NCBI GenBank assembly: GCA_902790465.1
Contig: CADASF010000003.1
Coordinates: 1-60,347 of the forward strand
Origin: an uncultured bacterium
GTDB lineage: Bacteria; Vulcanimicrobiota; CADAWZ01
DNA length: 60,347 nt
Direction: 5' to 3'
Below are positions 1-60,347 of the stretch, piece after piece; within the stretch, counting starts at the first letter, position 1, and every line of letters starts with the position of its first letter. The position numbers were made by a program, and so were the translations under genes. The notes under the pieces are model-generated. The model did not search any database. It had not been told where the DNA came from and saw only the letters and a list, made by a program, of their open reading frames with translations.

Positions 1-1
1 T

Positions 2-403
2 GCCAATAATGACATTGGTCCACATTATCCATCAAATTACGATCTTCCAAATGTTCTATCTGTGGCTTCAACAGATAAAAATGACAATCTATCATCATTT
101 AGTAACTATGGAAAGAATACTGTTGACATAGCAGCACCTGGTTCACAGATTTATTCAACAATTCCACACAATCAGTATCAAATGAAGAGTGGTACATCAA
201 TGGCAACTCCTCATGTCTCTGGTGTCGCTGCTCTCATAATGACAAAATATCCTGAGCTATCTGCAACAGAAGTCAAAGAATGTATCCTTAAAGGCGGAGA
301 TGATGTCGAAGCCCTCAAAGATAAAGTTGTAACAGGCAAGAGATTAAATGCTTACAATGCACTTCAAATCGCAGAACAAATGGTACAGAAATATAGAAAT
401 TAA
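2..403 (+). CDS. Subtilisin-like serine protease, C-terminal part (5' end outside window)
   Basis: The frame is open from the first bases of the window, so the gene is cut off at its 5' end; a GTG at 62 is internal, not a start. The visible 133 residues contain the subtilase serine motif GTSMATPHVSG (nucleophile Ser), preceded by DIAAPGSQIYST, both typical of peptidase family S8. The Asp and His parts of the triad lie upstream of the window. The end (KRLNAYNALQIAEQM) is the normal end of an S8 catalytic domain, with no C-terminal sorting domain. A strong terminator follows 22 bases after the stop. It is probably secreted like most S8 proteases, but the signal peptide is not in view. Confidence 0.93.
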   Translation, partial: ANNDIGPHYPSNYDLPNVLSVASTDKNDNLSSFSNYGKNTVDIAAPGSQIYSTIPHNQYQMKSGTSMATPHVSGVAALIMTKYPELSATEVKECILKGGDDVEALKDKVVTGKRLNAYNALQIAEQMVQKYRN

Positions 404-425
404 TTTTAGTCTATCCCCTATTTTT

Positions 426-460
426 CTGCTCCTTCATAAATGAAGGAGCAGATTTTTTTT
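426..460 (+). terminator. Rho-independent terminator after the subtilase
   Basis: Perfect 11-bp stem (CTGCTCCTTCA / TGAAGGAGCAG) with a TAAA loop, followed by a run of T. Confidence 0.93.
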
Positions 461-512
461 GTTAAATAAAATATTTCAAAATTGTAATATATTTGTTACT
501 TTTTGGAAATAT

Positions 513-541
513 TTTATAAGTTATTTATCGTGATATATAAT
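513..541 (+). promoter_or_regulatory. Sigma-70-like promoter for the 611 gene
   Basis: TTTATA (513-518), a 17-base spacer, and a perfect TATAAT (536-541). The roughly 60-base leader contains a small hairpin (ATTCTTC 554-560 with GAAGAAT 575-581), then an AGGAGG ribosome binding site at 599-604. Confidence 0.55.
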
Positions 542-610
542 ACAAATATTTTAATTCTTCAAATAACCAAAACCGAAGAATCATAAATAAAATTTTTAGG
601 AGGAAAAATA

Positions 611-1064
611 ATGAATATTACCAGTCCTGGATTTTCAGTAGCAACTACAAATGCTATACACCAACAATGTCAATCTGAAGCAATCGCAAACAACACCACA
701 GTTTCAGGTGGTAGGTATGGAAGGAATACATGTCACAACAGATCCAGTAGGAGCACTACGCGACTACGGTCAATGTGTAGCTGATCGTACTCAACTAAGT
801 AAACAAGCACAAGAAAAACCACAGGCAACCACTCCAAGTATTGGTACTGAATCAGAAAAGCCAAATCAAGGTATCGGAACTACAGTTAATGATATTTTAG
901 ATGGAAGCAAACCTAAAGAAGAAGCAAAACCTCAAACTGATAAAGAAAAATGCGAAGCAAATGGTGGAGAATATCATCATGTATATGACATACCTTTAGA
1001 TATATCTGGTCCTTCAAGTGATTCATCTCCATTTCAAAAATGGGAAGGTTATTGTAAATCATAA
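611..1064 (+). CDS. Small hypothetical protein, probable single-base frameshift near 705-722
   Basis: Not a recognised family. ATG 611 has an excellent ribosome binding site (AGGAGG, 6 bases away). Its frame gives a Ser/Thr/Asn-rich start (MNITSPGFSVATTNAIHQQC) but stops at 783. The +1 frame continues as an open frame to 1064 and contains VTTDPVGALRDYG and a Pro/Lys/Glu-rich linker. The ATG at 651 in that second frame has no ribosome binding site. The simplest reading is one gene with one extra base in the G-rich stretch GGTGGTAGGTATGG (707-720). This could be a sequencing error, a real mutation or a recoding site. The full product would be about 150 residues, with no signal peptide or membrane segment and three cysteines in the second half. 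A terminator follows directly. Confidence 0.5.
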
Positions 1065-1081
1065 CAACTAAAAATAATAAT

Positions 1082-1134
1082 AAATCTGCCTATAATTAGG
1101 GAGAATAATAACCAATTATAGGCAGATTTTTTTT
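1082..1134 (+). terminator. Terminator after the 611 gene
   Basis: Stem of about 15 bp (AATCTGCCTATAATT with AATTATAGGCAGATT) followed by eight T. The same AATCTGCCTATA stem recurs in the terminator at 2052, suggesting the two small-gene units share ancestry. Confidence 0.9.
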
Positions 1135-1185
1135 AAATATTACTGTAAAAAATTCAGAATATTTCAAAAATTTTAAGAGGTAAAA

Positions 1186-2037
1186 ATGGAAGTCAATCAA
1201 TTTGCTTATCAAACTCAAAGGCAACTGGAAATAAATGGTTATAATTATAATAATGGAGAAAAATTAGCAGATTCTATAAAAAACATGGTAGGTAAAGGTC
1301 AAAAATTTATAAAAAAAGTCTTTCCATTTGTTAATGCTGGAATTAATCTAAAAAGTGGTTATGAAAAAGGTGAAGAAGTATCTGACCTTAGAACTACCCA
1401 AGCAGATCGCATAGATGGAAAAGACAATATAAGAAATGAAGCTATTAAAACTGGTGCTAAAGGAGGCGGAATGTTAGGTTCAGTCCTTGCAGGACTTTTA
1501 AAACTAAATCCTGTCTCTTTATATTATACTGCAACGGAAGGATACGATCCTATAACTGAATTCGGTGGATATGCTGGAGCTGAAGCAGGAGCATTTATTG
1601 GAAAAGTTACTGCAAATACAATTAAAAAAGGAGTAGAAACAGCTAAAGAAGTAAGCGATACTGTATCTGGAACTTATGACCAAGCTGTAAAAGACACTTC
1701 AAAAAAGATAGAATCAGCTGTTGAAACTGGAAAAGAAATAAAAGATACTGTATCTGGAACTTATGACCAAGCTGTAAAAGACACCTCAAAAAAGATAGAA
1801 AAAGCTGTTGAAAAAGGGGAAAAAGTAAAAGATACTGTTGTTGGAACAGCTAAAGAAGCTGGTAAAATGGTGAAAAATGGCTACAATTCAACAGTAAATA
1901 ATGTAGCAGATGGAATAGAATCAGCTGTTGAAACTGGAAAAGAAATAAAAGATACTGTTGTTGCAGTGGCAACTGATAATGCTTTGACAAATTTCGGTGA
2001 TAAAGCTGGTTCTTGGATTTATAACCTACTTAACTAA
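1186..2037 (+). CDS. Glycine-zipper protein with Lys/Glu-rich amphipathic tandem repeats
   Basis: 283 residues; AAGAGG ribosome binding site 5 bases before ATG; no signal peptide. Residues about 85-140 are Gly/Ala-rich (GAKGGGMLGSVLAGL, GGYAGAEAGAFIG), a glycine-zipper pattern able to insert into or pack against membranes. Residues about 145-265 hold tandem units built around VETGKEIKDTVSGTYDQAV and KDTSKKIE, with degenerate copies later. The repetition is also visible in the DNA (around 1663-1740 versus 1735-1830). Such repeats predict long amphipathic helices, as in LEA-like or apolipoprotein-like proteins; function is unknown. The combination of no signal peptide plus glycine zipper recurs in the protein at 56544-57809. 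Confidence 0.8.
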   Translation: MEVNQFAYQTQRQLEINGYNYNNGEKLADSIKNMVGKGQKFIKKVFPFVNAGINLKSGYEKGEEVSDLRTTQADRIDGKDNIRNEAIKTGAKGGGMLGSVLAGLLKLNPVSLYYTATEGYDPITEFGGYAGAEAGAFIGKVTANTIKKGVETAKEVSDTVSGTYDQAVKDTSKKIESAVETGKEIKDTVSGTYDQAVKDTSKKIEKAVEKGEKVKDTVVGTAKEAGKMVKNGYNSTVNNVADGIESAVETGKEIKDTVVAVATDNALTNFGDKAGSWIYNLLN

Positions 2038-2051
2038 ATTCTAAAAAAGTG

Positions 2052-2109
2052 AAAAATCTGCCTATATTTTTTTATATTAGAGAGAAAAAGTATAGGTAGA
2101 TTTTTTTTT
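2052..2109 (+). terminator. Terminator after the repeat protein
   Basis: AAAAATCTGCCTATA pairs with TATAGGTAGATTTTT, with a G-T wobble, followed by T9. It is a sequence relative of the terminator at 1082. Confidence 0.85.
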
Positions 2110-2227
2110 CTTGTACAAAAATCTAACATCATCTAATATAACAAGATATTTTTCTTGTCTAAACATTGCCTTTTATAAAAAAATATGATAAAATAAAATA
2201 TAAAATACACTATAAAAAAATAAACAT

Positions 2228-3049
2228 ATGAAAAATAAAAAAGGCTTTACACTTCTTGAAACATTGATATCAATTTTAGCATTTGGACTAATAATGACAT
2301 TGATGTTTCAAATATCAGCAAGATTTTTTCAACTATTCAATGCTTCATCATCTAAGCAATCTATGAATAATCAATTTCTAAAAACATATACACATCTGCA
2401 AAAAGAACTTTCAATAACAGACTCAAGATATGTATATTCTTATAAAATATATTTAAAAGATATAAAAGCAAGATGGATGATCTTCCCTATTCCGACAGAT
2501 AAAAATGGACAGATGAAAAGTGAAGGCAATAAATTTAATTGGCAAAGAGTATATTTTTATTATTTACACTGCACTAATCCTGACTGTCCTGAATGTAAAA
2601 CAAAAAATTATTCTGTAAGTAAAGAAAGTCAATTAAAAAATGAAGCATACAAATTTTGTTCAGACAAAAATTTGATCAGATTGATATATGACTATACAGC
2701 TTACAATGATTCAGGTTATTTTTCAGAAGCATTGTCTAATATTTGCGACCATATATCAGAATATACATTGTCAATAGATAGTAATTCTTTTCCAAGTGAA
2801 TTTGACACTGAAATTAAGGGATTTAATAAAGTTCCTGTTATTAAATTTGTTGAAAAAAGAGTTATAGCTAAAGATATTTTTGATATGGATATAATAACAA
2901 ATGCAAATAATGTAAAAATTAAAATGTCAAAAGTAAAAAAAGATGAAATCAAAAAAAAGGTTGAGTATGGTACTACGGATTTTACAAAATCTGAAAATAA
3001 AAAATTTGTTGAAAATATAGAATTTATGGTACATTCAAAAAATAATTAG
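2228..3049 (+). CDS. Type IV pilin-like minor pseudopilin (GspJ/PulJ-like)
   Basis: The N-terminus MKNKKGFTLLETLISILAFG has the prepilin peptidase site (G before FTLLE, Glu at mature position 5) followed by one hydrophobic helix. The rest is a soluble domain of about 240 residues with a CTNPDCPEC cysteine cluster. The call of J-type rests on N-terminal style, size and position before a PilX/GspK-like gene. It should be processed by PilD and sit in a pilus or pseudopilus tip. There is no clear Shine-Dalgarno, common for genes here. The next gene starts 13 bases downstream, so the two are probably co-transcribed. No pilus motor or platform genes are in the window. Confidence 0.8.
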   Translation: MKNKKGFTLLETLISILAFGLIMTLMFQISARFFQLFNASSSKQSMNNQFLKTYTHLQKELSITDSRYVYSYKIYLKDIKARWMIFPIPTDKNGQMKSEGNKFNWQRVYFYYLHCTNPDCPECKTKNYSVSKESQLKNEAYKFCSDKNLIRLIYDYTAYNDSGYFSEALSNICDHISEYTLSIDSNSFPSEFDTEIKGFNKVPVIKFVEKRVIAKDIFDMDIITNANNVKIKMSKVKKDEIKKKVEYGTTDFTKSENKKFVENIEFMVHSKNN

Positions 3050-3062
3050 AAAGTAGAAAATA

Positions 3063-5735
3063 ATGAATAAAAAGAATAAAAAAGGTGTTTTATTAATGTC
3101 TGTTCTTGTTGCTGCAGTTTTGATAAGCATATTTTTACTTACAGCAGTAGCAGACTTAAACAATAGCTTTTTTTTATCAAAAAAATTTACAAGTGAAAAT
3201 AAAGCATATTGGGCTGCTGAAACAGGAATTCAATATTGCGAATACAAATTGAAATCAGATTTAGGTTGGCCTTTTTTTAATGCTACAACAACAAATAATA
3301 ATGAAACAGGCACAGAAAAATTTGGAAAATTCACAGTAACAACATCTAAACATGATGGCGGAAAAGGATATTATATAAACGGAAAATCAGAAACAGATGC
3401 AGAAGAATTTTGTATATATTTTTCAAAAAGAGAAGACACCATCTTGGGTTCTAATGATATATCAATAGTTCCAAGTAGTTTTCCTTCTGAACCTAAAAAT
3501 TTGTCATATTGTTCATATTCTTCTATGAAAAAAAGCGATATAGATCAAATTTATTTAGAAAACATAGAAAATAAAAAAATCGCTGATACAGAAAAAACAT
3601 TTATTGTAAGTAATAAACCAATTACTTATAAAACTCTTATTACCTCTCCTGGAATATATATTGTATCTGACGGCAGATCGGGTCCATATAGGTCTGTTAT
3701 TGAAACAATGCTAATTGCAAATAATGGAAATGGATTTAATTCAGGCATATATGCAGGAGGAAATATCAACTTAACACTTCTTGGTAATGAATCTCTTTTT
3801 AAATGTTCTAATGACTCCAATGGAAAATCTGAAATCTACTGTAAAGGAAATATAAATATAGATAGAAAAGAAAGTGATGTTAGCTATTCAGATGCTTCAT
3901 CATCATCTAACCCTTTGGAAAAATTAATAAAAAAATACACTTCTTCTTGTCCTATTTCCTTAGGAGATAATGGACAAATTTATTTTGGTCAAGAGATAAA
4001 AATTGTTGATGAAATTGATGAAAATAAAACACTATCAACAAAAAACATGTCAACAAATGATTTCAAAAGAACATATGGATTAAATCTTGAAAAATATCCA
4101 AGTTCAAAAGATGACGAATTTCCTAAAATAACTTGGAAAGATGTAGAGAACATAAGAACAAAACAAGAAAAGAAAAAAGATAAAGACGGAAGCCAAATGG
4201 TCGAAGAAATAAAAAGTGGAAGTTATGTCGCAATATTAGAAGAAACAGAAACAGATAAACACTATACACTTTGTAGATTAAATAAAAATTATATGAAAAG
4301 AGATGGTCAATTTTCGAAAAAAGAATTTAAAGAAGATTTGCAGAAGGCCAAAGATAATCAAGCACAACAAGAAAAAAAGATAACAGAAGAAAATACAGTA
4401 CCTATAAAAAATAAAAAGGGAAAGGTAGTAAAAACTGTATTAAGTGAGAAAGGTAAACAACTTTTAGCTCATAAACAATCAGATAGAGGCTTAATAGAAG
4501 AATTTATAAAAAATATAAATGGTCTTTCAAGTGATAGTGAAGCAAAAAAAGATATATTAGCTTCAAATAAACAAGATGAACAATCAAACATATTCAAGAT
4601 AAAAACAGAAGACATAAACGACAAATTAACTCCAGTAATAACATTAAAAAAATCCGTTAAAACAAAGCCAAATTCAGATAATGAGGAATATTTTAATTTA
4701 TTTACTCTGACAAAAAATAATGATGATAATGAATTTAATATAGATGAAACAACTTCAACTGATTTAACTTTTTATGATAAAAATGATGGTTTATCAGAAA
4801 AACAATTATTGCTACTTTCAAGAAAAGAAAATGCTAATGAATACGACGATACAACAATGTTATATACAAAAGGTTATGTATCAATAAATGGAAAATTATC
4901 TGGTACGGGTCAAATATTATCTTGTGGAAGTATATATTTTAAAGCTGGCAGTCAATTAAACACAGAAAAAAAATATACACATGAAACCCACGATAGTGAT
5001 GGCAGTTCCACAACAGAAACAATAACAATACCAAACAGTAAACTTGCATTGTATTCAAAAGGGACTATACAAATGGGAAATCCTGAAGGAAAAGGAGACC
5101 TAACTGAATTATATCGCAAAATAAGAGAAGTCTTGGGCAATAAATCAGCATCATCCTACTGGTCATTAACAAATGATGCATTAAACACTGAAGTTGAAAT
5201 TACAGATGCAGATAAAGAGAGAGTATCAAAAGATTTTGATGATAAAAAAATGTTGTTAAAAGACTGTATGACAAAATATTATGGATATACTCTTACAGAA
5301 ACACGAGAATTATTGAGAAATGTTGTTTATAAAAATGCCCGTATGACAACATATACAGACAAATTTGGTATTGTTTATACTTCTTATTCTATGCCTGAAG
5401 ATGCTAAAAATATTATAATTGAATCTCAATCTCCTTCAAGTTTTAATGGCATTATATATGCCTATGGGGGCTTCAAATGTGATGCAGAACACAATGATGT
5501 TACGATAAATGGAGTACTTGTTACTTATGGATCAGACCCAAATTTCAAACCTGGAAGTGGAGAAAATTTAGACCCTGCAGAACTTCTCGGTATAAGAACT
5601 AAGGGTGGTATAGAAATAGAGCATTGCAATAACTTTAAAGTTATATACAAATCAACTGATTTAAATAAATTTATGAAAATGTGTGGACAAGTAATGCCTG
5701 TAGGTTTAACTCGTATCTATTATAACAAATTATAA
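3063..5735 (+). CDS. Very large PilX/GspK-like minor pilin with extended C-terminal domain
   Basis: 890 residues. The start (MNKKNKKGVLLMSVLVAAVL) has a basic leader and a single helix at residues 8-30. It is followed by ENKAYWAAETGIQYCEYKL, the A..A..G.......L pattern of PilX_N domains. The cleavage region lacks a GFTLLE-type Glu5, as in GspK/PilX proteins. PilX proteins are usually under 250 residues; here about 820 residues follow. They include strand-like, Gly/Asn-rich segments (GNINLTLLGNES, GKLSGTGQILSCGSIYF, SFNGIIYAYGGFKC, TINGVLVTYG) suggesting a beta-helix, and a Lys/Glu/Gln-rich middle (about 360-480). It probably sits at a pilus tip as a large exposed head; the function of the extension is unknown. 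Confidence 0.75.
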   Translation: MNKKNKKGVLLMSVLVAAVLISIFLLTAVADLNNSFFLSKKFTSENKAYWAAETGIQYCEYKLKSDLGWPFFNATTTNNNETGTEKFGKFTVTTSKHDGGKGYYINGKSETDAEEFCIYFSKREDTILGSNDISIVPSSFPSEPKNLSYCSYSSMKKSDIDQIYLENIENKKIADTEKTFIVSNKPITYKTLITSPGIYIVSDGRSGPYRSVIETMLIANNGNGFNSGIYAGGNINLTLLGNESLFKCSNDSNGKSEIYCKGNINIDRKESDVSYSDASSSSNPLEKLIKKYTSSCPISLGDNGQIYFGQEIKIVDEIDENKTLSTKNMSTNDFKRTYGLNLEKYPSSKDDEFPKITWKDVENIRTKQEKKKDKDGSQMVEEIKSGSYVAILEETETDKHYTLCRLNKNYMKRDGQFSKKEFKEDLQKAKDNQAQQEKKITEENTVPIKNKKGKVVKTVLSEKGKQLLAHKQSDRGLIEEFIKNINGLSSDSEAKKDILASNKQDEQSNIFKIKTEDINDKLTPVITLKKSVKTKPNSDNEEYFNLFTLTKNNDDNEFNIDETTSTDLTFYDKNDGLSEKQLLLLSRKENANEYDDTTMLYTKGYVSINGKLSGTGQILSCGSIYFKAGSQLNTEKKYTHETHDSDGSSTTETITIPNSKLALYSKGTIQMGNPEGKGDLTELYRKIREVLGNKSASSYWSLTNDALNTEVEITDADKERVSKDFDDKKMLLKDCMTKYYGYTLTETRELLRNVVYKNARMTTYTDKFGIVYTSYSMPEDAKNIIIESQSPSSFNGIIYAYGGFKCDAEHNDVTINGVLVTYGSDPNFKPGSGENLDPAELLGIRTKGGIEIEHCNNFKVIYKSTDLNKFMKMCGQVMPVGLTRIYYNKL

Positions 5736-5777
5736 AGCTACCCTTAAAATAGACACTTAAAACAATATAATTTTTTT

Positions 5778-5808
5778 GCCATCATTCAATCGTTTGATGG
5801 CTTTTTTT
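5778..5808 (+). terminator. Terminator after the minor pilin pair
   Basis: GCCATCA / TGATGGC stem with a 10-base loop, followed by T7. Confidence 0.85.
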
Positions 5809-6102
5809 ATTTATCAATAGTTTACCAACACGCACTAAATAGACCGACTTATACCATAAAAAAATAATTTTTCTGATTATTTCACTACTGAATTAATAAC
5901 TTATCATATTATTGACAATATAATAAGTTATTGATAATATAATATATTACGAATATACAAAAAAATCACTTTATTTAGAGTAAATTTTCACACTTAATTA
6001 ACAAATCAATCACAGTTTTCATAATTATAATTTGTAATCTATTTTTCTAAAAAATTAAATCTTTTTTTGTATATTTGATATTATAATAAAGAGGATAAAA
6101 AA
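5809..6102 (+). other. Gene-free AT-rich stretch with an imperfect inverted repeat
   Basis: No credible open frame. AATAACTTATCATATTA (5895-5911) pairs with AATATAATAAGTTATT (5917-5932) with one mismatch. It could be an operator or a cruciform; there is no T run, so it is not a terminator. GAGG at 6091 is the ribosome binding site of the next gene. Confidence 0.5.
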
Positions 6103-8055
6103 ATGGGTAAAATAATAAAAATACCACTAATGTGTACTTTTCTTTTTGTTATTGGAATATTTCTCTCAGCTTGTGGAGGAGGAAAATCAACCCCTCCAAC
6201 ATATCCAATAATACCAATAATTCCAACACCAACTCCTGTAGCTCCTGAAATACAACTTTCAAACACTTTATTTGAAATCAACATAGGAGATACAGACAAC
6301 ATCACTGTTACACTTGATGGCGAAAATGTTACTGAAGAAGCTATATATACACCTGATGATGAAAATATAGCAACTGTTGAAAAAGGTCTTATTACTGCAC
6401 ATAATCAGGGAACAACTATTGTAAATGTACATGTTGAAGGAGCCAAAGAAGACAAAACATTTATTGTTAATGTCATAGATCCAGAACTTCCCACTCTCAA
6501 ACTTTCTCAAAATGTATTTGTTCTAAAAGTTGGACAAACAGACAACATCACAGTTACACTTGAAGATAAAGATGTTACTGAAGATGTAAATTATAGACCA
6601 GCTAATGAAGCAATAGCAACTGTTGAAAAAGGAATTATAACAGCACTTAGTAAAGGTGCAACAGATGTTATCGTATCTCTTGAAAATGCAAATAATGCTA
6701 TATTCACTGTTAATGTCGACCTAACAGACCTTCAACTTTCTAAAAGTGAATTTGAATTAAATATTGATGAAAAAGCAGAAATAGAAGTAACTTGTAATGG
6801 TAAAATAGTTACAAAAGATGTAACTTATACAGTAAATAAGACAACTGAAGATGAAAATATTGTTACTGTTGAAGAAGGAATTATAAAATCACAATACCAA
6901 GGTGGGGAAACAACTGTTACCGTATCTCTTAAAGGTATATCAAATGATGCAACCTTCACTGTTAAAGTAAAAGATGATTCAGTTGGCGACGTCGAATTAA
7001 ATAAAACTGTCTATACTGCACTTTACGATTTGGGACTTGTTACTGAAAGTTATGATAATAGAAAAAAACTTACAGAAATAAATATACCTGGTACCTATAA
7101 AGATAATGACGGCAATAAACATAAAATCACAAGTATTGGAGAATATATCTTTAAGGATTCCAAACTGAAAACTGTTACAATTCCAAATAGTATAATAACA
7201 ATTAACGGTTACGCATTCGAAAGTTGTAAGGATTTAACTGAAATAAATATTCCTGATAGTGTACAAACACTTGGTACAAAGGTTTTTAAAGATAGTGGAG
7301 TAAAAACTGTAAATATCGGAACTGGTTTAATAACTATAGGAAAATACGCTTTTGCATCGTCCGCAGTAACTACAATTAATATCTCAGAATCAAACAAAGT
7401 ATTAACAACAATAGAGGAATATGCATTCGACAGTTGTGATGCTTTAACTGAAATAGTTCTTCCTAATAATGTAGCTGAAAGAACAAAAGAAGAAGGAATG
7501 ACAGGAATTGAAATTAAAAAATACGCATTTAGCGAATGTTCGTCTTTAAAAGAATTAGTTATTCCTGATACTGTTACTGAACTTGGAAAGTATGTTTGTT
7601 CGAACTGCACAAGCTTAGAAACACTTGAATTAGGGAATGGTATTACTGAAATAAAAGAAGAACAATTTAGTAATAAAAATAATCTTGATAAATTAGTAAC
7701 TGTAACTATTGGAACAGGCGTAAAAACTATTGAAAAAAAGGCTTTTGCTGATTCTAAGATTACAAAAATTATAATTCCTGACAATGTTGAAACTATTGGA
7801 ATAGAGGCTTTTACTGCTTGTGTAAACTTGACAACTGTAGAAATTGGAAAAGGCGTAAAAACTATAGGAACAAATGCTTTTTCTGGTTGTGGTTATTATC
7901 AATCAGCAGCTCACTTGAAATTAACAATTCCAGATCAAGTTGAAACAATAGGAGCCAATGCTTTTAGTAAGGTACAATGTATTTATTACACACAGAATTT
8001 AACAGCAGAGGGCTCACCTTGGGGAGCAGAGAGCTATCAAATAATTGAAAACTAA
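6103..8055 (+). CDS. Surface lipoprotein: Big2-like domains plus BspA-type leucine-rich repeats
   Basis: 650 residues. The signal peptide ends in a lipobox (FLSAC, Cys24), then GGG and a Pro-rich linker, so it should be a lipid-anchored envelope protein. Residues about 45-285 hold three Big2-type bacterial Ig-like domains, marked by repeats of GDTDNITVTL, ENIATVEKGLIT and the closing FTVNV. From about 310 to the end come BspA (LRR_5) repeats of about 23 residues, such as SVQTLGTKVFKDSGVKTV and IPDNVETIGIEAF. It ends with a SPWGAES motif shared with the other BspA-type proteins here. BspA repeats in other bacteria mediate adhesion to host proteins or other cells; the ligand here is unknown. 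It is the closest relative in the window of the 9958 gene, including the same terminator sequence. Confidence 0.92.
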   Translation: MGKIIKIPLMCTFLFVIGIFLSACGGGKSTPPTYPIIPIIPTPTPVAPEIQLSNTLFEINIGDTDNITVTLDGENVTEEAIYTPDDENIATVEKGLITAHNQGTTIVNVHVEGAKEDKTFIVNVIDPELPTLKLSQNVFVLKVGQTDNITVTLEDKDVTEDVNYRPANEAIATVEKGIITALSKGATDVIVSLENANNAIFTVNVDLTDLQLSKSEFELNIDEKAEIEVTCNGKIVTKDVTYTVNKTTEDENIVTVEEGIIKSQYQGGETTVTVSLKGISNDATFTVKVKDDSVGDVELNKTVYTALYDLGLVTESYDNRKKLTEINIPGTYKDNDGNKHKITSIGEYIFKDSKLKTVTIPNSIITINGYAFESCKDLTEINIPDSVQTLGTKVFKDSGVKTVNIGTGLITIGKYAFASSAVTTINISESNKVLTTIEEYAFDSCDALTEIVLPNNVAERTKEEGMTGIEIKKYAFSECSSLKELVIPDTVTELGKYVCSNCTSLETLELGNGITEIKEEQFSNKNNLDKLVTVTIGTGVKTIEKKAFADSKITKIIIPDNVETIGIEAFTACVNLTTVEIGKGVKTIGTNAFSGCGYYQSAAHLKLTIPDQVETIGANAFSKVQCIYYTQNLTAEGSPWGAESYQIIEN

Positions 8056-8062
8056 TACGACA

Positions 8063-8105
8063 AAAAAAATCCAGTCGAGATTGAACTCGGCTGGATTTTT
8101 TTTTG
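8063..8105 (+). terminator. Terminator after BspA lipoprotein 1
   Basis: ATCCAGTCGAG / CTCGGCTGGAT stem (one G-T) followed by T9, with A8 upstream so it can act both ways. It is nearly identical to the terminator at 11326. Confidence 0.9.
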
Positions 8106-8112
8106 TTTCCTG

Positions 8113-8320
8113 CTTTTAGAGTGTATTGGTAAAAGCTATTTTTGCATATTTAAAAGTTCCTATAAACTATCCAATATATGCCTGTTTACTGCCATTTTGT
8201 CATTGCGAGGGAGCGTGCGACCGTGGCAATCTAAGCCTGTTAATTATCATTCACTTAAAAATTGAATTGATCGGCTCTATCTTTTATTTACTACCGAATG
8301 TTATTTTGTTTGAAAAAGCT
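8113..8320. repeat. MITE-like dispersed repeat, copy 1 (truncated right half)
   Basis: Shares CTTTTAG.GTGTATTGGTAAA, the segment AAACTATCCAATATATGCCTG and the core TCATTGCGAGG...CCGTGGCAATCTAAGCC with the copies near 12901-13198 and 34443-34692. The mirrored right half seen in copy 2 is lost or decayed here. No protein is encoded; an 81-codon open frame inside it is incidental. Confidence 0.8.
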
Positions 8321-8340
8321 CACTCCAGACACTCGAAATT

Positions 8341-8386
8341 GAACTGCTCCCACTTTTTAGTACATAACTAAAAGTGGGGACAGTTC
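8341..8386. repeat. 46-bp palindromic element, related to 45480-45526
   Basis: GAACTGCTCCCACTTTTTAG pairs with CTAAAAGTGGGGACAGTTC around an 8-base loop. The sibling at 45480 keeps the GAACT...TTTTTAG / CTAAAA...CAGTTC plan. It resembles fused insertion-sequence ends; no transposase is attached. Confidence 0.7.
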
Positions 8387-8395
8387 TTATACTGC

Positions 8396-8650
8396 TTATG
8401 GAGTATTTAATTGCAATTTTGACAAGTAAAAATCATGCTCTTCCTGTGGAATACTTAACATTTTCATTGCTTGTTCAACAGTATAATTTGCATTTTTCAT
8501 AAGCGACTTTATACTATTTAACAATGATTTTACCGTTCCGAGCTTTTTGCCCTTAGCAATATATTTATCTTTGTTCTGTTTTATATATTTATCTGCTGTT
8601 TTTTCAATAAACTTGATATTTCCATTATTCCCTCCTTTGTTGTTTTAAAA
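8396..8650 (-). pseudogene. Decayed C-terminal copy of the neighbouring Rpn gene
   Basis: This segment repeats the 3' part of the Rpn gene at 8653-9552. The part from about 8506 to 8650 is almost identical to 8755-8912; the rest is more diverged. Differences include a 12-base in-frame deletion (missing AEGE-type codons) and one missing base in a poly-T tract (8599-8604; six versus seven), which shifts the frame. It keeps the CAAAGGAGGG ribosome binding site (8630-8639) and ATG (8625), but translation from there stops after 14 codons. The stop that matches the parent is at 8396-8398. It is probably a partial tandem duplication. Confidence 0.85.
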
Positions 8651-8652
8651 AA

Positions 8653-8889
8653 TTAGAGGGTATTTAACTGTGCCAAATAAAAATCATGTTCTTCCTGTGG
8701 AATTTTTAAAGCCTTCATTGCTTTTTCAGCAGTTACATTCATTGTTTCCATAAGTGACTTTATACTATTTAACAATGATTTTACCGTTCCGAGCTTTTCG
8801 CCCTCGGCTTTGCCCTTAGCAATATATTTATCTTTGTTCTGTTTTATATATTTATCTGCTGTTTTTTTCAATAAACTTGATATTTCCAT
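8653..8889 (-). CDS. Candidate internal-start product of the Rpn gene (C-terminal 78 residues)
   Basis: Inside the Rpn frame, AAAGGAGG (8895-8902) stands exactly 5 bases before an in-frame ATG (8887-8889) that begins MEISSLLKKTADKY. This is a far better initiation site than the gene's own start. The product would be the helical C-terminal part without nuclease residues. Studies of E. coli rpn genes reported an internally initiated short protein that inhibits the full-length nuclease. The same arrangement in the second Rpn gene (34711-35046) supports the idea. This is inference: no expression evidence is available. Confidence 0.4.
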   Translation of the reverse strand: MEISSLLKKTADKYIKQNKDKYIAKGKAEGEKLGTVKSLLNSIKSLMETMNVTAEKAMKALKIPQEEHDFYLAQLNTL

Positions 8890-9552
8890 TATTCCCTCCT
8901 TTGTTGTTTTAAAAAATCTTACTTTCTCTGCCAATTCTTCAAAATAAAATTTTTCAGGATTTTTGCATTGAAAATCATGTACAAGTTTGCCAATATCATC
9001 ATTGCCATTATAAGCACCATTCACATAATATATGTAAGAACGATCATTGAATGGCTCTTTATTATCTTCAAAATATCTTTGTATTTTATAAATTGGCAAG
9101 CCTCTCTTAAAAACATCTGTCTCAGTTATAAAAATAACAAAAGTTGTTGGAAGGTCTTTAAAATCATGATTTTTCTTCAAATTATGAGTATCATATATAT
9201 CAACATGATATCTCGCCCTTTCAGGACTTGCTCCATCTTTTGCTCGCTGAATTTCGATATTATATATAACATTAGTTACCTTGTTTCTTGCTATTATGTC
9301 TAACTGAACAGAATGCCCTTTGAAATTTGTAAATATCTCTTGTATTTTGAGATCGATAATTTCTAAATTTTCATCCTCAAAAATAATGCGTAAAATACAA
9401 GTAACAGCTTTATAATTGTCCTTGAAACAAGCACTAAAAAATTCATCGTCCATCAAATTAAAGTTGTCAATATCTTTTTTCAATTCTTCTTTTAAAACTA
9501 TTTTTTTAGATTTCTTAACATTTTTCTTTTTTGTATTTTTTTTCATACCCAT
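8653..9552 (-). CDS. Rpn-family recombination-promoting nuclease / PD-(D/E)XK putative transposase
   Basis: 299 residues. After a Lys-rich start comes the PDDEXK_2 region: FNLMDDEFFSACF (about 31-43), then HSVQLDIIARNKVTNVIYNIEIQ, in which the Asp of QLDI and the Glu of IEIQ are the expected catalytic acids. RARYHVDIYD follows. The C-terminal third is helical (KGKAEGEKLGTVKSLL, IPQEEHDFYLAQL). E. coli relatives (RpnA-E) are DNA endonucleases that promote recombination and have been linked to phage defence. The start is taken at 9552; ATG 9546 is equally possible, and neither has a clear ribosome binding site. A good promoter lies upstream at 9592-9620. An internal start is annotated separately. 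Confidence 0.9.
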   Translation of the reverse strand: MGMKKNTKKKNVKKSKKIVLKEELKKDIDNFNLMDDEFFSACFKDNYKAVTCILRIIFEDENLEIIDLKIQEIFTNFKGHSVQLDIIARNKVTNVIYNIEIQRAKDGASPERARYHVDIYDTHNLKKNHDFKDLPTTFVIFITETDVFKRGLPIYKIQRYFEDNKEPFNDRSYIYYVNGAYNGNDDIGKLVHDFQCKNPEKFYFEELAEKVRFFKTTKEGIMEISSLLKKTADKYIKQNKDKYIAKGKAEGEKLGTVKSLLNSIKSLMETMNVTAEKAMKALKIPQEEHDFYLAQLNTL

Positions 9553-9591
9553 AAATACAAATCTAATTTTATTTCTTGCTCTATAATATTT

Positions 9592-9620
9592 ATTTTAACA
9601 CAATATAAGAAAAATTACAA
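9592..9620 (-). promoter_or_regulatory. Promoter of the Rpn gene
   Basis: On the minus strand: TTGTAA (9615-9620), 17-base spacer, TAAAAT (9592-9597). Confidence 0.5.
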
Positions 9621-9648
9621 TATAAAAAATATATGGCTGTGAAAAAAC

Positions 9649-9675
9649 CAGCTCCTAAATGGCATTTAGGAGCTG
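9649..9675 (-). terminator. Hairpin with minus-strand T run upstream of the Rpn promoter
   Basis: Perfect 12-bp stem (CAGCTCCTAAAT / ATTTAGGAGCTG) around GGC. On the minus strand it is followed by GTTTTTT. It would stop transcription entering the Rpn gene from the right; no minus-strand gene lies there, so it acts as an insulator or is a remnant. Confidence 0.6.
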
Positions 9676-9957
9676 ATTTAGGTAGTTGAATCTTAATTCT
9701 TTTTTGTGTTCTTCAATTAAATTTACATCATAATTTAACGCCTTGTGATTGTTGATTCTAAAAAACAAGTGAAATTAATTCAAAAAGGGAAAAATAAGCA
9801 AATAGATAATAAGTATATTAACAACATTTTTTGACGAGTGCGAGTAACGAATCTATTTAGGTTCGTTACTCGCCCTCTGCTTTTTTTATAAAAAAAAGCA
9901 GAGGGCAAAGATCTAAATATTAGCTTCTAAATTTTTAATTGATAAAGGAGAAAAAAT
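9676..9957 (+). other. Gene-free leader with two adjoining palindromes
   Basis: No coding frame of interest. GCGAGTAACGAA (9840-9851) pairs with TTCGTTACTCGC (9862-9873). It is directly followed by GCCCTCTGC...GCAGAGGGC (9872-9906), whose T7 / A8 centre extends the pairing to about 17 bp. Both lie 50-120 bases before ATG 9958. They may be back-to-back terminators for both strands or a structured leader. AAGGAG at 9945-9950 is the ribosome binding site of the next gene. Confidence 0.6.
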
Positions 9958-11319
9958 ATGATTAAGAAGCACTTTGCTCTTTTGGCTATCTGTCTTTTCT
10001 TTATAGCTATCATCACTTCAGCTTGTGGAGGTAGTGGGAAAACTACTCCTCCTTCATATCCATTTATACCTGTCCCAACACCTGAAAAATTTCCACTTGA
10101 ACTTTCACAAGCAAAATTTACTTTAAATGTAGGCGATACAGACAATATCACTGTTACATTAAATGGTGAAGACATAACACAAACTGCTACTTATACTGTT
10201 GATCAAGAAGCAGTAGTAAATGTTGAAGGTGGATTAATTACTGGTCTCTCTGCTGGTCTTGCAATTGTTACTGTAAATGCTGAAAATGCAGAAGAGGAAA
10301 AAACATTTACTGTTAATGTCATCGATCCAAGTTTGCCAACGCTCGAAGTCTCACCAACAGAACTAAATTTAAGTATTGAAGAAGAAGCAACTGTAACTGT
10401 TACACTTGAAGGTGAAGATGTTACAGAACAAGTTACTTATACATCTGATGATGAATCAATCGCAACTGCTGAAAAAGGAAAAATTACTGCACAATATAAT
10501 GGAGGAACTGCTAAAATTTCTGTTTCAAAAGAAGGTGCTAATAGTGCAACTATTACTATAAATGTTACAGATGATTCTGAAGAAGTTACACTTGGCGCTG
10601 ATGTTCTCAATAAATTAGGATATAAAAAAGTTCAAAATGAAGAAAGTTATTATGATATAAAAACAATAGAAGATGATACACTTATAACAAATCTTGAAAT
10701 ACCCGCTATTTTTAAAGATAATGAGGGTAACAAATACAAAATTACAGGCATTGGACAATCTGCTTTTTATACTTGTACTTCATTAAAAAATGTAACTATT
10801 CCAGATAGTGTTACTACTATTGGAGAAAAGGCTTTTACATATTGTCCTTCATTAGAAAAGGTAACTATTCCTAATAGTGTTACTATTATTGGAAAATATG
10901 CTTTTAATACTTGTACTTCATTGGAAAATGTAACTATTGGAAATAGTGTTACTACTATTGGACAAGGGGCTTTTTATTATTGTACTTCATTAAAAAATGT
11001 AACTATTCCTAATAGTGTTACTACTATTGGATATGCTGCTTTTACTTGGTGTAATTCATTAGAAAATGTAACTATTGGAAATAGTGTTACTACTATTGGA
11101 CAATCTGCTTTTTATGAGTGTGGTTATTATCAAGGAACTTCTGAATCTTCAAAAACAGCTCACTTGACATTAAAAATTCCAGATCAAGTTGAAACTATAG
11201 GAAACAATGCTTTTTATAAGGTAAAATGTATTTCTTACACAAATAATCTACAAGCACTTCCATATCCTAATGATAATCCTAATTGGGGAGCAGAAGATCA
11301 TAAAATAATTGAAAACTAA
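9958..11319 (+). CDS. Surface lipoprotein: two Big2-like domains plus BspA-type leucine-rich repeats
   Basis: 453 residues with a strong ribosome binding site (AAGGAG). Lipobox ITSAC (Cys23), then a short Pro linker. Two Big2-like domains follow (about 45-125 and 127-205; GDTDNITVTLNGED, ESIATAEKGKIT, FTVNVIDP). From about 235 come very regular 23-residue BspA repeats: IPDSVTTIGEKAF, IPNSVTIIGKYAF, IGNSVTTIGQGAF, and so on. Several are nearly identical at DNA level (69-base period between about 10790 and 11110), so repeat number may vary by recombination. The final part (CGYYQG, IPDQVETIG, NPNWGAE) matches the 6103 gene. Predicted cell-surface adhesin or binding protein. Confidence 0.92.
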   Translation: MIKKHFALLAICLFFIAIITSACGGSGKTTPPSYPFIPVPTPEKFPLELSQAKFTLNVGDTDNITVTLNGEDITQTATYTVDQEAVVNVEGGLITGLSAGLAIVTVNAENAEEEKTFTVNVIDPSLPTLEVSPTELNLSIEEEATVTVTLEGEDVTEQVTYTSDDESIATAEKGKITAQYNGGTAKISVSKEGANSATITINVTDDSEEVTLGADVLNKLGYKKVQNEESYYDIKTIEDDTLITNLEIPAIFKDNEGNKYKITGIGQSAFYTCTSLKNVTIPDSVTTIGEKAFTYCPSLEKVTIPNSVTIIGKYAFNTCTSLENVTIGNSVTTIGQGAFYYCTSLKNVTIPNSVTTIGYAAFTWCNSLENVTIGNSVTTIGQSAFYECGYYQGTSESSKTAHLTLKIPDQVETIGNNAFYKVKCISYTNNLQALPYPNDNPNWGAEDHKIIEN

Positions 11320-11325
11320 TACGAC

Positions 11326-11368
11326 AAAAAAAATCCAGTCGAGATTAGATTCTCGGCTGGATTTTTTT
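11326..11368. terminator. Bidirectional terminator between the convergent 9958 gene and pepD
   Basis: ATCCAGTCGAG (11333-11343) pairs with CTCGGCTGGAT (11352-11362), with A8 before and T7 after, so it serves both strands. Near copy of the terminator at 8063. Confidence 0.9.
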
Positions 11369-11381
11369 GTTTTTATAAATT

Positions 11382-12863
11382 CTAAATGTTCTTCATATCT
11401 TTAAGCAATTTGACAAGGAATTTGAAGAAATGTTCTACAGATTCGATTTCAATATGCTCATCAGGTGTATGGACATTTCTCAATGTTGGACCAAATGAAA
11501 CAGCTTCCATACCAGGATATTTTTCCATTATGATACCACATTCAAGACCTGCATGGATAACAGTAATGATTATATCTTTTCCAATACTGTCTTTATATGC
11601 CTTTTGAGCTATTTTTGAAAGTTTTGACTCAAAATTAGGTTGCCATGCTGGATATCCTTCATCTTCAGAATACTTCAAACCAATAATATTTCCAAGGGCT
11701 TCTGTTCTATTACAAACTGCTCTTTTAACAGATTCATAAGAACTTCTGTGAGACATTTCAAATTTGAAATTATCGCCTTCTTTAGAGAGAATAGCCAAAT
11801 TTGTAGAAGTTTCGACAAGTCCTTTTACAGCTCTGTCCATTCTTATAACTCCATGAGGAATTGCCAAAATAGTATTGACAAGTTTATCAGCAGATTCTTT
11901 TGCCATAACTTTTTCAAGTTTATCAACATGTTCAACAACAATTTCAATTCCATTTTCCACATATTTAAATTCTTCAGCAAAAATCTTCTGCCATTTTTCG
12001 GCTTCTGCTTTTACTTTTTCAAAATCATGTGTACATATTACAGCTTCTGCTTCTCTTGGAATTGCATTGTGTTTATTTCCACCAATTATAGAGGAGATTT
12101 TAAACTTGACATCGTCAACTCTTCTTAAATTAAATAAGAATCTTGCAATGAGTTTTAGAGCATTTGCTCTTCCCTCATTTATCTCCATACCTGAATGACC
12201 GCCCTTAAGACCTTTAATAGTAATCTTGACTCCGCCATTTTCACAAGTTTTGCAATCTTCTTTCCACTCTGGAACAAATTCGAGGAATGTATCAATTCCA
12301 CCAGCACATCCAATAAACATTATATCTTCATCTTCAGAATCAAGATTCAAAAGATATTTGCCTTTTAAAAGACCGCCCTCTAAATTCTTTGCTCCTGTCA
12401 TTCCTGTCTCTTCGTCAACAGTAAAGAAACATTCAAGAGCTGGATGTTCAATAGAATCGTCTTCAAGAACTGCAAGACCTGCACATACACCTGCTCCATT
12501 GTCTGATCCAAGTGTCGTACCATTTGCTCTTATAATATTGCCTTCTCTTACCAATTCGATTGGCTGTGTCATAAAATCGAACTCTTTATCCCCTATCTTC
12601 TCACAGACCATGTCCATGTGTCCCTGAAGAATGACACCTGGTACATCTTCATAACCTTTTGAAGCAGGTTTACGAATAATAACATTTCCGATTTTGTCAA
12701 CAGTATAATCAAGAGATTTTGATTTTGCAAAATTGATCAAATATTCTCTTATTTTTTCTTCATGTTTTGAAGGTCTTGGAACTTGTGTAATCTCAAAAAA
12801 ATGTTTCCAAAATAACTCTGGTTTTAGTCCATAAACAGGACTTTTCTCAAAATCACATGTCAT
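11382..12863 (-). CDS. pepD: Aminoacyl-histidine dipeptidase, M20 family (PepD)
   Basis: 493 residues, the normal size for bacterial PepD, a cytosolic Zn dipeptidase that cleaves dipeptides such as beta-Ala-His (carnosine) and other Xaa-His. The ligand pattern is complete: GHMDMV (His82, Asp84), SDNGAG (Asp121, bridging), DEETGMTGA (Glu151 general base, Glu152), and NLDSEDED (Asp175). HAGLECG near the end supplies the final His region. An AAAGGA sequence precedes the start. It stands alone: converging with the BspA gene on one side and followed upstream by a repeat. Role: peptide nutrition, consistent with the protease-rich neighbourhood. Confidence 0.95.
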   Translation of the reverse strand: MTCDFEKSPVYGLKPELFWKHFFEITQVPRPSKHEEKIREYLINFAKSKSLDYTVDKIGNVIIRKPASKGYEDVPGVILQGHMDMVCEKIGDKEFDFMTQPIELVREGNIIRANGTTLGSDNGAGVCAGLAVLEDDSIEHPALECFFTVDEETGMTGAKNLEGGLLKGKYLLNLDSEDEDIMFIGCAGGIDTFLEFVPEWKEDCKTCENGGVKITIKGLKGGHSGMEINEGRANALKLIARFLFNLRRVDDVKFKISSIIGGNKHNAIPREAEAVICTHDFEKVKAEAEKWQKIFAEEFKYVENGIEIVVEHVDKLEKVMAKESADKLVNTILAIPHGVIRMDRAVKGLVETSTNLAILSKEGDNFKFEMSHRSSYESVKRAVCNRTEALGNIIGLKYSEDEGYPAWQPNFESKLSKIAQKAYKDSIGKDIIITVIHAGLECGIIMEKYPGMEAVSFGPTLRNVHTPDEHIEIESVEHFFKFLVKLLKDMKNI

Positions 12864-12900
12864 CGCTTTTCTGTCCTTTCTTACTATTACTGTCTAAAAT

Positions 12901-13198
12901 CTTTTTAGGGTGTATTGGTAAATCTATTTTTGCATATTTAAAAGTTGCTATAAACTATCCAACATAGCCTGTATAGTGCAAATTTGTCATTGCGAGGCTT
13001 TGCCGTGGCAATCTAAGCCTGTAAATTATCATTTACTTAAAAATTGAGTCGATCGTCTCCATTCAAAATTCTGTACTAGATCTATTTAATAAATTACTAA
13101 ATTTAAATCAAGTGGTTGAGATTGCCACGGTCGCACAGCTCCCTCGCAATGACATCTTTTATAGAGTCAAATGCAGAATTTACCAACAGCTTTTTCAC
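12901..13198. repeat. MITE-like dispersed repeat, copy 2 (most complete)
   Basis: About 270-300 bp filling the space between pepD and the ATP-grasp gene. Outer inverted ends TTGGTAAAT (12915-12923) / ATTTACCAA (13178-13186). Inner inverted arms: TGTCATTGCGAGG...CCGTGGCAATCT (about 12985-13015) and AGATTGCCACGG...CCTCGCAATGACA (about 13118-13155). It is non-coding. The copy at 34443-34692 is the same element in the other orientation. Confidence 0.85.
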
Positions 13199-13201
13199 GC
13201 T

Positions 13202-14506
13202 TTATTTGCCAAGGCGTTCTTTTTCACAGTGAACCCAGAAATCCATAATGCCTCTGTAATGTGCATATTTTGCTGGTCTTTCTGATTCGATTCTGAAGAA
13301 GCGTTTTACATCTTCCTGAAGTATTGAATCAAATTCTTCTGAAGCAAAGAATTCAAGAGCTTTTTCATCAAAATCAGCAAGACTCTTTGAACAGAATTTT
13401 TCAAATTCATCAGTGTGCCAATATTCATCAGCAATCTTCTCATATTCATCGAGGAATTTATTATAATCCCAACCTTCTTTGAGACCTTTTTCTCTTACTG
13501 CATAGAATTTTGGCCAATTATCCATGAAGTTATAACCATTTCTTCTGCCAACAACAGCACAGTAAATGAGCCATTTTGCCATAGCCTTTACCAAACCTGG
13601 GAAGTAGAAATGAAGTGATGTCAATGAGCTGTCAGGATATGCGTTTATGTAATCAATAATGAATATATCACCATCATCTGTAATTAGAGATTCACAGGAG
13701 TTGTGATCCCAACCATAGAAGGCATTTATAATCTTTGTAAGCTGTCTTATTTCAACTGATTCTTCTGGTGAAAGGAAGTTGAAATCAACTGCTTGATGTT
13801 CATTTCTCAAATAGCGATCATGTGAATATTTTGCTGAAGCATTGTAGTGCATTGGCATAATCTGTGGACCAACTCCAACACTTCTGCAGAACTCTCTGTA
13901 GTCAACAGCTTTCTGAAGGTTCATTGGCTTGTCTTCTGATTCGTCATAGGCTTTTTGCAATTCTTCAAAATTGTTTACCTTTGTAACACCGATCCAACCG
14001 CCGCCATCTTGTGGTTTCAAAAATGCAGGATAACCTACAGCTTCGCCTATTTTTTCAAGATCGAAAAATTCATGGTCTTCGAAAATAAGATCTTTTTGAA
14101 GATTTGACTTAGAACCTTCAAACATCTTTGAATAATCTTTTTGAGGGATTGCCCATGTTGGAGGAACTTTTAAACCGATATTGTTCATCATTCCATATCC
14201 AGCATTTTTGTCAATGGCTTTGAAACTGAACATATTGTAAATCAAATGTGTTTTTGGACATAAGATTTCAAAGAAACTGCCTCTATGACGATTCCAGTGA
14301 GCTCCTCTGTTCATAATAACACTTGTTTCAGTCCAAGCATTGAGAACATCATAAGGATGACATTTCATTCTCTTTGTTGCAATTTCATATTCCTTGCCAT
14401 TATAAACTGTACTTGGGCAAGCATGTGCAATAAGCCTTTCAAGAGTAACGAGAAATGCATAATAGTTAGGATCCATTACGCCAATTACTTTTCTTTCTTT
14501 TTCCAT
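13202..14506 (-). CDS. ATP-grasp domain protein of unknown substrate
   Basis: 434 residues; clear AAGGAG ribosome binding site before ATG. The ATP-grasp signature is YPAFLKPQDGGGWIGV (Lys164, Gly-rich loop 168-170), followed by an acidic metal-binding region FIIDYINAYPD (about 282-292). ATP-grasp enzymes join a carboxylate to an amine or thiol through an acyl-phosphate. The N-terminal 100 residues (VMDPNYYAFLVTLERL) and the Trp/Tyr-rich C-terminus do not point me to a named subfamily. There is no signal peptide, so it is cytosolic. It is separated from pepD by a repeat and from the kinase operon by an AT-rich gap. Confidence 0.75.
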   Translation of the reverse strand: MEKERKVIGVMDPNYYAFLVTLERLIAHACPSTVYNGKEYEIATKRMKCHPYDVLNAWTETSVIMNRGAHWNRHRGSFFEILCPKTHLIYNMFSFKAIDKNAGYGMMNNIGLKVPPTWAIPQKDYSKMFEGSKSNLQKDLIFEDHEFFDLEKIGEAVGYPAFLKPQDGGGWIGVTKVNNFEELQKAYDESEDKPMNLQKAVDYREFCRSVGVGPQIMPMHYNASAKYSHDRYLRNEHQAVDFNFLSPEESVEIRQLTKIINAFYGWDHNSCESLITDDGDIFIIDYINAYPDSSLTSLHFYFPGLVKAMAKWLIYCAVVGRRNGYNFMDNWPKFYAVREKGLKEGWDYNKFLDEYEKIADEYWHTDEFEKFCSKSLADFDEKALEFFASEEFDSILQEDVKRFFRIESERPAKYAHYRGIMDFWVHCEKERLGK

Positions 14507-14569
14507 TGACTTCTCCTTAAAAATTATAATATATATTCCCCTCTAAAATTAAAATAATTCAGAGGATAT

Positions 14570-15079
14570 TTAAAACTTTTCTATCATTATTATCAAAATA
14601 GTGCCATTTGAATTTGTATGAATCCAGACAGCAGAAGATAATTCAATAATTATTGAAAATCCCATACCCAAAGAGGCTTTTGATGATTCGCCTTTTTGAA
14701 TGAGTCGTGGAATATCTTCAATTTCTATCCCTTCTCCACTATCAGATACAGAAATATAAGCAGAATCATCTTCATAATATATATTTATATTGCCATTTTG
14801 GGCATGTTTTAATACATTTGATACAGCTTCAGAAACTGAAATAATGATATCAAATATTTTATTTTTATTCCAATTTTTTCTACAAAAAAAATCTTCTATA
14901 ACCTTCTTAGCATAAGCTAAATCTTCAACAGAATCAATTTTTATAGATACTTCTGGAGTTTTTTTAAATACGATTTCTGGAAATTCGTCTTTATCCATAA
15001 CTAAATATAATTTGTCATTAGTCAAAGACAAAAGCAAATCTCTACACTCAATCGAATCTAAAGAGGATTTTAAACACAT
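14570..15079 (-). CDS. RsbW/SpoIIAB-like ATPase (anti-sigma-factor type kinase domain)
   Basis: HATPase_c_2 fold: N-box EAVSNVLKHA, G1 box DSGEGIEI, G2 box SLGMGFSII. Such proteins bind ATP, phosphorylate an anti-anti-sigma partner on Ser and hold a sigma factor, or act in other partner-switching modules. The longer frame would overlap the kinase gene by 40 bases. The ATG at 15079 gives 169 residues and a clean 17-base gap, so I prefer it. The N-terminal part (SLDSIECRDLLLSLTN) is an extension of unknown role. It is last in the FHA / kinase-TPR / ATPase operon, suggesting a phosphorylation-controlled partner switch. No STAS or sigma gene is in view. Confidence 0.8.
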   Translation of the reverse strand: MCLKSSLDSIECRDLLLSLTNDKLYLVMDKDEFPEIVFKKTPEVSIKIDSVEDLAYAKKVIEDFFCRKNWNKNKIFDIIISVSEAVSNVLKHAQNGNINIYYEDDSAYISVSDSGEGIEIEDIPRLIQKGESSKASLGMGFSIIIELSSAVWIHTNSNGTILIIMIEKF

Positions 15080-15096
15080 AAAATAACCTAAAAAAC

Positions 15097-17082
15097 TTAA
15101 AATGAGAACAACATCAATGCAACAGCTTTTGTCCAATATGCCATTGCCTGTTCAAGTTTTCCCTGTTTATAAAATAGAGTACCCAAATTGTGGAATACAT
15201 GCCAAAATTTAGGATTCAAAGAAACGACTTTATCCCATTCCAAAATTGCAAGCTCTATTTTACCTTCATTTAGATAGACTTCTCCTAAATTATAGAATGC
15301 CTGCCAATGGTTTGGTTTTATTCTTGTTACTTCCTGCCATTCGAGAACAGCTGGTTCTGTCAACATCTTGTCATAGTAATAAGTATTTGCTATATTCCAG
15401 TGAGCCTGCCAATAGTTTTCTTTAAACTGGATTGTTTTTTGCCACTGAAGAACAGCTTCATCAAAATTCTGTATCTGGTAATAAGAATTTCCGAGGTTGT
15501 AATGAGCTTTCCAAAAACCATATTTAGTTTTTACAGCTTTTTCCCAACACTCGATAGCCTGTTCCATTTGACCAACAGAATAGTGATAATTACCGAGATT
15601 GTAATGAGCTTCTGCAAAGTCTGGATTTAATTCAAGAACTTTATGGAACATTTCAACGGCTTTTTCTGTATTGCCATTTTCCATTTCTCTATTTGCCATA
15701 TTATATGTAGCAACGGCAAATTGAGGATCGATCTCAAGTGCTTTCTCCCAATAAGACTCTGCTTCTTCTTTTCTGCCCTTTTTGTTATAGGCATTTCCTA
15801 AGTTATAAAGAACTTCGGCAAACTGTGGATTTATGATAAGAGCCTTTTGCCACTCTTCAATAGCTTCATCAATTTTGCCCTGTTTATATAGTGCATTTCC
15901 TAAATTGTAGTATGCAGGTGCAAATTTTGGATTCAAAACAGTTACTTTTTTGTATTCTTCTATTGCATGTGGAAGATCGCTATTTCTGTAATAAGCAGAA
16001 CCCAAATTATAGTGAGCAACAAAGTTATTAGGGTTCAAATCAACAGCTTTTCCATATTCAGTAACGGCATTGTCCAATTTGCCAAGACCATCATAAGCAG
16101 TGCCCAAATTATTGTGAGTAAGTGCATTGTAAGGGTCTAAAACAGTTGCTTTTTCCCATTCGAGAATAGCAAGGTCAAGTTTGCCCTGTTTATAGTAATT
16201 ATTTCCCAAAACATTATGTAAAGAAGCCTCTGTTGGAGAAATTTTTGTCTTAAAAAATTCATTATTTGTATTTTCTTCCTTTGGAGCAAGAGCCTCTATG
16301 AATTCCTTTACATTTTGGAATCTATCTGCAGGGTCTTTCCTCATTGCCTTTAAAATAGCGTCTTCAATTTGCCTTGGCAATGCTCTATTATACATAGTTG
16401 GAGGATCAGGCTCTGCTGTCAAGTGCATTTGTATGAGTGCAGCAGGGTTGTCTGCAATGAAAGGCATTTTACCAGTTACCATTTCATAGAGAACAATTCC
16501 GAGTGAATAAATATCTGATCTTCTATCTACTTTTTCACCTCTTGCCTGTTCAGGAGAGAAATAATAGAAAGAACCAATGATTTCACCAGGTTTTGTTATT
16601 GTATTTGAAGCTTCAACCCAAGCTATACCAAAATCAGAAACCTTTACATTCTGTTCTTCTGTTATCATTATATTTGCAGGCTTTACATCTCTGTGAACAA
16701 TTCCATGTTCATGGGCATATTCAAGAGCTTGAGCTGCAGGTATAAATAACTTAATGGCATCTACATAACTAAAAGAACCATGCTCTTTTAATATTTTATC
16801 CATACTTTTTCCAGATATAAACTCGAAAACTATGTAATATATGCCTTCATGTTCGTTTATATCATAGATACCTGTTATATTTGGATGATTTAATCTTGCA
16901 GAAGCCTGAGCTTCCCTGATAAATCTATCTTTTGCCTCTGAATTTTGAACAAGTTCCTGAGACAAAATTTTAATGGCAACAGGTCTCTCAAGAACAGGAT
17001 CGTGTCCTTTATATACGATTCCCATTCCACCTCTTCCAAGCTCTTCAACAATCTGATAACGACCTATGGTAGCACTTATCAT
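15097..17082 (-). CDS. PknB-type Ser/Thr protein kinase with long TPR tail
   Basis: 661 residues. Kinase domain 8-265: GRGGMGIVYKG (Gly loop), VAIK (Lys38), HRDVKPANI (Asp132), DFGIA (Asp150), SPEQ; all catalytic residues are present. From about 285 to 655 there are about eleven TPR repeats (ALTHNNLGTAYDGLGKLDNA, AHYNLGSAYYRN, WQAHWNIANTYYY) with unusually many Trp. No transmembrane segment or PASTA domain, so it is cytosolic, unlike many PknB receptors. AAGGAG precedes ATG. It lies 35 bases after the FHA gene and 17 before the RsbW-like gene. The TPR array probably selects substrates or scaffolds; the FHA protein would read phospho-Thr marks. Confidence 0.95.
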   Translation of the reverse strand: MISATIGRYQIVEELGRGGMGIVYKGHDPVLERPVAIKILSQELVQNSEAKDRFIREAQASARLNHPNITGIYDINEHEGIYYIVFEFISGKSMDKILKEHGSFSYVDAIKLFIPAAQALEYAHEHGIVHRDVKPANIMITEEQNVKVSDFGIAWVEASNTITKPGEIIGSFYYFSPEQARGEKVDRRSDIYSLGIVLYEMVTGKMPFIADNPAALIQMHLTAEPDPPTMYNRALPRQIEDAILKAMRKDPADRFQNVKEFIEALAPKEENTNNEFFKTKISPTEASLHNVLGNNYYKQGKLDLAILEWEKATVLDPYNALTHNNLGTAYDGLGKLDNAVTEYGKAVDLNPNNFVAHYNLGSAYYRNSDLPHAIEEYKKVTVLNPKFAPAYYNLGNALYKQGKIDEAIEEWQKALIINPQFAEVLYNLGNAYNKKGRKEEAESYWEKALEIDPQFAVATYNMANREMENGNTEKAVEMFHKVLELNPDFAEAHYNLGNYHYSVGQMEQAIECWEKAVKTKYGFWKAHYNLGNSYYQIQNFDEAVLQWQKTIQFKENYWQAHWNIANTYYYDKMLTEPAVLEWQEVTRIKPNHWQAFYNLGEVYLNEGKIELAILEWDKVVSLNPKFWHVFHNLGTLFYKQGKLEQAMAYWTKAVALMLFSF

Positions 17083-17117
17083 ATAAAAAACTCCTTCGCA
17101 TTGTTAAGGATAAAAAA

Positions 17118-17408
17118 TTACCAAGCTATTTGAAGCCAAGTTCTTCCAACTCTGAATACCTGTCCTTTAGAAAGTCTTGTCTTTCCAGACAAACGACTAT
17201 TGTCAACAAAAGTTCCGTTTGTACTGTTTAAATCTTCAAGAACACATTCATTGTCATTTAAAAAAATCTTTGCATGGTGACGAGATATAAATTTATCAAG
17301 AGACAGTGATAACTCAGAAGAACTATCACGCCCAATGGAAAAAGAATTTCTAAAAGAAAAACTTTCACCATCTGATGGTCCACTCAAAACTTCTATGTTT
17401 ACCTTCAT
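17118..17408 (-). CDS. Small FHA-domain protein
   Basis: 96 residues that are essentially one FHA domain: FSIGRDSSSEL, ISRHHAKI, LEDLNSTNGTFV, which contains the phospho-Thr-binding Arg, Ser and Asn. The frame can start at GTG 17420, but ATG 17408 has TGGAG 6 bases ahead and is preferred. First gene of the operon with the Ser/Thr kinase. As a free-standing FHA protein it probably docks on autophosphorylated kinase or on its substrates. Confidence 0.92.
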   Translation of the reverse strand: MKVNIEVLSGPSDGESFSFRNSFSIGRDSSSELSLSLDKFISRHHAKIFLNDNECVLEDLNSTNGTFVDNSRLSGKTRLSKGQVFRVGRTWLQIAW

Positions 17409-17631
17409 AAAAATCTCCACTAAATAAACACAAATATATTAAATTATCTTTAAACAGAGAAAATAAAAATTCCTTTTATAATATAAAAAATGTGAGTTGA
17501 AAATAACTTAATTTACTGAAAAACAAAAGAAGAAAAATTATATTTTTTCTACTAAATATGTAAAAGGTGTAAAACAATATTTAACGAAGTTAAACAAGAT
17601 ATATATATTTGAAATATATAAGGAGGAAATT

Positions 17632-19749
17632 ATGACCTTCAAAAATTTTATATTTGTCATTTTTATAAGTTCCGCTCTGATGATATTATCAGGTTGTGGT
17701 GGCGGCGGTGGTGGCGGTAGTGCTTCTTCTGGAGGTGGTTTTGGATTTATCCCAACAAATTCTTCAAATACCCCTACAGATTCTGATTCATCTACCTCAA
17801 CAACATCTCAAACTCAAAATGATTCTCCAACTAATCCAGAAAGTAAAATGAGGAAAACATATAACTATTCTATATCTGGAAAAGGTGAAACAAGAAGTAT
17901 TATAATAGATTGTTATAAAAATTGGAAAATAGATACCTCAAAATTGCCTCCTAATATCACAGTAAATCCAACATCTGGAAATGGTACTGGAGAGACATTT
18001 ACAATTACTATCAAAAAAAATACAAAAGATGAAGAACAAAAAATAACTATACCTATAGTTGACAAAGATGGAAAAGCAATTTCAACTATTTCAATTACCC
18101 AACAAATAGATAAGATAAAAGATTGGTTATTTATAAATTACTTTGCATGTGATAATAACCTTGAAGATTTTCACTTTGATTCATTAAATGCTATGGAAAA
18201 AGTTGGATCAGATGAAAATACAAATCTAATAGCATACTATGATATAGGAGATAGATGGTATTTAAAAGGCGGAAAATATGACAGTATTATCCCTGAAGAA
18301 GAATGGCCAGGTGGAGCAAGAGAATTTTATTTGATCAAAGATGATACAAATAAGATAACATCTCCTGTTATAAAATATTATGATGACATATATACAAACT
18401 CTGCACATCCAGACATTTTAGCAGATTTTCTATTGCGTACTATAGAAAATTATCCAGCTGAAAAAATATGTATATCAATAACAGACCATGGTGGAGCATA
18501 TTTAGGTGCAATCCAAGATGAAACAATAGATGACCAATACAATACCAGTTCAACACCCCTTACTGGTCTATACTGGGCTATAAATAAAGTGTATGAAAAA
18601 ACTGGTAAAAAAATAGACTTATTACTTTTTGATGACTGTTTAATGGCAAATTTTGAAGTAGCTTATGAATTTAAAGATAGAGTTTCATATATGGTTGGTT
18701 CTGAAGAACTTTCTCTTGTTTCTATTGTTGACGGCATGAATGGTTCTGTAAATTATTATGGTTTCTTGGCAGAAACAGCAACAAGAGCATCAAGAAATAA
18801 TGTTCTAAACTCTGCAATCAAATCAAGTATAGACATTACAGATTTAAATTCAACTACAACTAATTTAAGCAATCAAATCAAAAAGATACAAAAAGGATTG
18901 AAATCAAAAATCACATCAGATTATGACGGCAAAAAACTTGCAGAAGCCATTTTAAAATCAAATAAAGAAAGAAGAGATAAATTTGTAGCCAAAGAATACA
19001 GATTTACAAATTACAATACCTGTGCAATTATTAATTGCGATAAATGTGATTCTCTAAAAGAAACAATATCTGATTTTGCAAATTATGTACTTAATAATGC
19101 AGATGACACAGATAAATTAGCCGTAAAAAAAGCAACAGGTGATTTAATTGCGACTTATGCAAAAACATCAGACATAAAAGATACTTATGAAAACATATCT
19201 GATTATTATGGTTTTGTTGAACCAAGTGAAGAAAAAGAAATAGTCTATAAACCATTTGGAGAAATATATGGTCCATATTTTCAATCCATAAAACGAAATA
19301 ATGTAGAGTATCTATTGTCTGTTTCAGAAAATTCAATAGCAGACCTTGGATATATGATGAAAAGAATATTTTCTCCAAGTGATGTATATGGAGATGATAT
19401 TCCAAATGAAATATCATCTGCTTCAAACGAATTAAAAACAAAAGCCCAAGCTGTCTATGATGCACTTAAGGAAGTTATTCCAGAAAATTGTTACTATGGA
19501 ACAGAAAAAGTATCTCTTATTATGGGGGATGATAATTATTACCATCCATTTGGATATCACAAATACTCAAATGGATTGAGCATAGCTTGGTTCGTATATA
19601 ATAAAGATGATGTATTCCAAAATTGGGATAAACTTAATACTTTTAACAATCTTATAAAAGATAACAAAAAAGAATATACAATGAAGGGCGGTCCTACATT
19701 CTATAAAGATTGTCCTGAATGGCTCAGAATGCAGGAATCACTATATTAG
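17632..19749 (+). CDS. Lipoprotein clostripain-type cysteine peptidase (C11) with BACON-like domain
   Basis: 705 residues; AAGGAGG ribosome binding site. Lipobox ILSGC (Cys22), then G8 and a Ser/Thr linker. Residues about 78-158 resemble a BACON domain (NYSISGKGETRSI ... ISITQQ), common in gut bacteria. The C11 peptidase spans about 163-690: FACDNNLEDFHFDSLNAMEK, TDHGGAY (His286) and LLFDDCLMANFE (nucleophile Cys336). Clostripains cut after Arg, or Lys, and usually mature by self-cleavage. With the subtilase and BspA proteins this suggests a surface that degrades or senses host or feed protein. Confidence 0.92.
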   Translation: MTFKNFIFVIFISSALMILSGCGGGGGGGSASSGGGFGFIPTNSSNTPTDSDSSTSTTSQTQNDSPTNPESKMRKTYNYSISGKGETRSIIIDCYKNWKIDTSKLPPNITVNPTSGNGTGETFTITIKKNTKDEEQKITIPIVDKDGKAISTISITQQIDKIKDWLFINYFACDNNLEDFHFDSLNAMEKVGSDENTNLIAYYDIGDRWYLKGGKYDSIIPEEEWPGGAREFYLIKDDTNKITSPVIKYYDDIYTNSAHPDILADFLLRTIENYPAEKICISITDHGGAYLGAIQDETIDDQYNTSSTPLTGLYWAINKVYEKTGKKIDLLLFDDCLMANFEVAYEFKDRVSYMVGSEELSLVSIVDGMNGSVNYYGFLAETATRASRNNVLNSAIKSSIDITDLNSTTTNLSNQIKKIQKGLKSKITSDYDGKKLAEAILKSNKERRDKFVAKEYRFTNYNTCAIINCDKCDSLKETISDFANYVLNNADDTDKLAVKKATGDLIATYAKTSDIKDTYENISDYYGFVEPSEEKEIVYKPFGEIYGPYFQSIKRNNVEYLLSVSENSIADLGYMMKRIFSPSDVYGDDIPNEISSASNELKTKAQAVYDALKEVIPENCYYGTEKVSLIMGDDNYYHPFGYHKYSNGLSIAWFVYNKDDVFQNWDKLNTFNNLIKDNKKEYTMKGGPTFYKDCPEWLRMQESLY

Positions 19750-19784
19750 ACTAAATTTGTTGTAATAGCCTAAAAGATTAATTA

Positions 19785-19844
19785 GGGGCTGTGAAACAAG
19801 TAAATTTACAAAAATTATATAAAAAATACTTTTTTCACACCCCC
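19785..19844. repeat. Imperfect inverted repeat between the clostripain and sensor genes
   Basis: GGGGCTGTGAAA (19785-19796) pairs with TTTCACACCCCC (19833-19844), with one mismatch. There is no T run after it. GGCTGTGAAAAAA-type words also occur at 9634 and 52560, so it may belong to a dispersed family. Confidence 0.4.
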
Positions 19845-19869
19845 TATAAAATATGGAGCAGAATAAAAG

Positions 19870-21498
19870 TTGAGAAATAAAACAGAATCAAACAACATCA
19901 AAAAGAAAAATTTACTTCTGATATTACTATCACTGATTATTTTCATCATTGGAATAGGAATGTTTGGAATACTGAAAATGATAAATGCAAGAGGCTATTC
20001 AACCGCAATATCTGCTATGACAGCCGAAACAGCAGAAGTAAATCAAATGATGGAAGGTTGTTTAAAACCAACAACAGATTTACTTTCTACTGTCAATAAA
20101 TGGTATGACAATGATTTAATATCAATAGATAATGATGAAAATTTTGCTTCGATATTGATTCCAATTTTATCACAATATCCTCAAATGAATGGTTTTATAA
20201 TGCTCGATTCACAAGAGCAACTATTCATGGTTATAAAAAACGATCTAAATTGGAGAAGTTATACAATAAAAAATTCAATAGTAAGCATAGACCAAGATAA
20301 CTCTTGCAAAATAACAGATTTTGATCAAAATGGCAAAATGTTGTCTTCATATATGAAAATAATACCACAAGATTTAAGAGATATAATAGAATTTCCAGAT
20401 AACCACTTAGAAAATTATGAAAAAAAGATAAGTTGGGAAGTTGCAAGAGCAAATCAAGCAATAGATTTAAGAAGAATTGTATTTTCTCAACAATGGTTTG
20501 GAAAAAGAAAAGTAATAAAAGCCTCAATATCCTTTAGGCTAACAGATGTCATATCAAAATTTTCATCAATACCATTTTCTGAACATTTCCAAATATTTAT
20601 GACAAATCAATTAGGAGAACAAATAAACATATTTTCGGGAAGCAAAGTTCCAGAAGATATAGTAAAAGATTCTGAAAAAGCCATAAATAAAGATTGGAAT
20701 GAAAGAGGCAAAAAATTATCTACCCCTGTAAGACTTGCAGATTTAGGGCTTTTGTACTATATACAACCTTTTTCAGGTGATAAATCTCTTTATTTAGGAA
20801 TCATTTTATATGAACAACTTATGAAAGAACGAGTAACATCGAGTTTATCAATCTTCAATACAATTTCTTTTATAATAACTGGAATTGGTCTTGTAATGTT
20901 TTTTATGAGTATCATAATTTCAAGAAAAGAAGAAAAACAATTAGGACTTTATTCATTACCAAAAAATGAAGAAGAATGGAAAAAACTAATATCAAATGGT
21001 GAAAATGAAAATTTAGAGTTTAAATCATCTATGAGATGGGATATGGTCAAGGAGTGTAAAAATACTGTTCTTGAAAATGTGATAATAAAAACAATTGGAG
21101 CATTTTCAAATAGTGAAGGTGGAATTTTAGCTATAGGCATTGACGATAATGGAACTGTTCTTGGATTGGAAAAAGATTATTCAACGCTACAAAAACAAAA
21201 TAAGGACGGATTCGAACTTCATTTAAGAGAATTGTTAAATGGTGCTTGCGGAATCAGTAATACTGCAAAAAATATCAAAATGGAATTTCCAATTTTAGAT
21301 GAAAAAGAGATATGTGTTGTTATTGTTTATCCTTCTTCAGCTCCAGTTTATACAAAAATTGTCGATCCCAAAAAAGGAAAGACAGAAAAATTTTACATAA
21401 GAAGTGGAAATTCTTCAAGAGAACTTGAACAAATATCAGATGTTACGGGATATATAATATCTCATTTCAAAAACAAGAAAAACTTGTATCAAGAATAA
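19870..21498 (+). CDS. Membrane sensor fused to a Schlafen AlbA_2 domain
   Basis: 542 residues. The start is TTG (GGAG at 19855). Transmembrane helix at about 14-36, an extracytoplasmic region at about 37-318 (FIMLDSQEQLFMVIK suggests a Cache/PAS-like sensor), second helix at about 322-346, then cytoplasm. The C-terminal domain (about 365-530) is AlbA_2: NENLEFKSSMRWD, IKTIGAFSNSEGGILAIGID, NGTVLGLEKDY. AlbA_2 domains are usually found in soluble transcription regulators or RNA/DNA-acting proteins; placing one behind a two-helix receptor suggests ligand-gated control. No kinase or HAMP domain is visible. Single-gene unit with its own terminator. Confidence 0.85.
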   Translation: MRNKTESNNIKKKNLLLILLSLIIFIIGIGMFGILKMINARGYSTAISAMTAETAEVNQMMEGCLKPTTDLLSTVNKWYDNDLISIDNDENFASILIPILSQYPQMNGFIMLDSQEQLFMVIKNDLNWRSYTIKNSIVSIDQDNSCKITDFDQNGKMLSSYMKIIPQDLRDIIEFPDNHLENYEKKISWEVARANQAIDLRRIVFSQQWFGKRKVIKASISFRLTDVISKFSSIPFSEHFQIFMTNQLGEQINIFSGSKVPEDIVKDSEKAINKDWNERGKKLSTPVRLADLGLLYYIQPFSGDKSLYLGIILYEQLMKERVTSSLSIFNTISFIITGIGLVMFFMSIIISRKEEKQLGLYSLPKNEEEWKKLISNGENENLEFKSSMRWDMVKECKNTVLENVIIKTIGAFSNSEGGILAIGIDDNGTVLGLEKDYSTLQKQNKDGFELHLRELLNGACGISNTAKNIKMEFPILDEKEICVVIVYPSSAPVYTKIVDPKKGKTEKFYIRSGNSSRELEQISDVTGYIISHFKNKKNLYQE

Positions 21499-21512
21499 TG
21501 TTATATGTATTT

Positions 21513-21556
21513 AATAGACATTTGTAAATAAAAATTTACAAATGTCTATTTTTTTT
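21513..21556 (+). terminator. Terminator after the sensor gene
   Basis: Perfect 17-bp stem (AATAGACATTTGTAAAT / ATTTACAAATGTCTATT) with a 4-base loop, then T8. Confidence 0.92.
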
Positions 21557-21599
21557 AAAAAATGTCCATTTTTTTTAATTTATTTAACAAAAAATAACA

Positions 21600-21628
21600 T
21601 TGAAAATCGCTGTAATATAAACTATAAT
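21600..21628 (+). promoter_or_regulatory. Strong sigma-70-like promoter of the giant BspA lipoprotein
   Basis: TTGAAA (21600-21605), 17-base spacer, TATAAT (21623-21628): the best promoter in the window. The leader is about 40 bases, with AAGGAG at 21663-21668. Confidence 0.75.
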
Positions 21629-21673
21629 TTAAAATAGCCAATTTTCTAATATTTTTTTATGAAAGGAGAAACC

Positions 21674-24600
21674 ATGAAAAATTTTGCAAAATGTGCTTTG
21701 TTATTCACATGCCTATTTTTATTCGCAATCATTACTTCGGCATGTGGCGGTGGTGGTGGCGGAGACAGCTATTATCCAATGAGCTTCGTCACGAATACAG
21801 GTGGAGGAACAGGAAGTAATGTTCCTGGTGGTAGTGGTACATTTACAACAAATGGAACAACTACAATAGAAGGTGGTCAGTATGTCATAAATAACACCAA
21901 TAAAGTCATCTATCTCTCAAAAAACGCATTCACTCTTGAAAAGAACCAAAAAGATAATGTAATAGCCTATATAGATGGCAAAGACATTACAAATGAAGCG
22001 ACATTTACAGTTCTTCAACAGACAATAGGAAAAGGAAATGTTGCAACAGTCGTAAAAGGTCTCATAACTGCAATACAAAATGGAACTGTAACAATTCGTG
22101 TATCATATCCTGATGCCATGGATGCAGTTTTTGTAGTTACAGTTGCAGACCCTGATCTCCCATATATAGAAGCCTCAAAAAGTCAAATTTATCTTGACAT
22201 GGAAAAAAGCACTCCAGATGATCAAAAATTTGTTTTAACTCTAAATGGTGCAGATGTTACAGCAATAGCCCAATATGATTCAAGTGACAAAAATGTATTT
22301 ACAGTTGATTCAAATGGATTTATCACACCAGTAGGTGAAGGAGATGCAAATCTTATTGCAAAAGTTCCAGGTGCAAATGATTTATTACTCCCTGTCAAAA
22401 TTCACAACCCAGCAGATCACAGAATCGTTATAAATCCTGAATCACTCGTCATGTATGTTGGTGAAACAGGAAATATAAAAGTTATGGTTGGCAAAAAAGA
22501 TGTAACAACAAACACTCAAATTTGCCACTTTAGTACCGATAGCAGTATCCTAACTGTAAATGATAACGGACTTATAACAGCAAATGAAGAAGGTACAGCA
22601 ACATTACACATAAAAGTAGATAATACAGAAGCTGACAAAGATGTCCCTGTTACAATAAAACCAGAAGAAGAATTTGTACTTCCTCAGATTGAGCCTGTTG
22701 TATTACTTCCTGGAAACAGTCAACAATTACATATCTATGTCGAAGGAAGAGATATTGCTCCATATTGTGACTTCGAAAGTAACAACACAAACATAGCAAC
22801 TGTTGATGAAGGCGGAAATGTCCATATTGTTGGTATTGGTGACACAACTATAAGCTACACCTACAACGGTCAAGTAGAAAATGTTCAAATCAAAGGTGAC
22901 AATACAGTACAAAATACAACAACTTCAGTAACAGGTCAACCTGTAACTGTCAATTCTTCAATCTATACCCCAGAACAAGCAGCACAGACAATTCAATACA
23001 TAAAAGACACTGGTCTTATTGCCGATGAAAGTGTACTTGACGGTGTTGACGAAGTCGTTGAACTAGATAAAACTACAGATGTAACAAGTATTACAATAAC
23101 TCTCAATGGCAAAGAAGGCAAAAAAGTTGCCGTTGTTACAAGAGAAACTGGTGAATTGACATATTTGACGACAGAAGAAGTCGGAGAAGATGGAACAATC
23201 ACTTTCAATGTTGAAGAAAAAACAACAGAACTTAAAATCGACAAAGAAAATGTTTATTTGCTTGTAGGCAACACAGAGACAATAGTAATCAAAGTAAATG
23301 CAACAACTGTAACAAGTTCTGTTACATACGAAGTTATGAACCCATCTGTATGCAGTATTGATAGAAATGGAAAAATAACAGCACTTGGCTCAGGCACAAC
23401 AAGAATAAGATGTCACTATGATGGTACAAAAGAAGACAAATTTATAAATGTTACAGTAGATGGTGACGAAACAAAAGTTACTTTAAATGACAATGTATTA
23501 AACCAACTCTATGAAATTGGCAAGGTTGCATACAATGCAAGTAACAAAACTCAACTTACAGTTCTCAATATTCCTGCAATATACACATATAATGGTGGAG
23601 ACTACAAAATCATAGGAATTGCTGACGGTGAGTTTGATTCTTGTTTACACTTGACAACAGTAAATATGCCTTCAAGCATACAAACTATTGGATATAATGC
23701 ATTTAGCAACTGTACCTCTCTAACCAATCTCACAATAGGTGAAGGTGTTACATCTATTGGCTATGGAGCCTTTTATAATTGTACAAATTTAGAAGAAGTA
23801 ACAATACCTGACAGTGTTGTTACAATAGGTTCTGGAAACACAAATAATGGTGCTTTCCAAAACTGTACAAAACTCCAAACAGTTACAATTGGAAATCAGG
23901 TTACACATATATATGGAAATACATTTAGGGGTTGTAGCATGCTCAGCGATGTTACAATAGGACCTAAAGTTACATATATTGAACATGGAGCTTTTGCATA
24001 TTGTACTTCTTTAACAAGTATCATAATTCCTGACAATGTCAGAACACTTGCTCCAAGAAGCAGAGGCTGGGATAGTTGGAATAATAGAAGAACTTCAGTA
24101 GGAGTATTTGAAGGTTGCATAAATCTTAAAAATATTACCCTTGGAGAATATCTAGAGACAATAGGCTATGATGTATTTAAAGATTGTACAGCATTAAAAA
24201 CAATAGTTATACCTAACAGAGTTATATATGTAAGTGATAGCTCATTCTATAACTGTACAAAATTGGCTAACTTAACATTAGGAACCAGTGTAAAATATAT
24301 AGAAGGCTCTGCATTCTATGGTTGTACAGATTTGACAAAAGTTAATATTCCAAACAGTGTAATAACTATTGACAGCTCTGCATTTTACGGTTGTACAAAT
24401 TTAGCAATACTCAATCTTGGAACTAATGTACAAAATATAAACACTTCTGCTTTCCAAAATTGCAATGCATTGAGAAATCTTGTAATTCCAGACAGTGTAA
24501 AATCAATAAGCAATTCTGCTTTCAGAGGTTGTAGCAATATAAGTAACTTGACAATAGGTGCAAATGTTACAAGTATTGGAGAATATGCCTTCTATGGAGA

Positions 24601-26197
24601 TACTAAATTGACAGCTGTTACAATTCCACAAAATGTTACAAGTATTGGACAATATGCTTTCAGTAATTGTGTTAATTTGTCAAACTTCACATTTACAGGA
24701 AATGTTTCAAGTATTGGAACAAATGCACTAAACACAGGCTGTAACATAGATGTAACATTCACAGACGATGTAACATATATCGGAAGCTCAATGTTCAGTG
24801 GAAACACAACACTCAGAAGCATAAATCTTCCTTCAACACTCAAAACAATCAATGATAGTGCATTTAGTGGTTGTACAGGTCTTACAAATGTAACAATTCT
24901 TCAAAACAGTGTAATAACTATTGGAAGCAATGCATTTAATGGTTGCACAAATCTTGTAAATATAACAATTCCAGAAGGTGTTGTAAATATAAATAGTTCT
25001 GCATTTTATAATTGCAAAAACCTTCCTTCAGTTACAATTCCTAACAGTGTAACAAGTATTGGACAAAGTGCATTTGAAAATTGTACAGAACTCACACAAG
25101 TAGATATTGGAGAAGGTGTTACTTATATTGCACCTTATGCATTTAAATCTTGTACTAAACTCATATATCTAAACCTCGGACAAAACATAAGTAATATAGA
25201 TGTACAAGCTTTCCAAGGTTGCACTTCTTTAACAAAACTTGTAATACCTGACAGTGTTAGAATATTAGGAAATACAAACTGGGATAGTTGGAATAATAGA
25301 CCTAATTCTACAGGTCCATTCTATGGTTGCACACAATTGACAGATATAACAATAGGACAAAATGTTGAAACAATTGGACATTATACATTTGCTGACTGTC
25401 CACATCTAACAAGAATAACTATACCAAGCAAAGTTACAACAATAGGATGGTATATTTTCTCTGGAGATACATCATTAAAATATGTAACTATTGAAGGAAA
25501 TATAGACCAATCACTGACAAATAATAAAACATTCAACAGTGGAGCTTCAGAACTTCACATAACACTTACAAATACAGTTACACAGATTCAAACTGAAGCA
25601 TTTAGAAACTTAACTGTATTAAAAACAATAAGTATTCCAAATACTGTTACAAACATCAGAACAGAAGCATTCAATGGTTGTACAGGATTGACACAAATTG
25701 TAATTCCTAATAGTGTTACAAGCATAGCTGAAAAAACATTCTACAATTGTACAAATTTAGAAAATGTTACTATTGGAAACCAAGTTGCAACAATCGGATA
25801 TGGTGCTTTCTCTAAATGTGAAAAATTAACAGAAATCACAATTCCTAACAGCGTAACAAATATAGCTGGTCCAAGTTCAACAAGTGGAATCGGTGCATTC
25901 CAAGACTGTACAGGATTAAAGACTGTTAATATCAACCCAGATTCATCTACACTTACACTTATCGGAATGAATGCCTTCAAAGGATGTACTGCTTTAGAGA
26001 CAATAACAGTTCCTAAAACAGTAACAGACATAGGTCAACATGCATTCTACAACTGTAGTGCACTTACTGAATTGCTAATACCTGATACAGTCGTAGTAAT
26101 TGGAACAGATGCCTTCTACAATGTACCACATGTCACATATTATGGAAATGACTCTGATGCAAATGATTGGGGAGCTGTTTCAATAACTAAACAATAA
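21674..26197 (+). CDS. Giant BspA-type surface lipoprotein (1507 residues)
   Basis: ATG 21674 is chosen over 21659 because AAAGGAG lies between them, 5 bases before it. Lipobox ITSAC (Cys24), then Gly6. Residues about 55-410 and about 535-610 contain Big2-like Ig repeats (SKNAFTLEKNQKDNVIAYID, GLITANEEGTATLHI, GKITALGSGTTRI). A Val/Thr-rich non-repeat section lies between. From about 640 to 1495 there are more than 30 BspA leucine-rich repeats (SIQTIGYNAFSNCTSL type). Two repeats carry the same extra loop, WDSWNNR (DNA 24067-24087 and 25279-25299 identical), suggesting an internal duplication. It ends with NDWGAVS. Predicted large surface adhesin with its own strong promoter and terminator. 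Confidence 0.93.
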   Translation: MKNFAKCALLFTCLFLFAIITSACGGGGGGDSYYPMSFVTNTGGGTGSNVPGGSGTFTTNGTTTIEGGQYVINNTNKVIYLSKNAFTLEKNQKDNVIAYIDGKDITNEATFTVLQQTIGKGNVATVVKGLITAIQNGTVTIRVSYPDAMDAVFVVTVADPDLPYIEASKSQIYLDMEKSTPDDQKFVLTLNGADVTAIAQYDSSDKNVFTVDSNGFITPVGEGDANLIAKVPGANDLLLPVKIHNPADHRIVINPESLVMYVGETGNIKVMVGKKDVTTNTQICHFSTDSSILTVNDNGLITANEEGTATLHIKVDNTEADKDVPVTIKPEEEFVLPQIEPVVLLPGNSQQLHIYVEGRDIAPYCDFESNNTNIATVDEGGNVHIVGIGDTTISYTYNGQVENVQIKGDNTVQNTTTSVTGQPVTVNSSIYTPEQAAQTIQYIKDTGLIADESVLDGVDEVVELDKTTDVTSITITLNGKEGKKVAVVTRETGELTYLTTEEVGEDGTITFNVEEKTTELKIDKENVYLLVGNTETIVIKVNATTVTSSVTYEVMNPSVCSIDRNGKITALGSGTTRIRCHYDGTKEDKFINVTVDGDETKVTLNDNVLNQLYEIGKVAYNASNKTQLTVLNIPAIYTYNGGDYKIIGIADGEFDSCLHLTTVNMPSSIQTIGYNAFSNCTSLTNLTIGEGVTSIGYGAFYNCTNLEEVTIPDSVVTIGSGNTNNGAFQNCTKLQTVTIGNQVTHIYGNTFRGCSMLSDVTIGPKVTYIEHGAFAYCTSLTSIIIPDNVRTLAPRSRGWDSWNNRRTSVGVFEGCINLKNITLGEYLETIGYDVFKDCTALKTIVIPNRVIYVSDSSFYNCTKLANLTLGTSVKYIEGSAFYGCTDLTKVNIPNSVITIDSSAFYGCTNLAILNLGTNVQNINTSAFQNCNALRNLVIPDSVKSISNSAFRGCSNISNLTIGANVTSIGEYAFYGDTKLTAVTIPQNVTSIGQYAFSNCVNLSNFTFTGNVSSIGTNALNTGCNIDVTFTDDVTYIGSSMFSGNTTLRSINLPSTLKTINDSAFSGCTGLTNVTILQNSVITIGSNAFNGCTNLVNITIPEGVVNINSSAFYNCKNLPSVTIPNSVTSIGQSAFENCTELTQVDIGEGVTYIAPYAFKSCTKLIYLNLGQNISNIDVQAFQGCTSLTKLVIPDSVRILGNTNWDSWNNRPNSTGPFYGCTQLTDITIGQNVETIGHYTFADCPHLTRITIPSKVTTIGWYIFSGDTSLKYVTIEGNIDQSLTNNKTFNSGASELHITLTNTVTQIQTEAFRNLTVLKTISIPNTVTNIRTEAFNGCTGLTQIVIPNSVTSIAEKTFYNCTNLENVTIGNQVATIGYGAFSKCEKLTEITIPNSVTNIAGPSSTSGIGAFQDCTGLKTVNINPDSSTLTLIGMNAFKGCTALETITVPKTVTDIGQHAFYNCSALTELLIPDTVVVIGTDAFYNVPHVTYYGNDSDANDWGAVSITKQ

Positions 26198-26215
26198 CTA
26201 AATAAACTTCAATCT

Positions 26216-26262
26216 ATCCTCTGTTTTGGGTAATTCACTTACCTCAAAGCAGAGGATTTTTT
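26216..26262 (+). terminator. Terminator after the giant BspA gene
   Basis: ATCCTCTG (26216-26223) pairs with CAGAGGAT (26250-26257), followed by a T run; an inner GGTAA...TTACC hairpin adds to it. Confidence 0.85.
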
Positions 26263-26361
26263 ATTTATCAAAATACACAATAAAAAAAATATTAAGGCGA
26301 GTTTGTAAACTAATTTTAACATTTTTTTTACATTTTTTACTTTCCATAATCATATTTTATG

Positions 26362-26370
26362 TGGTATAAT
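26362..26370 (+). promoter_or_regulatory. Extended -10 promoter of the amylase gene
   Basis: TGG directly before TATAAT (26365-26370) is an extended -10; no good -35 is seen. GGAGG at 26429-26433 is the ribosome binding site for ATG 26444. Confidence 0.55.
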
Positions 26371-26443
26371 AGCAAAAGAAATTTTGAAGTATCAAATATC
26401 AAAGATAACTTTTTTATATATATTTTTTGGAGGTTCATTAGAT

Positions 26444-28720
26444 ATGATTATCAATCCTTCTATGAGCAATATAGCACCTGTTCAAACAGCATCTACTCCT
26501 GCAGTATCAGCTCCAGTTGTACAAGAACAGTCAAAACAGCCAGAAAGTCTTGGCGATTCAGTAAGTATTACAATTCCAGCAGAAGTTCAAAAGAAATCTT
26601 CTTCAAAAAAAGCATCTAAAGCTCACAGCGTAAAAGCTGAAGCTCCACAAGTAAAATCAGAAACAAAAACAGAAGCAAAAGCTGAAGCAAAAACAACTGA
26701 GACAGCAGCTCCAGCAAGAAGTTCTGCTCCTTCTTCAATAGCACTTCTCGATGAAGGCGGACTCAACGCATTCAAGACATCACAAGCTGGTGATACATAC
26801 AATTTAAACGACGGTTTCGATGAGAGCCGTGACATCGTATCAGTAAGTGCAAATGAAGGCAAACCAACAGAGCCATACACATTCAAGATTACCATGAAGG
26901 AATTAAAAGAAGGTGCACAAAATGGTCACCTCGATGCATATCTCCTTCTCAATCTCAGAGTTCCAGGTTCAAATGGAAAGCTCAATCTTCCAGACGATAT
27001 CCCAGGAAGCACATCATCACCATGGAATGTAGCACTTTGTGGCTATGATGACAAAAACTTCTCAATTCTCGATGAAAACGGAAATGTTGACAAAGGTTTC
27101 TTAAAAGACCTCAAATTCAACACAGAGACATCAAGCGTTGAATTCTCACTTGACAAAGAACTCCTTCGTCAAAAAGGTTGGAAAGATGGCGATCCAATTC
27201 AACTTCAGCCATTCACAGCTAAGGACTTTGTAAAACAAGTAACAGATTCAATCGACGCCCCTGGAAACAAATCATGGGATTCAGGCAAACTCAATGCTTT
27301 TGCTGATACACTTAAAGACCACACACTCGCAGACGGAACAAGACCAGTTGACAGCTGGAGAAACGACATCATTTACTTCGTAATGACAGACCGTTTTGCT
27401 GATGGCGACAAGACAAATAATGATCACGTTGACACAAGCAATGCAAAGAGATATCACGGTGGAGATATCCAAGGTATAATCGACAATCTCGATTACATCA
27501 AAGACACTGGTGCAACAGCAATATGGCTAACACCTGTAATGAAAAACCAAACAGAATTCTTTGATTCAGACGGTTACCATGGTTATTGGCCAATCGATTT
27601 CTTCCAGACAGATGAACATGTCGGTTCAATGGAAAAATTCTCAGAACTCATCGACACAGCTCACAAGAAAGGCATGAAGATCGTTCTCGATATCCCATTA
27701 AATCACACAGCTTGGGAACATCCATTCTACAAAGACCCAGAAAAGAAAGAAACTTGGTACCACAACATTGGCGACATCCAAGATTTCGACGATCCATATC
27801 AGGCAGAAAATGGTTCAATGTTTGGTCTCCCAGATTTGGCACAGGAAAATCCTGAAGTTTCAAAATATTTGATCGATGTTTCTAAATTCTGGATTGACAA
27901 AGGTATCGATGGATTCAGACTTGATGCTGTAAAGAATGTACCAGTATCATTCTGGAACGAATTCTCACACGAAATTCACCAGTATGCAGGTCAGGACTTC
28001 TACTTAGTCGGTGAATGTTTCGATGGCGATCCAGCTAAGTTGAACAAATTCCAAGGTGCAGATATGGATGCTCTCTTTGATTATCCACTACACTTCACAA
28101 TGAAGAATGTATTTGCACATGACGGAAGCATGAGAGAACTTGCAAACAAAATGGCTGAATGTGATGCAAAATATGAACATCCTGAAATGATGTCAGCCTT
28201 CCTTGATAACCATGATACAGTCAGATTCCTCACCGAAGCTGGTGGCGACAAGAACAAAATGAAATTAGCTCTCGGATTCCAAATGACAATCAATAGAATC
28301 CCAAGCGTTTACTACGGAACAGAACAAGCAATGGATGGCGGTTGCGACATCATGGGTGAAATCCACAACAGAGATGACATGGAGTTTGGCAAAGATCCTG
28401 ATATGTTAGCATACTTCAAACAGTTGACAACAATCAGACAGGAAAACCCAGCACTCCGCACAGGCGATATGAAAGAAATGTGGCAAGATGACAAGGTTCT
28501 TGCATACTCTCGTTCATGCCCAGAGCAGGAAGCAATAGTCATTCTCAACAATAACTACAATCCAGAATACAGAGAGATTCCTCTCAGAGCAGAAAGCGGA
28601 ATCAAAGACGGAACAGTTATGATGGATAAGATGACTGGTAAGACAGTAACAGTACAGAACGGCAAGATTTGTGCAACAATCGATCCAAAGCGTCCTGGAA
28701 TCTTTGTTCCTGTAAAATAG
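26444..28720 (+). CDS. GH13 alpha-amylase-family enzyme with long disordered N-terminus and no signal peptide
   Basis: 758 residues from ATG 26444 (GGAGG 10 bases ahead; the frame is open upstream but lacks a site). Residues 1-105 are Pro/Ala/Ser/Lys-rich (MIINPSMSNIAPV start), then a module of about 200 residues without recognised motifs, then the GH13 barrel: DIIYFVMTDRF, LDIPLNHT, GFRLDAVKN (nucleophile Asp494), GECFDG (acid/base Glu524), FLDNHD (Asp591). It hydrolyses or rearranges alpha-1,4-glucans. No Sec signal or lipobox is present, so it acts inside the cell or leaves by a non-Sec route. Many codons end in C, unlike neighbours, suggesting high expression. With the glgC genes it fits glycogen turnover. 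Confidence 0.92.
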   Translation: MIINPSMSNIAPVQTASTPAVSAPVVQEQSKQPESLGDSVSITIPAEVQKKSSSKKASKAHSVKAEAPQVKSETKTEAKAEAKTTETAAPARSSAPSSIALLDEGGLNAFKTSQAGDTYNLNDGFDESRDIVSVSANEGKPTEPYTFKITMKELKEGAQNGHLDAYLLLNLRVPGSNGKLNLPDDIPGSTSSPWNVALCGYDDKNFSILDENGNVDKGFLKDLKFNTETSSVEFSLDKELLRQKGWKDGDPIQLQPFTAKDFVKQVTDSIDAPGNKSWDSGKLNAFADTLKDHTLADGTRPVDSWRNDIIYFVMTDRFADGDKTNNDHVDTSNAKRYHGGDIQGIIDNLDYIKDTGATAIWLTPVMKNQTEFFDSDGYHGYWPIDFFQTDEHVGSMEKFSELIDTAHKKGMKIVLDIPLNHTAWEHPFYKDPEKKETWYHNIGDIQDFDDPYQAENGSMFGLPDLAQENPEVSKYLIDVSKFWIDKGIDGFRLDAVKNVPVSFWNEFSHEIHQYAGQDFYLVGECFDGDPAKLNKFQGADMDALFDYPLHFTMKNVFAHDGSMRELANKMAECDAKYEHPEMMSAFLDNHDTVRFLTEAGGDKNKMKLALGFQMTINRIPSVYYGTEQAMDGGCDIMGEIHNRDDMEFGKDPDMLAYFKQLTTIRQENPALRTGDMKEMWQDDKVLAYSRSCPEQEAIVILNNNYNPEYREIPLRAESGIKDGTVMMDKMTGKTVTVQNGKICATIDPKRPGIFVPVK

Positions 28721-28741
28721 TGTAAATTTATAAACATATAA

Positions 28742-28778
28742 AAAATCCTCTCTCAAAATTGGGAGAGGATTTTTTTTG
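28742..28778. terminator. Bidirectional terminator between the amylase gene and hsdR
   Basis: AAAATCCTCTC pairs with GAGAGGATTTT; T8 on the plus strand and T on the minus strand serve both convergent genes. Confidence 0.88.
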
Positions 28779-28807
28779 TTGCTATATTTATGAATTTTAC
28801 CTGCTGC

Positions 28808-31800
28808 TTATGCAGCTACTTTATACCGCCTGTAAACATATTCGTAAATCTTCTTGCGACATTCTGATAAGCTGTTCTCGTCGTAGCACTCTGGTAACTC
28901 CTCCCATAATGTATATTTGATCAGGTTAGACACTGTATCCCTCGTTACCTGTTTATCTGTCCAGTGGTCAAGCTCAGAAATCTTCGCCTTTATCTTTTTC
29001 AAAAGGCTTGCAGATACTTCCTTAATTTTCTTTATGTCCGACTTAGAAAGATCATCTCGGAAAAGCATATCATAAAGTGAAAGCTCTTCATCACTCTCAA
29101 AGCCCTCACGGACATACCTTTTCTCTTCCTGCTCTAAACTTTTGACTAAATTCATCAAATCAATAAAGGTTTTCTCGATGTTAGCACGGTCTTGTTCACT
29201 ATTATAATCAGTGATAATCTTCTGATATCGCTCATAGTAGTTGATACGATTTGGACTGTTTAAAAGCAAACAATCCAATTTCTGTTCAATAATCTCTTTC
29301 AAATCTTTCATCATGAGATTTTTTTTCTTTACCTTCGCAAATTCTTGTCGCAAGCGATCAAAGTCGATAGCACTTATATTCCAGCATGATTTATCATTTA
29401 CAGTCTCATAGTCTATTTCTAAATATTCGCTGATTATAGAGTTAATCTCCACACTCAGATCGGTTATGTCAATACGACTACGCTTTTTCTGTAGCTCTTT
29501 ATATATTGCATCTATGGCTTCATACTCTTTCCGAGTGGAAGGTGCAATATCGCCACGGTTTGTGTATTTTATCAATCGTTTTAGCTCTGTTGCATATGTG
29601 GAGAATGTTTTTTTATCCTCAATAGTTTCACAGACAGCATTGGCAGCAATCTGAATTAGCGACAGTTTCTTAAAATCAAGTGCATTTATCAGTTTGGCAA
29701 GCTCAAAGTTGTGTTCATCAAGAAATATTTTTGCATTTTCTATGATGTCAATAATACGAGCAATCAACTCATCCTTGTCCACGGTAGGCTCATCGCCCCC
29801 ATTACTGCCAATATTAGCAGTATAATCTGCCAAAGCCTTGCGGAGTGCTTTAACTATTCCAATATAGTCGATAATCAAGCCATTACTCTTGCCCTCGTTT
29901 ACACGATTGGCACGGGCGATGGTCTGCATTAGCGTATGTGCTTTAAGTGGCTTGTCCAAATAGAGACAAGATAAGCACTTCACATCAAAACCAGTGAGCC
30001 ACATAGCACAGACGAATACAACACGAAGAGGATTGGAGGAATCTTTGAATTCCTTGTCCAGCTCACGCTTTTCCATTTTAGTCCTATGATACTTTATATC
30101 TAAATTCCATTTTTTGAAAGTCTGAATCTCGTTCTGTTCCTGACTGATAACTACAGCCATTTCCGTTTCCTGCATCCATTTCAGTTTACGCTCCAGTTCC
30201 TGTGCCTCCTGTTGCGTAGCCGATTTAATTCTTGCTTTCAAGTCTTCGATTCCTTCCTTCCAATATTCCTGAACGAAATTATACATACGAACGCAGGTAA
30301 CCTTATTGAGGCATACGAACATAGCCTTGCCAGTGGTCCACAAATCGGAATAGTGATCGACAAAATCCTTTGCAATATATCTCAAGCGTGGCTCTGCCGT
30401 CAGAATATGTATTTCCTTAGCGAATTCAGCTTCCAGCTTGTCCTGTTGTTCTACATTGAGATCGGCATTTTCGATAGCATCAAGAATGCGGTCGGTAATT
30501 ACTGGATTATTTAGCTTACTAATCTTTTCGCCACGATTCTCATAATAAAGCGGAACAGTAGCTCCATCTTCCACAGCTCGTTTGAAATCATAAACGGAAA
30601 TATAACCGCCAAAGGTACGGGCTGTGATGTTATCACTGGAAAGGAGCGGTGTACCAGTAAATCCAATACGCACCGCTGTAGGAAGCAGTTTCATCATATT
30701 ATCGGCAAAGATACCATACTGACTACGATGTGCTTCGTCCGATATGATTATGATATCGTGGTCAGGATATATAGGCTGAGCTTCTGGCATATTAAATTTC
30801 TGTATCAGCGTAAATATAAAGCTTGGATTGCCCTTCAGCTTAGCAATAAGGTCACTACCGCTGGTGGCAATGAACTGCGAAGCCTTAGTTTTTCCAAGTA
30901 AACCGCAGTTCTCAAATGTATCGCTGATCTGTTTATTCAATTCATCACGATCAGTCAGCACCACGATTGTAGGAGAGCCTGCAAATTTGCGACGAATCTT
31001 CTGGGCAAAGAAAAGCATAGAATAGCTCTTTCCAGAGCCTTGGGTATGCCAAAATACCCCAAGTTTGCCCTCGTTGAGCTTTCTCGCTTCGTATGACTTG
31101 ACCGCTTCGTTAACACCGAGGTATTGATGGTTTCGAGCAAGTATTTTTACTGTTTTGCCACCAGAATGGTCATAAATTATGAAGTTCTCCAACAAATCAA
31201 GAAAATTTTCCTTTTTGCAGATACCTTTCAACATAGTCTCCAAAGCCACACTCCCCTGCTCTTTTTCATCAAGCCTCTTCCATTCATGGAAGAATTCATA
31301 CTTACTACCCAATGTTCCAATTTTTGCCTCAGTGCCGTTGGAGAGCATAAGGAAAGAGTTATAATAAAACAGGTGGGGTATCGTATCCTGATAATCTGTA
31401 TAGTTGTCATCATAGGCCATCTGAACATCTACGGTGTTTTTCTTTAGTTCAACAAAAAGAAGTGGCAAACCATTAACGAATCCTACTATATCTGTGCGAC
31501 GGCGGTAGAGATCGCCATGAATTTTTAGTTCTTTTATTGCAAGGAAATAGTTGTTCTCTGGGTGCTGGAAATCAATAACAGTGGCTTTTTTCGTTTCCGT
31601 TTTACCGTCCGAACGCTTGATTGTTACAGGGATTCCGTCACGGATTAGAAAATATTTTTCCTCGTTGATTTGCAAGAGCGATGAGGTGGAAAGATGTTTT
31701 TCCAAAATAGTTTTTGCCTCATCCAGTTGTTCCTTGGTAATCCATGGATTGAGTTTTTTCAAGGCATCACGAAAATACCGTACAAGTAGGATTTCATTGT

Positions 31801-31939
31801 ACGATTTCCGACCAAAAGTGCCATTTTCACCAAGAACCTCGGTGTTATAGGCAAATTTAACATCCCAGCCAAGCTTGTTTTGGAGAAGATTTCCAGCACT
31901 TTCCTGTACAAGAATATTTTCAGAGTAATCGTAACTCAC
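28808..31939 (-). CDS. hsdR: Type I restriction enzyme, R subunit (HsdR)
   Basis: 1043 residues, normal for HsdR. The N-terminal PD-(D/E)XK nuclease has RRTDIVGF (Asp150) and FVELKK (Glu164, Lys166). The SF2 translocase has Walker A TQGSGKSYS (301-305), SDEAHRSQ (401-404), GFTGTP, and the later motif with TLMQTIARANR. It cuts DNA after ATP-driven translocation when the HsdMS complex finds unmethylated sites. Its ATG overlaps the stop of the DUF3644 gene by 4 bases, so translation is coupled. Higher GC and different codon use than flanking genes indicate horizontal acquisition of the whole hsd block. Confidence 0.97.
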   Translation of the reverse strand: MSYDYSENILVQESAGNLLQNKLGWDVKFAYNTEVLGENGTFGRKSYNEILLVRYFRDALKKLNPWITKEQLDEAKTILEKHLSTSSLLQINEEKYFLIRDGIPVTIKRSDGKTETKKATVIDFQHPENNYFLAIKELKIHGDLYRRRTDIVGFVNGLPLLFVELKKNTVDVQMAYDDNYTDYQDTIPHLFYYNSFLMLSNGTEAKIGTLGSKYEFFHEWKRLDEKEQGSVALETMLKGICKKENFLDLLENFIIYDHSGGKTVKILARNHQYLGVNEAVKSYEARKLNEGKLGVFWHTQGSGKSYSMLFFAQKIRRKFAGSPTIVVLTDRDELNKQISDTFENCGLLGKTKASQFIATSGSDLIAKLKGNPSFIFTLIQKFNMPEAQPIYPDHDIIIISDEAHRSQYGIFADNMMKLLPTAVRIGFTGTPLLSSDNITARTFGGYISVYDFKRAVEDGATVPLYYENRGEKISKLNNPVITDRILDAIENADLNVEQQDKLEAEFAKEIHILTAEPRLRYIAKDFVDHYSDLWTTGKAMFVCLNKVTCVRMYNFVQEYWKEGIEDLKARIKSATQQEAQELERKLKWMQETEMAVVISQEQNEIQTFKKWNLDIKYHRTKMEKRELDKEFKDSSNPLRVVFVCAMWLTGFDVKCLSCLYLDKPLKAHTLMQTIARANRVNEGKSNGLIIDYIGIVKALRKALADYTANIGSNGGDEPTVDKDELIARIIDIIENAKIFLDEHNFELAKLINALDFKKLSLIQIAANAVCETIEDKKTFSTYATELKRLIKYTNRGDIAPSTRKEYEAIDAIYKELQKKRSRIDITDLSVEINSIISEYLEIDYETVNDKSCWNISAIDFDRLRQEFAKVKKKNLMMKDLKEIIEQKLDCLLLNSPNRINYYERYQKIITDYNSEQDRANIEKTFIDLMNLVKSLEQEEKRYVREGFESDEELSLYDMLFRDDLSKSDIKKIKEVSASLLKKIKAKISELDHWTDKQVTRDTVSNLIKYTLWEELPECYDENSLSECRKKIYEYVYRRYKVAA

Positions 31940-32925
31940 GCTTTCGCCTCCAATCGTTCATACTCTGCAACTAATTCGTCAACAGCGGCCAATGTGTAAA
32001 AATTTTTTTTCGTTCCCGTTTTGTTTCGCGGATCGAGGTAATTAGGTTGACATAAGGTAGGATTGGATTTAATTTTATCCATAGCTGCATTGAATGTCTT
32101 GCCAAATTTGATGCTAGGTTTCTTTTCTTTCGCCCTTTTTCTAAGATCTTGATATCGTAAGGGAGGTAGATCTGGTTCTACTCTATAAATTGGGGCATTA
32201 GGATCATCTGTTACACGAACCGACTTTCTGAGTGCAACGGCATCAGGGCTTCGCTCTAACGCCGCGATAATATCCGCATTTTTGGCATCACGAACTCTAT
32301 CGGCATATACATCGAAACCAACGACGATACTATCTTGGATACCCTCCTCACTCAATTTTCGAACGGATTGGATTACTTTGTTCACAAACTCATTATGTGC
32401 GCTACCATAATCCTGTTTCAAATAATCAATGGGATTAAATGGCAATTTCATCCCAACGGGTAGGATGATCAAATTGTCGTCTTTTGTGATATCCTTGTTA
32501 AAATACTTCTTTACGAAATCATCATAGTTCAGAACGGCCTTGCTCATCAACATGAATATTACAGGATTCAATTTAATCTCAATAAAATGAACACTCGTAT
32601 TCCGATAATCATTCAGAAGTTCAAGGTTATCAAGAACCGCCTGAAATTTTTTGTTCTTTTCCCGCATGTTAATGTGATCTCTGGCAATTACCAGCAACTT
32701 TGAGAAGCCCTTTGTATGGATACCGTCTTTTTCATATATTTGCTTTTTCCCCACATATTTATATACATACGCTTTCAGTGCCAGTTCCCATGCATTGATG
32801 ATCAGAATAGTCGCCGTAGGATATCTGAACGCAATATGAGGCTTGTTATGAATCTCAATCCCTGCGAAGAGCGCCGCTTGGGAAGAATCTAAAAGCAGCT
32901 TTGTTACCGATTTCCCACGTGCCAT
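31936..32925 (-). CDS. DUF3644 domain protein inside the type I restriction operon
   Basis: 329 residues. The start region SSQAALFAGIEIHNKPHIAF and ATILIINAWELALKAYV match the DUF3644 style (a helical, possibly HEPN-like domain); the YRNTSVHF motif near residue 110 resembles the Rx4-6H active motif of HEPN RNases. ATG 32925 has GAGG 7 bases ahead (inside the hsdS tail) and is preferred to GTG 32931. It overlaps hsdR by 4 bases and follows hsdS by 2, so it is a true member of the operon. Possible roles: an accessory defence toxin or a modulator of restriction. The C-terminal Lys/Arg-rich part may bind nucleic acid. Confidence 0.75.
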   Translation of the reverse strand: MARGKSVTKLLLDSSQAALFAGIEIHNKPHIAFRYPTATILIINAWELALKAYVYKYVGKKQIYEKDGIHTKGFSKLLVIARDHINMREKNKKFQAVLDNLELLNDYRNTSVHFIEIKLNPVIFMLMSKAVLNYDDFVKKYFNKDITKDDNLIILPVGMKLPFNPIDYLKQDYGSAHNEFVNKVIQSVRKLSEEGIQDSIVVGFDVYADRVRDAKNADIIAALERSPDAVALRKSVRVTDDPNAPIYRVEPDLPPLRYQDLRKRAKEKKPSIKFGKTFNAAMDKIKSNPTLCQPNYLDPRNKTGTKKNFYTLAAVDELVAEYERLEAKA

Positions 32926-32927
32926 TT

Positions 32928-34106
32928 TCACACCTCGATTTCACCGCTCATCAGCTTTGGAAGCAAACGATCACGTGCTTCTCTTGCAGATGAAATCTGC
33001 AAGGAACAGTCTACTAATTTGAAATAGATAGATCTTGAATAATTACTGTATTGTTCAATAATTTCTGATGGTGGAACTAATAGTAGTTCCTGTGATAAAA
33101 AGTCCTTCCATCTATAGTTTACTATGCTACTTGCACTGTGCTTGTCATATTCTTCTGTTTTGCCAGTTGCTCTCATGTATTTGAAGCAATCATGTAAATA
33201 ATACGAGTATCCTGTTTGCGGACGAATGAGTTTGCAGAAACTCGCACACATTACATTATTTCTCCAAGCATCGAGCATTACGGAAGAAACAAGTAAACAT
33301 CGGGCAACGCCTTCTGTGCGGCTCCCTCCTGAGACTTCAAATACAATGTCCCCATCGGTTAAATTTCTGGACGAAAGATTGCTTTCTGTATGAAAGCGGA
33401 AAGGTATGGATAAAAGATCACCATGCGTTATACCGTATAAATCTGTGCCGCGAATAACATATGCTTCTTTTGTATTCTTACCCGTCGGAGATTCTTCGCC
33501 CCAACCTCCTCCTATTTCATAAGAAATCAGTTCTGAAATGGGAACTTTTTTCCACCCTTTAGGCACACCATCAACAATAGGTGTCTCTTCATATCCTGGA
33601 AAACGGAGATTGACAAACCACTCTTTATAAAGTCGCTGTGCCATTTCCTCAAGAAGTTTGATTTGCTTTTTGTTGTTTTCAATTAGGTCATCGTAGGCAG
33701 AAAGATATTTTGCGATTCTATGTTGTTGTTCTACAGTTGGTCTTGGGCAGAGCAGTTTTCGTAGTATTGTCTGTGTTATCAGAGGCTGAGCTGAACCGCC
33801 AGCATAATTGTTTAGATTAAGTGTTTGTAACATATAATAGCAAAATTGTTTATCATCTGCCTTTTCATTAACATCAACTACAAGCGTATTATCAGAAGCC
33901 CAGAATGAATCTTTACAATACATTACAGAGCCACAATATGCTCCTACTCTTCCAAGTATTATTGAGTTAGAATACAAATGGCTGTTAGTATAACCAATTA
34001 TTCCATTAGATCCATATACAGGATATTCCCCTATATTAGAGGCTTTTATTGATTTTCCATTATGAAAAGAGAAGATATTGCCAAAAGGAACTTTTTCATA
34101 CAACAT
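32928..34106 (-). CDS. hsdS: Type I restriction enzyme, specificity subunit (HsdS)
   Basis: 392 residues. Two target-recognition domains (about 5-130 and 190-345), each followed by a conserved helix (PTVEQQHRIAKYLSAYDDLI near 125-150; EARDRLLPKLMSGEIEV at the end). This is the standard HsdS plan reading a bipartite DNA site. GGGAGG precedes the start. It is separated from hsdM by about 1.6 kb of inserted DNA, so it now needs its own promoter or long read-through. The target sequence cannot be read from protein alone. Confidence 0.95.
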   Translation of the reverse strand: MLYEKVPFGNIFSFHNGKSIKASNIGEYPVYGSNGIIGYTNSHLYSNSIILGRVGAYCGSVMYCKDSFWASDNTLVVDVNEKADDKQFCYYMLQTLNLNNYAGGSAQPLITQTILRKLLCPRPTVEQQHRIAKYLSAYDDLIENNKKQIKLLEEMAQRLYKEWFVNLRFPGYEETPIVDGVPKGWKKVPISELISYEIGGGWGEESPTGKNTKEAYVIRGTDLYGITHGDLLSIPFRFHTESNLSSRNLTDGDIVFEVSGGSRTEGVARCLLVSSVMLDAWRNNVMCASFCKLIRPQTGYSYYLHDCFKYMRATGKTEEYDKHSASSIVNYRWKDFLSQELLLVPPSEIIEQYSNYSRSIYFKLVDCSLQISSAREARDRLLPKLMSGEIEV

Positions 34107-34205
34107 ATAAATCCTCCCACTTCATTATTATAATTATTAATTCATACTATGTTTTAAAAATATTAATAAAAGAAAAAGAGACTATGCTAATATACTACAA
34201 TAATA

Positions 34206-34354
34206 TTACAGCAATTTTCATAAATAATAAGAAAAATAAAATATTTTAGTTTGGGGTGTAATGCAACGAACGACATCATGAGCGAAGCGAGTGTTAAAGT
34301 GAGTGTATTATACCCCAAACTAAATTTGCACTAATTTTTTGAAAATTGCTGTAA
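34206..34354. mobile_element. 149-bp MITE with 15-bp perfect terminal inverted repeats
   Basis: Ends TTACAGCAATTTTCA (34206-34220) and TGAAAATTGCTGTAA (34340-34354). A second inverted pair lies inside: TTAGTTTGGGGT (34246-34257) / ACCCCAAACTAA (34312-34323). No coding capacity. It sits between hsdS and a leftover hsdM tail. A shorter palindrome with related ends lies at 37641-37705. Confidence 0.75.
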
Positions 34355-34363
34355 ATGTATAAC

Positions 34364-34398
34364 GATTATATCCCCATCTCTTTCATACTTTGTGAAAT
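34364..34398 (-). repeat. Leftover copy of the hsdM 3' end (35-bp direct repeat)
   Basis: Matches 35683-35717, the last codons of hsdM, at 33 of 35 positions. On the minus strand it reads ISQSMKEMGI and a stop, against ISQNMKEMEI in intact hsdM. It therefore marks where hsdM once ended next to hsdS, before about 1.28 kb was inserted. Confidence 0.85.
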
Positions 34399-34401
34399 TA
34401 A

Positions 34402-34728
34402 AATAACTCGTTGTGTTAGTTGATTAATATTTTAAAATCTACCCAAACAGCCTCTGTTTAGAAGAGATGTCATTGCGAGGGAGCTGTGCGACCGTGGCAA
34501 TCTCAACCACTTAATTTAAATTTAGTAATTTATTAAGTAGATTGAGGACAACATTCTAAATAGAGGCGATCGACTCAATTTTTAAGTAAATAATAATTTA
34601 CAGACTTAGATTGCCACGGCTAAAGCCTCGCAATGACAAAATGGTAATATACAGGCATATATTGGATAGTTCACAGCAACTTTTTATTTACTTATTTTTA
34701 TTAAAATCAACTATAACAACGAGTTATT
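34402..34728. repeat. MITE-like dispersed repeat, copy 3, bounded by 24-bp inverted ends
   Basis: The core 34443-34692 is the family seen at 8113 and 12901, here in reverse orientation (TGTCATTGCGAGGG...CCGTGGCAATCTC and AGATTGCCACGG...CCTCGCAATGAC). Outside it, AATAACTCGTTGTGTTAGTTGATT-type sequence (34402-34425) is an inverted copy, two mismatches, of 34705-34728, which is the tail of the broken Rpn gene. Confidence 0.75.
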
Positions 34729-35046
34729 TACTTGTGTTAAATAAAAATTTTGTTCCTCGTGTGGAATGTTCAGTGCTTTAATTGCGTTTTCTGCTGTCAA
34801 ATTTAGATTTTCCATTAATGACTTGATATTATTGATAATAGCATTTGTCATTCCTCTTTTTTCTCCAATCTTTTCGCCTTCAACGAAACCTTCACGCCTT
34901 GAGCCATTAATTGCATTTGCTTCGTCATGTAAACGCTTTTCACGATAGAAGGCCAATCTTCTTAGCTTTTCATCAGCACTCAATTCACGAACTTTAACAA
35001 TTACATCCTTTACTTCAGGAATTTTTGTTGACATTTCTAAAGCCAT
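34711..35046 (-). CDS. Candidate internal-start product of the broken Rpn gene (111 residues)
   Basis: AGGAGGAGG (35052-35060) stands 5 bases before in-frame ATG 35046 (MALEMSTKIPEVK). The frameshift lies upstream, so this C-terminal protein could still be made although the nuclease cannot. Parallel to the internal start in the 8653 Rpn gene. Inference only. Confidence 0.35.
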   Translation of the reverse strand: MALEMSTKIPEVKDVIVKVRELSADEKLRRLAFYREKRLHDEANAINGSRREGFVEGEKIGEKRGMTNAIINNIKSLMENLNLTAENAIKALNIPHEEQNFYLTQVNNSLL

Positions 35047-35624
35047 AAGTTCCTCCTCCTTTTCTGCGTTTATCAATTTTAGCCAATCTTCTACTGGCTT
35101 GCCTTTTTGAGATTTTTTTACTTTTCTAAGTTCAAAAAAATAGATCGAAAATTTATCTGTCAAAAGCTCTTTTCTCTCTTTTTCTAATATTTGAAAATGA
35201 GATTGGTATTCAGGAGATTCAAATAAATTGAAATTAATAATGTTAATGCAAATAGTCTTTCTTAAAGAATCATATTCTTCTGAAGTTTTTAATTCCTCTG
35301 AATAAATTTTAGACCAATAGTAAAGGGTACGATCTTTAAATGCAGGTTCGCTATTTACTTGCATTTCTATATTTATTATTTTTGTTTCAGAATCATTGAC
35401 ATCTTTTAATTCAAGTTTCAAATCAAGTCTTGAAAATTTTTCTCCACAATATTCAGAAGGTAATTCAACATTATCAAAGTGAATTTCTTTAATATCGTCA
35501 GGTTTTATCTCGAGAATATCTGCAAGAAATCTTATTATAATATTTTTATTTCTTATTCGCCAAAAACTCTTTTAAATATTATATCCAATTTTAATTTTAC
35601 AATTTTGGGTAGCTGTTCAGTCAT
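34711..35624 (-). pseudogene. Frameshifted Rpn-family PD-(D/E)XK nuclease
   Basis: Translation from ATG 35624 (MTEQLPKIVKLKLDIIFKRV) meets stops near 35550. One frame away, the protein continues without break as NKNIIIRFLADILEI ... SRLDLKLELKD ... INIEMQVN to the stop at 34711. The joined product of about 304 residues is a complete Rpn/PDDEXK protein (catalytic Asp of RLDLKL, Glu of NIEMQ). So one indel around 35540-35560 broke it, leaving a 236-codon open frame (34711-35421) without the N-terminus. It lies inside DNA inserted between hsdM and hsdS. The C-terminal part resembles that of the Rpn gene at 8653 (NAIKALNIPHEEQNFYL). Confidence 0.85.
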
Positions 35625-35682
35625 TATTTACATCCTATTTTCTTATTTTATTATATCATAATAATTTTAAAAAAACAATAAA

Positions 35683-35717
35683 GATTATATCTCCATCTCT
35701 TTCATATTTTGTGAAAT
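35683..35717 (-). repeat. hsdM-end copy of the 35-bp direct repeat
   Basis: Partner of 34364-34398; it contains the final codons and stop of intact hsdM. The two copies flank the 1,284-bp inserted segment. Confidence 0.85.
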
Positions 35718-37550
35718 GGTATCCATTAGATCATTGGATTCCGCCTGAAGGGACAGGAGTTCTCTGTGAATCTCCACCATACGCTCGGCAAAATCCACTC
35801 CATCATCCTCTATGGGAGCTACACCAACATATGCCCCAGGTGTGAGTGACCAACCCTTTCCTTCAATTTCAGAAATACTCGCAAGTTTACACAGACCAAG
35901 CACATCAACATAAACTCCATTGCCAAATTTTTCATAGAGCCAGTTCGCTTCCTTGGCAACGGTCAGCATATTGTCGATATGTGAAATTCTGTCATCATAC
36001 TGTTTCTGAACATTCTTTTTGTCACGCTTTTCAGCGGATTCTACATCTACTTTGGCAATCTTACGAAGTGAGGAGAGCTTTTCCTTCAGAGCAGATACGA
36101 TTTCGGCAAATAAATCCTGATTTACAGCAGACCTAAGTTCATCATCATCGATAACATCAGCCTCTGAGTGTAGATAATTGTGATATTCTTTTAAAAGTGC
36201 AGTATACTTCTCGGTCTCACCACGATAAAGCCATACGATAGCATTTAAATTTTTAATTTGCCATTCGCTCCATTCATTCAATGTGCGATCAACAACAGTG
36301 TAATAATTTCGAGCATCAATAAACAAGACCTTATCTCGAATATCTTCACTCTTTGCCTTATCGAAAAACCAAAGAGAGCAAGGCAGAGATTTTGTATAGA
36401 AAAAGTTATTGCCAACTGAAATCATCACATCAACATGTCCAGTGCGGATCAGTGCCTCCCTAATATCTTTATCTTTGCCCTGACTGTCAGTAGCAGAAGA
36501 AGCCATAACAAAGCCAGCCCTTCCATTTTCATTCAAATAAGAATAGAAATAGGAAATCCACAGATAGTTAGCATTACCGACTTCTTTATTCTTGTTAACC
36601 GAAGGCATACCAAACGGAAGTCTTCCTGCACTCTCGCAGGATTCAGCTTTGACCTTATCAACATTGAATGGAGGATTTGCCATAATGTAATCGCAACAAC
36701 CATTCAGATTGTGTGCATCATGATAGAAAGTGTTCGCTTCGTTACCAGATTTGACAACACCACTTAAACCGTGAACAGCCATATTCATTAAACATAGCTG
36801 AGCATTGTATTCCACTTTTTCTTGACCATAAAAAGTCATAGTGTTGTTAGCGTTCATACCAATGGCATTTACAAAATCACCACTCTGCACGAACATACCG
36901 CCACTACCACACGCACAATCCAGCAAAATTCCTTGTTTAGGTTCAAGAATATTTACAATCATCTTTACAAGTGATTTCGGTGTGAAAAACACACCGTCAT
37001 CAGAAGCGACAACAGGAGCAAATTTACTGAGAAAGTATTCATAAATGCGACCTATTACATCGCCACCGACATCATCAAGAGCACTATTATTGAAAATACG
37101 AAGAAGTTCAGCGAGAAGCTCATCAGAAAAATCAGTATAACTTTTCGGCAAAATGCCTGTGAGTTGTTCGCTCTGTTCCTCGATAAGTTGCATAGCATTA
37201 TTGACAACTTCACCGAGACTGTTCATTTGATGACCATCTTTATTGATAAGATTAGCAGAGGCAATATTCTCTGGCAAATTAACGAGATATTCGTACTGAG
37301 CCTCTTTCGGAAGGAACAAAGCACTTTTTGCAGAAAAATCGCTTGCTTCAACAGGCATTACACGCCCACCACGAGAAGGACGCCCCTTTAAGATTTCTTC
37401 TTCCACCTTTTTAAATCGACTGTAAGCATAGCGAAGGAAGATAAGACCTAAGACAGGCATACAATATTGATTTGAAGTCAGCTTAGACCCAGCTCTCAGA
37501 AGATCAGCGGAGTCCCATAGTTCCGACTCTAATTTGCGTATATTAATCAT
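35685..37550 (-). CDS. hsdM: Type I restriction enzyme, methyltransferase subunit (HsdM)
   Basis: 621 residues. HsdM N-terminal helical domain (ELWDSADLLRAGSKLTSNQY), then the N6-adenine methyltransferase: motif I DCACGSGGMF (211-220, S-adenosylmethionine binding) and motif IV ANPPFN (292-295). The C-terminal helices (about 480-540) match the HsdS-contacting part. GGAG lies 7 bases before ATG, and a good promoter is at 37584-37612. Same higher-GC composition as hsdS/hsdR. Adenine methylation protects host sites; the complex with HsdS and HsdR restricts. Confidence 0.96.
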   Translation of the reverse strand: MINIRKLESELWDSADLLRAGSKLTSNQYCMPVLGLIFLRYAYSRFKKVEEEILKGRPSRGGRVMPVEASDFSAKSALFLPKEAQYEYLVNLPENIASANLINKDGHQMNSLGEVVNNAMQLIEEQSEQLTGILPKSYTDFSDELLAELLRIFNNSALDDVGGDVIGRIYEYFLSKFAPVVASDDGVFFTPKSLVKMIVNILEPKQGILLDCACGSGGMFVQSGDFVNAIGMNANNTMTFYGQEKVEYNAQLCLMNMAVHGLSGVVKSGNEANTFYHDAHNLNGCCDYIMANPPFNVDKVKAESCESAGRLPFGMPSVNKNKEVGNANYLWISYFYSYLNENGRAGFVMASSATDSQGKDKDIREALIRTGHVDVMISVGNNFFYTKSLPCSLWFFDKAKSEDIRDKVLFIDARNYYTVVDRTLNEWSEWQIKNLNAIVWLYRGETEKYTALLKEYHNYLHSEADVIDDDELRSAVNQDLFAEIVSALKEKLSSLRKIAKVDVESAEKRDKKNVQKQYDDRISHIDNMLTVAKEANWLYEKFGNGVYVDVLGLCKLASISEIEGKGWSLTPGAYVGVAPIEDDGVDFAERMVEIHRELLSLQAESNDLMDTISQNMKEMEI

Positions 37551-37583
37551 TATTATTCTCCTTCTTTGCGACTTGGAGGATTT

Positions 37584-37612
37584 ATTTTATCACAATTATG
37601 TCAAAAAATCAA
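37584..37612 (-). promoter_or_regulatory. Promoter of hsdM
   Basis: Minus strand: TTGATT (37607-37612), 17-base spacer, TAAAAT (37584-37589), about 34 bases before the start codon. Confidence 0.6.
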
Positions 37613-37640
37613 TGAATATATTCTAAACTTTTTAGGTTCA

Positions 37641-37705
37641 ATATTATGGCAATTTTCAAAAATACTAAACTTGTATTATTATTTTTGAAAATTGATGTAA
37701 ATATT
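37641..37705. repeat. Palindrome related to the 34206 MITE ends
   Basis: GGCAATTTTCAAAAATA (37648-37664) pairs with TATTTTTGAAAATTG (37680-37694). The ends resemble the GCAATTTTCA / TGAAAATTG termini of 34206-34354. It lies at the right-hand edge of the restriction island, next to the 3' end of the 37704 gene. Confidence 0.6.
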
Positions 37706-38618
37706 ATAAATCTTTAGGATTAGAAAATATTATTGATATATCAACTCCAAAATCAGATTTTAAATCACATTCACCATACAAGCATATTGGATATTCAACA
37801 TTATCTTTAAATCGTCTATCTCTCGTTCCATTTTTATTTCTATATTTCCAAGTTTTGCCAATAATTTTTGAATCTTTTGGCACTTTATTTTTTTCCATAA
37901 ATTGTATTTTTTTAGATTTTACAAAAATATCAAGATAATCAACAACACCAATATTATCACCAATCAAAATCAACAATTTATCTTCTAAAAAAAACAAACT
38001 TTCATTTTCACATTTTAAAACACAAACATTAGCTTTTGTCTTAAATGGGAATGGAATTTTCTTAAATACTTTACAGGGAACTAATTTTGCAAATTCCCCT
38101 GCCCCACCTGCATATTTTTCATCAAGAACTTTACTTGAAGAGAATCTTCTCCAAACTTTTTTAGAAGATTTAATAATATTCAAAATAGGTTCAATTTTAG
38201 ATTTATATATAAAATCGTCTTTGTAATAATCATTTTTTATATTATCTAAATCAACACGACAAAAAGTTATAAATAAAAATTTAAAAATAATAGGTAATAA
38301 AAATAAATAAAAATGATTTTGGAAAAAAGCGACTAAAAGAGCTGATAATATAATAATTACATTTATAATTTTATCTATTTTTATAAAATTTGTAGCTGAT
38401 AGAACAACTGAGTCAAATCCAAGTGCAACAAAATTATTTATATTCGTATTTATTATATCTTTTGATTCAGAAGAATTATTTTCTGAATATTTTTTTTCAT
38501 TTAACTTTAATTTTTTTTTATGTTTTAAAGACTTTGTCTCTGTTGTAACATATCCAACATTTTTATTTTGATATTTTTCTATATTCATAAAATTATTAAG
38601 CAAAAAGCCAAACTCCAT
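37704..38618 (-). CDS. Uncharacterised protein with two membrane helices
   Basis: 304 residues; start uncertain (ATG 38618 or 38588; neither has a ribosome binding site). Lys/Ser/Asn-rich N-terminus, two adjacent hydrophobic helices (about 75-120), then a soluble C-terminal domain. It ends with WKYRNKNGTRDRRFKDN and YPICLYGECDLKS, a motif I have seen in uncharacterised proteins of many bacteria but cannot name. Follows the NuoH-like gene by 17 bases, so probably the third gene of that operon. Function unknown. Confidence 0.6.
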   Translation of the reverse strand: MEFGFLLNNFMNIEKYQNKNVGYVTTETKSLKHKKKLKLNEKKYSENNSSESKDIINTNINNFVALGFDSVVLSATNFIKIDKIINVIIILSALLVAFFQNHFYLFLLPIIFKFLFITFCRVDLDNIKNDYYKDDFIYKSKIEPILNIIKSSKKVWRRFSSSKVLDEKYAGGAGEFAKLVPCKVFKKIPFPFKTKANVCVLKCENESLFFLEDKLLILIGDNIGVVDYLDIFVKSKKIQFMEKNKVPKDSKIIGKTWKYRNKNGTRDRRFKDNVEYPICLYGECDLKSDFGVDISIIFSNPKDL

Positions 38619-38635
38619 ATTTAATATTAAAATTT

Positions 38636-39403
38636 TTAACTTTTAGTAAAAATCAAATATACAATATTTAAAATTCCCAAGAAAATTGAAATATTGTAAT
38701 AAAATTTTAAATTATCTATGTTTATAAATTTAAATCTGCTCATAACAAAATAAGTTAAAAATAAAAGACAAAAAGAAATAACATAGGCGAAAAATGAAAA
38801 TTTCATATAGAACAAAGACAATAAAATCAAAACAGATACTAATTCAAATTGCTTTCCAAAAATAAGAAAAATACCTGTATTTTTTGATACATACAAAAAT
38901 TCTTTATCAAATTCATCTAAAAAATCAAGTTTGAAAATAGAAGCAAAAAGAAAAGATATAAAAAACAATGGAACAGACTTTATTATAAAGTTGTCTAAAA
39001 AATCAGAAAGAATAAAAGAACCATTCAAATATTTATAAACAGGAATAAAAAGAAGAATTACAAATCCATATTTTAAAATAAACAATAATCTTTTTAAACC
39101 AAATTTCAAAGCCTTTTTATCTTTTGAATAAAGAAGTGAAAATCCACGGCATAAATCAGAAAAAATCACAAGTAAAATCAAAACAGTAAAATCTTTTTTT
39201 TGCAATATCAAGATTATGACTATTATATTTAAAATCAAATGCAAAAAAGAAAACAATTCTGAAAAATCAATATCATTTTCTGTTTTATCACTTAGAATTT
39301 TTTTTAAAAGAGAATAATCCTTCATCTTTTTTATAGACAAACCTATAAAAGGAGAAAGACAAATTAAGAAAATAAGACTAAAAACAGATAAAATATCGCT
39401 CAT
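38636..39403 (-). CDS. Divergent NuoH/EchB-like membrane subunit
   Basis: 255 residues, about seven hydrophobic helices. LDEFDKEFLYVSKNTGIFLIFG matches the spacing of the acidic quinone/hydrogenase-junction loop of NuoH/EchB (DE...E....TG). It begins inside the last codons of the NuoL-like gene (4-base overlap), the same order as echA-echB. Similarity is weak, and no Ech/Nuo peripheral genes (NuoD, NuoB, ferredoxin-like) are near. The call is a context-supported inference; a generic polytopic membrane protein is the alternative. Confidence 0.5.
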   Translation of the reverse strand: MSDILSVFSLIFLICLSPFIGLSIKKMKDYSLLKKILSDKTENDIDFSELFSFLHLILNIIVIILILQKKDFTVLILLVIFSDLCRGFSLLYSKDKKALKFGLKRLLFILKYGFVILLFIPVYKYLNGSFILSDFLDNFIIKSVPLFFISFLFASIFKLDFLDEFDKEFLYVSKNTGIFLIFGKQFELVSVLILLSLFYMKFSFFAYVISFCLLFLTYFVMSRFKFINIDNLKFYYNISIFLGILNIVYLIFTKS

Positions 39404-41331
39404 CTAAATGTTATTCCAGCTGAAATTCCAAATATAAAAGATAAAAGAATAAATCCAAAAATATTTAAAAAATAAATTACTTCAGACTTTGACAAAAATT
39501 TTAAAATTCTCAATTTTATTAAATTCCACAATCTTAAAGTAATTCTTGCATTTTCCATATTAAAAGTTGGTAATTCTTTTCTTTTAAATATAAAATATAA
39601 AAAATAGAATATTGTAAAAGCTATAAAAAATATCTGTAAAGAAGGGAAAGCACCTAAAAAAATATTCGATCCATCAACTAACATTTGATTTAAAATTCCA
39701 GTTTCAGTAAGTGAAGAATATATATAAGGTAATTTAGAATCAACAGGAATAACTCCCCTTACTGCTATTTTAACAAATTGATAAATAATTGAAAGATTCA
39801 AGCAAGAAAACAGATATAATGCAGAAAGTGAAACAACGGCAGAAGCAATTCCAGAAAAAGCTGAATGTCTCAACTTAAATTGTGAAAATTTTAATATAGA
39901 TAAAAATCTACACATAGAAATTATCAACAATATAAAACCAAAAGCCAAAAATAAAAATACAAATATCGAAGTTAAATTTAAAGTAAAAGATATAAATGTT
40001 GAAGGTATATAGTAGAATGAAATACATAATAGGGATTCAAAAAATAACCATACTGCAAAAAATATTCCAAAAGGCGGAATAAATGAAATCAACAACAATA
40101 ATTTAAAAGACCAAGATAAAATTGGATCTGTCGCCCTTATTTTTGATAAATACAACAAAAATAAAATCCCATAAGCAAAGAAAAATAAAAACAATGCTGA
40201 AACAGAACTTTCAGAATTAGCTCCTCCACAACAAATAGTTATAATACTTGCAATTAATGGAATAGGCAAATATTTTGCTTCTTCTATTTTGTCTTTTAAA
40301 AACAATTCCGCAGAAGAGGCAAAAAAAGAAAATGCTCCAAAAAATGAAATCGCATATCCAACAATTTTTCCAGTTGTATGTCCAGAATACGAAAGCATTA
40401 TAAAAGAAGGTGAAAATCTCATCACTAAATAAATTCCAGTTGTCAAAATACACAAATTAAAAATAGCAGATAAAAAATGATCGAGATTGACAACTTTTTT
40501 AATCCAATGTGTAAATGGATGAAGTCCAGACAATATAAATGATCCAAAATAAATTAATATGATTGCAATAGAAACTTTTTGAGCACTCTTTAAAGAACCT
40601 CTTTTAATCAGAGAAGAAATCGACATTCCACTTTCTCCACCATTGTAGGCATATAAAAAAAAGACAGATATGGAGAATAAAAAAGAAACGAAAAGTAATG
40701 ATGAAATAGCAGACTCAGCCCCATCTTCTGCTCCTTCTGATTTTAAACGAACAATAAGTCTATAGAGAAGTAATGCAATTATATTTACACAGATTGGGAG
40801 AAAATAAATATTATTTGTCAAGAAAAATAAATTTGTAAGAGATAAGAAAAATAAAAAATAACCTGCATATCTACTCTTTAATTTTGTATCATTCTTTGAA
40901 TACAAAAGCCAAAGAAAAACAAAAATACTTACACAGGAAGAAACAGCAAGTATCATAAACTTAGAAAAATGGTCTGCACATAGAAAAAGTGGATCACCAC
41001 AAGTGTGTTTTTTTAAAATAAGAAAATAGTACAAAAAAGAAATTTGCAAAAATGACAATGCAAATATAAATAAATTTTTCTTTTTTACAGATATTCCAAT
41101 TGATATTAATAAAAGAATTATGTCTATAGCAGAAACATAATAACAGATATGATTTACAAAAACAAAAATATTTTCTAAAAAAAACAAAATCCAAGAATCA
41201 AGTATTATCAAAAGGCAGAAAATAAAAGAAAGAATATTTCTCAAAATTTTATTTTCTGTCTTTAAGATCAAAAAGCCAAAAATTACAGGCAATAAAACTG
41301 TTGCATAAGTTAAAAAAATTTCATACTCCAT
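39400..41331 (-). CDS. NuoL/MrpA/EchA-like antiporter subunit, divergent
   Basis: 643 residues, about 15 helices. GLHPFTHWIKK...FLSAIFNLCILTTGIYLVMRF (about 268-307) aligns with the NuoL/EchA core (PFHSWLPDAM...VSALLHA...GVYLL.RF). The earlier helix NNIYFLPICVNIIALLLYRLIV (about 172-193) aligns with the channel helix that normally reads FGWE....SY.LIV, but the conserved Glu is replaced by Asn. Size and the following NuoH-like gene fit EchA/HyfB. It would be part of a membrane ion-translocating complex or a relic of one. Weak ribosome binding site. Confidence 0.7.
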   Translation of the reverse strand: MEYEIFLTYATVLLPVIFGFLILKTENKILRNILSFIFCLLIILDSWILFFLENIFVFVNHICYYVSAIDIILLLISIGISVKKKNLFIFALSFLQISFLYYFLILKKHTCGDPLFLCADHFSKFMILAVSSCVSIFVFLWLLYSKNDTKLKSRYAGYFLFFLSLTNLFFLTNNIYFLPICVNIIALLLYRLIVRLKSEGAEDGAESAISSLLFVSFLFSISVFFLYAYNGGESGMSISSLIKRGSLKSAQKVSIAIILIYFGSFILSGLHPFTHWIKKVVNLDHFLSAIFNLCILTTGIYLVMRFSPSFIMLSYSGHTTGKIVGYAISFFGAFSFFASSAELFLKDKIEEAKYLPIPLIASIITICCGGANSESSVSALFLFFFAYGILFLLYLSKIRATDPILSWSFKLLLLISFIPPFGIFFAVWLFFESLLCISFYYIPSTFISFTLNLTSIFVFLFLAFGFILLIISMCRFLSILKFSQFKLRHSAFSGIASAVVSLSALYLFSCLNLSIIYQFVKIAVRGVIPVDSKLPYIYSSLTETGILNQMLVDGSNIFLGAFPSLQIFFIAFTIFYFLYFIFKRKELPTFNMENARITLRLWNLIKLRILKFLSKSEVIYFLNIFGFILLSFIFGISAGITFR

Positions 41332-41464
41332 ATTTTTTTTCTTTCAATCATTCCCCCATTTTCCCTTTTTATTTTTCGATTGCTATTAATTTTTTTGCAG
41401 GAAGAAAGGCTATCATAAAAGAAAATGAAAAGAAATAATAAAAAGTGGGTATAAAAGCATTAAA

Positions 41465-42844
41465 ATGGAAGACAAATTTAACTATTTTCGACAAAAAATG
41501 GAGAAAGAAAATATTCCTTCTCTTGTGATTGATATATTCAAAAAACACTATCAAAAACTTACAAGTGGAATAAGTACATATATTTCAGACAAAGATATTA
41601 AACCTATTGAAAATCTCCCACACCTAACAAATATTTTAGAAGATTATTCAGAAAAAGCTAAAAAAATAAATAAAAAAACAGTAATAATAAAATTAAATGG
41701 CGGTCTTGGTACGGGAATGGGAATGGAATGTGCAAAATCTTTGATCAAGGCAAAAAATGACATTTCATTTCTCGAGATAATAGCTCGTCAATCAATGAAA
41801 AATAATCAAAAATTGATTCTTATGGAGAGTTTTGCAACATATAATGATTCTAAAAAAACTCTCGAATCAATAATGCCCAAAGAAAAAGACATTGCAAGAC
41901 ATTTTATTCAAAATAAAGTTCCAAAAGTTCAACAACAAGATTTAATGCCTGCTGTTTTCCCACAAAATTCAAATCTTGAATGGTGTCCACCAGGACATGG
42001 AGATATATATACTTCTCTTGTGATTTCGGGAATACTCGATTCATTGATAAAAAATGACATAGAATATGCTTTTATTTCAAATGCCGACAATTTAGGGGCA
42101 ATTATGGAAAAAGCAATTCCAGCATATATGTCTGAAAATCAAATACCATTTTTAATGGAAGTAGCAGAAAGAGAACTTGAAGATAGAAAAGGTGGTCATA
42201 TAGCTGTTGGTAAAAATAGCAAAATTATTTTGAGAGAATTGGCTCAATGTCCTGATAAGGATTTAAACCATTTTCAAAATATCAGAAAACACTGTTATTT
42301 TAATACAAATAGTATTTGGATAAATTTAAAATCTTTAGCAAAAAAATTGAAAAGAAACAATAATTTTCTCGAACTTCCACTCATCATAAATAAAAAGACT
42401 GTCGATCCTCGTGATTCAAATTCAACACCTGTATATCAACTTGAAACTGCTATGGGTTGTGCCATTTCATCTTTTGAAAACGCAAGTGCAGTTATTGTTC
42501 CAAGAGATAGATTTAGACCAGTAAAAACGACAAGCGACCTTGCACTTTTGAGGTCTGATGTCTATCGCCTAAATAAAAACGATATAATCGAAAGAACAGA
42601 TAAAAATAAAAAATTGCCATTTGTACTACTCGATCCAAAATATTATAAAAATATTGATGATATGGAAAAAAGATTTCCCAATGGCATACCTTCATTAAAA
42701 AATTGTAGTTCATTAAAAGTATTGGGAGATGTAATAATATCAGACAAAGTAGAATTATTTGGTGATGTTTCTATTGAAAATAAAACGGACAAACAAGTTA
42801 CAATACCCGCTGGTATAAAAATAACTGGTGAATATATTTGCTAA
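41465..42844 (+). CDS. UTP-glucose-1-phosphate uridylyltransferase, UDPGP (eukaryote-like) family
   Basis: 459 residues. LNGGLGTGMG (77-86, nucleotide loop), CPPGHGDIY, FISNADNLGA and PRDRFRPVKTTSDLALLRSD are hallmarks of the UDPGP family, unrelated in detail to bacterial GalU. It makes UDP-glucose from glucose-1-phosphate and UTP. A C-terminal left-handed-helix segment (LKVLGDVIISDKVELFGDVS) is present. UDP-glucose feeds surface glycan synthesis. Divergent from the NuoL-like gene with 133 bases between. No clear Shine-Dalgarno. Confidence 0.93.
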   Translation: MEDKFNYFRQKMEKENIPSLVIDIFKKHYQKLTSGISTYISDKDIKPIENLPHLTNILEDYSEKAKKINKKTVIIKLNGGLGTGMGMECAKSLIKAKNDISFLEIIARQSMKNNQKLILMESFATYNDSKKTLESIMPKEKDIARHFIQNKVPKVQQQDLMPAVFPQNSNLEWCPPGHGDIYTSLVISGILDSLIKNDIEYAFISNADNLGAIMEKAIPAYMSENQIPFLMEVAERELEDRKGGHIAVGKNSKIILRELAQCPDKDLNHFQNIRKHCYFNTNSIWINLKSLAKKLKRNNNFLELPLIINKKTVDPRDSNSTPVYQLETAMGCAISSFENASAVIVPRDRFRPVKTTSDLALLRSDVYRLNKNDIIERTDKNKKLPFVLLDPKYYKNIDDMEKRFPNGIPSLKNCSSLKVLGDVIISDKVELFGDVSIENKTDKQVTIPAGIKITGEYIC

Positions 42845-42858
42845 TAATTGAAAACAAG

Positions 42859-42893
42859 AAAAGCAACTGCTAAAAAACAGAAGTTGCTTTTTT
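42859..42893 (+). terminator. Terminator after the UDPGP gene
   Basis: AAGCAACT (42861-42868) pairs with AGTTGCTT (42882-42889), followed by T6. Confidence 0.85.
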
Positions 42894-42909
42894 ATATTTA
42901 TTTAAAATA

Positions 42910-42942
42910 ATGACAGATTCTGTCATAGTTATTTGGTATAAT
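42910..42942 (+). promoter_or_regulatory. Promoter with palindromic operator candidate for the kinase-VWA gene
   Basis: Perfect palindrome ATGACAG-ATT-CTGTCAT (42910-42926) covers the expected -35 region. It is followed by an extended -10, TGG plus TATAAT (42937-42942). With no proper -35, the site is likely activator- or repressor-controlled through the palindrome. Confidence 0.6.
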
Positions 42943-42977
42943 AAAATCAGCAATTTAATTAAAACAAAAGGGGAAGA

Positions 42978-45221
42978 ATGATGCTTTCAAAAGGGCAACA
43001 GTTAAAAACGATTTCTGGCGATGAAATTACAATCAAAGAATTCATAGCAGAAGGCTGTCAAGGGGAAGTCTATAAAATTGACTATAAAGGTGAAGAAAAA
43101 GCTCTAAAATGGTACAAAGAATCATTTTTAAGTTCTAATGGCAACTTAAAAGCATTTTGCGAAAATATAAAAAATAACATAGAAAAAGGCAAACCAAGTA
43201 ACGAATTTTTGTGGGCTCTCGAAATTACAGAATGGCAGGATAATACTTTTGGGTATATTATGGATTTAATACCTTCAGGATATTATACCATAACAGAATT
43301 TATGTTATGCCATGTAAGATTCAAATCATATCGTACAGTAATAGATGCCTGTCTAAAAATCGTATCTGCCTTTAGAATACTTCACAATAAAGGATACAGC
43401 TATCAAGATATAAATGATGGTAACTTTTTCATAAATCCAGAAAATGGTGATGTTCTAATATGCGATAATGATAATGTTGCTCCAGATGGAACCGAAACTG
43501 GAATTTTGGGAAAACCTCGTTATTTAGCTCCAGAGATTATACTTGGAAAGAACAAGCCAAACAGTCTATCAGACAGATTTTCAATGGCAGTAATACTTTA
43601 CATTCTATTTTGCAATAATCACCCACTGGAAGGAAAAATATCTTTAGAAAATGCTTTAACTTCTGATATACAGAAACAAATATATGGAAGTGAACCACTT
43701 TTCATAATGGATCCTAATGATAAAAGAAATGGACCAGACCCAGTAGCTAACAAAAATTCTATTATGATTTGGAAATGTTTACCAAGCTATATGAAAGACA
43801 TATTTATAAAAGCATTTAGTAAAGAATCATTTGAAAACCCAACCACAAGACCAAGAGAAATTGATTGGTTAAAAGCATTGACAAGGTTCAGAAATGAAAT
43901 AGTCCCCTGCTCTTGTGGAAATGAAGTTTTCACAGAAAATGGAGAAAGTCGTATTTGTGATAATTGTGGAAAAGAGATTAAAATTCCATTAAAGTTGGAA
44001 TTCAAAGATTATTCAATTCCAGCACTACCAAATAGCAGAATATACAGATGCCAACTTGGTGTATGTAATGTAGATGAAGCATTAAATATAGTTGCTTCAG
44101 TTATCATGGATAAAGATACTAATGAATTATGTATTAATAATAAAACATCAAATACTTGGGATACAGTAACACCATCAGGAGAACATAAAAATATTTCTCC
44201 TAATGATAACATTCCTCTACAAGACGGAATGACATTTGTAATATATGACCAAGAAGTAAAAGTAAAAAAGAAAGGGAGAAATATTGTGCCAAATATAAGC
44301 AAATTGGAAGAAATTCCACGCAGAGAACTAACAGTTTTTTTTGTACTCGATACATCTTCAAGTATGAGCGAAACACCAATAGCCGAGTTAAACCACGCTG
44401 TAGAAGAATGTACAGAAACATTAATAGAAGTAGCAAAAAACAATGCTGATGCAAAGTTAAAAATAGCAGTAATGGAATTCAACTCAAATTGCAGATGGAT
44501 AACAAACAATGAACCAGTATCATTAGAAGATTTTGATTGGGAATACCTTGAATGTGGTGGAGAACAAAACATAGGTTCTGCTCTAAATGAACTCAACGAC
44601 AAACTATCAGGATATAAATTTTTAGATTCAATGAGAGGGGCTTTTATGCCTGTTATTATATTTATGACAAATGGGCATGCAACAGATGACTATCAAAAAT
44701 CATTGGCTGAAATCAAAAAAAATAAGTGGTTTAAACATAGTACTAAAATAGGATTTGCAGTTGGAGACGAAGCTGATGAAAAAATGATTGCTTCTATAGT
44801 TGGAAATTGCGAAGCTGTCATCAAACCAGGTGATATTCCACTATTCAAAAAATTGATGAGATTTGTATCAGTTAGAGATTCAATGTTTGATGAGACATCA
44901 CAAGAAGATTATGATATTCCAAAAATAACCAGTATATCTAATGGTTCTCAACAACTACCAACAGTAAAATGTACAAAAGCAAAAATAACTATGGAATTTG
45001 CCAATAGCAAATCAATGAATGAACTAATTGCATCGACAACTAAATCACTTGTAAATACAATGCTAAATACAATGTTGAACAACGAAGAAGAAAAAACTCT
45101 TGATTTGAATATAGAGGCAAACAATACTTGTAATTTAAGCAAAAAAATTGTCATAGAATTAAATGAAACAAGTGAAGTAAATGTTTGTAACGATGATGAT
45201 TGGAACGAAGATGATTGGTAA
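42978..45221 (+). CDS. Protein kinase / zinc ribbon / FHA-like / VWA fusion protein
   Basis: 747 residues. Kinase-like domain about 10-300: AEGCQGEVYK, KALKW (Lys44), SYQDINDGNFF (Asp144, Asn149; HRD became YQD), ICDNDN (Asp163; DFG became DND), YLAPE. Zinc ribbon CSCGN...CDNCGK (Cys311, 313, 327, 330). FHA-like beta domain about 355-430 (ELCINNKTSNTWD, LQDGMTFVIYDQEV). VWA domain from about 450 with MIDAS DTSSS (Asp458, Ser460, Ser462) and FMTNGHATDD; acidic tail. Kinase and TerY-type VWA proteins are separate partners in ter stress systems; here they are fused. Soluble. Start 42978 or 42981, GGGGA just ahead. Confidence 0.85.
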   Translation: MMLSKGQQLKTISGDEITIKEFIAEGCQGEVYKIDYKGEEKALKWYKESFLSSNGNLKAFCENIKNNIEKGKPSNEFLWALEITEWQDNTFGYIMDLIPSGYYTITEFMLCHVRFKSYRTVIDACLKIVSAFRILHNKGYSYQDINDGNFFINPENGDVLICDNDNVAPDGTETGILGKPRYLAPEIILGKNKPNSLSDRFSMAVILYILFCNNHPLEGKISLENALTSDIQKQIYGSEPLFIMDPNDKRNGPDPVANKNSIMIWKCLPSYMKDIFIKAFSKESFENPTTRPREIDWLKALTRFRNEIVPCSCGNEVFTENGESRICDNCGKEIKIPLKLEFKDYSIPALPNSRIYRCQLGVCNVDEALNIVASVIMDKDTNELCINNKTSNTWDTVTPSGEHKNISPNDNIPLQDGMTFVIYDQEVKVKKKGRNIVPNISKLEEIPRRELTVFFVLDTSSSMSETPIAELNHAVEECTETLIEVAKNNADAKLKIAVMEFNSNCRWITNNEPVSLEDFDWEYLECGGEQNIGSALNELNDKLSGYKFLDSMRGAFMPVIIFMTNGHATDDYQKSLAEIKKNKWFKHSTKIGFAVGDEADEKMIASIVGNCEAVIKPGDIPLFKKLMRFVSVRDSMFDETSQEDYDIPKITSISNGSQQLPTVKCTKAKITMEFANSKSMNELIASTTKSLVNTMLNTMLNNEEEKTLDLNIEANNTCNLSKKIVIELNETSEVNVCNDDDWNEDDW

Positions 45222-45398
45222 AAAATAAAATATTCTTATAGTTACGAAGAAAACAGGAAACAAAAACATTTAGAATCTATAAAAATATGGCGTCTTGAAA
45301 AGGCTGAAATACTTGACAATGGCTATAAAATTTCATATTCTGAAAAAGTTTCTATAGGTATATTTAAAACAAATTACTATAACGAAAAATTGTATTAA
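45222..45398 (+). other. In-frame open extension after the VWA stop codon
   Basis: Directly after TAA 45219-45221 the same frame stays open for 58 codons (KIKYSYSYEENRKQKH ... KTNYYNEKLY) to TAA 45396, just before the terminator. No start codon or ribosome binding site fits a separate gene. Either a stop codon arose recently and shortened the protein, or this is a remnant of a lost gene. Confidence 0.5.
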
Positions 45399-45401
45399 AT
45401 A

Positions 45402-45443
45402 AAAATCAGGTTACCTTTATTGATAAGATAACCTGATTTTTAT
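45402..45443. terminator. Bidirectional terminator after the kinase-VWA gene
   Basis: AAAATCAGGTTA pairs with TAACCTGATTTT, with T or A runs on both sides. Confidence 0.85.
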
Positions 45444-45479
45444 TTTACACGAAATGCACTGTAATGCCCCTAAATTTAT

Positions 45480-45526
45480 GAACTACACCTCCTTTTTAGT
45501 TTATTACTAAAAATTGGGTGCAGTTC
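45480..45526. repeat. 47-bp palindromic element, related to 8341-8386
   Basis: GAACTACACCTCCTTTTTAG pairs imperfectly with CTAAAAATTGGGTGCAGTTC. The flank 45449-45475 (CGAAATGCACTGTAATGCCCC) is like 60213-60236 (CGAAAAGCACCATAATACCCC), so a larger degenerate repeat family is present. The 45444-45545 interval has no gene. Confidence 0.65.
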
Positions 45527-45545
45527 ATTATTTATTGGAAGTATT

Positions 45546-46595
45546 TTACACGAAATTTTGAACAAATTTATAAAAACTCTTTTTTAGATACAGTCCTGTT
45601 CCTGAATATTTTTTTCTAAATTCTTCCAAAGAAGATGATTCTAAAACAGTTTTATAAAAAATAAAATTGTCATATCTAACAGTTTTTAACATTTTTAAAT
45701 CAACTTTTAATTTGCTAAAACTAACTTTTAATCTATCAAAAAATTCTTCTTTCAATTCATCAACTATAGATTCAAACCAAACTTTTAAATGTGAAATTTT
45801 AAAAAGAGCAAATTCTCTAAAAAAATCTTCTTTTTCAATGAATTTCGATTCTGTCAAAACTTTTTCAACAACATCAACAGTATAAAAAATTCCATAAGAT
45901 TCTTTTGAAGACCTCAATTTATGCAAAATAGAATCTTCACATGAATAACGATATGAATATAAAAATTTATCACAAAAAGTTATTCTATCTGCTCTCAAAT
46001 GTAATTGGCAATGAAGTGGTAAATCTTCAATTATTGTTTCTTTTTTAGAAGGGAAAAACCAATCGTCATATTTTTTAAATAATTCATGTGAAATTAACTT
46101 GCTCCACAATGAACAAGTTTTATTTAAAACAGCATTGGGGCTATCTTTTGCCGTAAAAACAAAATCATCAAAATTCTTGACTTTTGGAAAACATCTTGCA
46201 TAATCTGAATCAATATATGGATTTTTTGTTTTTCCGTCATATTCAAAATATTTTAAATAGACTATATCTGATTTATTTTTTACTGCATTTTCATATAGTG
46301 ATTTTAAAGCATGTTCTTCCAATAAATCATCTGAGTCTATAAATAAAATATAATCCCCTATTGCCTTTGTAAGTCCATTTTTTCTTGAAATAGAAGCACC
46401 AATATTTTTTTGATTTATCAAAATAATTCGATTATCATCAAAAGATTTTATGATTTCTTCTGTTTTGTCAGTGCTTCCGTCATTTACACACAAAACCTCA
46501 AAATCATCAAAATCCTGTGATAAAATAGAATTTAAACATTCAGAAATATATTTCTCAGCATTATATGCTGGCATTATTAAAGAAATCTTTGGCAT
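45546..46595 (-). CDS. Family 2 glycosyltransferase
   Basis: 349 residues, GT-A fold: ISLIMPAYNAEKYI, LCVNDGSTDKT, GASISRKNGL and FIDSDD (87-90; DxD-type metal site). It transfers a sugar from a nucleotide donor. The C-terminal 150 residues (Phe/Lys/Leu-rich) set acceptor choice and are not identifiable. It starts 11 bases after the ABC exporter, so both probably build or export a surface glycan or glycolipid. No membrane helix. Confidence 0.92.
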   Translation of the reverse strand: MPKISLIMPAYNAEKYISECLNSILSQDFDDFEVLCVNDGSTDKTEEIIKSFDDNRIILINQKNIGASISRKNGLTKAIGDYILFIDSDDLLEEHALKSLYENAVKNKSDIVYLKYFEYDGKTKNPYIDSDYARCFPKVKNFDDFVFTAKDSPNAVLNKTCSLWSKLISHELFKKYDDWFFPSKKETIIEDLPLHCQLHLRADRITFCDKFLYSYRYSCEDSILHKLRSSKESYGIFYTVDVVEKVLTESKFIEKEDFFREFALFKISHLKVWFESIVDELKEEFFDRLKVSFSKLKVDLKMLKTVRYDNFIFYKTVLESSSLEEFRKKYSGTGLYLKKSFYKFVQNFV

Positions 46596-46606
46596 ATTTC
46601 CCTTCT

Positions 46607-48427
46607 CTATTCTTCTTTTTCTGATTCGTCATCATCTTGTTTAAAGTATGATTCATATAGTTTTTCATAAAGTCCGCCAGATGTAATCAAAGTCTTATGT
46701 GTACCACTTTCTGCAATCTTTCCATTGTCAAATACAAATATCTGATCTGCCTTTTGAATTGTTGAAACTCTGTGTGCAATAATTATTGTAGTTCTATCTT
46801 TAAATAACCTATCAAGGCTTTCTTGAATCAATTTCTCACTTATTGCGTCAACAGATGATGTAGCTTCATCAAGGATTATAACTTTAGCGTCCTGCAACAA
46901 TGCCCTCGCTATAGCTATTCTCTGTCTCTGTCCACCAGAAAGCGAAGAACCTCTTTCACTTACCTTTGTATCATATCCATTTGGCATTTCTTCGATAAAA
47001 TCATGTGCATTTGCTGCCTTTGCTGCTGAAATAATCTGTTCCATTGTTGCTTCAGGTCTTGCATAACAGATATTGTCTTTTATAGTACCTGTAAATAAGA
47101 CTGTCTCCTGTGGAACAACAGCTATTTGACTTCTGTATGAATGTAAATTTACAGTGGAAATATCTATATCGTCAACAAAAATTTTTCCTGAATCAGGGAC
47201 ATAAAGACGGTCTAAAAGTGCTGAAGTAGTTGTTTTACCACTTCCACTATGTCCCACAAATGCAATAGTTTGCCCTTTTTGTATGTCCAAATTCAAACCT
47301 TCTAAAACAGGAACATTTTCCTTATATTTAAATGTAACATCTTCAAATTTGATTTTGCCTTCAATAGGTGGCATATCTTTTTTATTTTCCTCTTCTTCAA
47401 GTGGAGAATCAAGTATTTCAAAAAGTCTTTTTGCTGAAACTGCAGAGCCAGTGATAGAAGCCATGCTCTGTGAAATTCTGTTTAGTGGGTTTGTGGCCAT
47501 AATCATATATCCCCAAACCTCAAATATTTCACCTACACTAAATCCTTGAATCCAACTTAGACCATAAGGAGCAACTCCATTTGCTTTTGTAACAATCTGT
47601 AAACCACCATATCCAATAGCACTTGCAATTCCAAGACCTGCAATGACTTCAACAATAGGAATTTGAACAACTTTTAATTTAATTACATTCATTATGTGTT
47701 TAAAAAGAGTATGGTTTTCATCAGAAAAACGCTTGATTTCTCTGTCTTCCATTGCAAAACTTTTTACTGTTCTTATACCAGAAACAGCTTCTTCAATCGT
47801 ACTATAAATAGTTGACATCTGTCTTTGGTTATTGTCAACAGCTTTTTTTACAAATTCAGAAAATTTTCCAATAGTAAGTCCAACAATAGGGCTTATCAAA
47901 ATAACGACACAACTCATCTGCCAATTTTTAAAAAACATAGCAATAATTGAAAGAACAAGTATTATTATATCGTTTAAAAAATTGATAATACCTAGACCAA
48001 AAACATCACCGAGTTTATCTGCATCATTCGTTATTCTCGTCATTACATCGCCTGTGCGGAACTGTTCAAAATTCTTTAAAGGTAACTTTTGAACATGTTT
48101 AAAAGTGTCATTTCTAAGATCTCTTACAGCAAAATTGACACCAAGTGGAATCAAATATCCTTGTAGAAAATAGAAAAGACCTTTACCAACCAAAATACAA
48201 AAGAAAAATAACAAAACCATTTGAAGTGCTTCCAAAGATTTTGTCTGTGAAACAGCCTCTTTTCCAGCAAAAACAACATCATCCATAACCTTTTTAATCA
48301 AAAGAGGCTGTGAAAGTGTAAATAAATTTACACATGCAGTACATATAAATCCCAAAACAATGTACCAAACATATTTTTTTAAATAAACCATAGCCCTTAA
48401 CAAAGGCTTTAAATCATTCTTATTCAT
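46607..48427 (-). CDS. ABC exporter half-transporter (MsbA/MdlB-type)
   Basis: 606 residues: six-helix permease domain (about 15-320) fused to an ATPase with Walker A GHSGSGKTT (392-400), Q-loop VVPQET, signature LSGGQRQR (496-503), Walker B VIILDEATSS (516-525) and switch His in IIAHRVST. It works as a homodimer or with a partner; substrate is probably a lipid or glycolipid given the adjacent glycosyltransferase, though peptide export cannot be excluded. Acidic C-terminal tail. Confidence 0.95.
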   Translation of the reverse strand: MNKNDLKPLLRAMVYLKKYVWYIVLGFICTACVNLFTLSQPLLIKKVMDDVVFAGKEAVSQTKSLEALQMVLLFFFCILVGKGLFYFLQGYLIPLGVNFAVRDLRNDTFKHVQKLPLKNFEQFRTGDVMTRITNDADKLGDVFGLGIINFLNDIIILVLSIIAMFFKNWQMSCVVILISPIVGLTIGKFSEFVKKAVDNNQRQMSTIYSTIEEAVSGIRTVKSFAMEDREIKRFSDENHTLFKHIMNVIKLKVVQIPIVEVIAGLGIASAIGYGGLQIVTKANGVAPYGLSWIQGFSVGEIFEVWGYMIMATNPLNRISQSMASITGSAVSAKRLFEILDSPLEEEENKKDMPPIEGKIKFEDVTFKYKENVPVLEGLNLDIQKGQTIAFVGHSGSGKTTTSALLDRLYVPDSGKIFVDDIDISTVNLHSYRSQIAVVPQETVLFTGTIKDNICYARPEATMEQIISAAKAANAHDFIEEMPNGYDTKVSERGSSLSGGQRQRIAIARALLQDAKVIILDEATSSVDAISEKLIQESLDRLFKDRTTIIIAHRVSTIQKADQIFVFDNGKIAESGTHKTLITSGGLYEKLYESYFKQDDDESEKEE

Positions 48428-48553
48428 ATCTATTTATTATCCAATTAAAATTTTTCGAATATATAAAAATTTACTTTTTCCCCTCTTTTTCCTTCTTTTA
48501 AATAAAGCGTGTTTTTTATCGCCGAATTAAGGCGTGTTGGAATGTTGGAAAGC

Positions 48554-48601
48554 AAATAAAAAAGAACTTTTATCTCGGATACAAATATCTAAGATAAAAG
48601 T
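48554..48601 (-). terminator. Terminator of the glg operon
   Basis: ACTTTTATCT (48566-48575) pairs with AGATAAAAGT (48592-48601). On the minus strand it is followed by TCTTTTTT. It ends the unit 52256-48629. Confidence 0.75.
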
Positions 48602-48628
48602 CCCTTTTCTTAAAAAATAATTTTCGTT

Positions 48629-49627
48629 TTATTTATCTTTTTTAGGTTCATTTTCAAAATGAACATCTTCTGCTTCTTCTAAATATGTAGCTTTTTTATC
48701 TTTTTCTTCTTCTTTAGATTTATCCTCAGGTGTTTCATCTTCATCAGATTCTTCTTCACCTTCAGAATCATCATCGTCTTCTGATTCTTCTTCCTCTTCT
48801 GAATCTGCAGATTCCTCTTCATCATCTTCAGACTCTTCATCTTCGTCAGATTCTTCATCTTCAGATTCTTCATCTTCATCAGATTCTTCAGAATTATCTT
48901 CTGAATCCTGCTTTTCTTTTTCCTCAGCTTCATCCTCGTTTTCGAATTCTTTTTCTTCTTCTACTTCCTCAGAATCATCTTCTTTTGAATCATCAGAATC
49001 TTTATCTTCTTTTTTGCCTTCTTTATCATCCTCAGATTCGTCTTCTTTATCTGACTTATAGCCAGTTATCTCAGCATCTTTTGGAAAATACAATTCTCTT
49101 GCAACATATCCCGCACCAATTACAGCCGAAATATTAATAGCTGTTCCTGCTATTGCTCCTAAAAATGGAAAAAGTTTTGAAGAACAAGATTTTGTAAACT
49201 GTTTCAATATCATTTTTAATAAGAAAGGTGATACACCATTCTCTATTATTTTTCTTATTCCAATAGTACCTGCTACAGCACCTGCAGAAACACCCATACA
49301 AGCAAGAACTTCATTAAATCTTGAATCATCTATAGGTTCTTTACCTGCCAAAATAGCTATTTTCATAATCATTTTTGTTTGGAATAATAACAAAAGGAGA
49401 AAATCTGGAACGGCAAATAGAAGGTTTAGTGGCCAAGGAATGCCACCTGTTATTCCACCAGATATAGCAGCAGAAACAGATGTCTTAGTAATAAGAACAT
49501 CACACAATTCATAAGATGAAATCTCAGAATATTCATCTTGTAATTGTTTAACTTCACTTTTCAAAACTTCTTCATCTATTTGGTTAAAAACAAAAGATTC
49601 CAATATTTTCATGAAATCATTTTTCAT
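48629..49627 (-). CDS. EcsC/DUF697-like membrane-associated protein with very acidic tail
   Basis: 332 residues; AAAGGAGG ribosome binding site. Residues 1-185 are an EcsC/DUF697-like Gly/Ala hydrophobic domain: ISGGITGGIPWPLNLLFAVPDF, FQTKMIMKIAILAG, GVSAGAVAGTIG, FLGAIAGTAINISAVIGAG. From about 192 to 320 nearly every residue is Asp, Glu, Ser or Lys, without aromatic residues. The tail must be unstructured, strongly negative, and could bind cations or basic proteins. It lies 28 bases after glgC, at the end of the operon, which is unusual for glycogen genes. Function unknown. Confidence 0.75.
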   Translation of the reverse strand: MKNDFMKILESFVFNQIDEEVLKSEVKQLQDEYSEISSYELCDVLITKTSVSAAISGGITGGIPWPLNLLFAVPDFLLLLLFQTKMIMKIAILAGKEPIDDSRFNEVLACMGVSAGAVAGTIGIRKIIENGVSPFLLKMILKQFTKSCSSKLFPFLGAIAGTAINISAVIGAGYVARELYFPKDAEITGYKSDKEDESEDDKEGKKEDKDSDDSKEDDSEEVEEEKEFENEDEAEEKEKQDSEDNSEESDEDEESEDEESDEDEESEDDEEESADSEEEEESEDDDDSEGEEESDEDETPEDKSKEEEKDKKATYLEEAEDVHFENEPKKDK

Positions 49628-49655
49628 AAATTTATCCTCCTTTCAAAATAACAAT

Positions 49656-50987
49656 TTAAATACAATCATACTCATAATGGCGAGGGATTACATGAACACC
49701 CTTTTCTGTTGTATGTCCACCTTCAAGTAGTTTTTTGAATATGGCTACTTTCTTTGCATGTTCGGCTTTGTATTTTTCAACATCTTTTATATCATAATCA
49801 AGAGGCGGAACTTCTGGAATCCAAAGATTATCTGGTGTTATTACTGTTCCTGCAGGAATCTTTACATTTTTGTCAACAATGACTTTATCCAAAATACAAT
49901 GTCTTCCAATATCAACATTGTCGAACAAAATACAATTTGTTATTCTCGAATAACTGTTGACTCTTACTTCAGGGGACATAACAGAATTTTCTACCCAACC
50001 ACCAGAAATGATACAACCATCACTGACTATGGAATTTACAGCTTGACCGCTTCTATCTCCACCTGAGAATACAAATTTTGCGGGTGGCATACTGTCTGTA
50101 ACAATTCCATATATAGGCCAAGATTTATCATAGAGGTTAAATATAGGTTCTACACCTGTCAAATCCATACTTGACTCAAAATAACTGTCAACAGTTCCGA
50201 CATCTCTCCAATATCCTATTTCTGTGTCTTTTATCTCGTTTTTAGACCAACGATTTGACATAAAGTCATATACATAGACATTTGCAGATTTGCAAAGTTT
50301 TGGAATTATATTTTTTCCAAAATCATGAGAAGTCTCTTTATCACTGAGTGCAGCATCTTCTGTCAATGCTTTTATTATGACATCTCTCTTGAAAATATAA
50401 TTTCCCATAGAGACAAGTGCATGTTTTGGATCGCCAGGAATTGGCTTTGGATTTGGTGGTTTTTCTTCAAAATTGACCATTTTGAAATTTTCATCAACTT
50501 CAATTACACCAAAAGAGCTTGCCAACTCTATTGGAAATCTTATAGCACAAACAGTCAAATCGGCATTTTTCTCTGTGTGAAAATCGACCATGCTGTCAAC
50601 ATTCATTTTATATATATGATCGCCACCAAAAACTGCAACATAGTCAGGCTGTGTCATATATATCTGCATTATATTTTGATAGACACAATCAGCAGTGCCT
50701 TTATACCATGAAGGTGGATTTGGTCCCAAACATCTTATAAATTCTGTTCTTGAACCAAGTCTTTTTGCCCATGCTGTTTCTATGTGTTGAACAAGTGAAA
50801 AAGATTTGTGCTGTGTCAAAACGCAAATTTGTTTTATTCCTGAATTGAAAAAATTGGAAAGAACAAAATCTATGATTCTATATTTGCCACCAAAAGGGAC
50901 AGCAGGTTTTGCTCTTACATCACTTGTAAGAGATTTCAATCTTCTACCTTCTCCACCAGCCATTATTATTCCAAGAACTTTTTTCAT
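49656..50987 (-). CDS. glgC: Glucose-1-phosphate adenylyltransferase (GlgC)
   Basis: 443 residues. AGGEGRRLKSLTSDVRAKPA (Arg15/16, Lys27), FGGDHIYKM (catalytic Asp123), FEEKP, and a C-terminal left-handed beta helix (SIVSDGCIISGGWVENS). It makes ADP-glucose, the committed step of bacterial glycogen synthesis. AGGAGG lies 5 bases before ATG; it starts 9 bases after the paralogue upstream. All catalytic residues expected from E. coli GlgC are present. It probably forms a mixed tetramer with the paralogue. Confidence 0.96.
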   Translation of the reverse strand: MKKVLGIIMAGGEGRRLKSLTSDVRAKPAVPFGGKYRIIDFVLSNFFNSGIKQICVLTQHKSFSLVQHIETAWAKRLGSRTEFIRCLGPNPPSWYKGTADCVYQNIMQIYMTQPDYVAVFGGDHIYKMNVDSMVDFHTEKNADLTVCAIRFPIELASSFGVIEVDENFKMVNFEEKPPNPKPIPGDPKHALVSMGNYIFKRDVIIKALTEDAALSDKETSHDFGKNIIPKLCKSANVYVYDFMSNRWSKNEIKDTEIGYWRDVGTVDSYFESSMDLTGVEPIFNLYDKSWPIYGIVTDSMPPAKFVFSGGDRSGQAVNSIVSDGCIISGGWVENSVMSPEVRVNSYSRITNCILFDNVDIGRHCILDKVIVDKNVKIPAGTVITPDNLWIPEVPPLDYDIKDVEKYKAEHAKKVAIFKKLLEGGHTTEKGVHVIPRHYEYDCI

Positions 50988-50996
50988 AAAAACCTC

Positions 50997-52256
50997 CTAT
51001 ACCCTGTCGCTATAGTCATGATAACATGAAACAACTGCAATATTAGATTCAGTAAAATGAAGTTTTGATTCAAGGCGTTCATAAGCCTCTTGATCTTTTG
51101 GATCAAATTTTTTATTTTTTGTCATCTTTCCATTTTTTATTGTAATTCCACTTGGAAAAACACATCTCTTGTCGGCAATAACATTTTCCAATGTACAATC
51201 TTCACCAACTTGTACATCATTGAATAAGATTGTCTTATTTAAAACTGTTCTTTCCCCTACTCTTACATTTGGGAATAGAATAGCAGTATCAATCTTCTTT
51301 GCATTTATAACACAACCATCACTTATTATCGAATTTTTAACAGAAGAAGTTTCAACTATTCTTGCAGGAGGCAAATTATCTGTATTTGTGGAGTAAATAG
51401 GCCAATTAGGGTCATAACTTCCCAATTTACTCTCTGAATCCAAAAATTCAACAGATGACTTCAAATAATCGTCGTAATTTCCCATTGGATACCAATAAGA
51501 ATTGTCGCAATTTTCAATATCGTATTCGCATATTTTATATTCTTTTGATTCAAACATTTTCGGAATAATGTTTCTTCCAAAATCATGAGCAGATTCTTCG
51601 TCAGACATTTTTGAATCTTCTTCCAAGACTTTCAAAAGTACATCTGTTTTGAAAATATAATTTCCAAGAGAAATTTTTGTGAATTCAGAATCTTTTTCAA
51701 TAGGAGTTGGAGTTTCTGTTTTTTCACTAAAAGAAATAATAACTCCATTGTCGTCTGATTTTATGATTCCAAATCGTCCTGAAGCCTCTTGAATTGGGTA
51801 TTTTAAAGAAGATATTGTCAAATCTGCATTCTGTTGTTTATGAAATTCAAGCATTTTTCTGACATCAATACTCGAAATCTGCTCTCCACCAAAAACTGCT
51901 ATATAATCTGGCTTGTCAACACGAAGATTATCAGACATCTGCCAAACACTATCTGCAGAACCTTTTTGCCAATTAGGAGGAACTGGACCAATAACTCTAA
52001 AAAATTCATCACCAAAACCAAAACGCGGTCCCCAGTTTGCTTGAAGATGTTCTGAAAGAGAAATTGACTTATCTTGTACAAGTACATATAATTTCTTTAT
52101 ATAAGAATTAAAAAAACTTGACATAACAAAATCAATTATTCTAAATTTGCCACCAAATGGAACAGCACTTTGAGCCCTAACATCACTTGTAAGATATTTA
52201 AGACCGCTCTTTTTTCCACCTGCCAAAATTATTCCAACTATGTTATCTTTAAACAT
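50997..52256 (-). CDS. GlgC paralogue with altered active site (GlgD-like regulatory subunit)
   Basis: 419 residues from ATG 52256; GGAGGA 9 bases ahead (the longer frame would start at a TTG overlapping that site). Clear GlgC homologue (LTSDVRAQSAVPFGGKFRIIDF), but the Gly-rich loop is GGKKSGL instead of GGEGRRL, the Lys of RAKP is Gln29, and the catalytic Asp of FGGDHIY is Glu125 (FGGEQIS). These losses argue for a non-catalytic or weak subunit, as GlgD in Firmicutes or the large subunit in plants. First gene of the operon with glgC. It may tune allosteric control of ADP-glucose synthesis. Confidence 0.88.
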   Translation of the reverse strand: MFKDNIVGIILAGGKKSGLKYLTSDVRAQSAVPFGGKFRIIDFVMSSFFNSYIKKLYVLVQDKSISLSEHLQANWGPRFGFGDEFFRVIGPVPPNWQKGSADSVWQMSDNLRVDKPDYIAVFGGEQISSIDVRKMLEFHKQQNADLTISSLKYPIQEASGRFGIIKSDDNGVIISFSEKTETPTPIEKDSEFTKISLGNYIFKTDVLLKVLEEDSKMSDEESAHDFGRNIIPKMFESKEYKICEYDIENCDNSYWYPMGNYDDYLKSSVEFLDSESKLGSYDPNWPIYSTNTDNLPPARIVETSSVKNSIISDGCVINAKKIDTAILFPNVRVGERTVLNKTILFNDVQVGEDCTLENVIADKRCVFPSGITIKNGKMTKNKKFDPKDQEAYERLESKLHFTESNIAVVSCYHDYSDRV

Positions 52257-52593
52257 GCAACACTTTTCCTCCAAATGTTATGTTTTTCTAATTTTTAATA
52301 TACAATTTTTTAATCTTATTTTCCTTTACAAAAATTATTTCAAAAAGACTTTTATTTTTATTAAAAATAGTATATAATTATATAATATGTTATCTCAATT
52401 CCAAAATTTTATTAACTTGGAAATTAAATAATTGTTTTATTTTCTTCTACGCAACTTTTTGTGTGCAAAGAGGAAGTAACGGAAATTAATTTTCCTAAAA
52501 AAGACACCGCACAAAAGTTGCTTATTCAAATTATTTAACTGCCGACTTAATATATATGGAGCTGTGAAAAAAACAACAAAATTTGGAGAAAAA
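52257..52593. other. Divergent intergenic region with a nested inverted-repeat structure
   Basis: No gene. GCAACTTTTTGTGTGC (52451-52466) pairs with GCACAAAAGTTGC (52509-52521). Inside lies a second palindrome GGAAATTAATTTTCC (52481-52495). The whole 71-base unit could be a structured leader or small RNA; neither strand has a proper T run directly after it. Promoters for the two divergent operons must lie here but none is clear. Confidence 0.5.
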
Positions 52594-53082
52594 ATGACTG
52601 ATGAAGAAAAATTTCAACAGGCTTATGAATATGCAGAATTAATGCACAGAGGACAAATAAGAAAAGGTGGAAAAGATTACATAACACATCCACTTGAAGT
52701 AGCAAATATAATAAAAAAATTAAACAAGCCTATTGAATATCAAATAACAGCACTTTTTCATGATTTACTTGAAGATACAGAAGCAACAGAGGATAAAATT
52801 AGAGAAATTGGCGGAGAAAAAGTCCTTGAAGCTGTAAAATTACTTACTAAAGAAAAAGGATATAACACAAAAAATTATCTCGAAAAAATAAAAAATAATG
52901 AAATAGCACTTTTTGTAAAAGCGACTGATAGATTGCACAATGTCAGAAGTCTTGTAGAGGCAGATGAAAAATTCAGAGAAAAATATATAAAAGAGACAGA
53001 AGAATATTATCTCGATTTGCATGTTCCTGAGATTGACATAAAAAAAGCTCTTGAAGAAATAGAAAAAAGAACGAGGGACTAA
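52594..53082 (+). CDS. HD-domain hydrolase of the RelA/SpoT (Mesh1-like) type
   Basis: 162 residues from ATG 52594 (GGAG 8 bases ahead; an upstream GTG would add ten residues). HRGQIRKGGKDYITHP, LFHDLLEDTEAT and KATDRLHNVRSL form the HD metal site of SpoT-type (p)ppGpp hydrolases. No synthetase, TGS or ACT domain, so it is a small alarmone hydrolase candidate, or a relative acting on other nucleotides. First gene of a four-gene operon; the next begins 8 bases later. Confidence 0.88.
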   Translation: MTDEEKFQQAYEYAELMHRGQIRKGGKDYITHPLEVANIIKKLNKPIEYQITALFHDLLEDTEATEDKIREIGGEKVLEAVKLLTKEKGYNTKNYLEKIKNNEIALFVKATDRLHNVRSLVEADEKFREKYIKETEEYYLDLHVPEIDIKKALEEIEKRTRD

Positions 53083-53090
53083 TATTTTTT

Positions 53091-54311
53091 ATGAAATATA
53101 AAATAATAGCAATTATAGTAATTTTATTTATATCAATAACTAAATTTGCATTTGCTGAAAATAAAATAAAACCAATAACAGTAAATATATCTGATCAATA
53201 TATAGAAATATTTTTAGAATCAAATAAAAAATTTGAAATAAATGACACAAAACAAAAAGAAATTTTGATATTTGAAATAACTCCATCCCTTAGTGAAAAT
53301 AATATATATGAAGTTGATAGAGGATTAATACAGACAATACATGTTGACTCTAATTCAAAAATAACAAAAATAAAAGTATTTTGTATTTCCCCTGCACAAT
53401 ATAAAATAATTGAATCAAATAAAGATTCAAGATTCAAAAAAATAATAAGAATTGCTCAGACAGAAGTATATGGAAAGGCAAGATCACGCTCTATAAAAAC
53501 AGTTGATACTTATGAATCAGGAAAAAGCCTTTTGACAGACATGGCTGTAATGATTGAATCTTCATCAGATATTTCTAAAAAATCGAAAAAAGAAAAAGCA
53601 GGTTTTTTTCCTAAAAAAGTTCTTATTGGTGAGAAAAAAGCAGGTTTTAAAGACAATATAAAAATAATGCTTTCAAGTAATAAAAAACCTGAACCAACAA
53701 AAGCAGGAAAAACGATGTCTGATTTAAAAAATATATTGGATTTTGTACCATTAGAAAAAAGTGAAGTAATCAATGAATCATTCAATGATAAATCTCTTGC
53801 AAGTATAATTCAATATTTAGGAAAAAAATCTGGAAAAAATGTGATAATAGCTCCAACAGTAAAAGGAAAAAAAAGCATTGAATTTAGTGATATGAGCCCT
53901 GAAGAAGCTATAAGTGCATTATTAAATGGTACAGAATATGAATTTAAAATAATGAAAAATACCATTTTTGTTGCTCCAAATAACTTAATGGAAACATTGA
54001 CACAAAAACAAAATATTTTTGATGAAACAACTGATATAAAGAAAAAAGAAGTTTTTGTTTTAAAATATGTAAGAGGAGAAAAAGCAATACAAGCACTCGA
54101 AAAAAATTTTCCTAATGCCGAATATACATTTCACTCTAAATTAAACGCCTTTGAAGTAGTTGCAGACCAAGAAACATTGGATGATATAGAAGAAATGCTA
54201 GAATATATAGATGAACCAGAGGCAAATGAAAACAAAATTGTAAGAGAATTGAAATTAAATGAATATATTCATAAAAAAATTAAACACAAACGCAGAAATT
54301 CCAACATATAA
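53091..54311 (+). CDS. PilQ-like periplasmic protein (AMIN + secretin N domains, no pore domain)
   Basis: 406 residues. Signal peptide (cleavage about AFA-EN, 22/23). An AMIN-like beta domain (about 25-130; QYIEIFLESNKKFEI), a Lys/Ser-rich linker, then an STN/N0-type domain (SEVINESFNDKSLASIIQYL ... KKSGKNVIIAPTVKG) and a secretin N segment (EVFVLKYVRGEKAIQALEK ... EMLEYIDEPE). The membrane-pore secretin domain of PilQ/GspD is absent. It may be a naturally short helper of the pilus pore or a truncated secretin. The last 53 bases overlap dut in another frame. Confidence 0.75.
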   Translation: MKYKIIAIIVILFISITKFAFAENKIKPITVNISDQYIEIFLESNKKFEINDTKQKEILIFEITPSLSENNIYEVDRGLIQTIHVDSNSKITKIKVFCISPAQYKIIESNKDSRFKKIIRIAQTEVYGKARSRSIKTVDTYESGKSLLTDMAVMIESSSDISKKSKKEKAGFFPKKVLIGEKKAGFKDNIKIMLSSNKKPEPTKAGKTMSDLKNILDFVPLEKSEVINESFNDKSLASIIQYLGKKSGKNVIIAPTVKGKKSIEFSDMSPEEAISALLNGTEYEFKIMKNTIFVAPNNLMETLTQKQNIFDETTDIKKKEVFVLKYVRGEKAIQALEKNFPNAEYTFHSKLNAFEVVADQETLDDIEEMLEYIDEPEANENKIVRELKLNEYIHKKIKHKRRNSNI

Positions 54312-54693
54312 AACCAAAGGAGCTTCTGGAGCAGATTTATATGCCTGTTTGGAAGAAGATATCACAATAAATCCAAGTGAATTTAAGCCAATAAAAACAG
54401 GAATATCCGTAGAAATTCCGAATGGCTTCGAAATACAGGTAAGACCTCGAAGTGGTTTAGCTTTAAAATATGGAATAACTGTTTTAAATTCACCTGGTAC
54501 GATAGACAGCGACTATCGGGGAGAGTTATTAGTAATATTGATAAATCATGGAAAAGAGCCATTTATAATAAAAAATAAAGATAGAATAGCACAAATAGTA
54601 TTGGCAAAAACAGAAAAAGCCAATTTTATTGAAAAAAAAGAACTTACAGAAACTGAAAGAAATAAAAATGGTTTTGGAAGCACTGGAATATAA
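54259..54693 (+). CDS. dut: dUTP diphosphatase
   Basis: 144 residues with all five trimeric dUTPase motifs: GASGADLYA, RPRSGLALK, GTIDSDYRGEL, RIAQIVL and NGFGSTG. It hydrolyses dUTP to dUMP, preventing uracil in DNA. It starts inside the upstream reading frame (53-base overlap), with only weak purines ahead, so expression is probably coupled. The LCP gene follows 24 bases later. Confidence 0.96.
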   Translation: MNIFIKKLNTNAEIPTYKTKGASGADLYACLEEDITINPSEFKPIKTGISVEIPNGFEIQVRPRSGLALKYGITVLNSPGTIDSDYRGELLVILINHGKEPFIIKNKDRIAQIVLAKTEKANFIEKKELTETERNKNGFGSTGI

Positions 54694-54717
54694 TTCAGTC
54701 AAATTGGGTATCTAAAA

Positions 54718-56490
54718 ATGGAAAAAAATAAAGACAAAAAAGAAAAAAAGAAAAATAAATTCAACCTAACAAGACTTTTATTGGTATTGGTATTTTCAAT
54801 ACTTGGAGGCATAATTATCTTTATTGCAGTAGGCGGATATATATACAGTATAACTCCTCCAGGAAAGACAAGTTCTATTTATGACGGTTTCAAAATTTTA
54901 ATGAAACCTGGTACAACTGCATTTAGTGGAAAAGATACCCTTAATATATTATGTCTGGGACTTGATCACAACTACACAGAACAAGGAATTTTATACACAA
55001 AAGGAGCGAGAACAGATACTATATTTGTCCTTTCAATAGATAAAGAAGCCAAATATGTAAATATGCTCTCAATTCCAAGAGATACTTGGGTTTATATAGA
55101 TGGTTATGGCTATAATAAAATAAACAGTGCTTATTCATTTGGTGGTCTTGAATTGGCTAAAAAAACCATATCTGAATTTTTGGGAATCAAAATTGATCAC
55201 TATATTATAATAAAAATCAAAGCTGGAACTGAAATTGTCGATGCACTCGATGGGCTTAATATAGATGTTGAAAAAGATATGGATTATGATGATAACTGGG
55301 GAAATTTACATATTCACCTAAAACAAGGAGAACAAAAATTGACAGGCACTGAAGCTGTCGGATATGCTCGTTTTAGACATGATGAAGAAGGCGACTGGGG
55401 AAGAATGAGAAGACAGCAACAGGTAATAAATGCCCTTGTAAAAGAATTAAAAAAACCTGAAAATATCCTAAAAATAGATAAATTGATAAAAATAGCAAAT
55501 GCAAATATCGAAACAGATTTAAAGCCTGCTGAAATGCTCGACATCTGCAGATGTTATAAAGATTTTGACAAAAAAAATATGGCTACAGGAATTATACATG
55601 GATATGATGATACAAATGCAGATGGTCTTTCGATAATAATTCCAGACAACAATGAGAAAATAAAACTTGTAAGACAATTACTATTGAGACAAGAAGAAAT
55701 AATAATCCCAAATGGCTGTACTGTAAAAATATTAAATGGAAGTCAAACAGAAGGGCTTGCCTCTGAGCTTGCAGACCATTTTGAAAGAAAAGGATACAAA
55801 GTTTCTCGCATTGGAGATGCAGATAAATATGATTATGAAGATTCTGTCATTATTCCAAACAATGCCAAAAAAGGCTCTATAGAAGAAATAACAAATCTTC
55901 TAGGATATATAACAGTTGGACAAAAGCAAGAAGCAGAAAGCAATGAAGATTATACAATCATCATTGGCAATAAATGGCTGAAATGGAAAGAAGAACATCC
56001 TGAAATATTTACCAAAAAAGAAGTAAAAGTAGAAGAAACACCTGTTGATAACTACAATTATAATTCAGGATACAATTCAAACCGAGGTTATAATAATTAC
56101 AATAATAACTACAATAGTGGTTATGAAAAAAATTACACAGAAGTAACACAACCTCAATCAACTTCAACTACAGAAACTAAACAAAACGATCAATCTCAAA
56201 AAACTGAAAATGATTCTACTTCTTCAGATCAACAAAAAGAAAATAATGTAGAAGGTGAACAAAAAGAAAATAAACAAGAGACGACAGAAAAACCTATTGA
56301 GCAACAGACTCAAGAAAATATCCAACAAAGTACAAATACAGAAACTGTTGAGGAAACACCAAAGCCAGAAGTTATTAAAATTCCTCATATTGAGACAACA
56401 GAACAGCCTGTACAAACAGATGAGCCTCAAAATCAAGAAGTAAAGGGAACAATAATCGAAGTTGAGGAAAAAGAAATAGAAAGTGAATAA
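54718..56490 (+). CDS. LytR-CpsA-Psr (LCP) family protein with LytR_C domain and long low-complexity tail
   Basis: 590 residues. Lys-rich cytoplasmic start, one transmembrane helix (about 22-45), LCP catalytic domain (about 78-260): GARTDTIFVLSID, SIPRDTWVYI, KINSAYSFGG, YARFRHDEEGDWGRMRRQQQ. The conserved Arg and Asp residues that bind the polyprenyl diphosphate are present. LytR_C at about 335-420 (CTVKILNGSQTEGLASELAD). The tail is Asn/Tyr/Gly-rich (NYNNNYNSGY) then Gln/Glu/Thr/Pro-rich. LCP enzymes attach glycopolymers to peptidoglycan. Last gene of the HD / PilQ-like / dut operon. Confidence 0.94.
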   Translation: MEKNKDKKEKKKNKFNLTRLLLVLVFSILGGIIIFIAVGGYIYSITPPGKTSSIYDGFKILMKPGTTAFSGKDTLNILCLGLDHNYTEQGILYTKGARTDTIFVLSIDKEAKYVNMLSIPRDTWVYIDGYGYNKINSAYSFGGLELAKKTISEFLGIKIDHYIIIKIKAGTEIVDALDGLNIDVEKDMDYDDNWGNLHIHLKQGEQKLTGTEAVGYARFRHDEEGDWGRMRRQQQVINALVKELKKPENILKIDKLIKIANANIETDLKPAEMLDICRCYKDFDKKNMATGIIHGYDDTNADGLSIIIPDNNEKIKLVRQLLLRQEEIIIPNGCTVKILNGSQTEGLASELADHFERKGYKVSRIGDADKYDYEDSVIIPNNAKKGSIEEITNLLGYITVGQKQEAESNEDYTIIIGNKWLKWKEEHPEIFTKKEVKVEETPVDNYNYNSGYNSNRGYNNYNNNYNSGYEKNYTEVTQPQSTSTTETKQNDQSQKTENDSTSSDQQKENNVEGEQKENKQETTEKPIEQQTQENIQQSTNTETVEETPKPEVIKIPHIETTEQPVQTDEPQNQEVKGTIIEVEEKEIESE

Positions 56491-56492
56491 AT

Positions 56493-56532
56493 AAAAAAGT
56501 TCTCGGTACAAATTGTACCGAGAACTTTTTTA
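56493..56532. terminator. Bidirectional terminator between the LCP gene and the 56544 gene
   Basis: AAAAAAGTTCTCGGTACAA pairs perfectly with TTGTACCGAGAACTTTTTT. Confidence 0.93.
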
Positions 56533-56543
56533 TTTATTAAAGA

Positions 56544-57809
56544 TTAATGATGTGGTGGTCTTGGTCCGCCCATAGGAGGTTTAGGTCCGCCCATAGGAGG
56601 TTTAGGTCCGCCCATAGGAGGTTTAGGTCCACCTGGTGCTGAATGATGTCCACCTACTGGAGGCTTTGGTCCTCCGCCTATTCCGCCTGGTGCTGGATGA
56701 TGTATCACAACAGAACCTCCATGATGTGGCATCGGCGGTGGAGGTGGAGCTGGATGATGTACATGACCTCCATGATGTGGCATTGGTGGTGGAGGTGGTG
56801 GTGGAGCTGGATGATGAATATGTCCAGGTGATGGATGATGTATATGACCTGGTGTACTTGGAGCTGGGTTATATACTATAGGTTCATCATCAAATACTGG
56901 TGGTTCTTGATGAGATGTTGGTGGAGGAGTTGGCATTTCTGGCTTATTTTTATCTATAGCATGTTGAATTGCAGCACCTGCTATTCCGCCAGCTAATGCT
57001 CCTATACCTGCTCCTATTCCTACTCCGATAGCTGTATTTAAACCAACATTAACACCAGTTTCAAATTTGACATTAGGTGTTTGATATGATCCCAATTTTT
57101 CAACACCAAAATCAGGATGGAATGTATGCCAATAACCATCGACTACTTCATAATCCTGATAATGTTCATTACCATATTCATCTGTTCCAATATATTGACT
57201 TTCTGTATGAGTATCTTCAGTTATTACTTCATCATATCCCTCTAAAGTCTTATGCTTAATGTCATGAGACTGCCAAGTAACAACTGGTTTACCGTAATCT
57301 GAATAAGTCTTTGTGACATCATGCATTACTGGCTGACCATTTTCTATAACTGGATTTTGAACAGTTACATTTTGAAGTCCACTTGGAGATGGACCAGGAG
57401 ACCAACTATAATAATCAGAAGGAATTTGTCCCAAATTTTCCTTCATCATATTTGGCTCTTGCCAATCAAGTGTTACAGACTGAATATCATTAGTTGCTTT
57501 TATCTTGTTTAAAGACATATTATAGGCAGTAATACCGCCAGCAATTCCGCCGACAGTTCCACCGATAACAGCTCCTTTTATAGCTGAAGACTTTTCACTG
57601 TCAGTCATCTTCTTAAAAGGATTGCCTACTTTTTTCTGAAATAAACCCTTTTTTAATTCAGGTTCTTCTTTTTCTGATTTTACCAAAGTATCTTGTGTTT
57701 GCAATTCTGAAGTAGCATTTTGATTTTGTTCAGCTACTTTTGCAGAATTAGCATTTGACAAAATAGAACTTGCGGTAAAATTTGTTATTGTTGAAGATAT
57801 AGAGTTCAT
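56544..57809 (-). CDS. Glycine-zipper protein with His/Pro/Gly-rich repeat tail
   Basis: 421 residues, AGGAGGGG ribosome binding site, no signal peptide. Ser/Thr/Asn/Gln-rich start (MNSISSTITNFTASS). First glycine zipper about 79-98 (IKGAVIGGTVGGIAGG), a middle domain with many Tyr/Trp/His (GYWHTFHPDFG, DEYGNEHYQDYE), second glycine zipper about 255-285 (VGIGAGIGALAGGIAGAA). The last 130 residues repeat HHPAPPPPPPMPHHGG and GPKPPMGG; the His pairs could bind metal. Unknown function; the two zippers suggest membrane insertion or oligomerisation. Stands alone, behind a hairpin next to its ribosome binding site. Confidence 0.75.
   Translation of the reverse strand: MNSISSTITNFTASSILSNANSAKVAEQNQNATSELQTQDTLVKSEKEEPELKKGLFQKKVGNPFKKMTDSEKSSAIKGAVIGGTVGGIAGGITAYNMSLNKIKATNDIQSVTLDWQEPNMMKENLGQIPSDYYSWSPGPSPSGLQNVTVQNPVIENGQPVMHDVTKTYSDYGKPVVTWQSHDIKHKTLEGYDEVITEDTHTESQYIGTDEYGNEHYQDYEVVDGYWHTFHPDFGVEKLGSYQTPNVKFETGVNVGLNTAIGVGIGAGIGALAGGIAGAAIQHAIDKNKPEMPTPPPTSHQEPPVFDDEPIVYNPAPSTPGHIHHPSPGHIHHPAPPPPPPPMPHHGGHVHHPAPPPPPMPHHGGSVVIHHPAPGGIGGGPKPPVGGHHSAPGGPKPPMGGPKPPMGGPKPPMGGPRPPHH
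56563..56625. repeat. Three exact 21-bp tandem repeats in the 56544 gene
   Basis: Units 56563-56583, 56584-56604 and 56605-56625 are identical and encode GPKPPMG-type heptads. Such arrays change copy number easily. Confidence 0.9.
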
Positions 57810-57816
57810 AAAATAT

Positions 57817-57841
57817 CCCCTCCTGACCTCCCTAAGGGAGG
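57817..57841 (-). promoter_or_regulatory. Hairpin that can compete with the ribosome binding site of the 56544 gene
   Basis: On the minus strand CCTCCC-TTA-GGGAGG (57827-57841) stands two bases (TC) and A before the Shine-Dalgarno AGGAGGGG (57817-57824). The CCTCCC arm can pair with either GGGAGG or GGAGGGG, so it could hide or free the ribosome site. Confidence 0.45.
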
Positions 57842-57978
57842 AACTATCTTTTATAAAAAAAATCTTCTATTTTAACTTAAATTATATTATACATAAAATT
57901 TTAAAAATTTAAATAGACAAAATGTTAAAATTACAAAGAATTTAGGGATATTTTTTTGATTTTCACCTTTTATATAAT

Positions 57979-58998
57979 CTAATTAACAGAACTTGCTCCC
58001 CAAGGTGCTCCTTTTGCTGTTCCATTATAAATTACATTTTTGACACCTAAAAACGCATTATCCCCTATCTCAACAACACTATTTGGAATAATTAAATTAT
58101 CCAATGAAGTGCAACCACTAAAAGCATTTTGTTTTATAATTCTTATCGTATTTGGAATCTTTACATATTTTAAATTTGCAAAACCTTTAAAAGCATTTTC
58201 TCCAATTATTGTAAATTTAAATAACTTTTGAACTTCTTTATAAGTAGAATAGCCATCTGTTACTCCCTCGTTTGTCCATTCAACAGAATTTGTTACATAC
58301 ATGCTTGGAATAGTGATTGATTCTCTATCTTTATAAAAATATCCTAAACCTAAATCAGGTAACTTTTCGTGAGTAATCTCACTTTTATTACCTTGAAAAA
58401 CTCTTGGTGTTGCTGTTACTACCTGCATAATAACTAAAACTAATGAAGTTACAGAGCAAGCATTAAAATATAAATCTTTAGAATCCTGATATTTTGGTGT
58501 TCCAGATATAAGTGTATAAATAAAATCATAAATAGGAATAAGAAAACCAACAAAAATATATGCCAGCATTGTTAAAGAATATTCTACAATCTTTGCAGAT
58601 GATGTAGTATCTTCTTTGGCTATTTTCATTAACTCTTTTTTTACTTCTACATATCTCTTATCTAAATGAACTTCATCATCATTTAATATCTTAAATAAAT
58701 CAGTTTCATCTATTTTTAATTTTTCAAGCTCTTTTGATAGACATATTGGATTTGTCCACTCTTCAAATTTTTGTGGAAAAAATTCTGCAATGCAATTACC
58801 TACACAATATAAAAAAACGACCAAAATAATACAACCCAAAATACAAATATTCTTTGTAAAATCATTGAAAGGAATCTCCTCATGATATACAGCACTATAA
58901 AACAAAAGCCAAGATACAAATAACAATGATAAAATAAATACAATTATTGTTGTTATTAATAGTGATACCTTATCTGTTTTTTCCTTTTTATCAGACAT
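57979..58998 (-). CDS. Four-helix membrane protein ending in BspA-type leucine-rich repeats
   Basis: 339 residues. Helices at about 12-35, 50-70, 140-165 and 178-200, separated by a charged segment (about 80-135). After about residue 240: FTIIGENAFKGFANLKYVKI, IPNTIRIIKQNAF, IPNSVVEIGDNAF, three BspA repeats, then APWGASS as the closing motif. No lipobox, so here the repeats are carried by an inner-membrane protein, unlike the three lipoproteins. Starts 14 bases after the 59013 gene; the two are an operon. Function unknown. Confidence 0.8.
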   Translation of the reverse strand: MSDKKEKTDKVSLLITTIIVFILSLLFVSWLLFYSAVYHEEIPFNDFTKNICILGCIILVVFLYCVGNCIAEFFPQKFEEWTNPICLSKELEKLKIDETDLFKILNDDEVHLDKRYVEVKKELMKIAKEDTTSSAKIVEYSLTMLAYIFVGFLIPIYDFIYTLISGTPKYQDSKDLYFNACSVTSLVLVIMQVVTATPRVFQGNKSEITHEKLPDLGLGYFYKDRESITIPSMYVTNSVEWTNEGVTDGYSTYKEVQKLFKFTIIGENAFKGFANLKYVKIPNTIRIIKQNAFSGCTSLDNLIIPNSVVEIGDNAFLGVKNVIYNGTAKGAPWGASSVN

Positions 58999-59012
58999 TT
59001 AAATCAACCTTC

Positions 59013-60101
59013 TTAGTTTCTACCCACATAAGCCCTAATTTTTCTGAGAACATAAACAGCCTCATCAAGATTTATATCCTTTACCAATATATTTGGCTTA
59101 TTAGGGTTAAAATCATCACATAGAGCCAATCCAAAATTATTATTTTTAATTTCCAACATATCTAAACCTAAATATAAGAGACTACTCCTTTTAGGTCTAA
59201 TATTTTCAAAAATTCTGAAAGAAGAACTATTTTGAATAGATATTTCTCTGTTTTTCTTATTTCCAGTACTTCCATTACCTTCTATTTTAACTTGATAGTT
59301 ATTAAGACTTATTTTAACCTGATTTATTTTTTCAAAAACAAATTCAGAATTATCAGCTTTTAAAATTGTAATATTTTTAAGACCTGTTCCAAAAAATTCA
59401 TTTTGTCTAGGCAAATTCAATATCCGCTTAGCTTCAGTCAAAACAACAATAACAAATAATTTTGTTAACAACATATGATCTGAATAAAAAAAATCAAAAA
59501 AGGATTTATTTGTCTTTAAATCAGGAAGATAAATTTCTTGCAAAGTTTTTAAATAAATACTAAAAAAAATTATAGGAGATTTTTTATTTCTATTACTAAG
59601 CCCTCCCTCATTTGCAAGACCTTGAACATCAAGATAAATATCTAAAATATTATCTCTATCTATAAATAATCGACTTTTTTTTGTTTTTACCTCAATCCCC
59701 TGAGGAGTTATCGTAAAATAAACTTTTGTCTTAAAAAAAGTAAAAATAAAAAGAGATGATAATATGGAACCAAAAATCATTAACATAAATAAACAGGTAA
59801 ATTCTGAATTACTATTAATAATTAACATTATAAAACCCAACATAGCTATAGACCAAAAAATCATAAACAAAGATGAATTGTGCAAAGTTCTTAAAAAACA
59901 TCTTCCAGAATGATTTGTAAATGTCAATTTATCTTCTTCAACTTTTAAATCAAAATCATATTTTTTATCTAAAAGCACATCTTTAAAAAATATTTTTTTA
60001 TCATATTCTTTTCTTTCAGCATTAAATTTATCTTGTAGTCCCTGTCCTATATTTTGCAAGCCATCAACTAATCCTTTTCCAATATCATCTAAAATTCCCA
60101 T
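59013..60101 (-). CDS. Uncharacterised membrane protein with PH-like region
   Basis: 362 residues from ATG 60101, which has AGGAGGG 6 bases ahead; the longer frame to 60155 lacks a site. Amphipathic start (GILDDIGKGLVDGLQNIGQG), two close helices (about 78-120), then KVYFTITPQGIEVKTKKSRL ... DILDIYL-like strands that recall bacterial PH domains, and a long Asn/Lys-rich soluble part. Not a family I can name. First gene of the operon with the BspA-ended membrane protein. Confidence 0.65.
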   Translation of the reverse strand: MGILDDIGKGLVDGLQNIGQGLQDKFNAERKEYDKKIFFKDVLLDKKYDFDLKVEEDKLTFTNHSGRCFLRTLHNSSLFMIFWSIAMLGFIMLIINSNSEFTCLFMLMIFGSILSSLFIFTFFKTKVYFTITPQGIEVKTKKSRLFIDRDNILDIYLDVQGLANEGGLSNRNKKSPIIFFSIYLKTLQEIYLPDLKTNKSFFDFFYSDHMLLTKLFVIVVLTEAKRILNLPRQNEFFGTGLKNITILKADNSEFVFEKINQVKISLNNYQVKIEGNGSTGNKKNREISIQNSSSFRIFENIRPKRSSLLYLGLDMLEIKNNNFGLALCDDFNPNKPNILVKDINLDEAVYVLRKIRAYVGRN

Positions 60102-60155
60102 AAAAATCCCTCCTATTATGTATTGCACCCAAAAAGTTGTGAAAGCAGATAACAA

Positions 60156-60347
60156 ACTATTTAATTTTTTAGCAGCCCCTTAATAAAATAACTTGTAAAC
60201 AATATTTTTTACCGAAAAGCACCATAATACCCCTACATTTATTTATTAGGATATAAGGTGCATTTAAAATAAAGGTTCAATGCCTTTATTTTAAATAAAA
60301 AACTTGCATTATTTTTAAAATTATAATAAAATAGATACAACTCAAAA
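60156..60347. other. Gene-free end of window with repeat remnants
   Basis: CGAAAAGCACCATAATACCCC (from 60213) resembles 45449-45475. GCACC/GGTGC close a loose hairpin (60220-60262). TTTAAAATAAAGG (60263-60275) pairs perfectly with CCTTTATTTTAAA (60283-60295). No gene seen. Confidence 0.5.

Follow-up and report, generated by a model that had tools for sequence, protein, structure and literature searches.

The closest described systems are the rpn genes of E. coli and one rpn gene of C. difficile, which give rise to a second, C-terminal protein whose internal start has been proven; the Rpn family as a whole is known from 34 bacterial phyla (Zhong et al., 2023, PMC10327210). In E. coli, the short product RpnS blocks both the toxicity and the DNA cutting of the long nuclease RpnL, and four-residue repeats located after the internal start tune the pairing of RpnL and RpnS (Zhong et al., 2023, PMC10327210). 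RpnS also occurs as a separate downstream gene (PMC10327210). Here, we analysed a stretch of 60,347 nucleotides from an uncultured bacterium of the phylum Vulcanimicrobiota, referred to as the window, for which an earlier note had described an rpn gene with an internal start and had stated, correctly, that short intragenic Rpn products are inhibitors in E. coli (PMC10327210). Nested units of this kind have been described before (Zhong et al., 2023, PMC10327210), and the window gene is very probably a further example; no earlier report of nested Rpn starts for this lineage was found in the open-licence literature. The note had also suggested that this could be a nested toxin and antitoxin in an unrelated phylum. 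A nested Rpn unit is very probably present here, but it would not be the first outside Proteobacteria, as one had already been shown for C. difficile (PMC10327210).

The window gene and its nuclease part

The gene is an open reading frame of 299 codons at positions 8653-9552 of the minus strand, the strand being absent from the earlier note. Family models and conserved residues suggest that it encodes RpnL, a full-length Rpn-family PD-(D/E)XK nuclease of 299 aa and putative toxin. The protein matched TIGR01784 (Rpn family recombination-promoting nuclease) over residues 35-288 with E=2e-6 (27.9 bits, cut-off 52.1) and PF12784 (PD-(D/E)XK nuclease family transposase) with E=2.5e-5 (24.6 bits, cut-off 27.4). 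By sequence we class it as an Rpn nuclease, with family matches that are significant, though below the curated cut-offs. PF12784 was also matched by eight of 10 aligned relatives, which scored higher than the window protein itself (best 2.7e-10). Residues D85, E100 and Q102 are invariant in the window protein and 10 relatives (alignment A1) and at least 90% conserved among 31 sequences from several phyla (alignment A2). Based on this conservation, the codons from D85 to E100-x-Q102 (9247-9300, minus strand) probably encode the PD-(D/E)XK active site, and by analogy with the superfamily the three residues would be catalytic.

In the structure model of the full-length protein (pLDDT 86), the nuclease part has a confidently predicted alpha/beta fold. 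The tail is modelled, likewise with confidence, as helical, and helices are predicted at residues 218-238, 240-271, 275-281 and 286-298. Foldseek searches of the PDB with the full-length and RpnS models returned no confident match, the RpnA_S structure 7TH0 included, a PDB sequence search with profile A1 gave only a chance match, and PADLOC did not match the window protein. The genes beside the rpn gene are ordinary, and a recognisable defence island was not found. Two mutually related lipoprotein-like genes (6103-8055 and 9958-11319, plus strand) lie on either side of it, to which Ig-like and BspA-like leucine-rich repeats were assigned by eye.

The genome from which the window is derived contains 47 matches to the window protein, consisting of full genes and fragments, in an assembly of 3.05 Mb. 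A genome of the same genus (MAG RUG13696) contains 12 and two further genomes of the phylum contain 18 and 5, respectively, whereas the other genomes searched with the window protein gave zero matches. Fragments are common among the copies of the own genome, several of them located at contig ends, and as many of the 47 matches lie at such ends, the Rpn repeats probably break the assembly.

The internal start in the window gene and its paralogues

Around the internal start, the minus strand reads AAA ACA ACA AAG GAG GGA ATA ATG GAA ATA, coding for KTTKEGIMEI. The Shine-Dalgarno sequence AAAGGAGG (8895-8902, minus strand) precedes the start codon by 5 nt (GAATA), as can be read directly from the sequence and as had been claimed, and it has a duplex energy of -12.1 kcal/mol with the anti-Shine-Dalgarno sequence and is conserved in paralogues. 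The ATG at 8889-8887 is in frame with the open reading frame 9552-8653 and would give rise to RpnS, a C-terminal product of 78 aa and putative antitoxin (8653-8889, minus strand), a prediction based on the sequence, the register of RpnA_S and a helical model. As the note had stated, this product excludes the conserved nuclease residues D85, E100 and Q102. The reported absence of a Shine-Dalgarno sequence at the gene's own start was borne out as well, with the best site at ATG 9552 reaching only -0.9 kcal/mol. Among the starts of 31 other long open reading frames in the window, one scores as well as or better than the internal site, which thus ranks with the strongest gene starts of the genome. 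Given Lys-Glu, the codons AAG GAG are expected with a probability of 0.029 from the codon usage of the window. A 16S gene, searched for as a check of the anti-Shine-Dalgarno sequence, was not found in the assembly, and a scan for internal promoters was uninformative, yielding 10 sites where 8.2 are expected and no clear internal promoter.

The window contains a second, distantly related Rpn-family gene with an open frame of 286 aa (34711-35571, minus strand; search match at 34723-35439). It also has an internal start, in which aaggagg is followed at a distance of 8 nt by ATG 35046-35044, 111 residues from the end, and none of 200 synonymous shuffles gave a site as strong as the observed one (-12.1). 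According to the duplex energies, a weak own start and a strong internal start are found in most Rpn genes of the own genome, and this combination fits with an excess of antitoxin. One might argue instead that the window gene is a decaying remnant with an RpnL start too weak for synthesis, located in a degenerating repeat region that is marked by a frameshifted copy. The own start without a Shine-Dalgarno sequence and the frameshift in the copy downstream (see below) are in line with decay, as are the many Rpn copies of the genome that are fragments, several at contig ends; however, the frame of 299 aa is unbroken and retains every conserved residue, and other intact paralogues likewise have weak own starts. 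We consider it improbable that the gene is such a remnant.

In accordance with the suggestion of the earlier note, homologues were scanned for internal Shine-Dalgarno sequences and starts. The family set consisted of 49 Rpn open reading frames of at least 150 codons from the own and three same-phylum genomes, and 116 open reading frames from the same loci served as controls. We counted in-frame starts with a strong Shine-Dalgarno sequence within the last 150 to 30 codons. At an energy threshold of E <= -8, such a start was found in 39 of the 49 Rpn and 6 of the 116 control open reading frames, although the Rpn genes are related, hence not independent, and counts of this type overstate the number of separate events. 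At E <= -12, the numbers were 17/49 and 0/116. Internal sites are therefore much commoner in Rpn genes than in the controls, and when codons were shuffled synonymously within each of the 49 genes, the count fell to a mean of 14.5 and never exceeded 22 in 200 shuffles.

These shuffles bear on a further explanation, according to which a single protein is made and a conserved Lys/Glu-Glu-Gly...Met peptide of the nuclease yields the Shine-Dalgarno-like sequence as a by-product. The KEG/EEG..M peptide is itself widely conserved (columns K215, G220 and M224), and synonymous shuffling, which leaves this peptide in place, alone yields the 14.5 of 49 mentioned above and nearly reaches the observed count in other phyla. 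In a distant set of 39 Rpn open reading frames from Clostridia and other phyla, 28 carried an internal site compared to 25 of 104 controls; the shuffles of this set gave a mean of 19.7 and a maximum of 28, and as this maximum equals the observed count, the distant set alone cannot separate codon choice from a conserved peptide, which accounts for much of the signal there. In the family set, however, the observed 39 exceeds every shuffle. Moreover, the Shine-Dalgarno cores of 26 distinct sites occur in every possible phase with respect to the start codon (11, 10 and 5 sites), and the peptides encoded beneath it differ, with KEG, EEG, EGG, EEE, EWR, ERS, LRR and others. A core that is kept in all three phases over differing peptides, including the unrelated EWR, LRR, EEE and ERS, cannot have its source in a peptide constraint. 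The by-product explanation is further opposed by AAG GAG being a 3% codon choice here and by the experimental proof that translation starts at the same site in E. coli and C. difficile (PMC10327210), and we regard it as unlikely. The internal Shine-Dalgarno sequence and start are not a matter of chance; they are kept as a nucleotide motif across paralogues with differing peptides. For many genes, this means that the internal start of Rpn is under selection at the level of nucleotides and is not a side effect of the peptide.

Comparison with nested RpnL/RpnS units

In E. coli rpnA, the codons AAG GAG AGT TTA ATG are found at the mutated positions K240, E241 and M244, whereas the window gene has AAG GAG GGA ATA ATG, so that the register at the internal start is identical. 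Like E. coli RpnA/RpnA_S, the window gene combines a PD-(D/E)XK nuclease with an internal start that comes after AAGGAG in the codon register KExxM and is followed by four-residue repeats and a helical tail, the latter predicted here. It differs from the E. coli unit in that its tail is longer (78 aa compared to about 50) and belongs to type A of the two tail types described below, in that its Shine-Dalgarno sequence AAAGGAGG is stronger and its own start weaker, and in its amplification to dozens of copies within one genome. C. difficile Rpn/RpnS, which was expressed in E. coli, likewise has an internal start outside Proteobacteria, in a different phylum (PMC10327210). At the level of profiles, the type B tail matches residues 253-286 of E. 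coli RpnA, which lie in the RpnA_S part, with 22 bits, and hhalign relates the profiles of the two tail types to each other (90%); the type A profile, to which the window tail belongs, itself fails to detect RpnA.

Given these similarities, we think it highly probable that the window gene is a gene-within-gene toxin-antitoxin unit consisting of the nuclease RpnL and an inhibitory RpnS produced from ATG 8889. The nested reading put forward in the earlier note thereby gains support from homology, the RpnA_S register and the nucleotide conservation of the start. Weighing against it are the family scores below the curated cut-offs, the type A profile that fails to detect RpnA, the Foldseek searches with no confident PDB match, the missing 16S gene, the lack of a clear internal promoter and the ordinary neighbours. 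The two start sites, their nucleotide-level conservation and the conserved nuclease residues are established directly, and the type B profile points to homology of the tail family with RpnA_S, while translation at ATG 8889, toxicity, binding, inhibition of the long form and phage defence would follow by analogy with the relatives. Weak initiation at ATG 9552 would produce RpnL, a DNA endonuclease of the PD-(D/E)XK type whose tail is helical, and strong initiation at ATG 8889 would produce RpnS, the tail alone. Excess RpnS could then bind the RpnL tail and block cutting, similar to E. coli RpnA, and the nuclease would be released by a trigger, probably phage infection.

The short product might also have a different role, either as a structural subunit in a hetero-oligomer with RpnL or as a DNA-binding autoregulator. 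A parallel for the structural subunit is Cas11d, which forms a hetero-oligomer with Cas10d. The RpnS tail is helical in our model, RpnA_S has been called HTH-like and the E. coli complex of RpnL with RpnS has a 2:2 stoichiometry (PMC10327210), all of which would suit such a role; but in the sole relatives that have been tested the short form is an inhibitor of both nuclease activity and toxicity (PMC10327210), and the free-standing RpnS copies found behind rpn genes fit a role in immunity. We consider a different role very unlikely.

Tail types and RpnS copies behind rpn genes

Directly downstream of the window gene, and absent from the earlier note, lies a tandem second RpnS segment with a different tail (NANYTVEQAMKMLSIPQEEHDFYLSKLQLNTP; 8396-8653, minus strand), identified by repeats, alignment and the tail model (81-86 bits). 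This copy begins 15 nt ahead of its Shine-Dalgarno sequence AAAGGAGG (8631-8638, minus strand), which is identical to the internal one and part of a 55-nt repeat with 100% identity. Altogether, the gene and the copy share two perfectly identical stretches of 55 nt and 59 nt, Shine-Dalgarno sequence and ATG included, and up to the end of the repeat behind the first helix the two differ in just one base and a 12-nt gap. The gap corresponds to a 12-nt unit of the gene, encoding a four-residue repeat (KAEG/AEGE; 8800-8811, minus strand), which in the pairwise alignment is absent from the downstream copy. In the last third of the tail, gene and copy diverge sharply, and the combination of near-100% identity at first and sharp divergence later weakens the idea of a plain tandem duplication. 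The frame of the copy is broken after nine codons by a run of six A residues where the gene has seven, and translation from ATG 8625 would yield a peptide of 14 residues, MEISSLLKKQQINI, before a stop (8581-8625, minus strand; sequence and alignment). This homopolymer difference could be an assembly error; unless it is, the copy is rejected as a functional second antitoxin in this strain. The segment at 8653-8396 may be a displaced RpnS remnant, now frameshifted.

RpnS cassettes were found behind seven of the 40 Rpn genes with enough downstream sequence (the window gene L001, and L075, L081, L084, L094, L105 and L113); a match at L016 was left out, as it is the gene's own tail after a stop. 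In this respect the locus resembles ypaA/rpnE_S and rpnC_S (DUF4351 in some species), where a second RpnS is located directly behind the rpn gene, although the downstream copy in the window is frameshifted (PMC10327210). In E. coli, the downstream RpnS groups with the tail of the gene that it follows (PMC10327210), whereas here gene and copy agree in the first helix and often differ in the tail, which is of the other type at two loci. The tails of the Rpn proteins fall into two types, A and B, and the window gene carries type A. At L113 and L075, the first helix is common to the gene and the downstream copy, and from the repeats onwards the two have tails of different type. L113 (own genome, contig C82, 1-892) consists of a type A gene followed immediately by an intact free-standing RpnS of type B, and at L075 (same-genus genome, 380-970, minus strand) the gene has lost its internal start and the free-standing downstream RpnS possesses a Shine-Dalgarno sequence and ATG. 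On the tree of the nuclease part, a quick tree in which some branches are long, there are at least 10 changes of tail type, of which eight or more fall on well-supported branches. Sister pairs with unlike tails include the window gene (A) and L106 (B), L075 (A) and L076 (B), L083 (B) and L113 (A), and L084 (A) and L088 (B). The 12-nt unit, in turn, occurs in one of the two copies in the window and is missing from the other, and several pairs of paralogues differ in the same manner.

We tentatively propose, and would give it a little under an even chance, that in this rumen-type lineage Rpn diversifies by exchange of the antitoxin tail, with the displaced RpnS persisting for a time and then decaying. 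Recombination at the 12-nt repeats just past the internal start would give a resident rpn gene a new tail, and the displaced RpnS, which has a ribosome binding site and ATG of its own, would stay downstream as a free-standing antitoxin that may still neutralise old partners before it decays. The proposed exchange is drawn from comparative anatomy. In polymorphic toxins such as CdiA-CT/CdiI, the C-terminal module is replaced and the older orphan module stays downstream. The likeness to these orphan modules is one of working only, with a replaced module left downstream, and Rpn would exchange an antitoxin/oligomerisation tail and not the toxic domain. Tail exchange is perhaps the most interesting part of this locus family. 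Natural gene pairs with near-identical nucleases and different tails, and tail pairs with the same first helix, make the part of RpnS that determines specificity, and the rise of new specificities without cell death, directly testable.

A solo RpnS-like gene was also seen in the own genome (L103, contig C13, open reading frame 2681-3050, minus strand), whose Lys-rich N-terminus is joined to the internal start by deletion of the intervening nuclease part.
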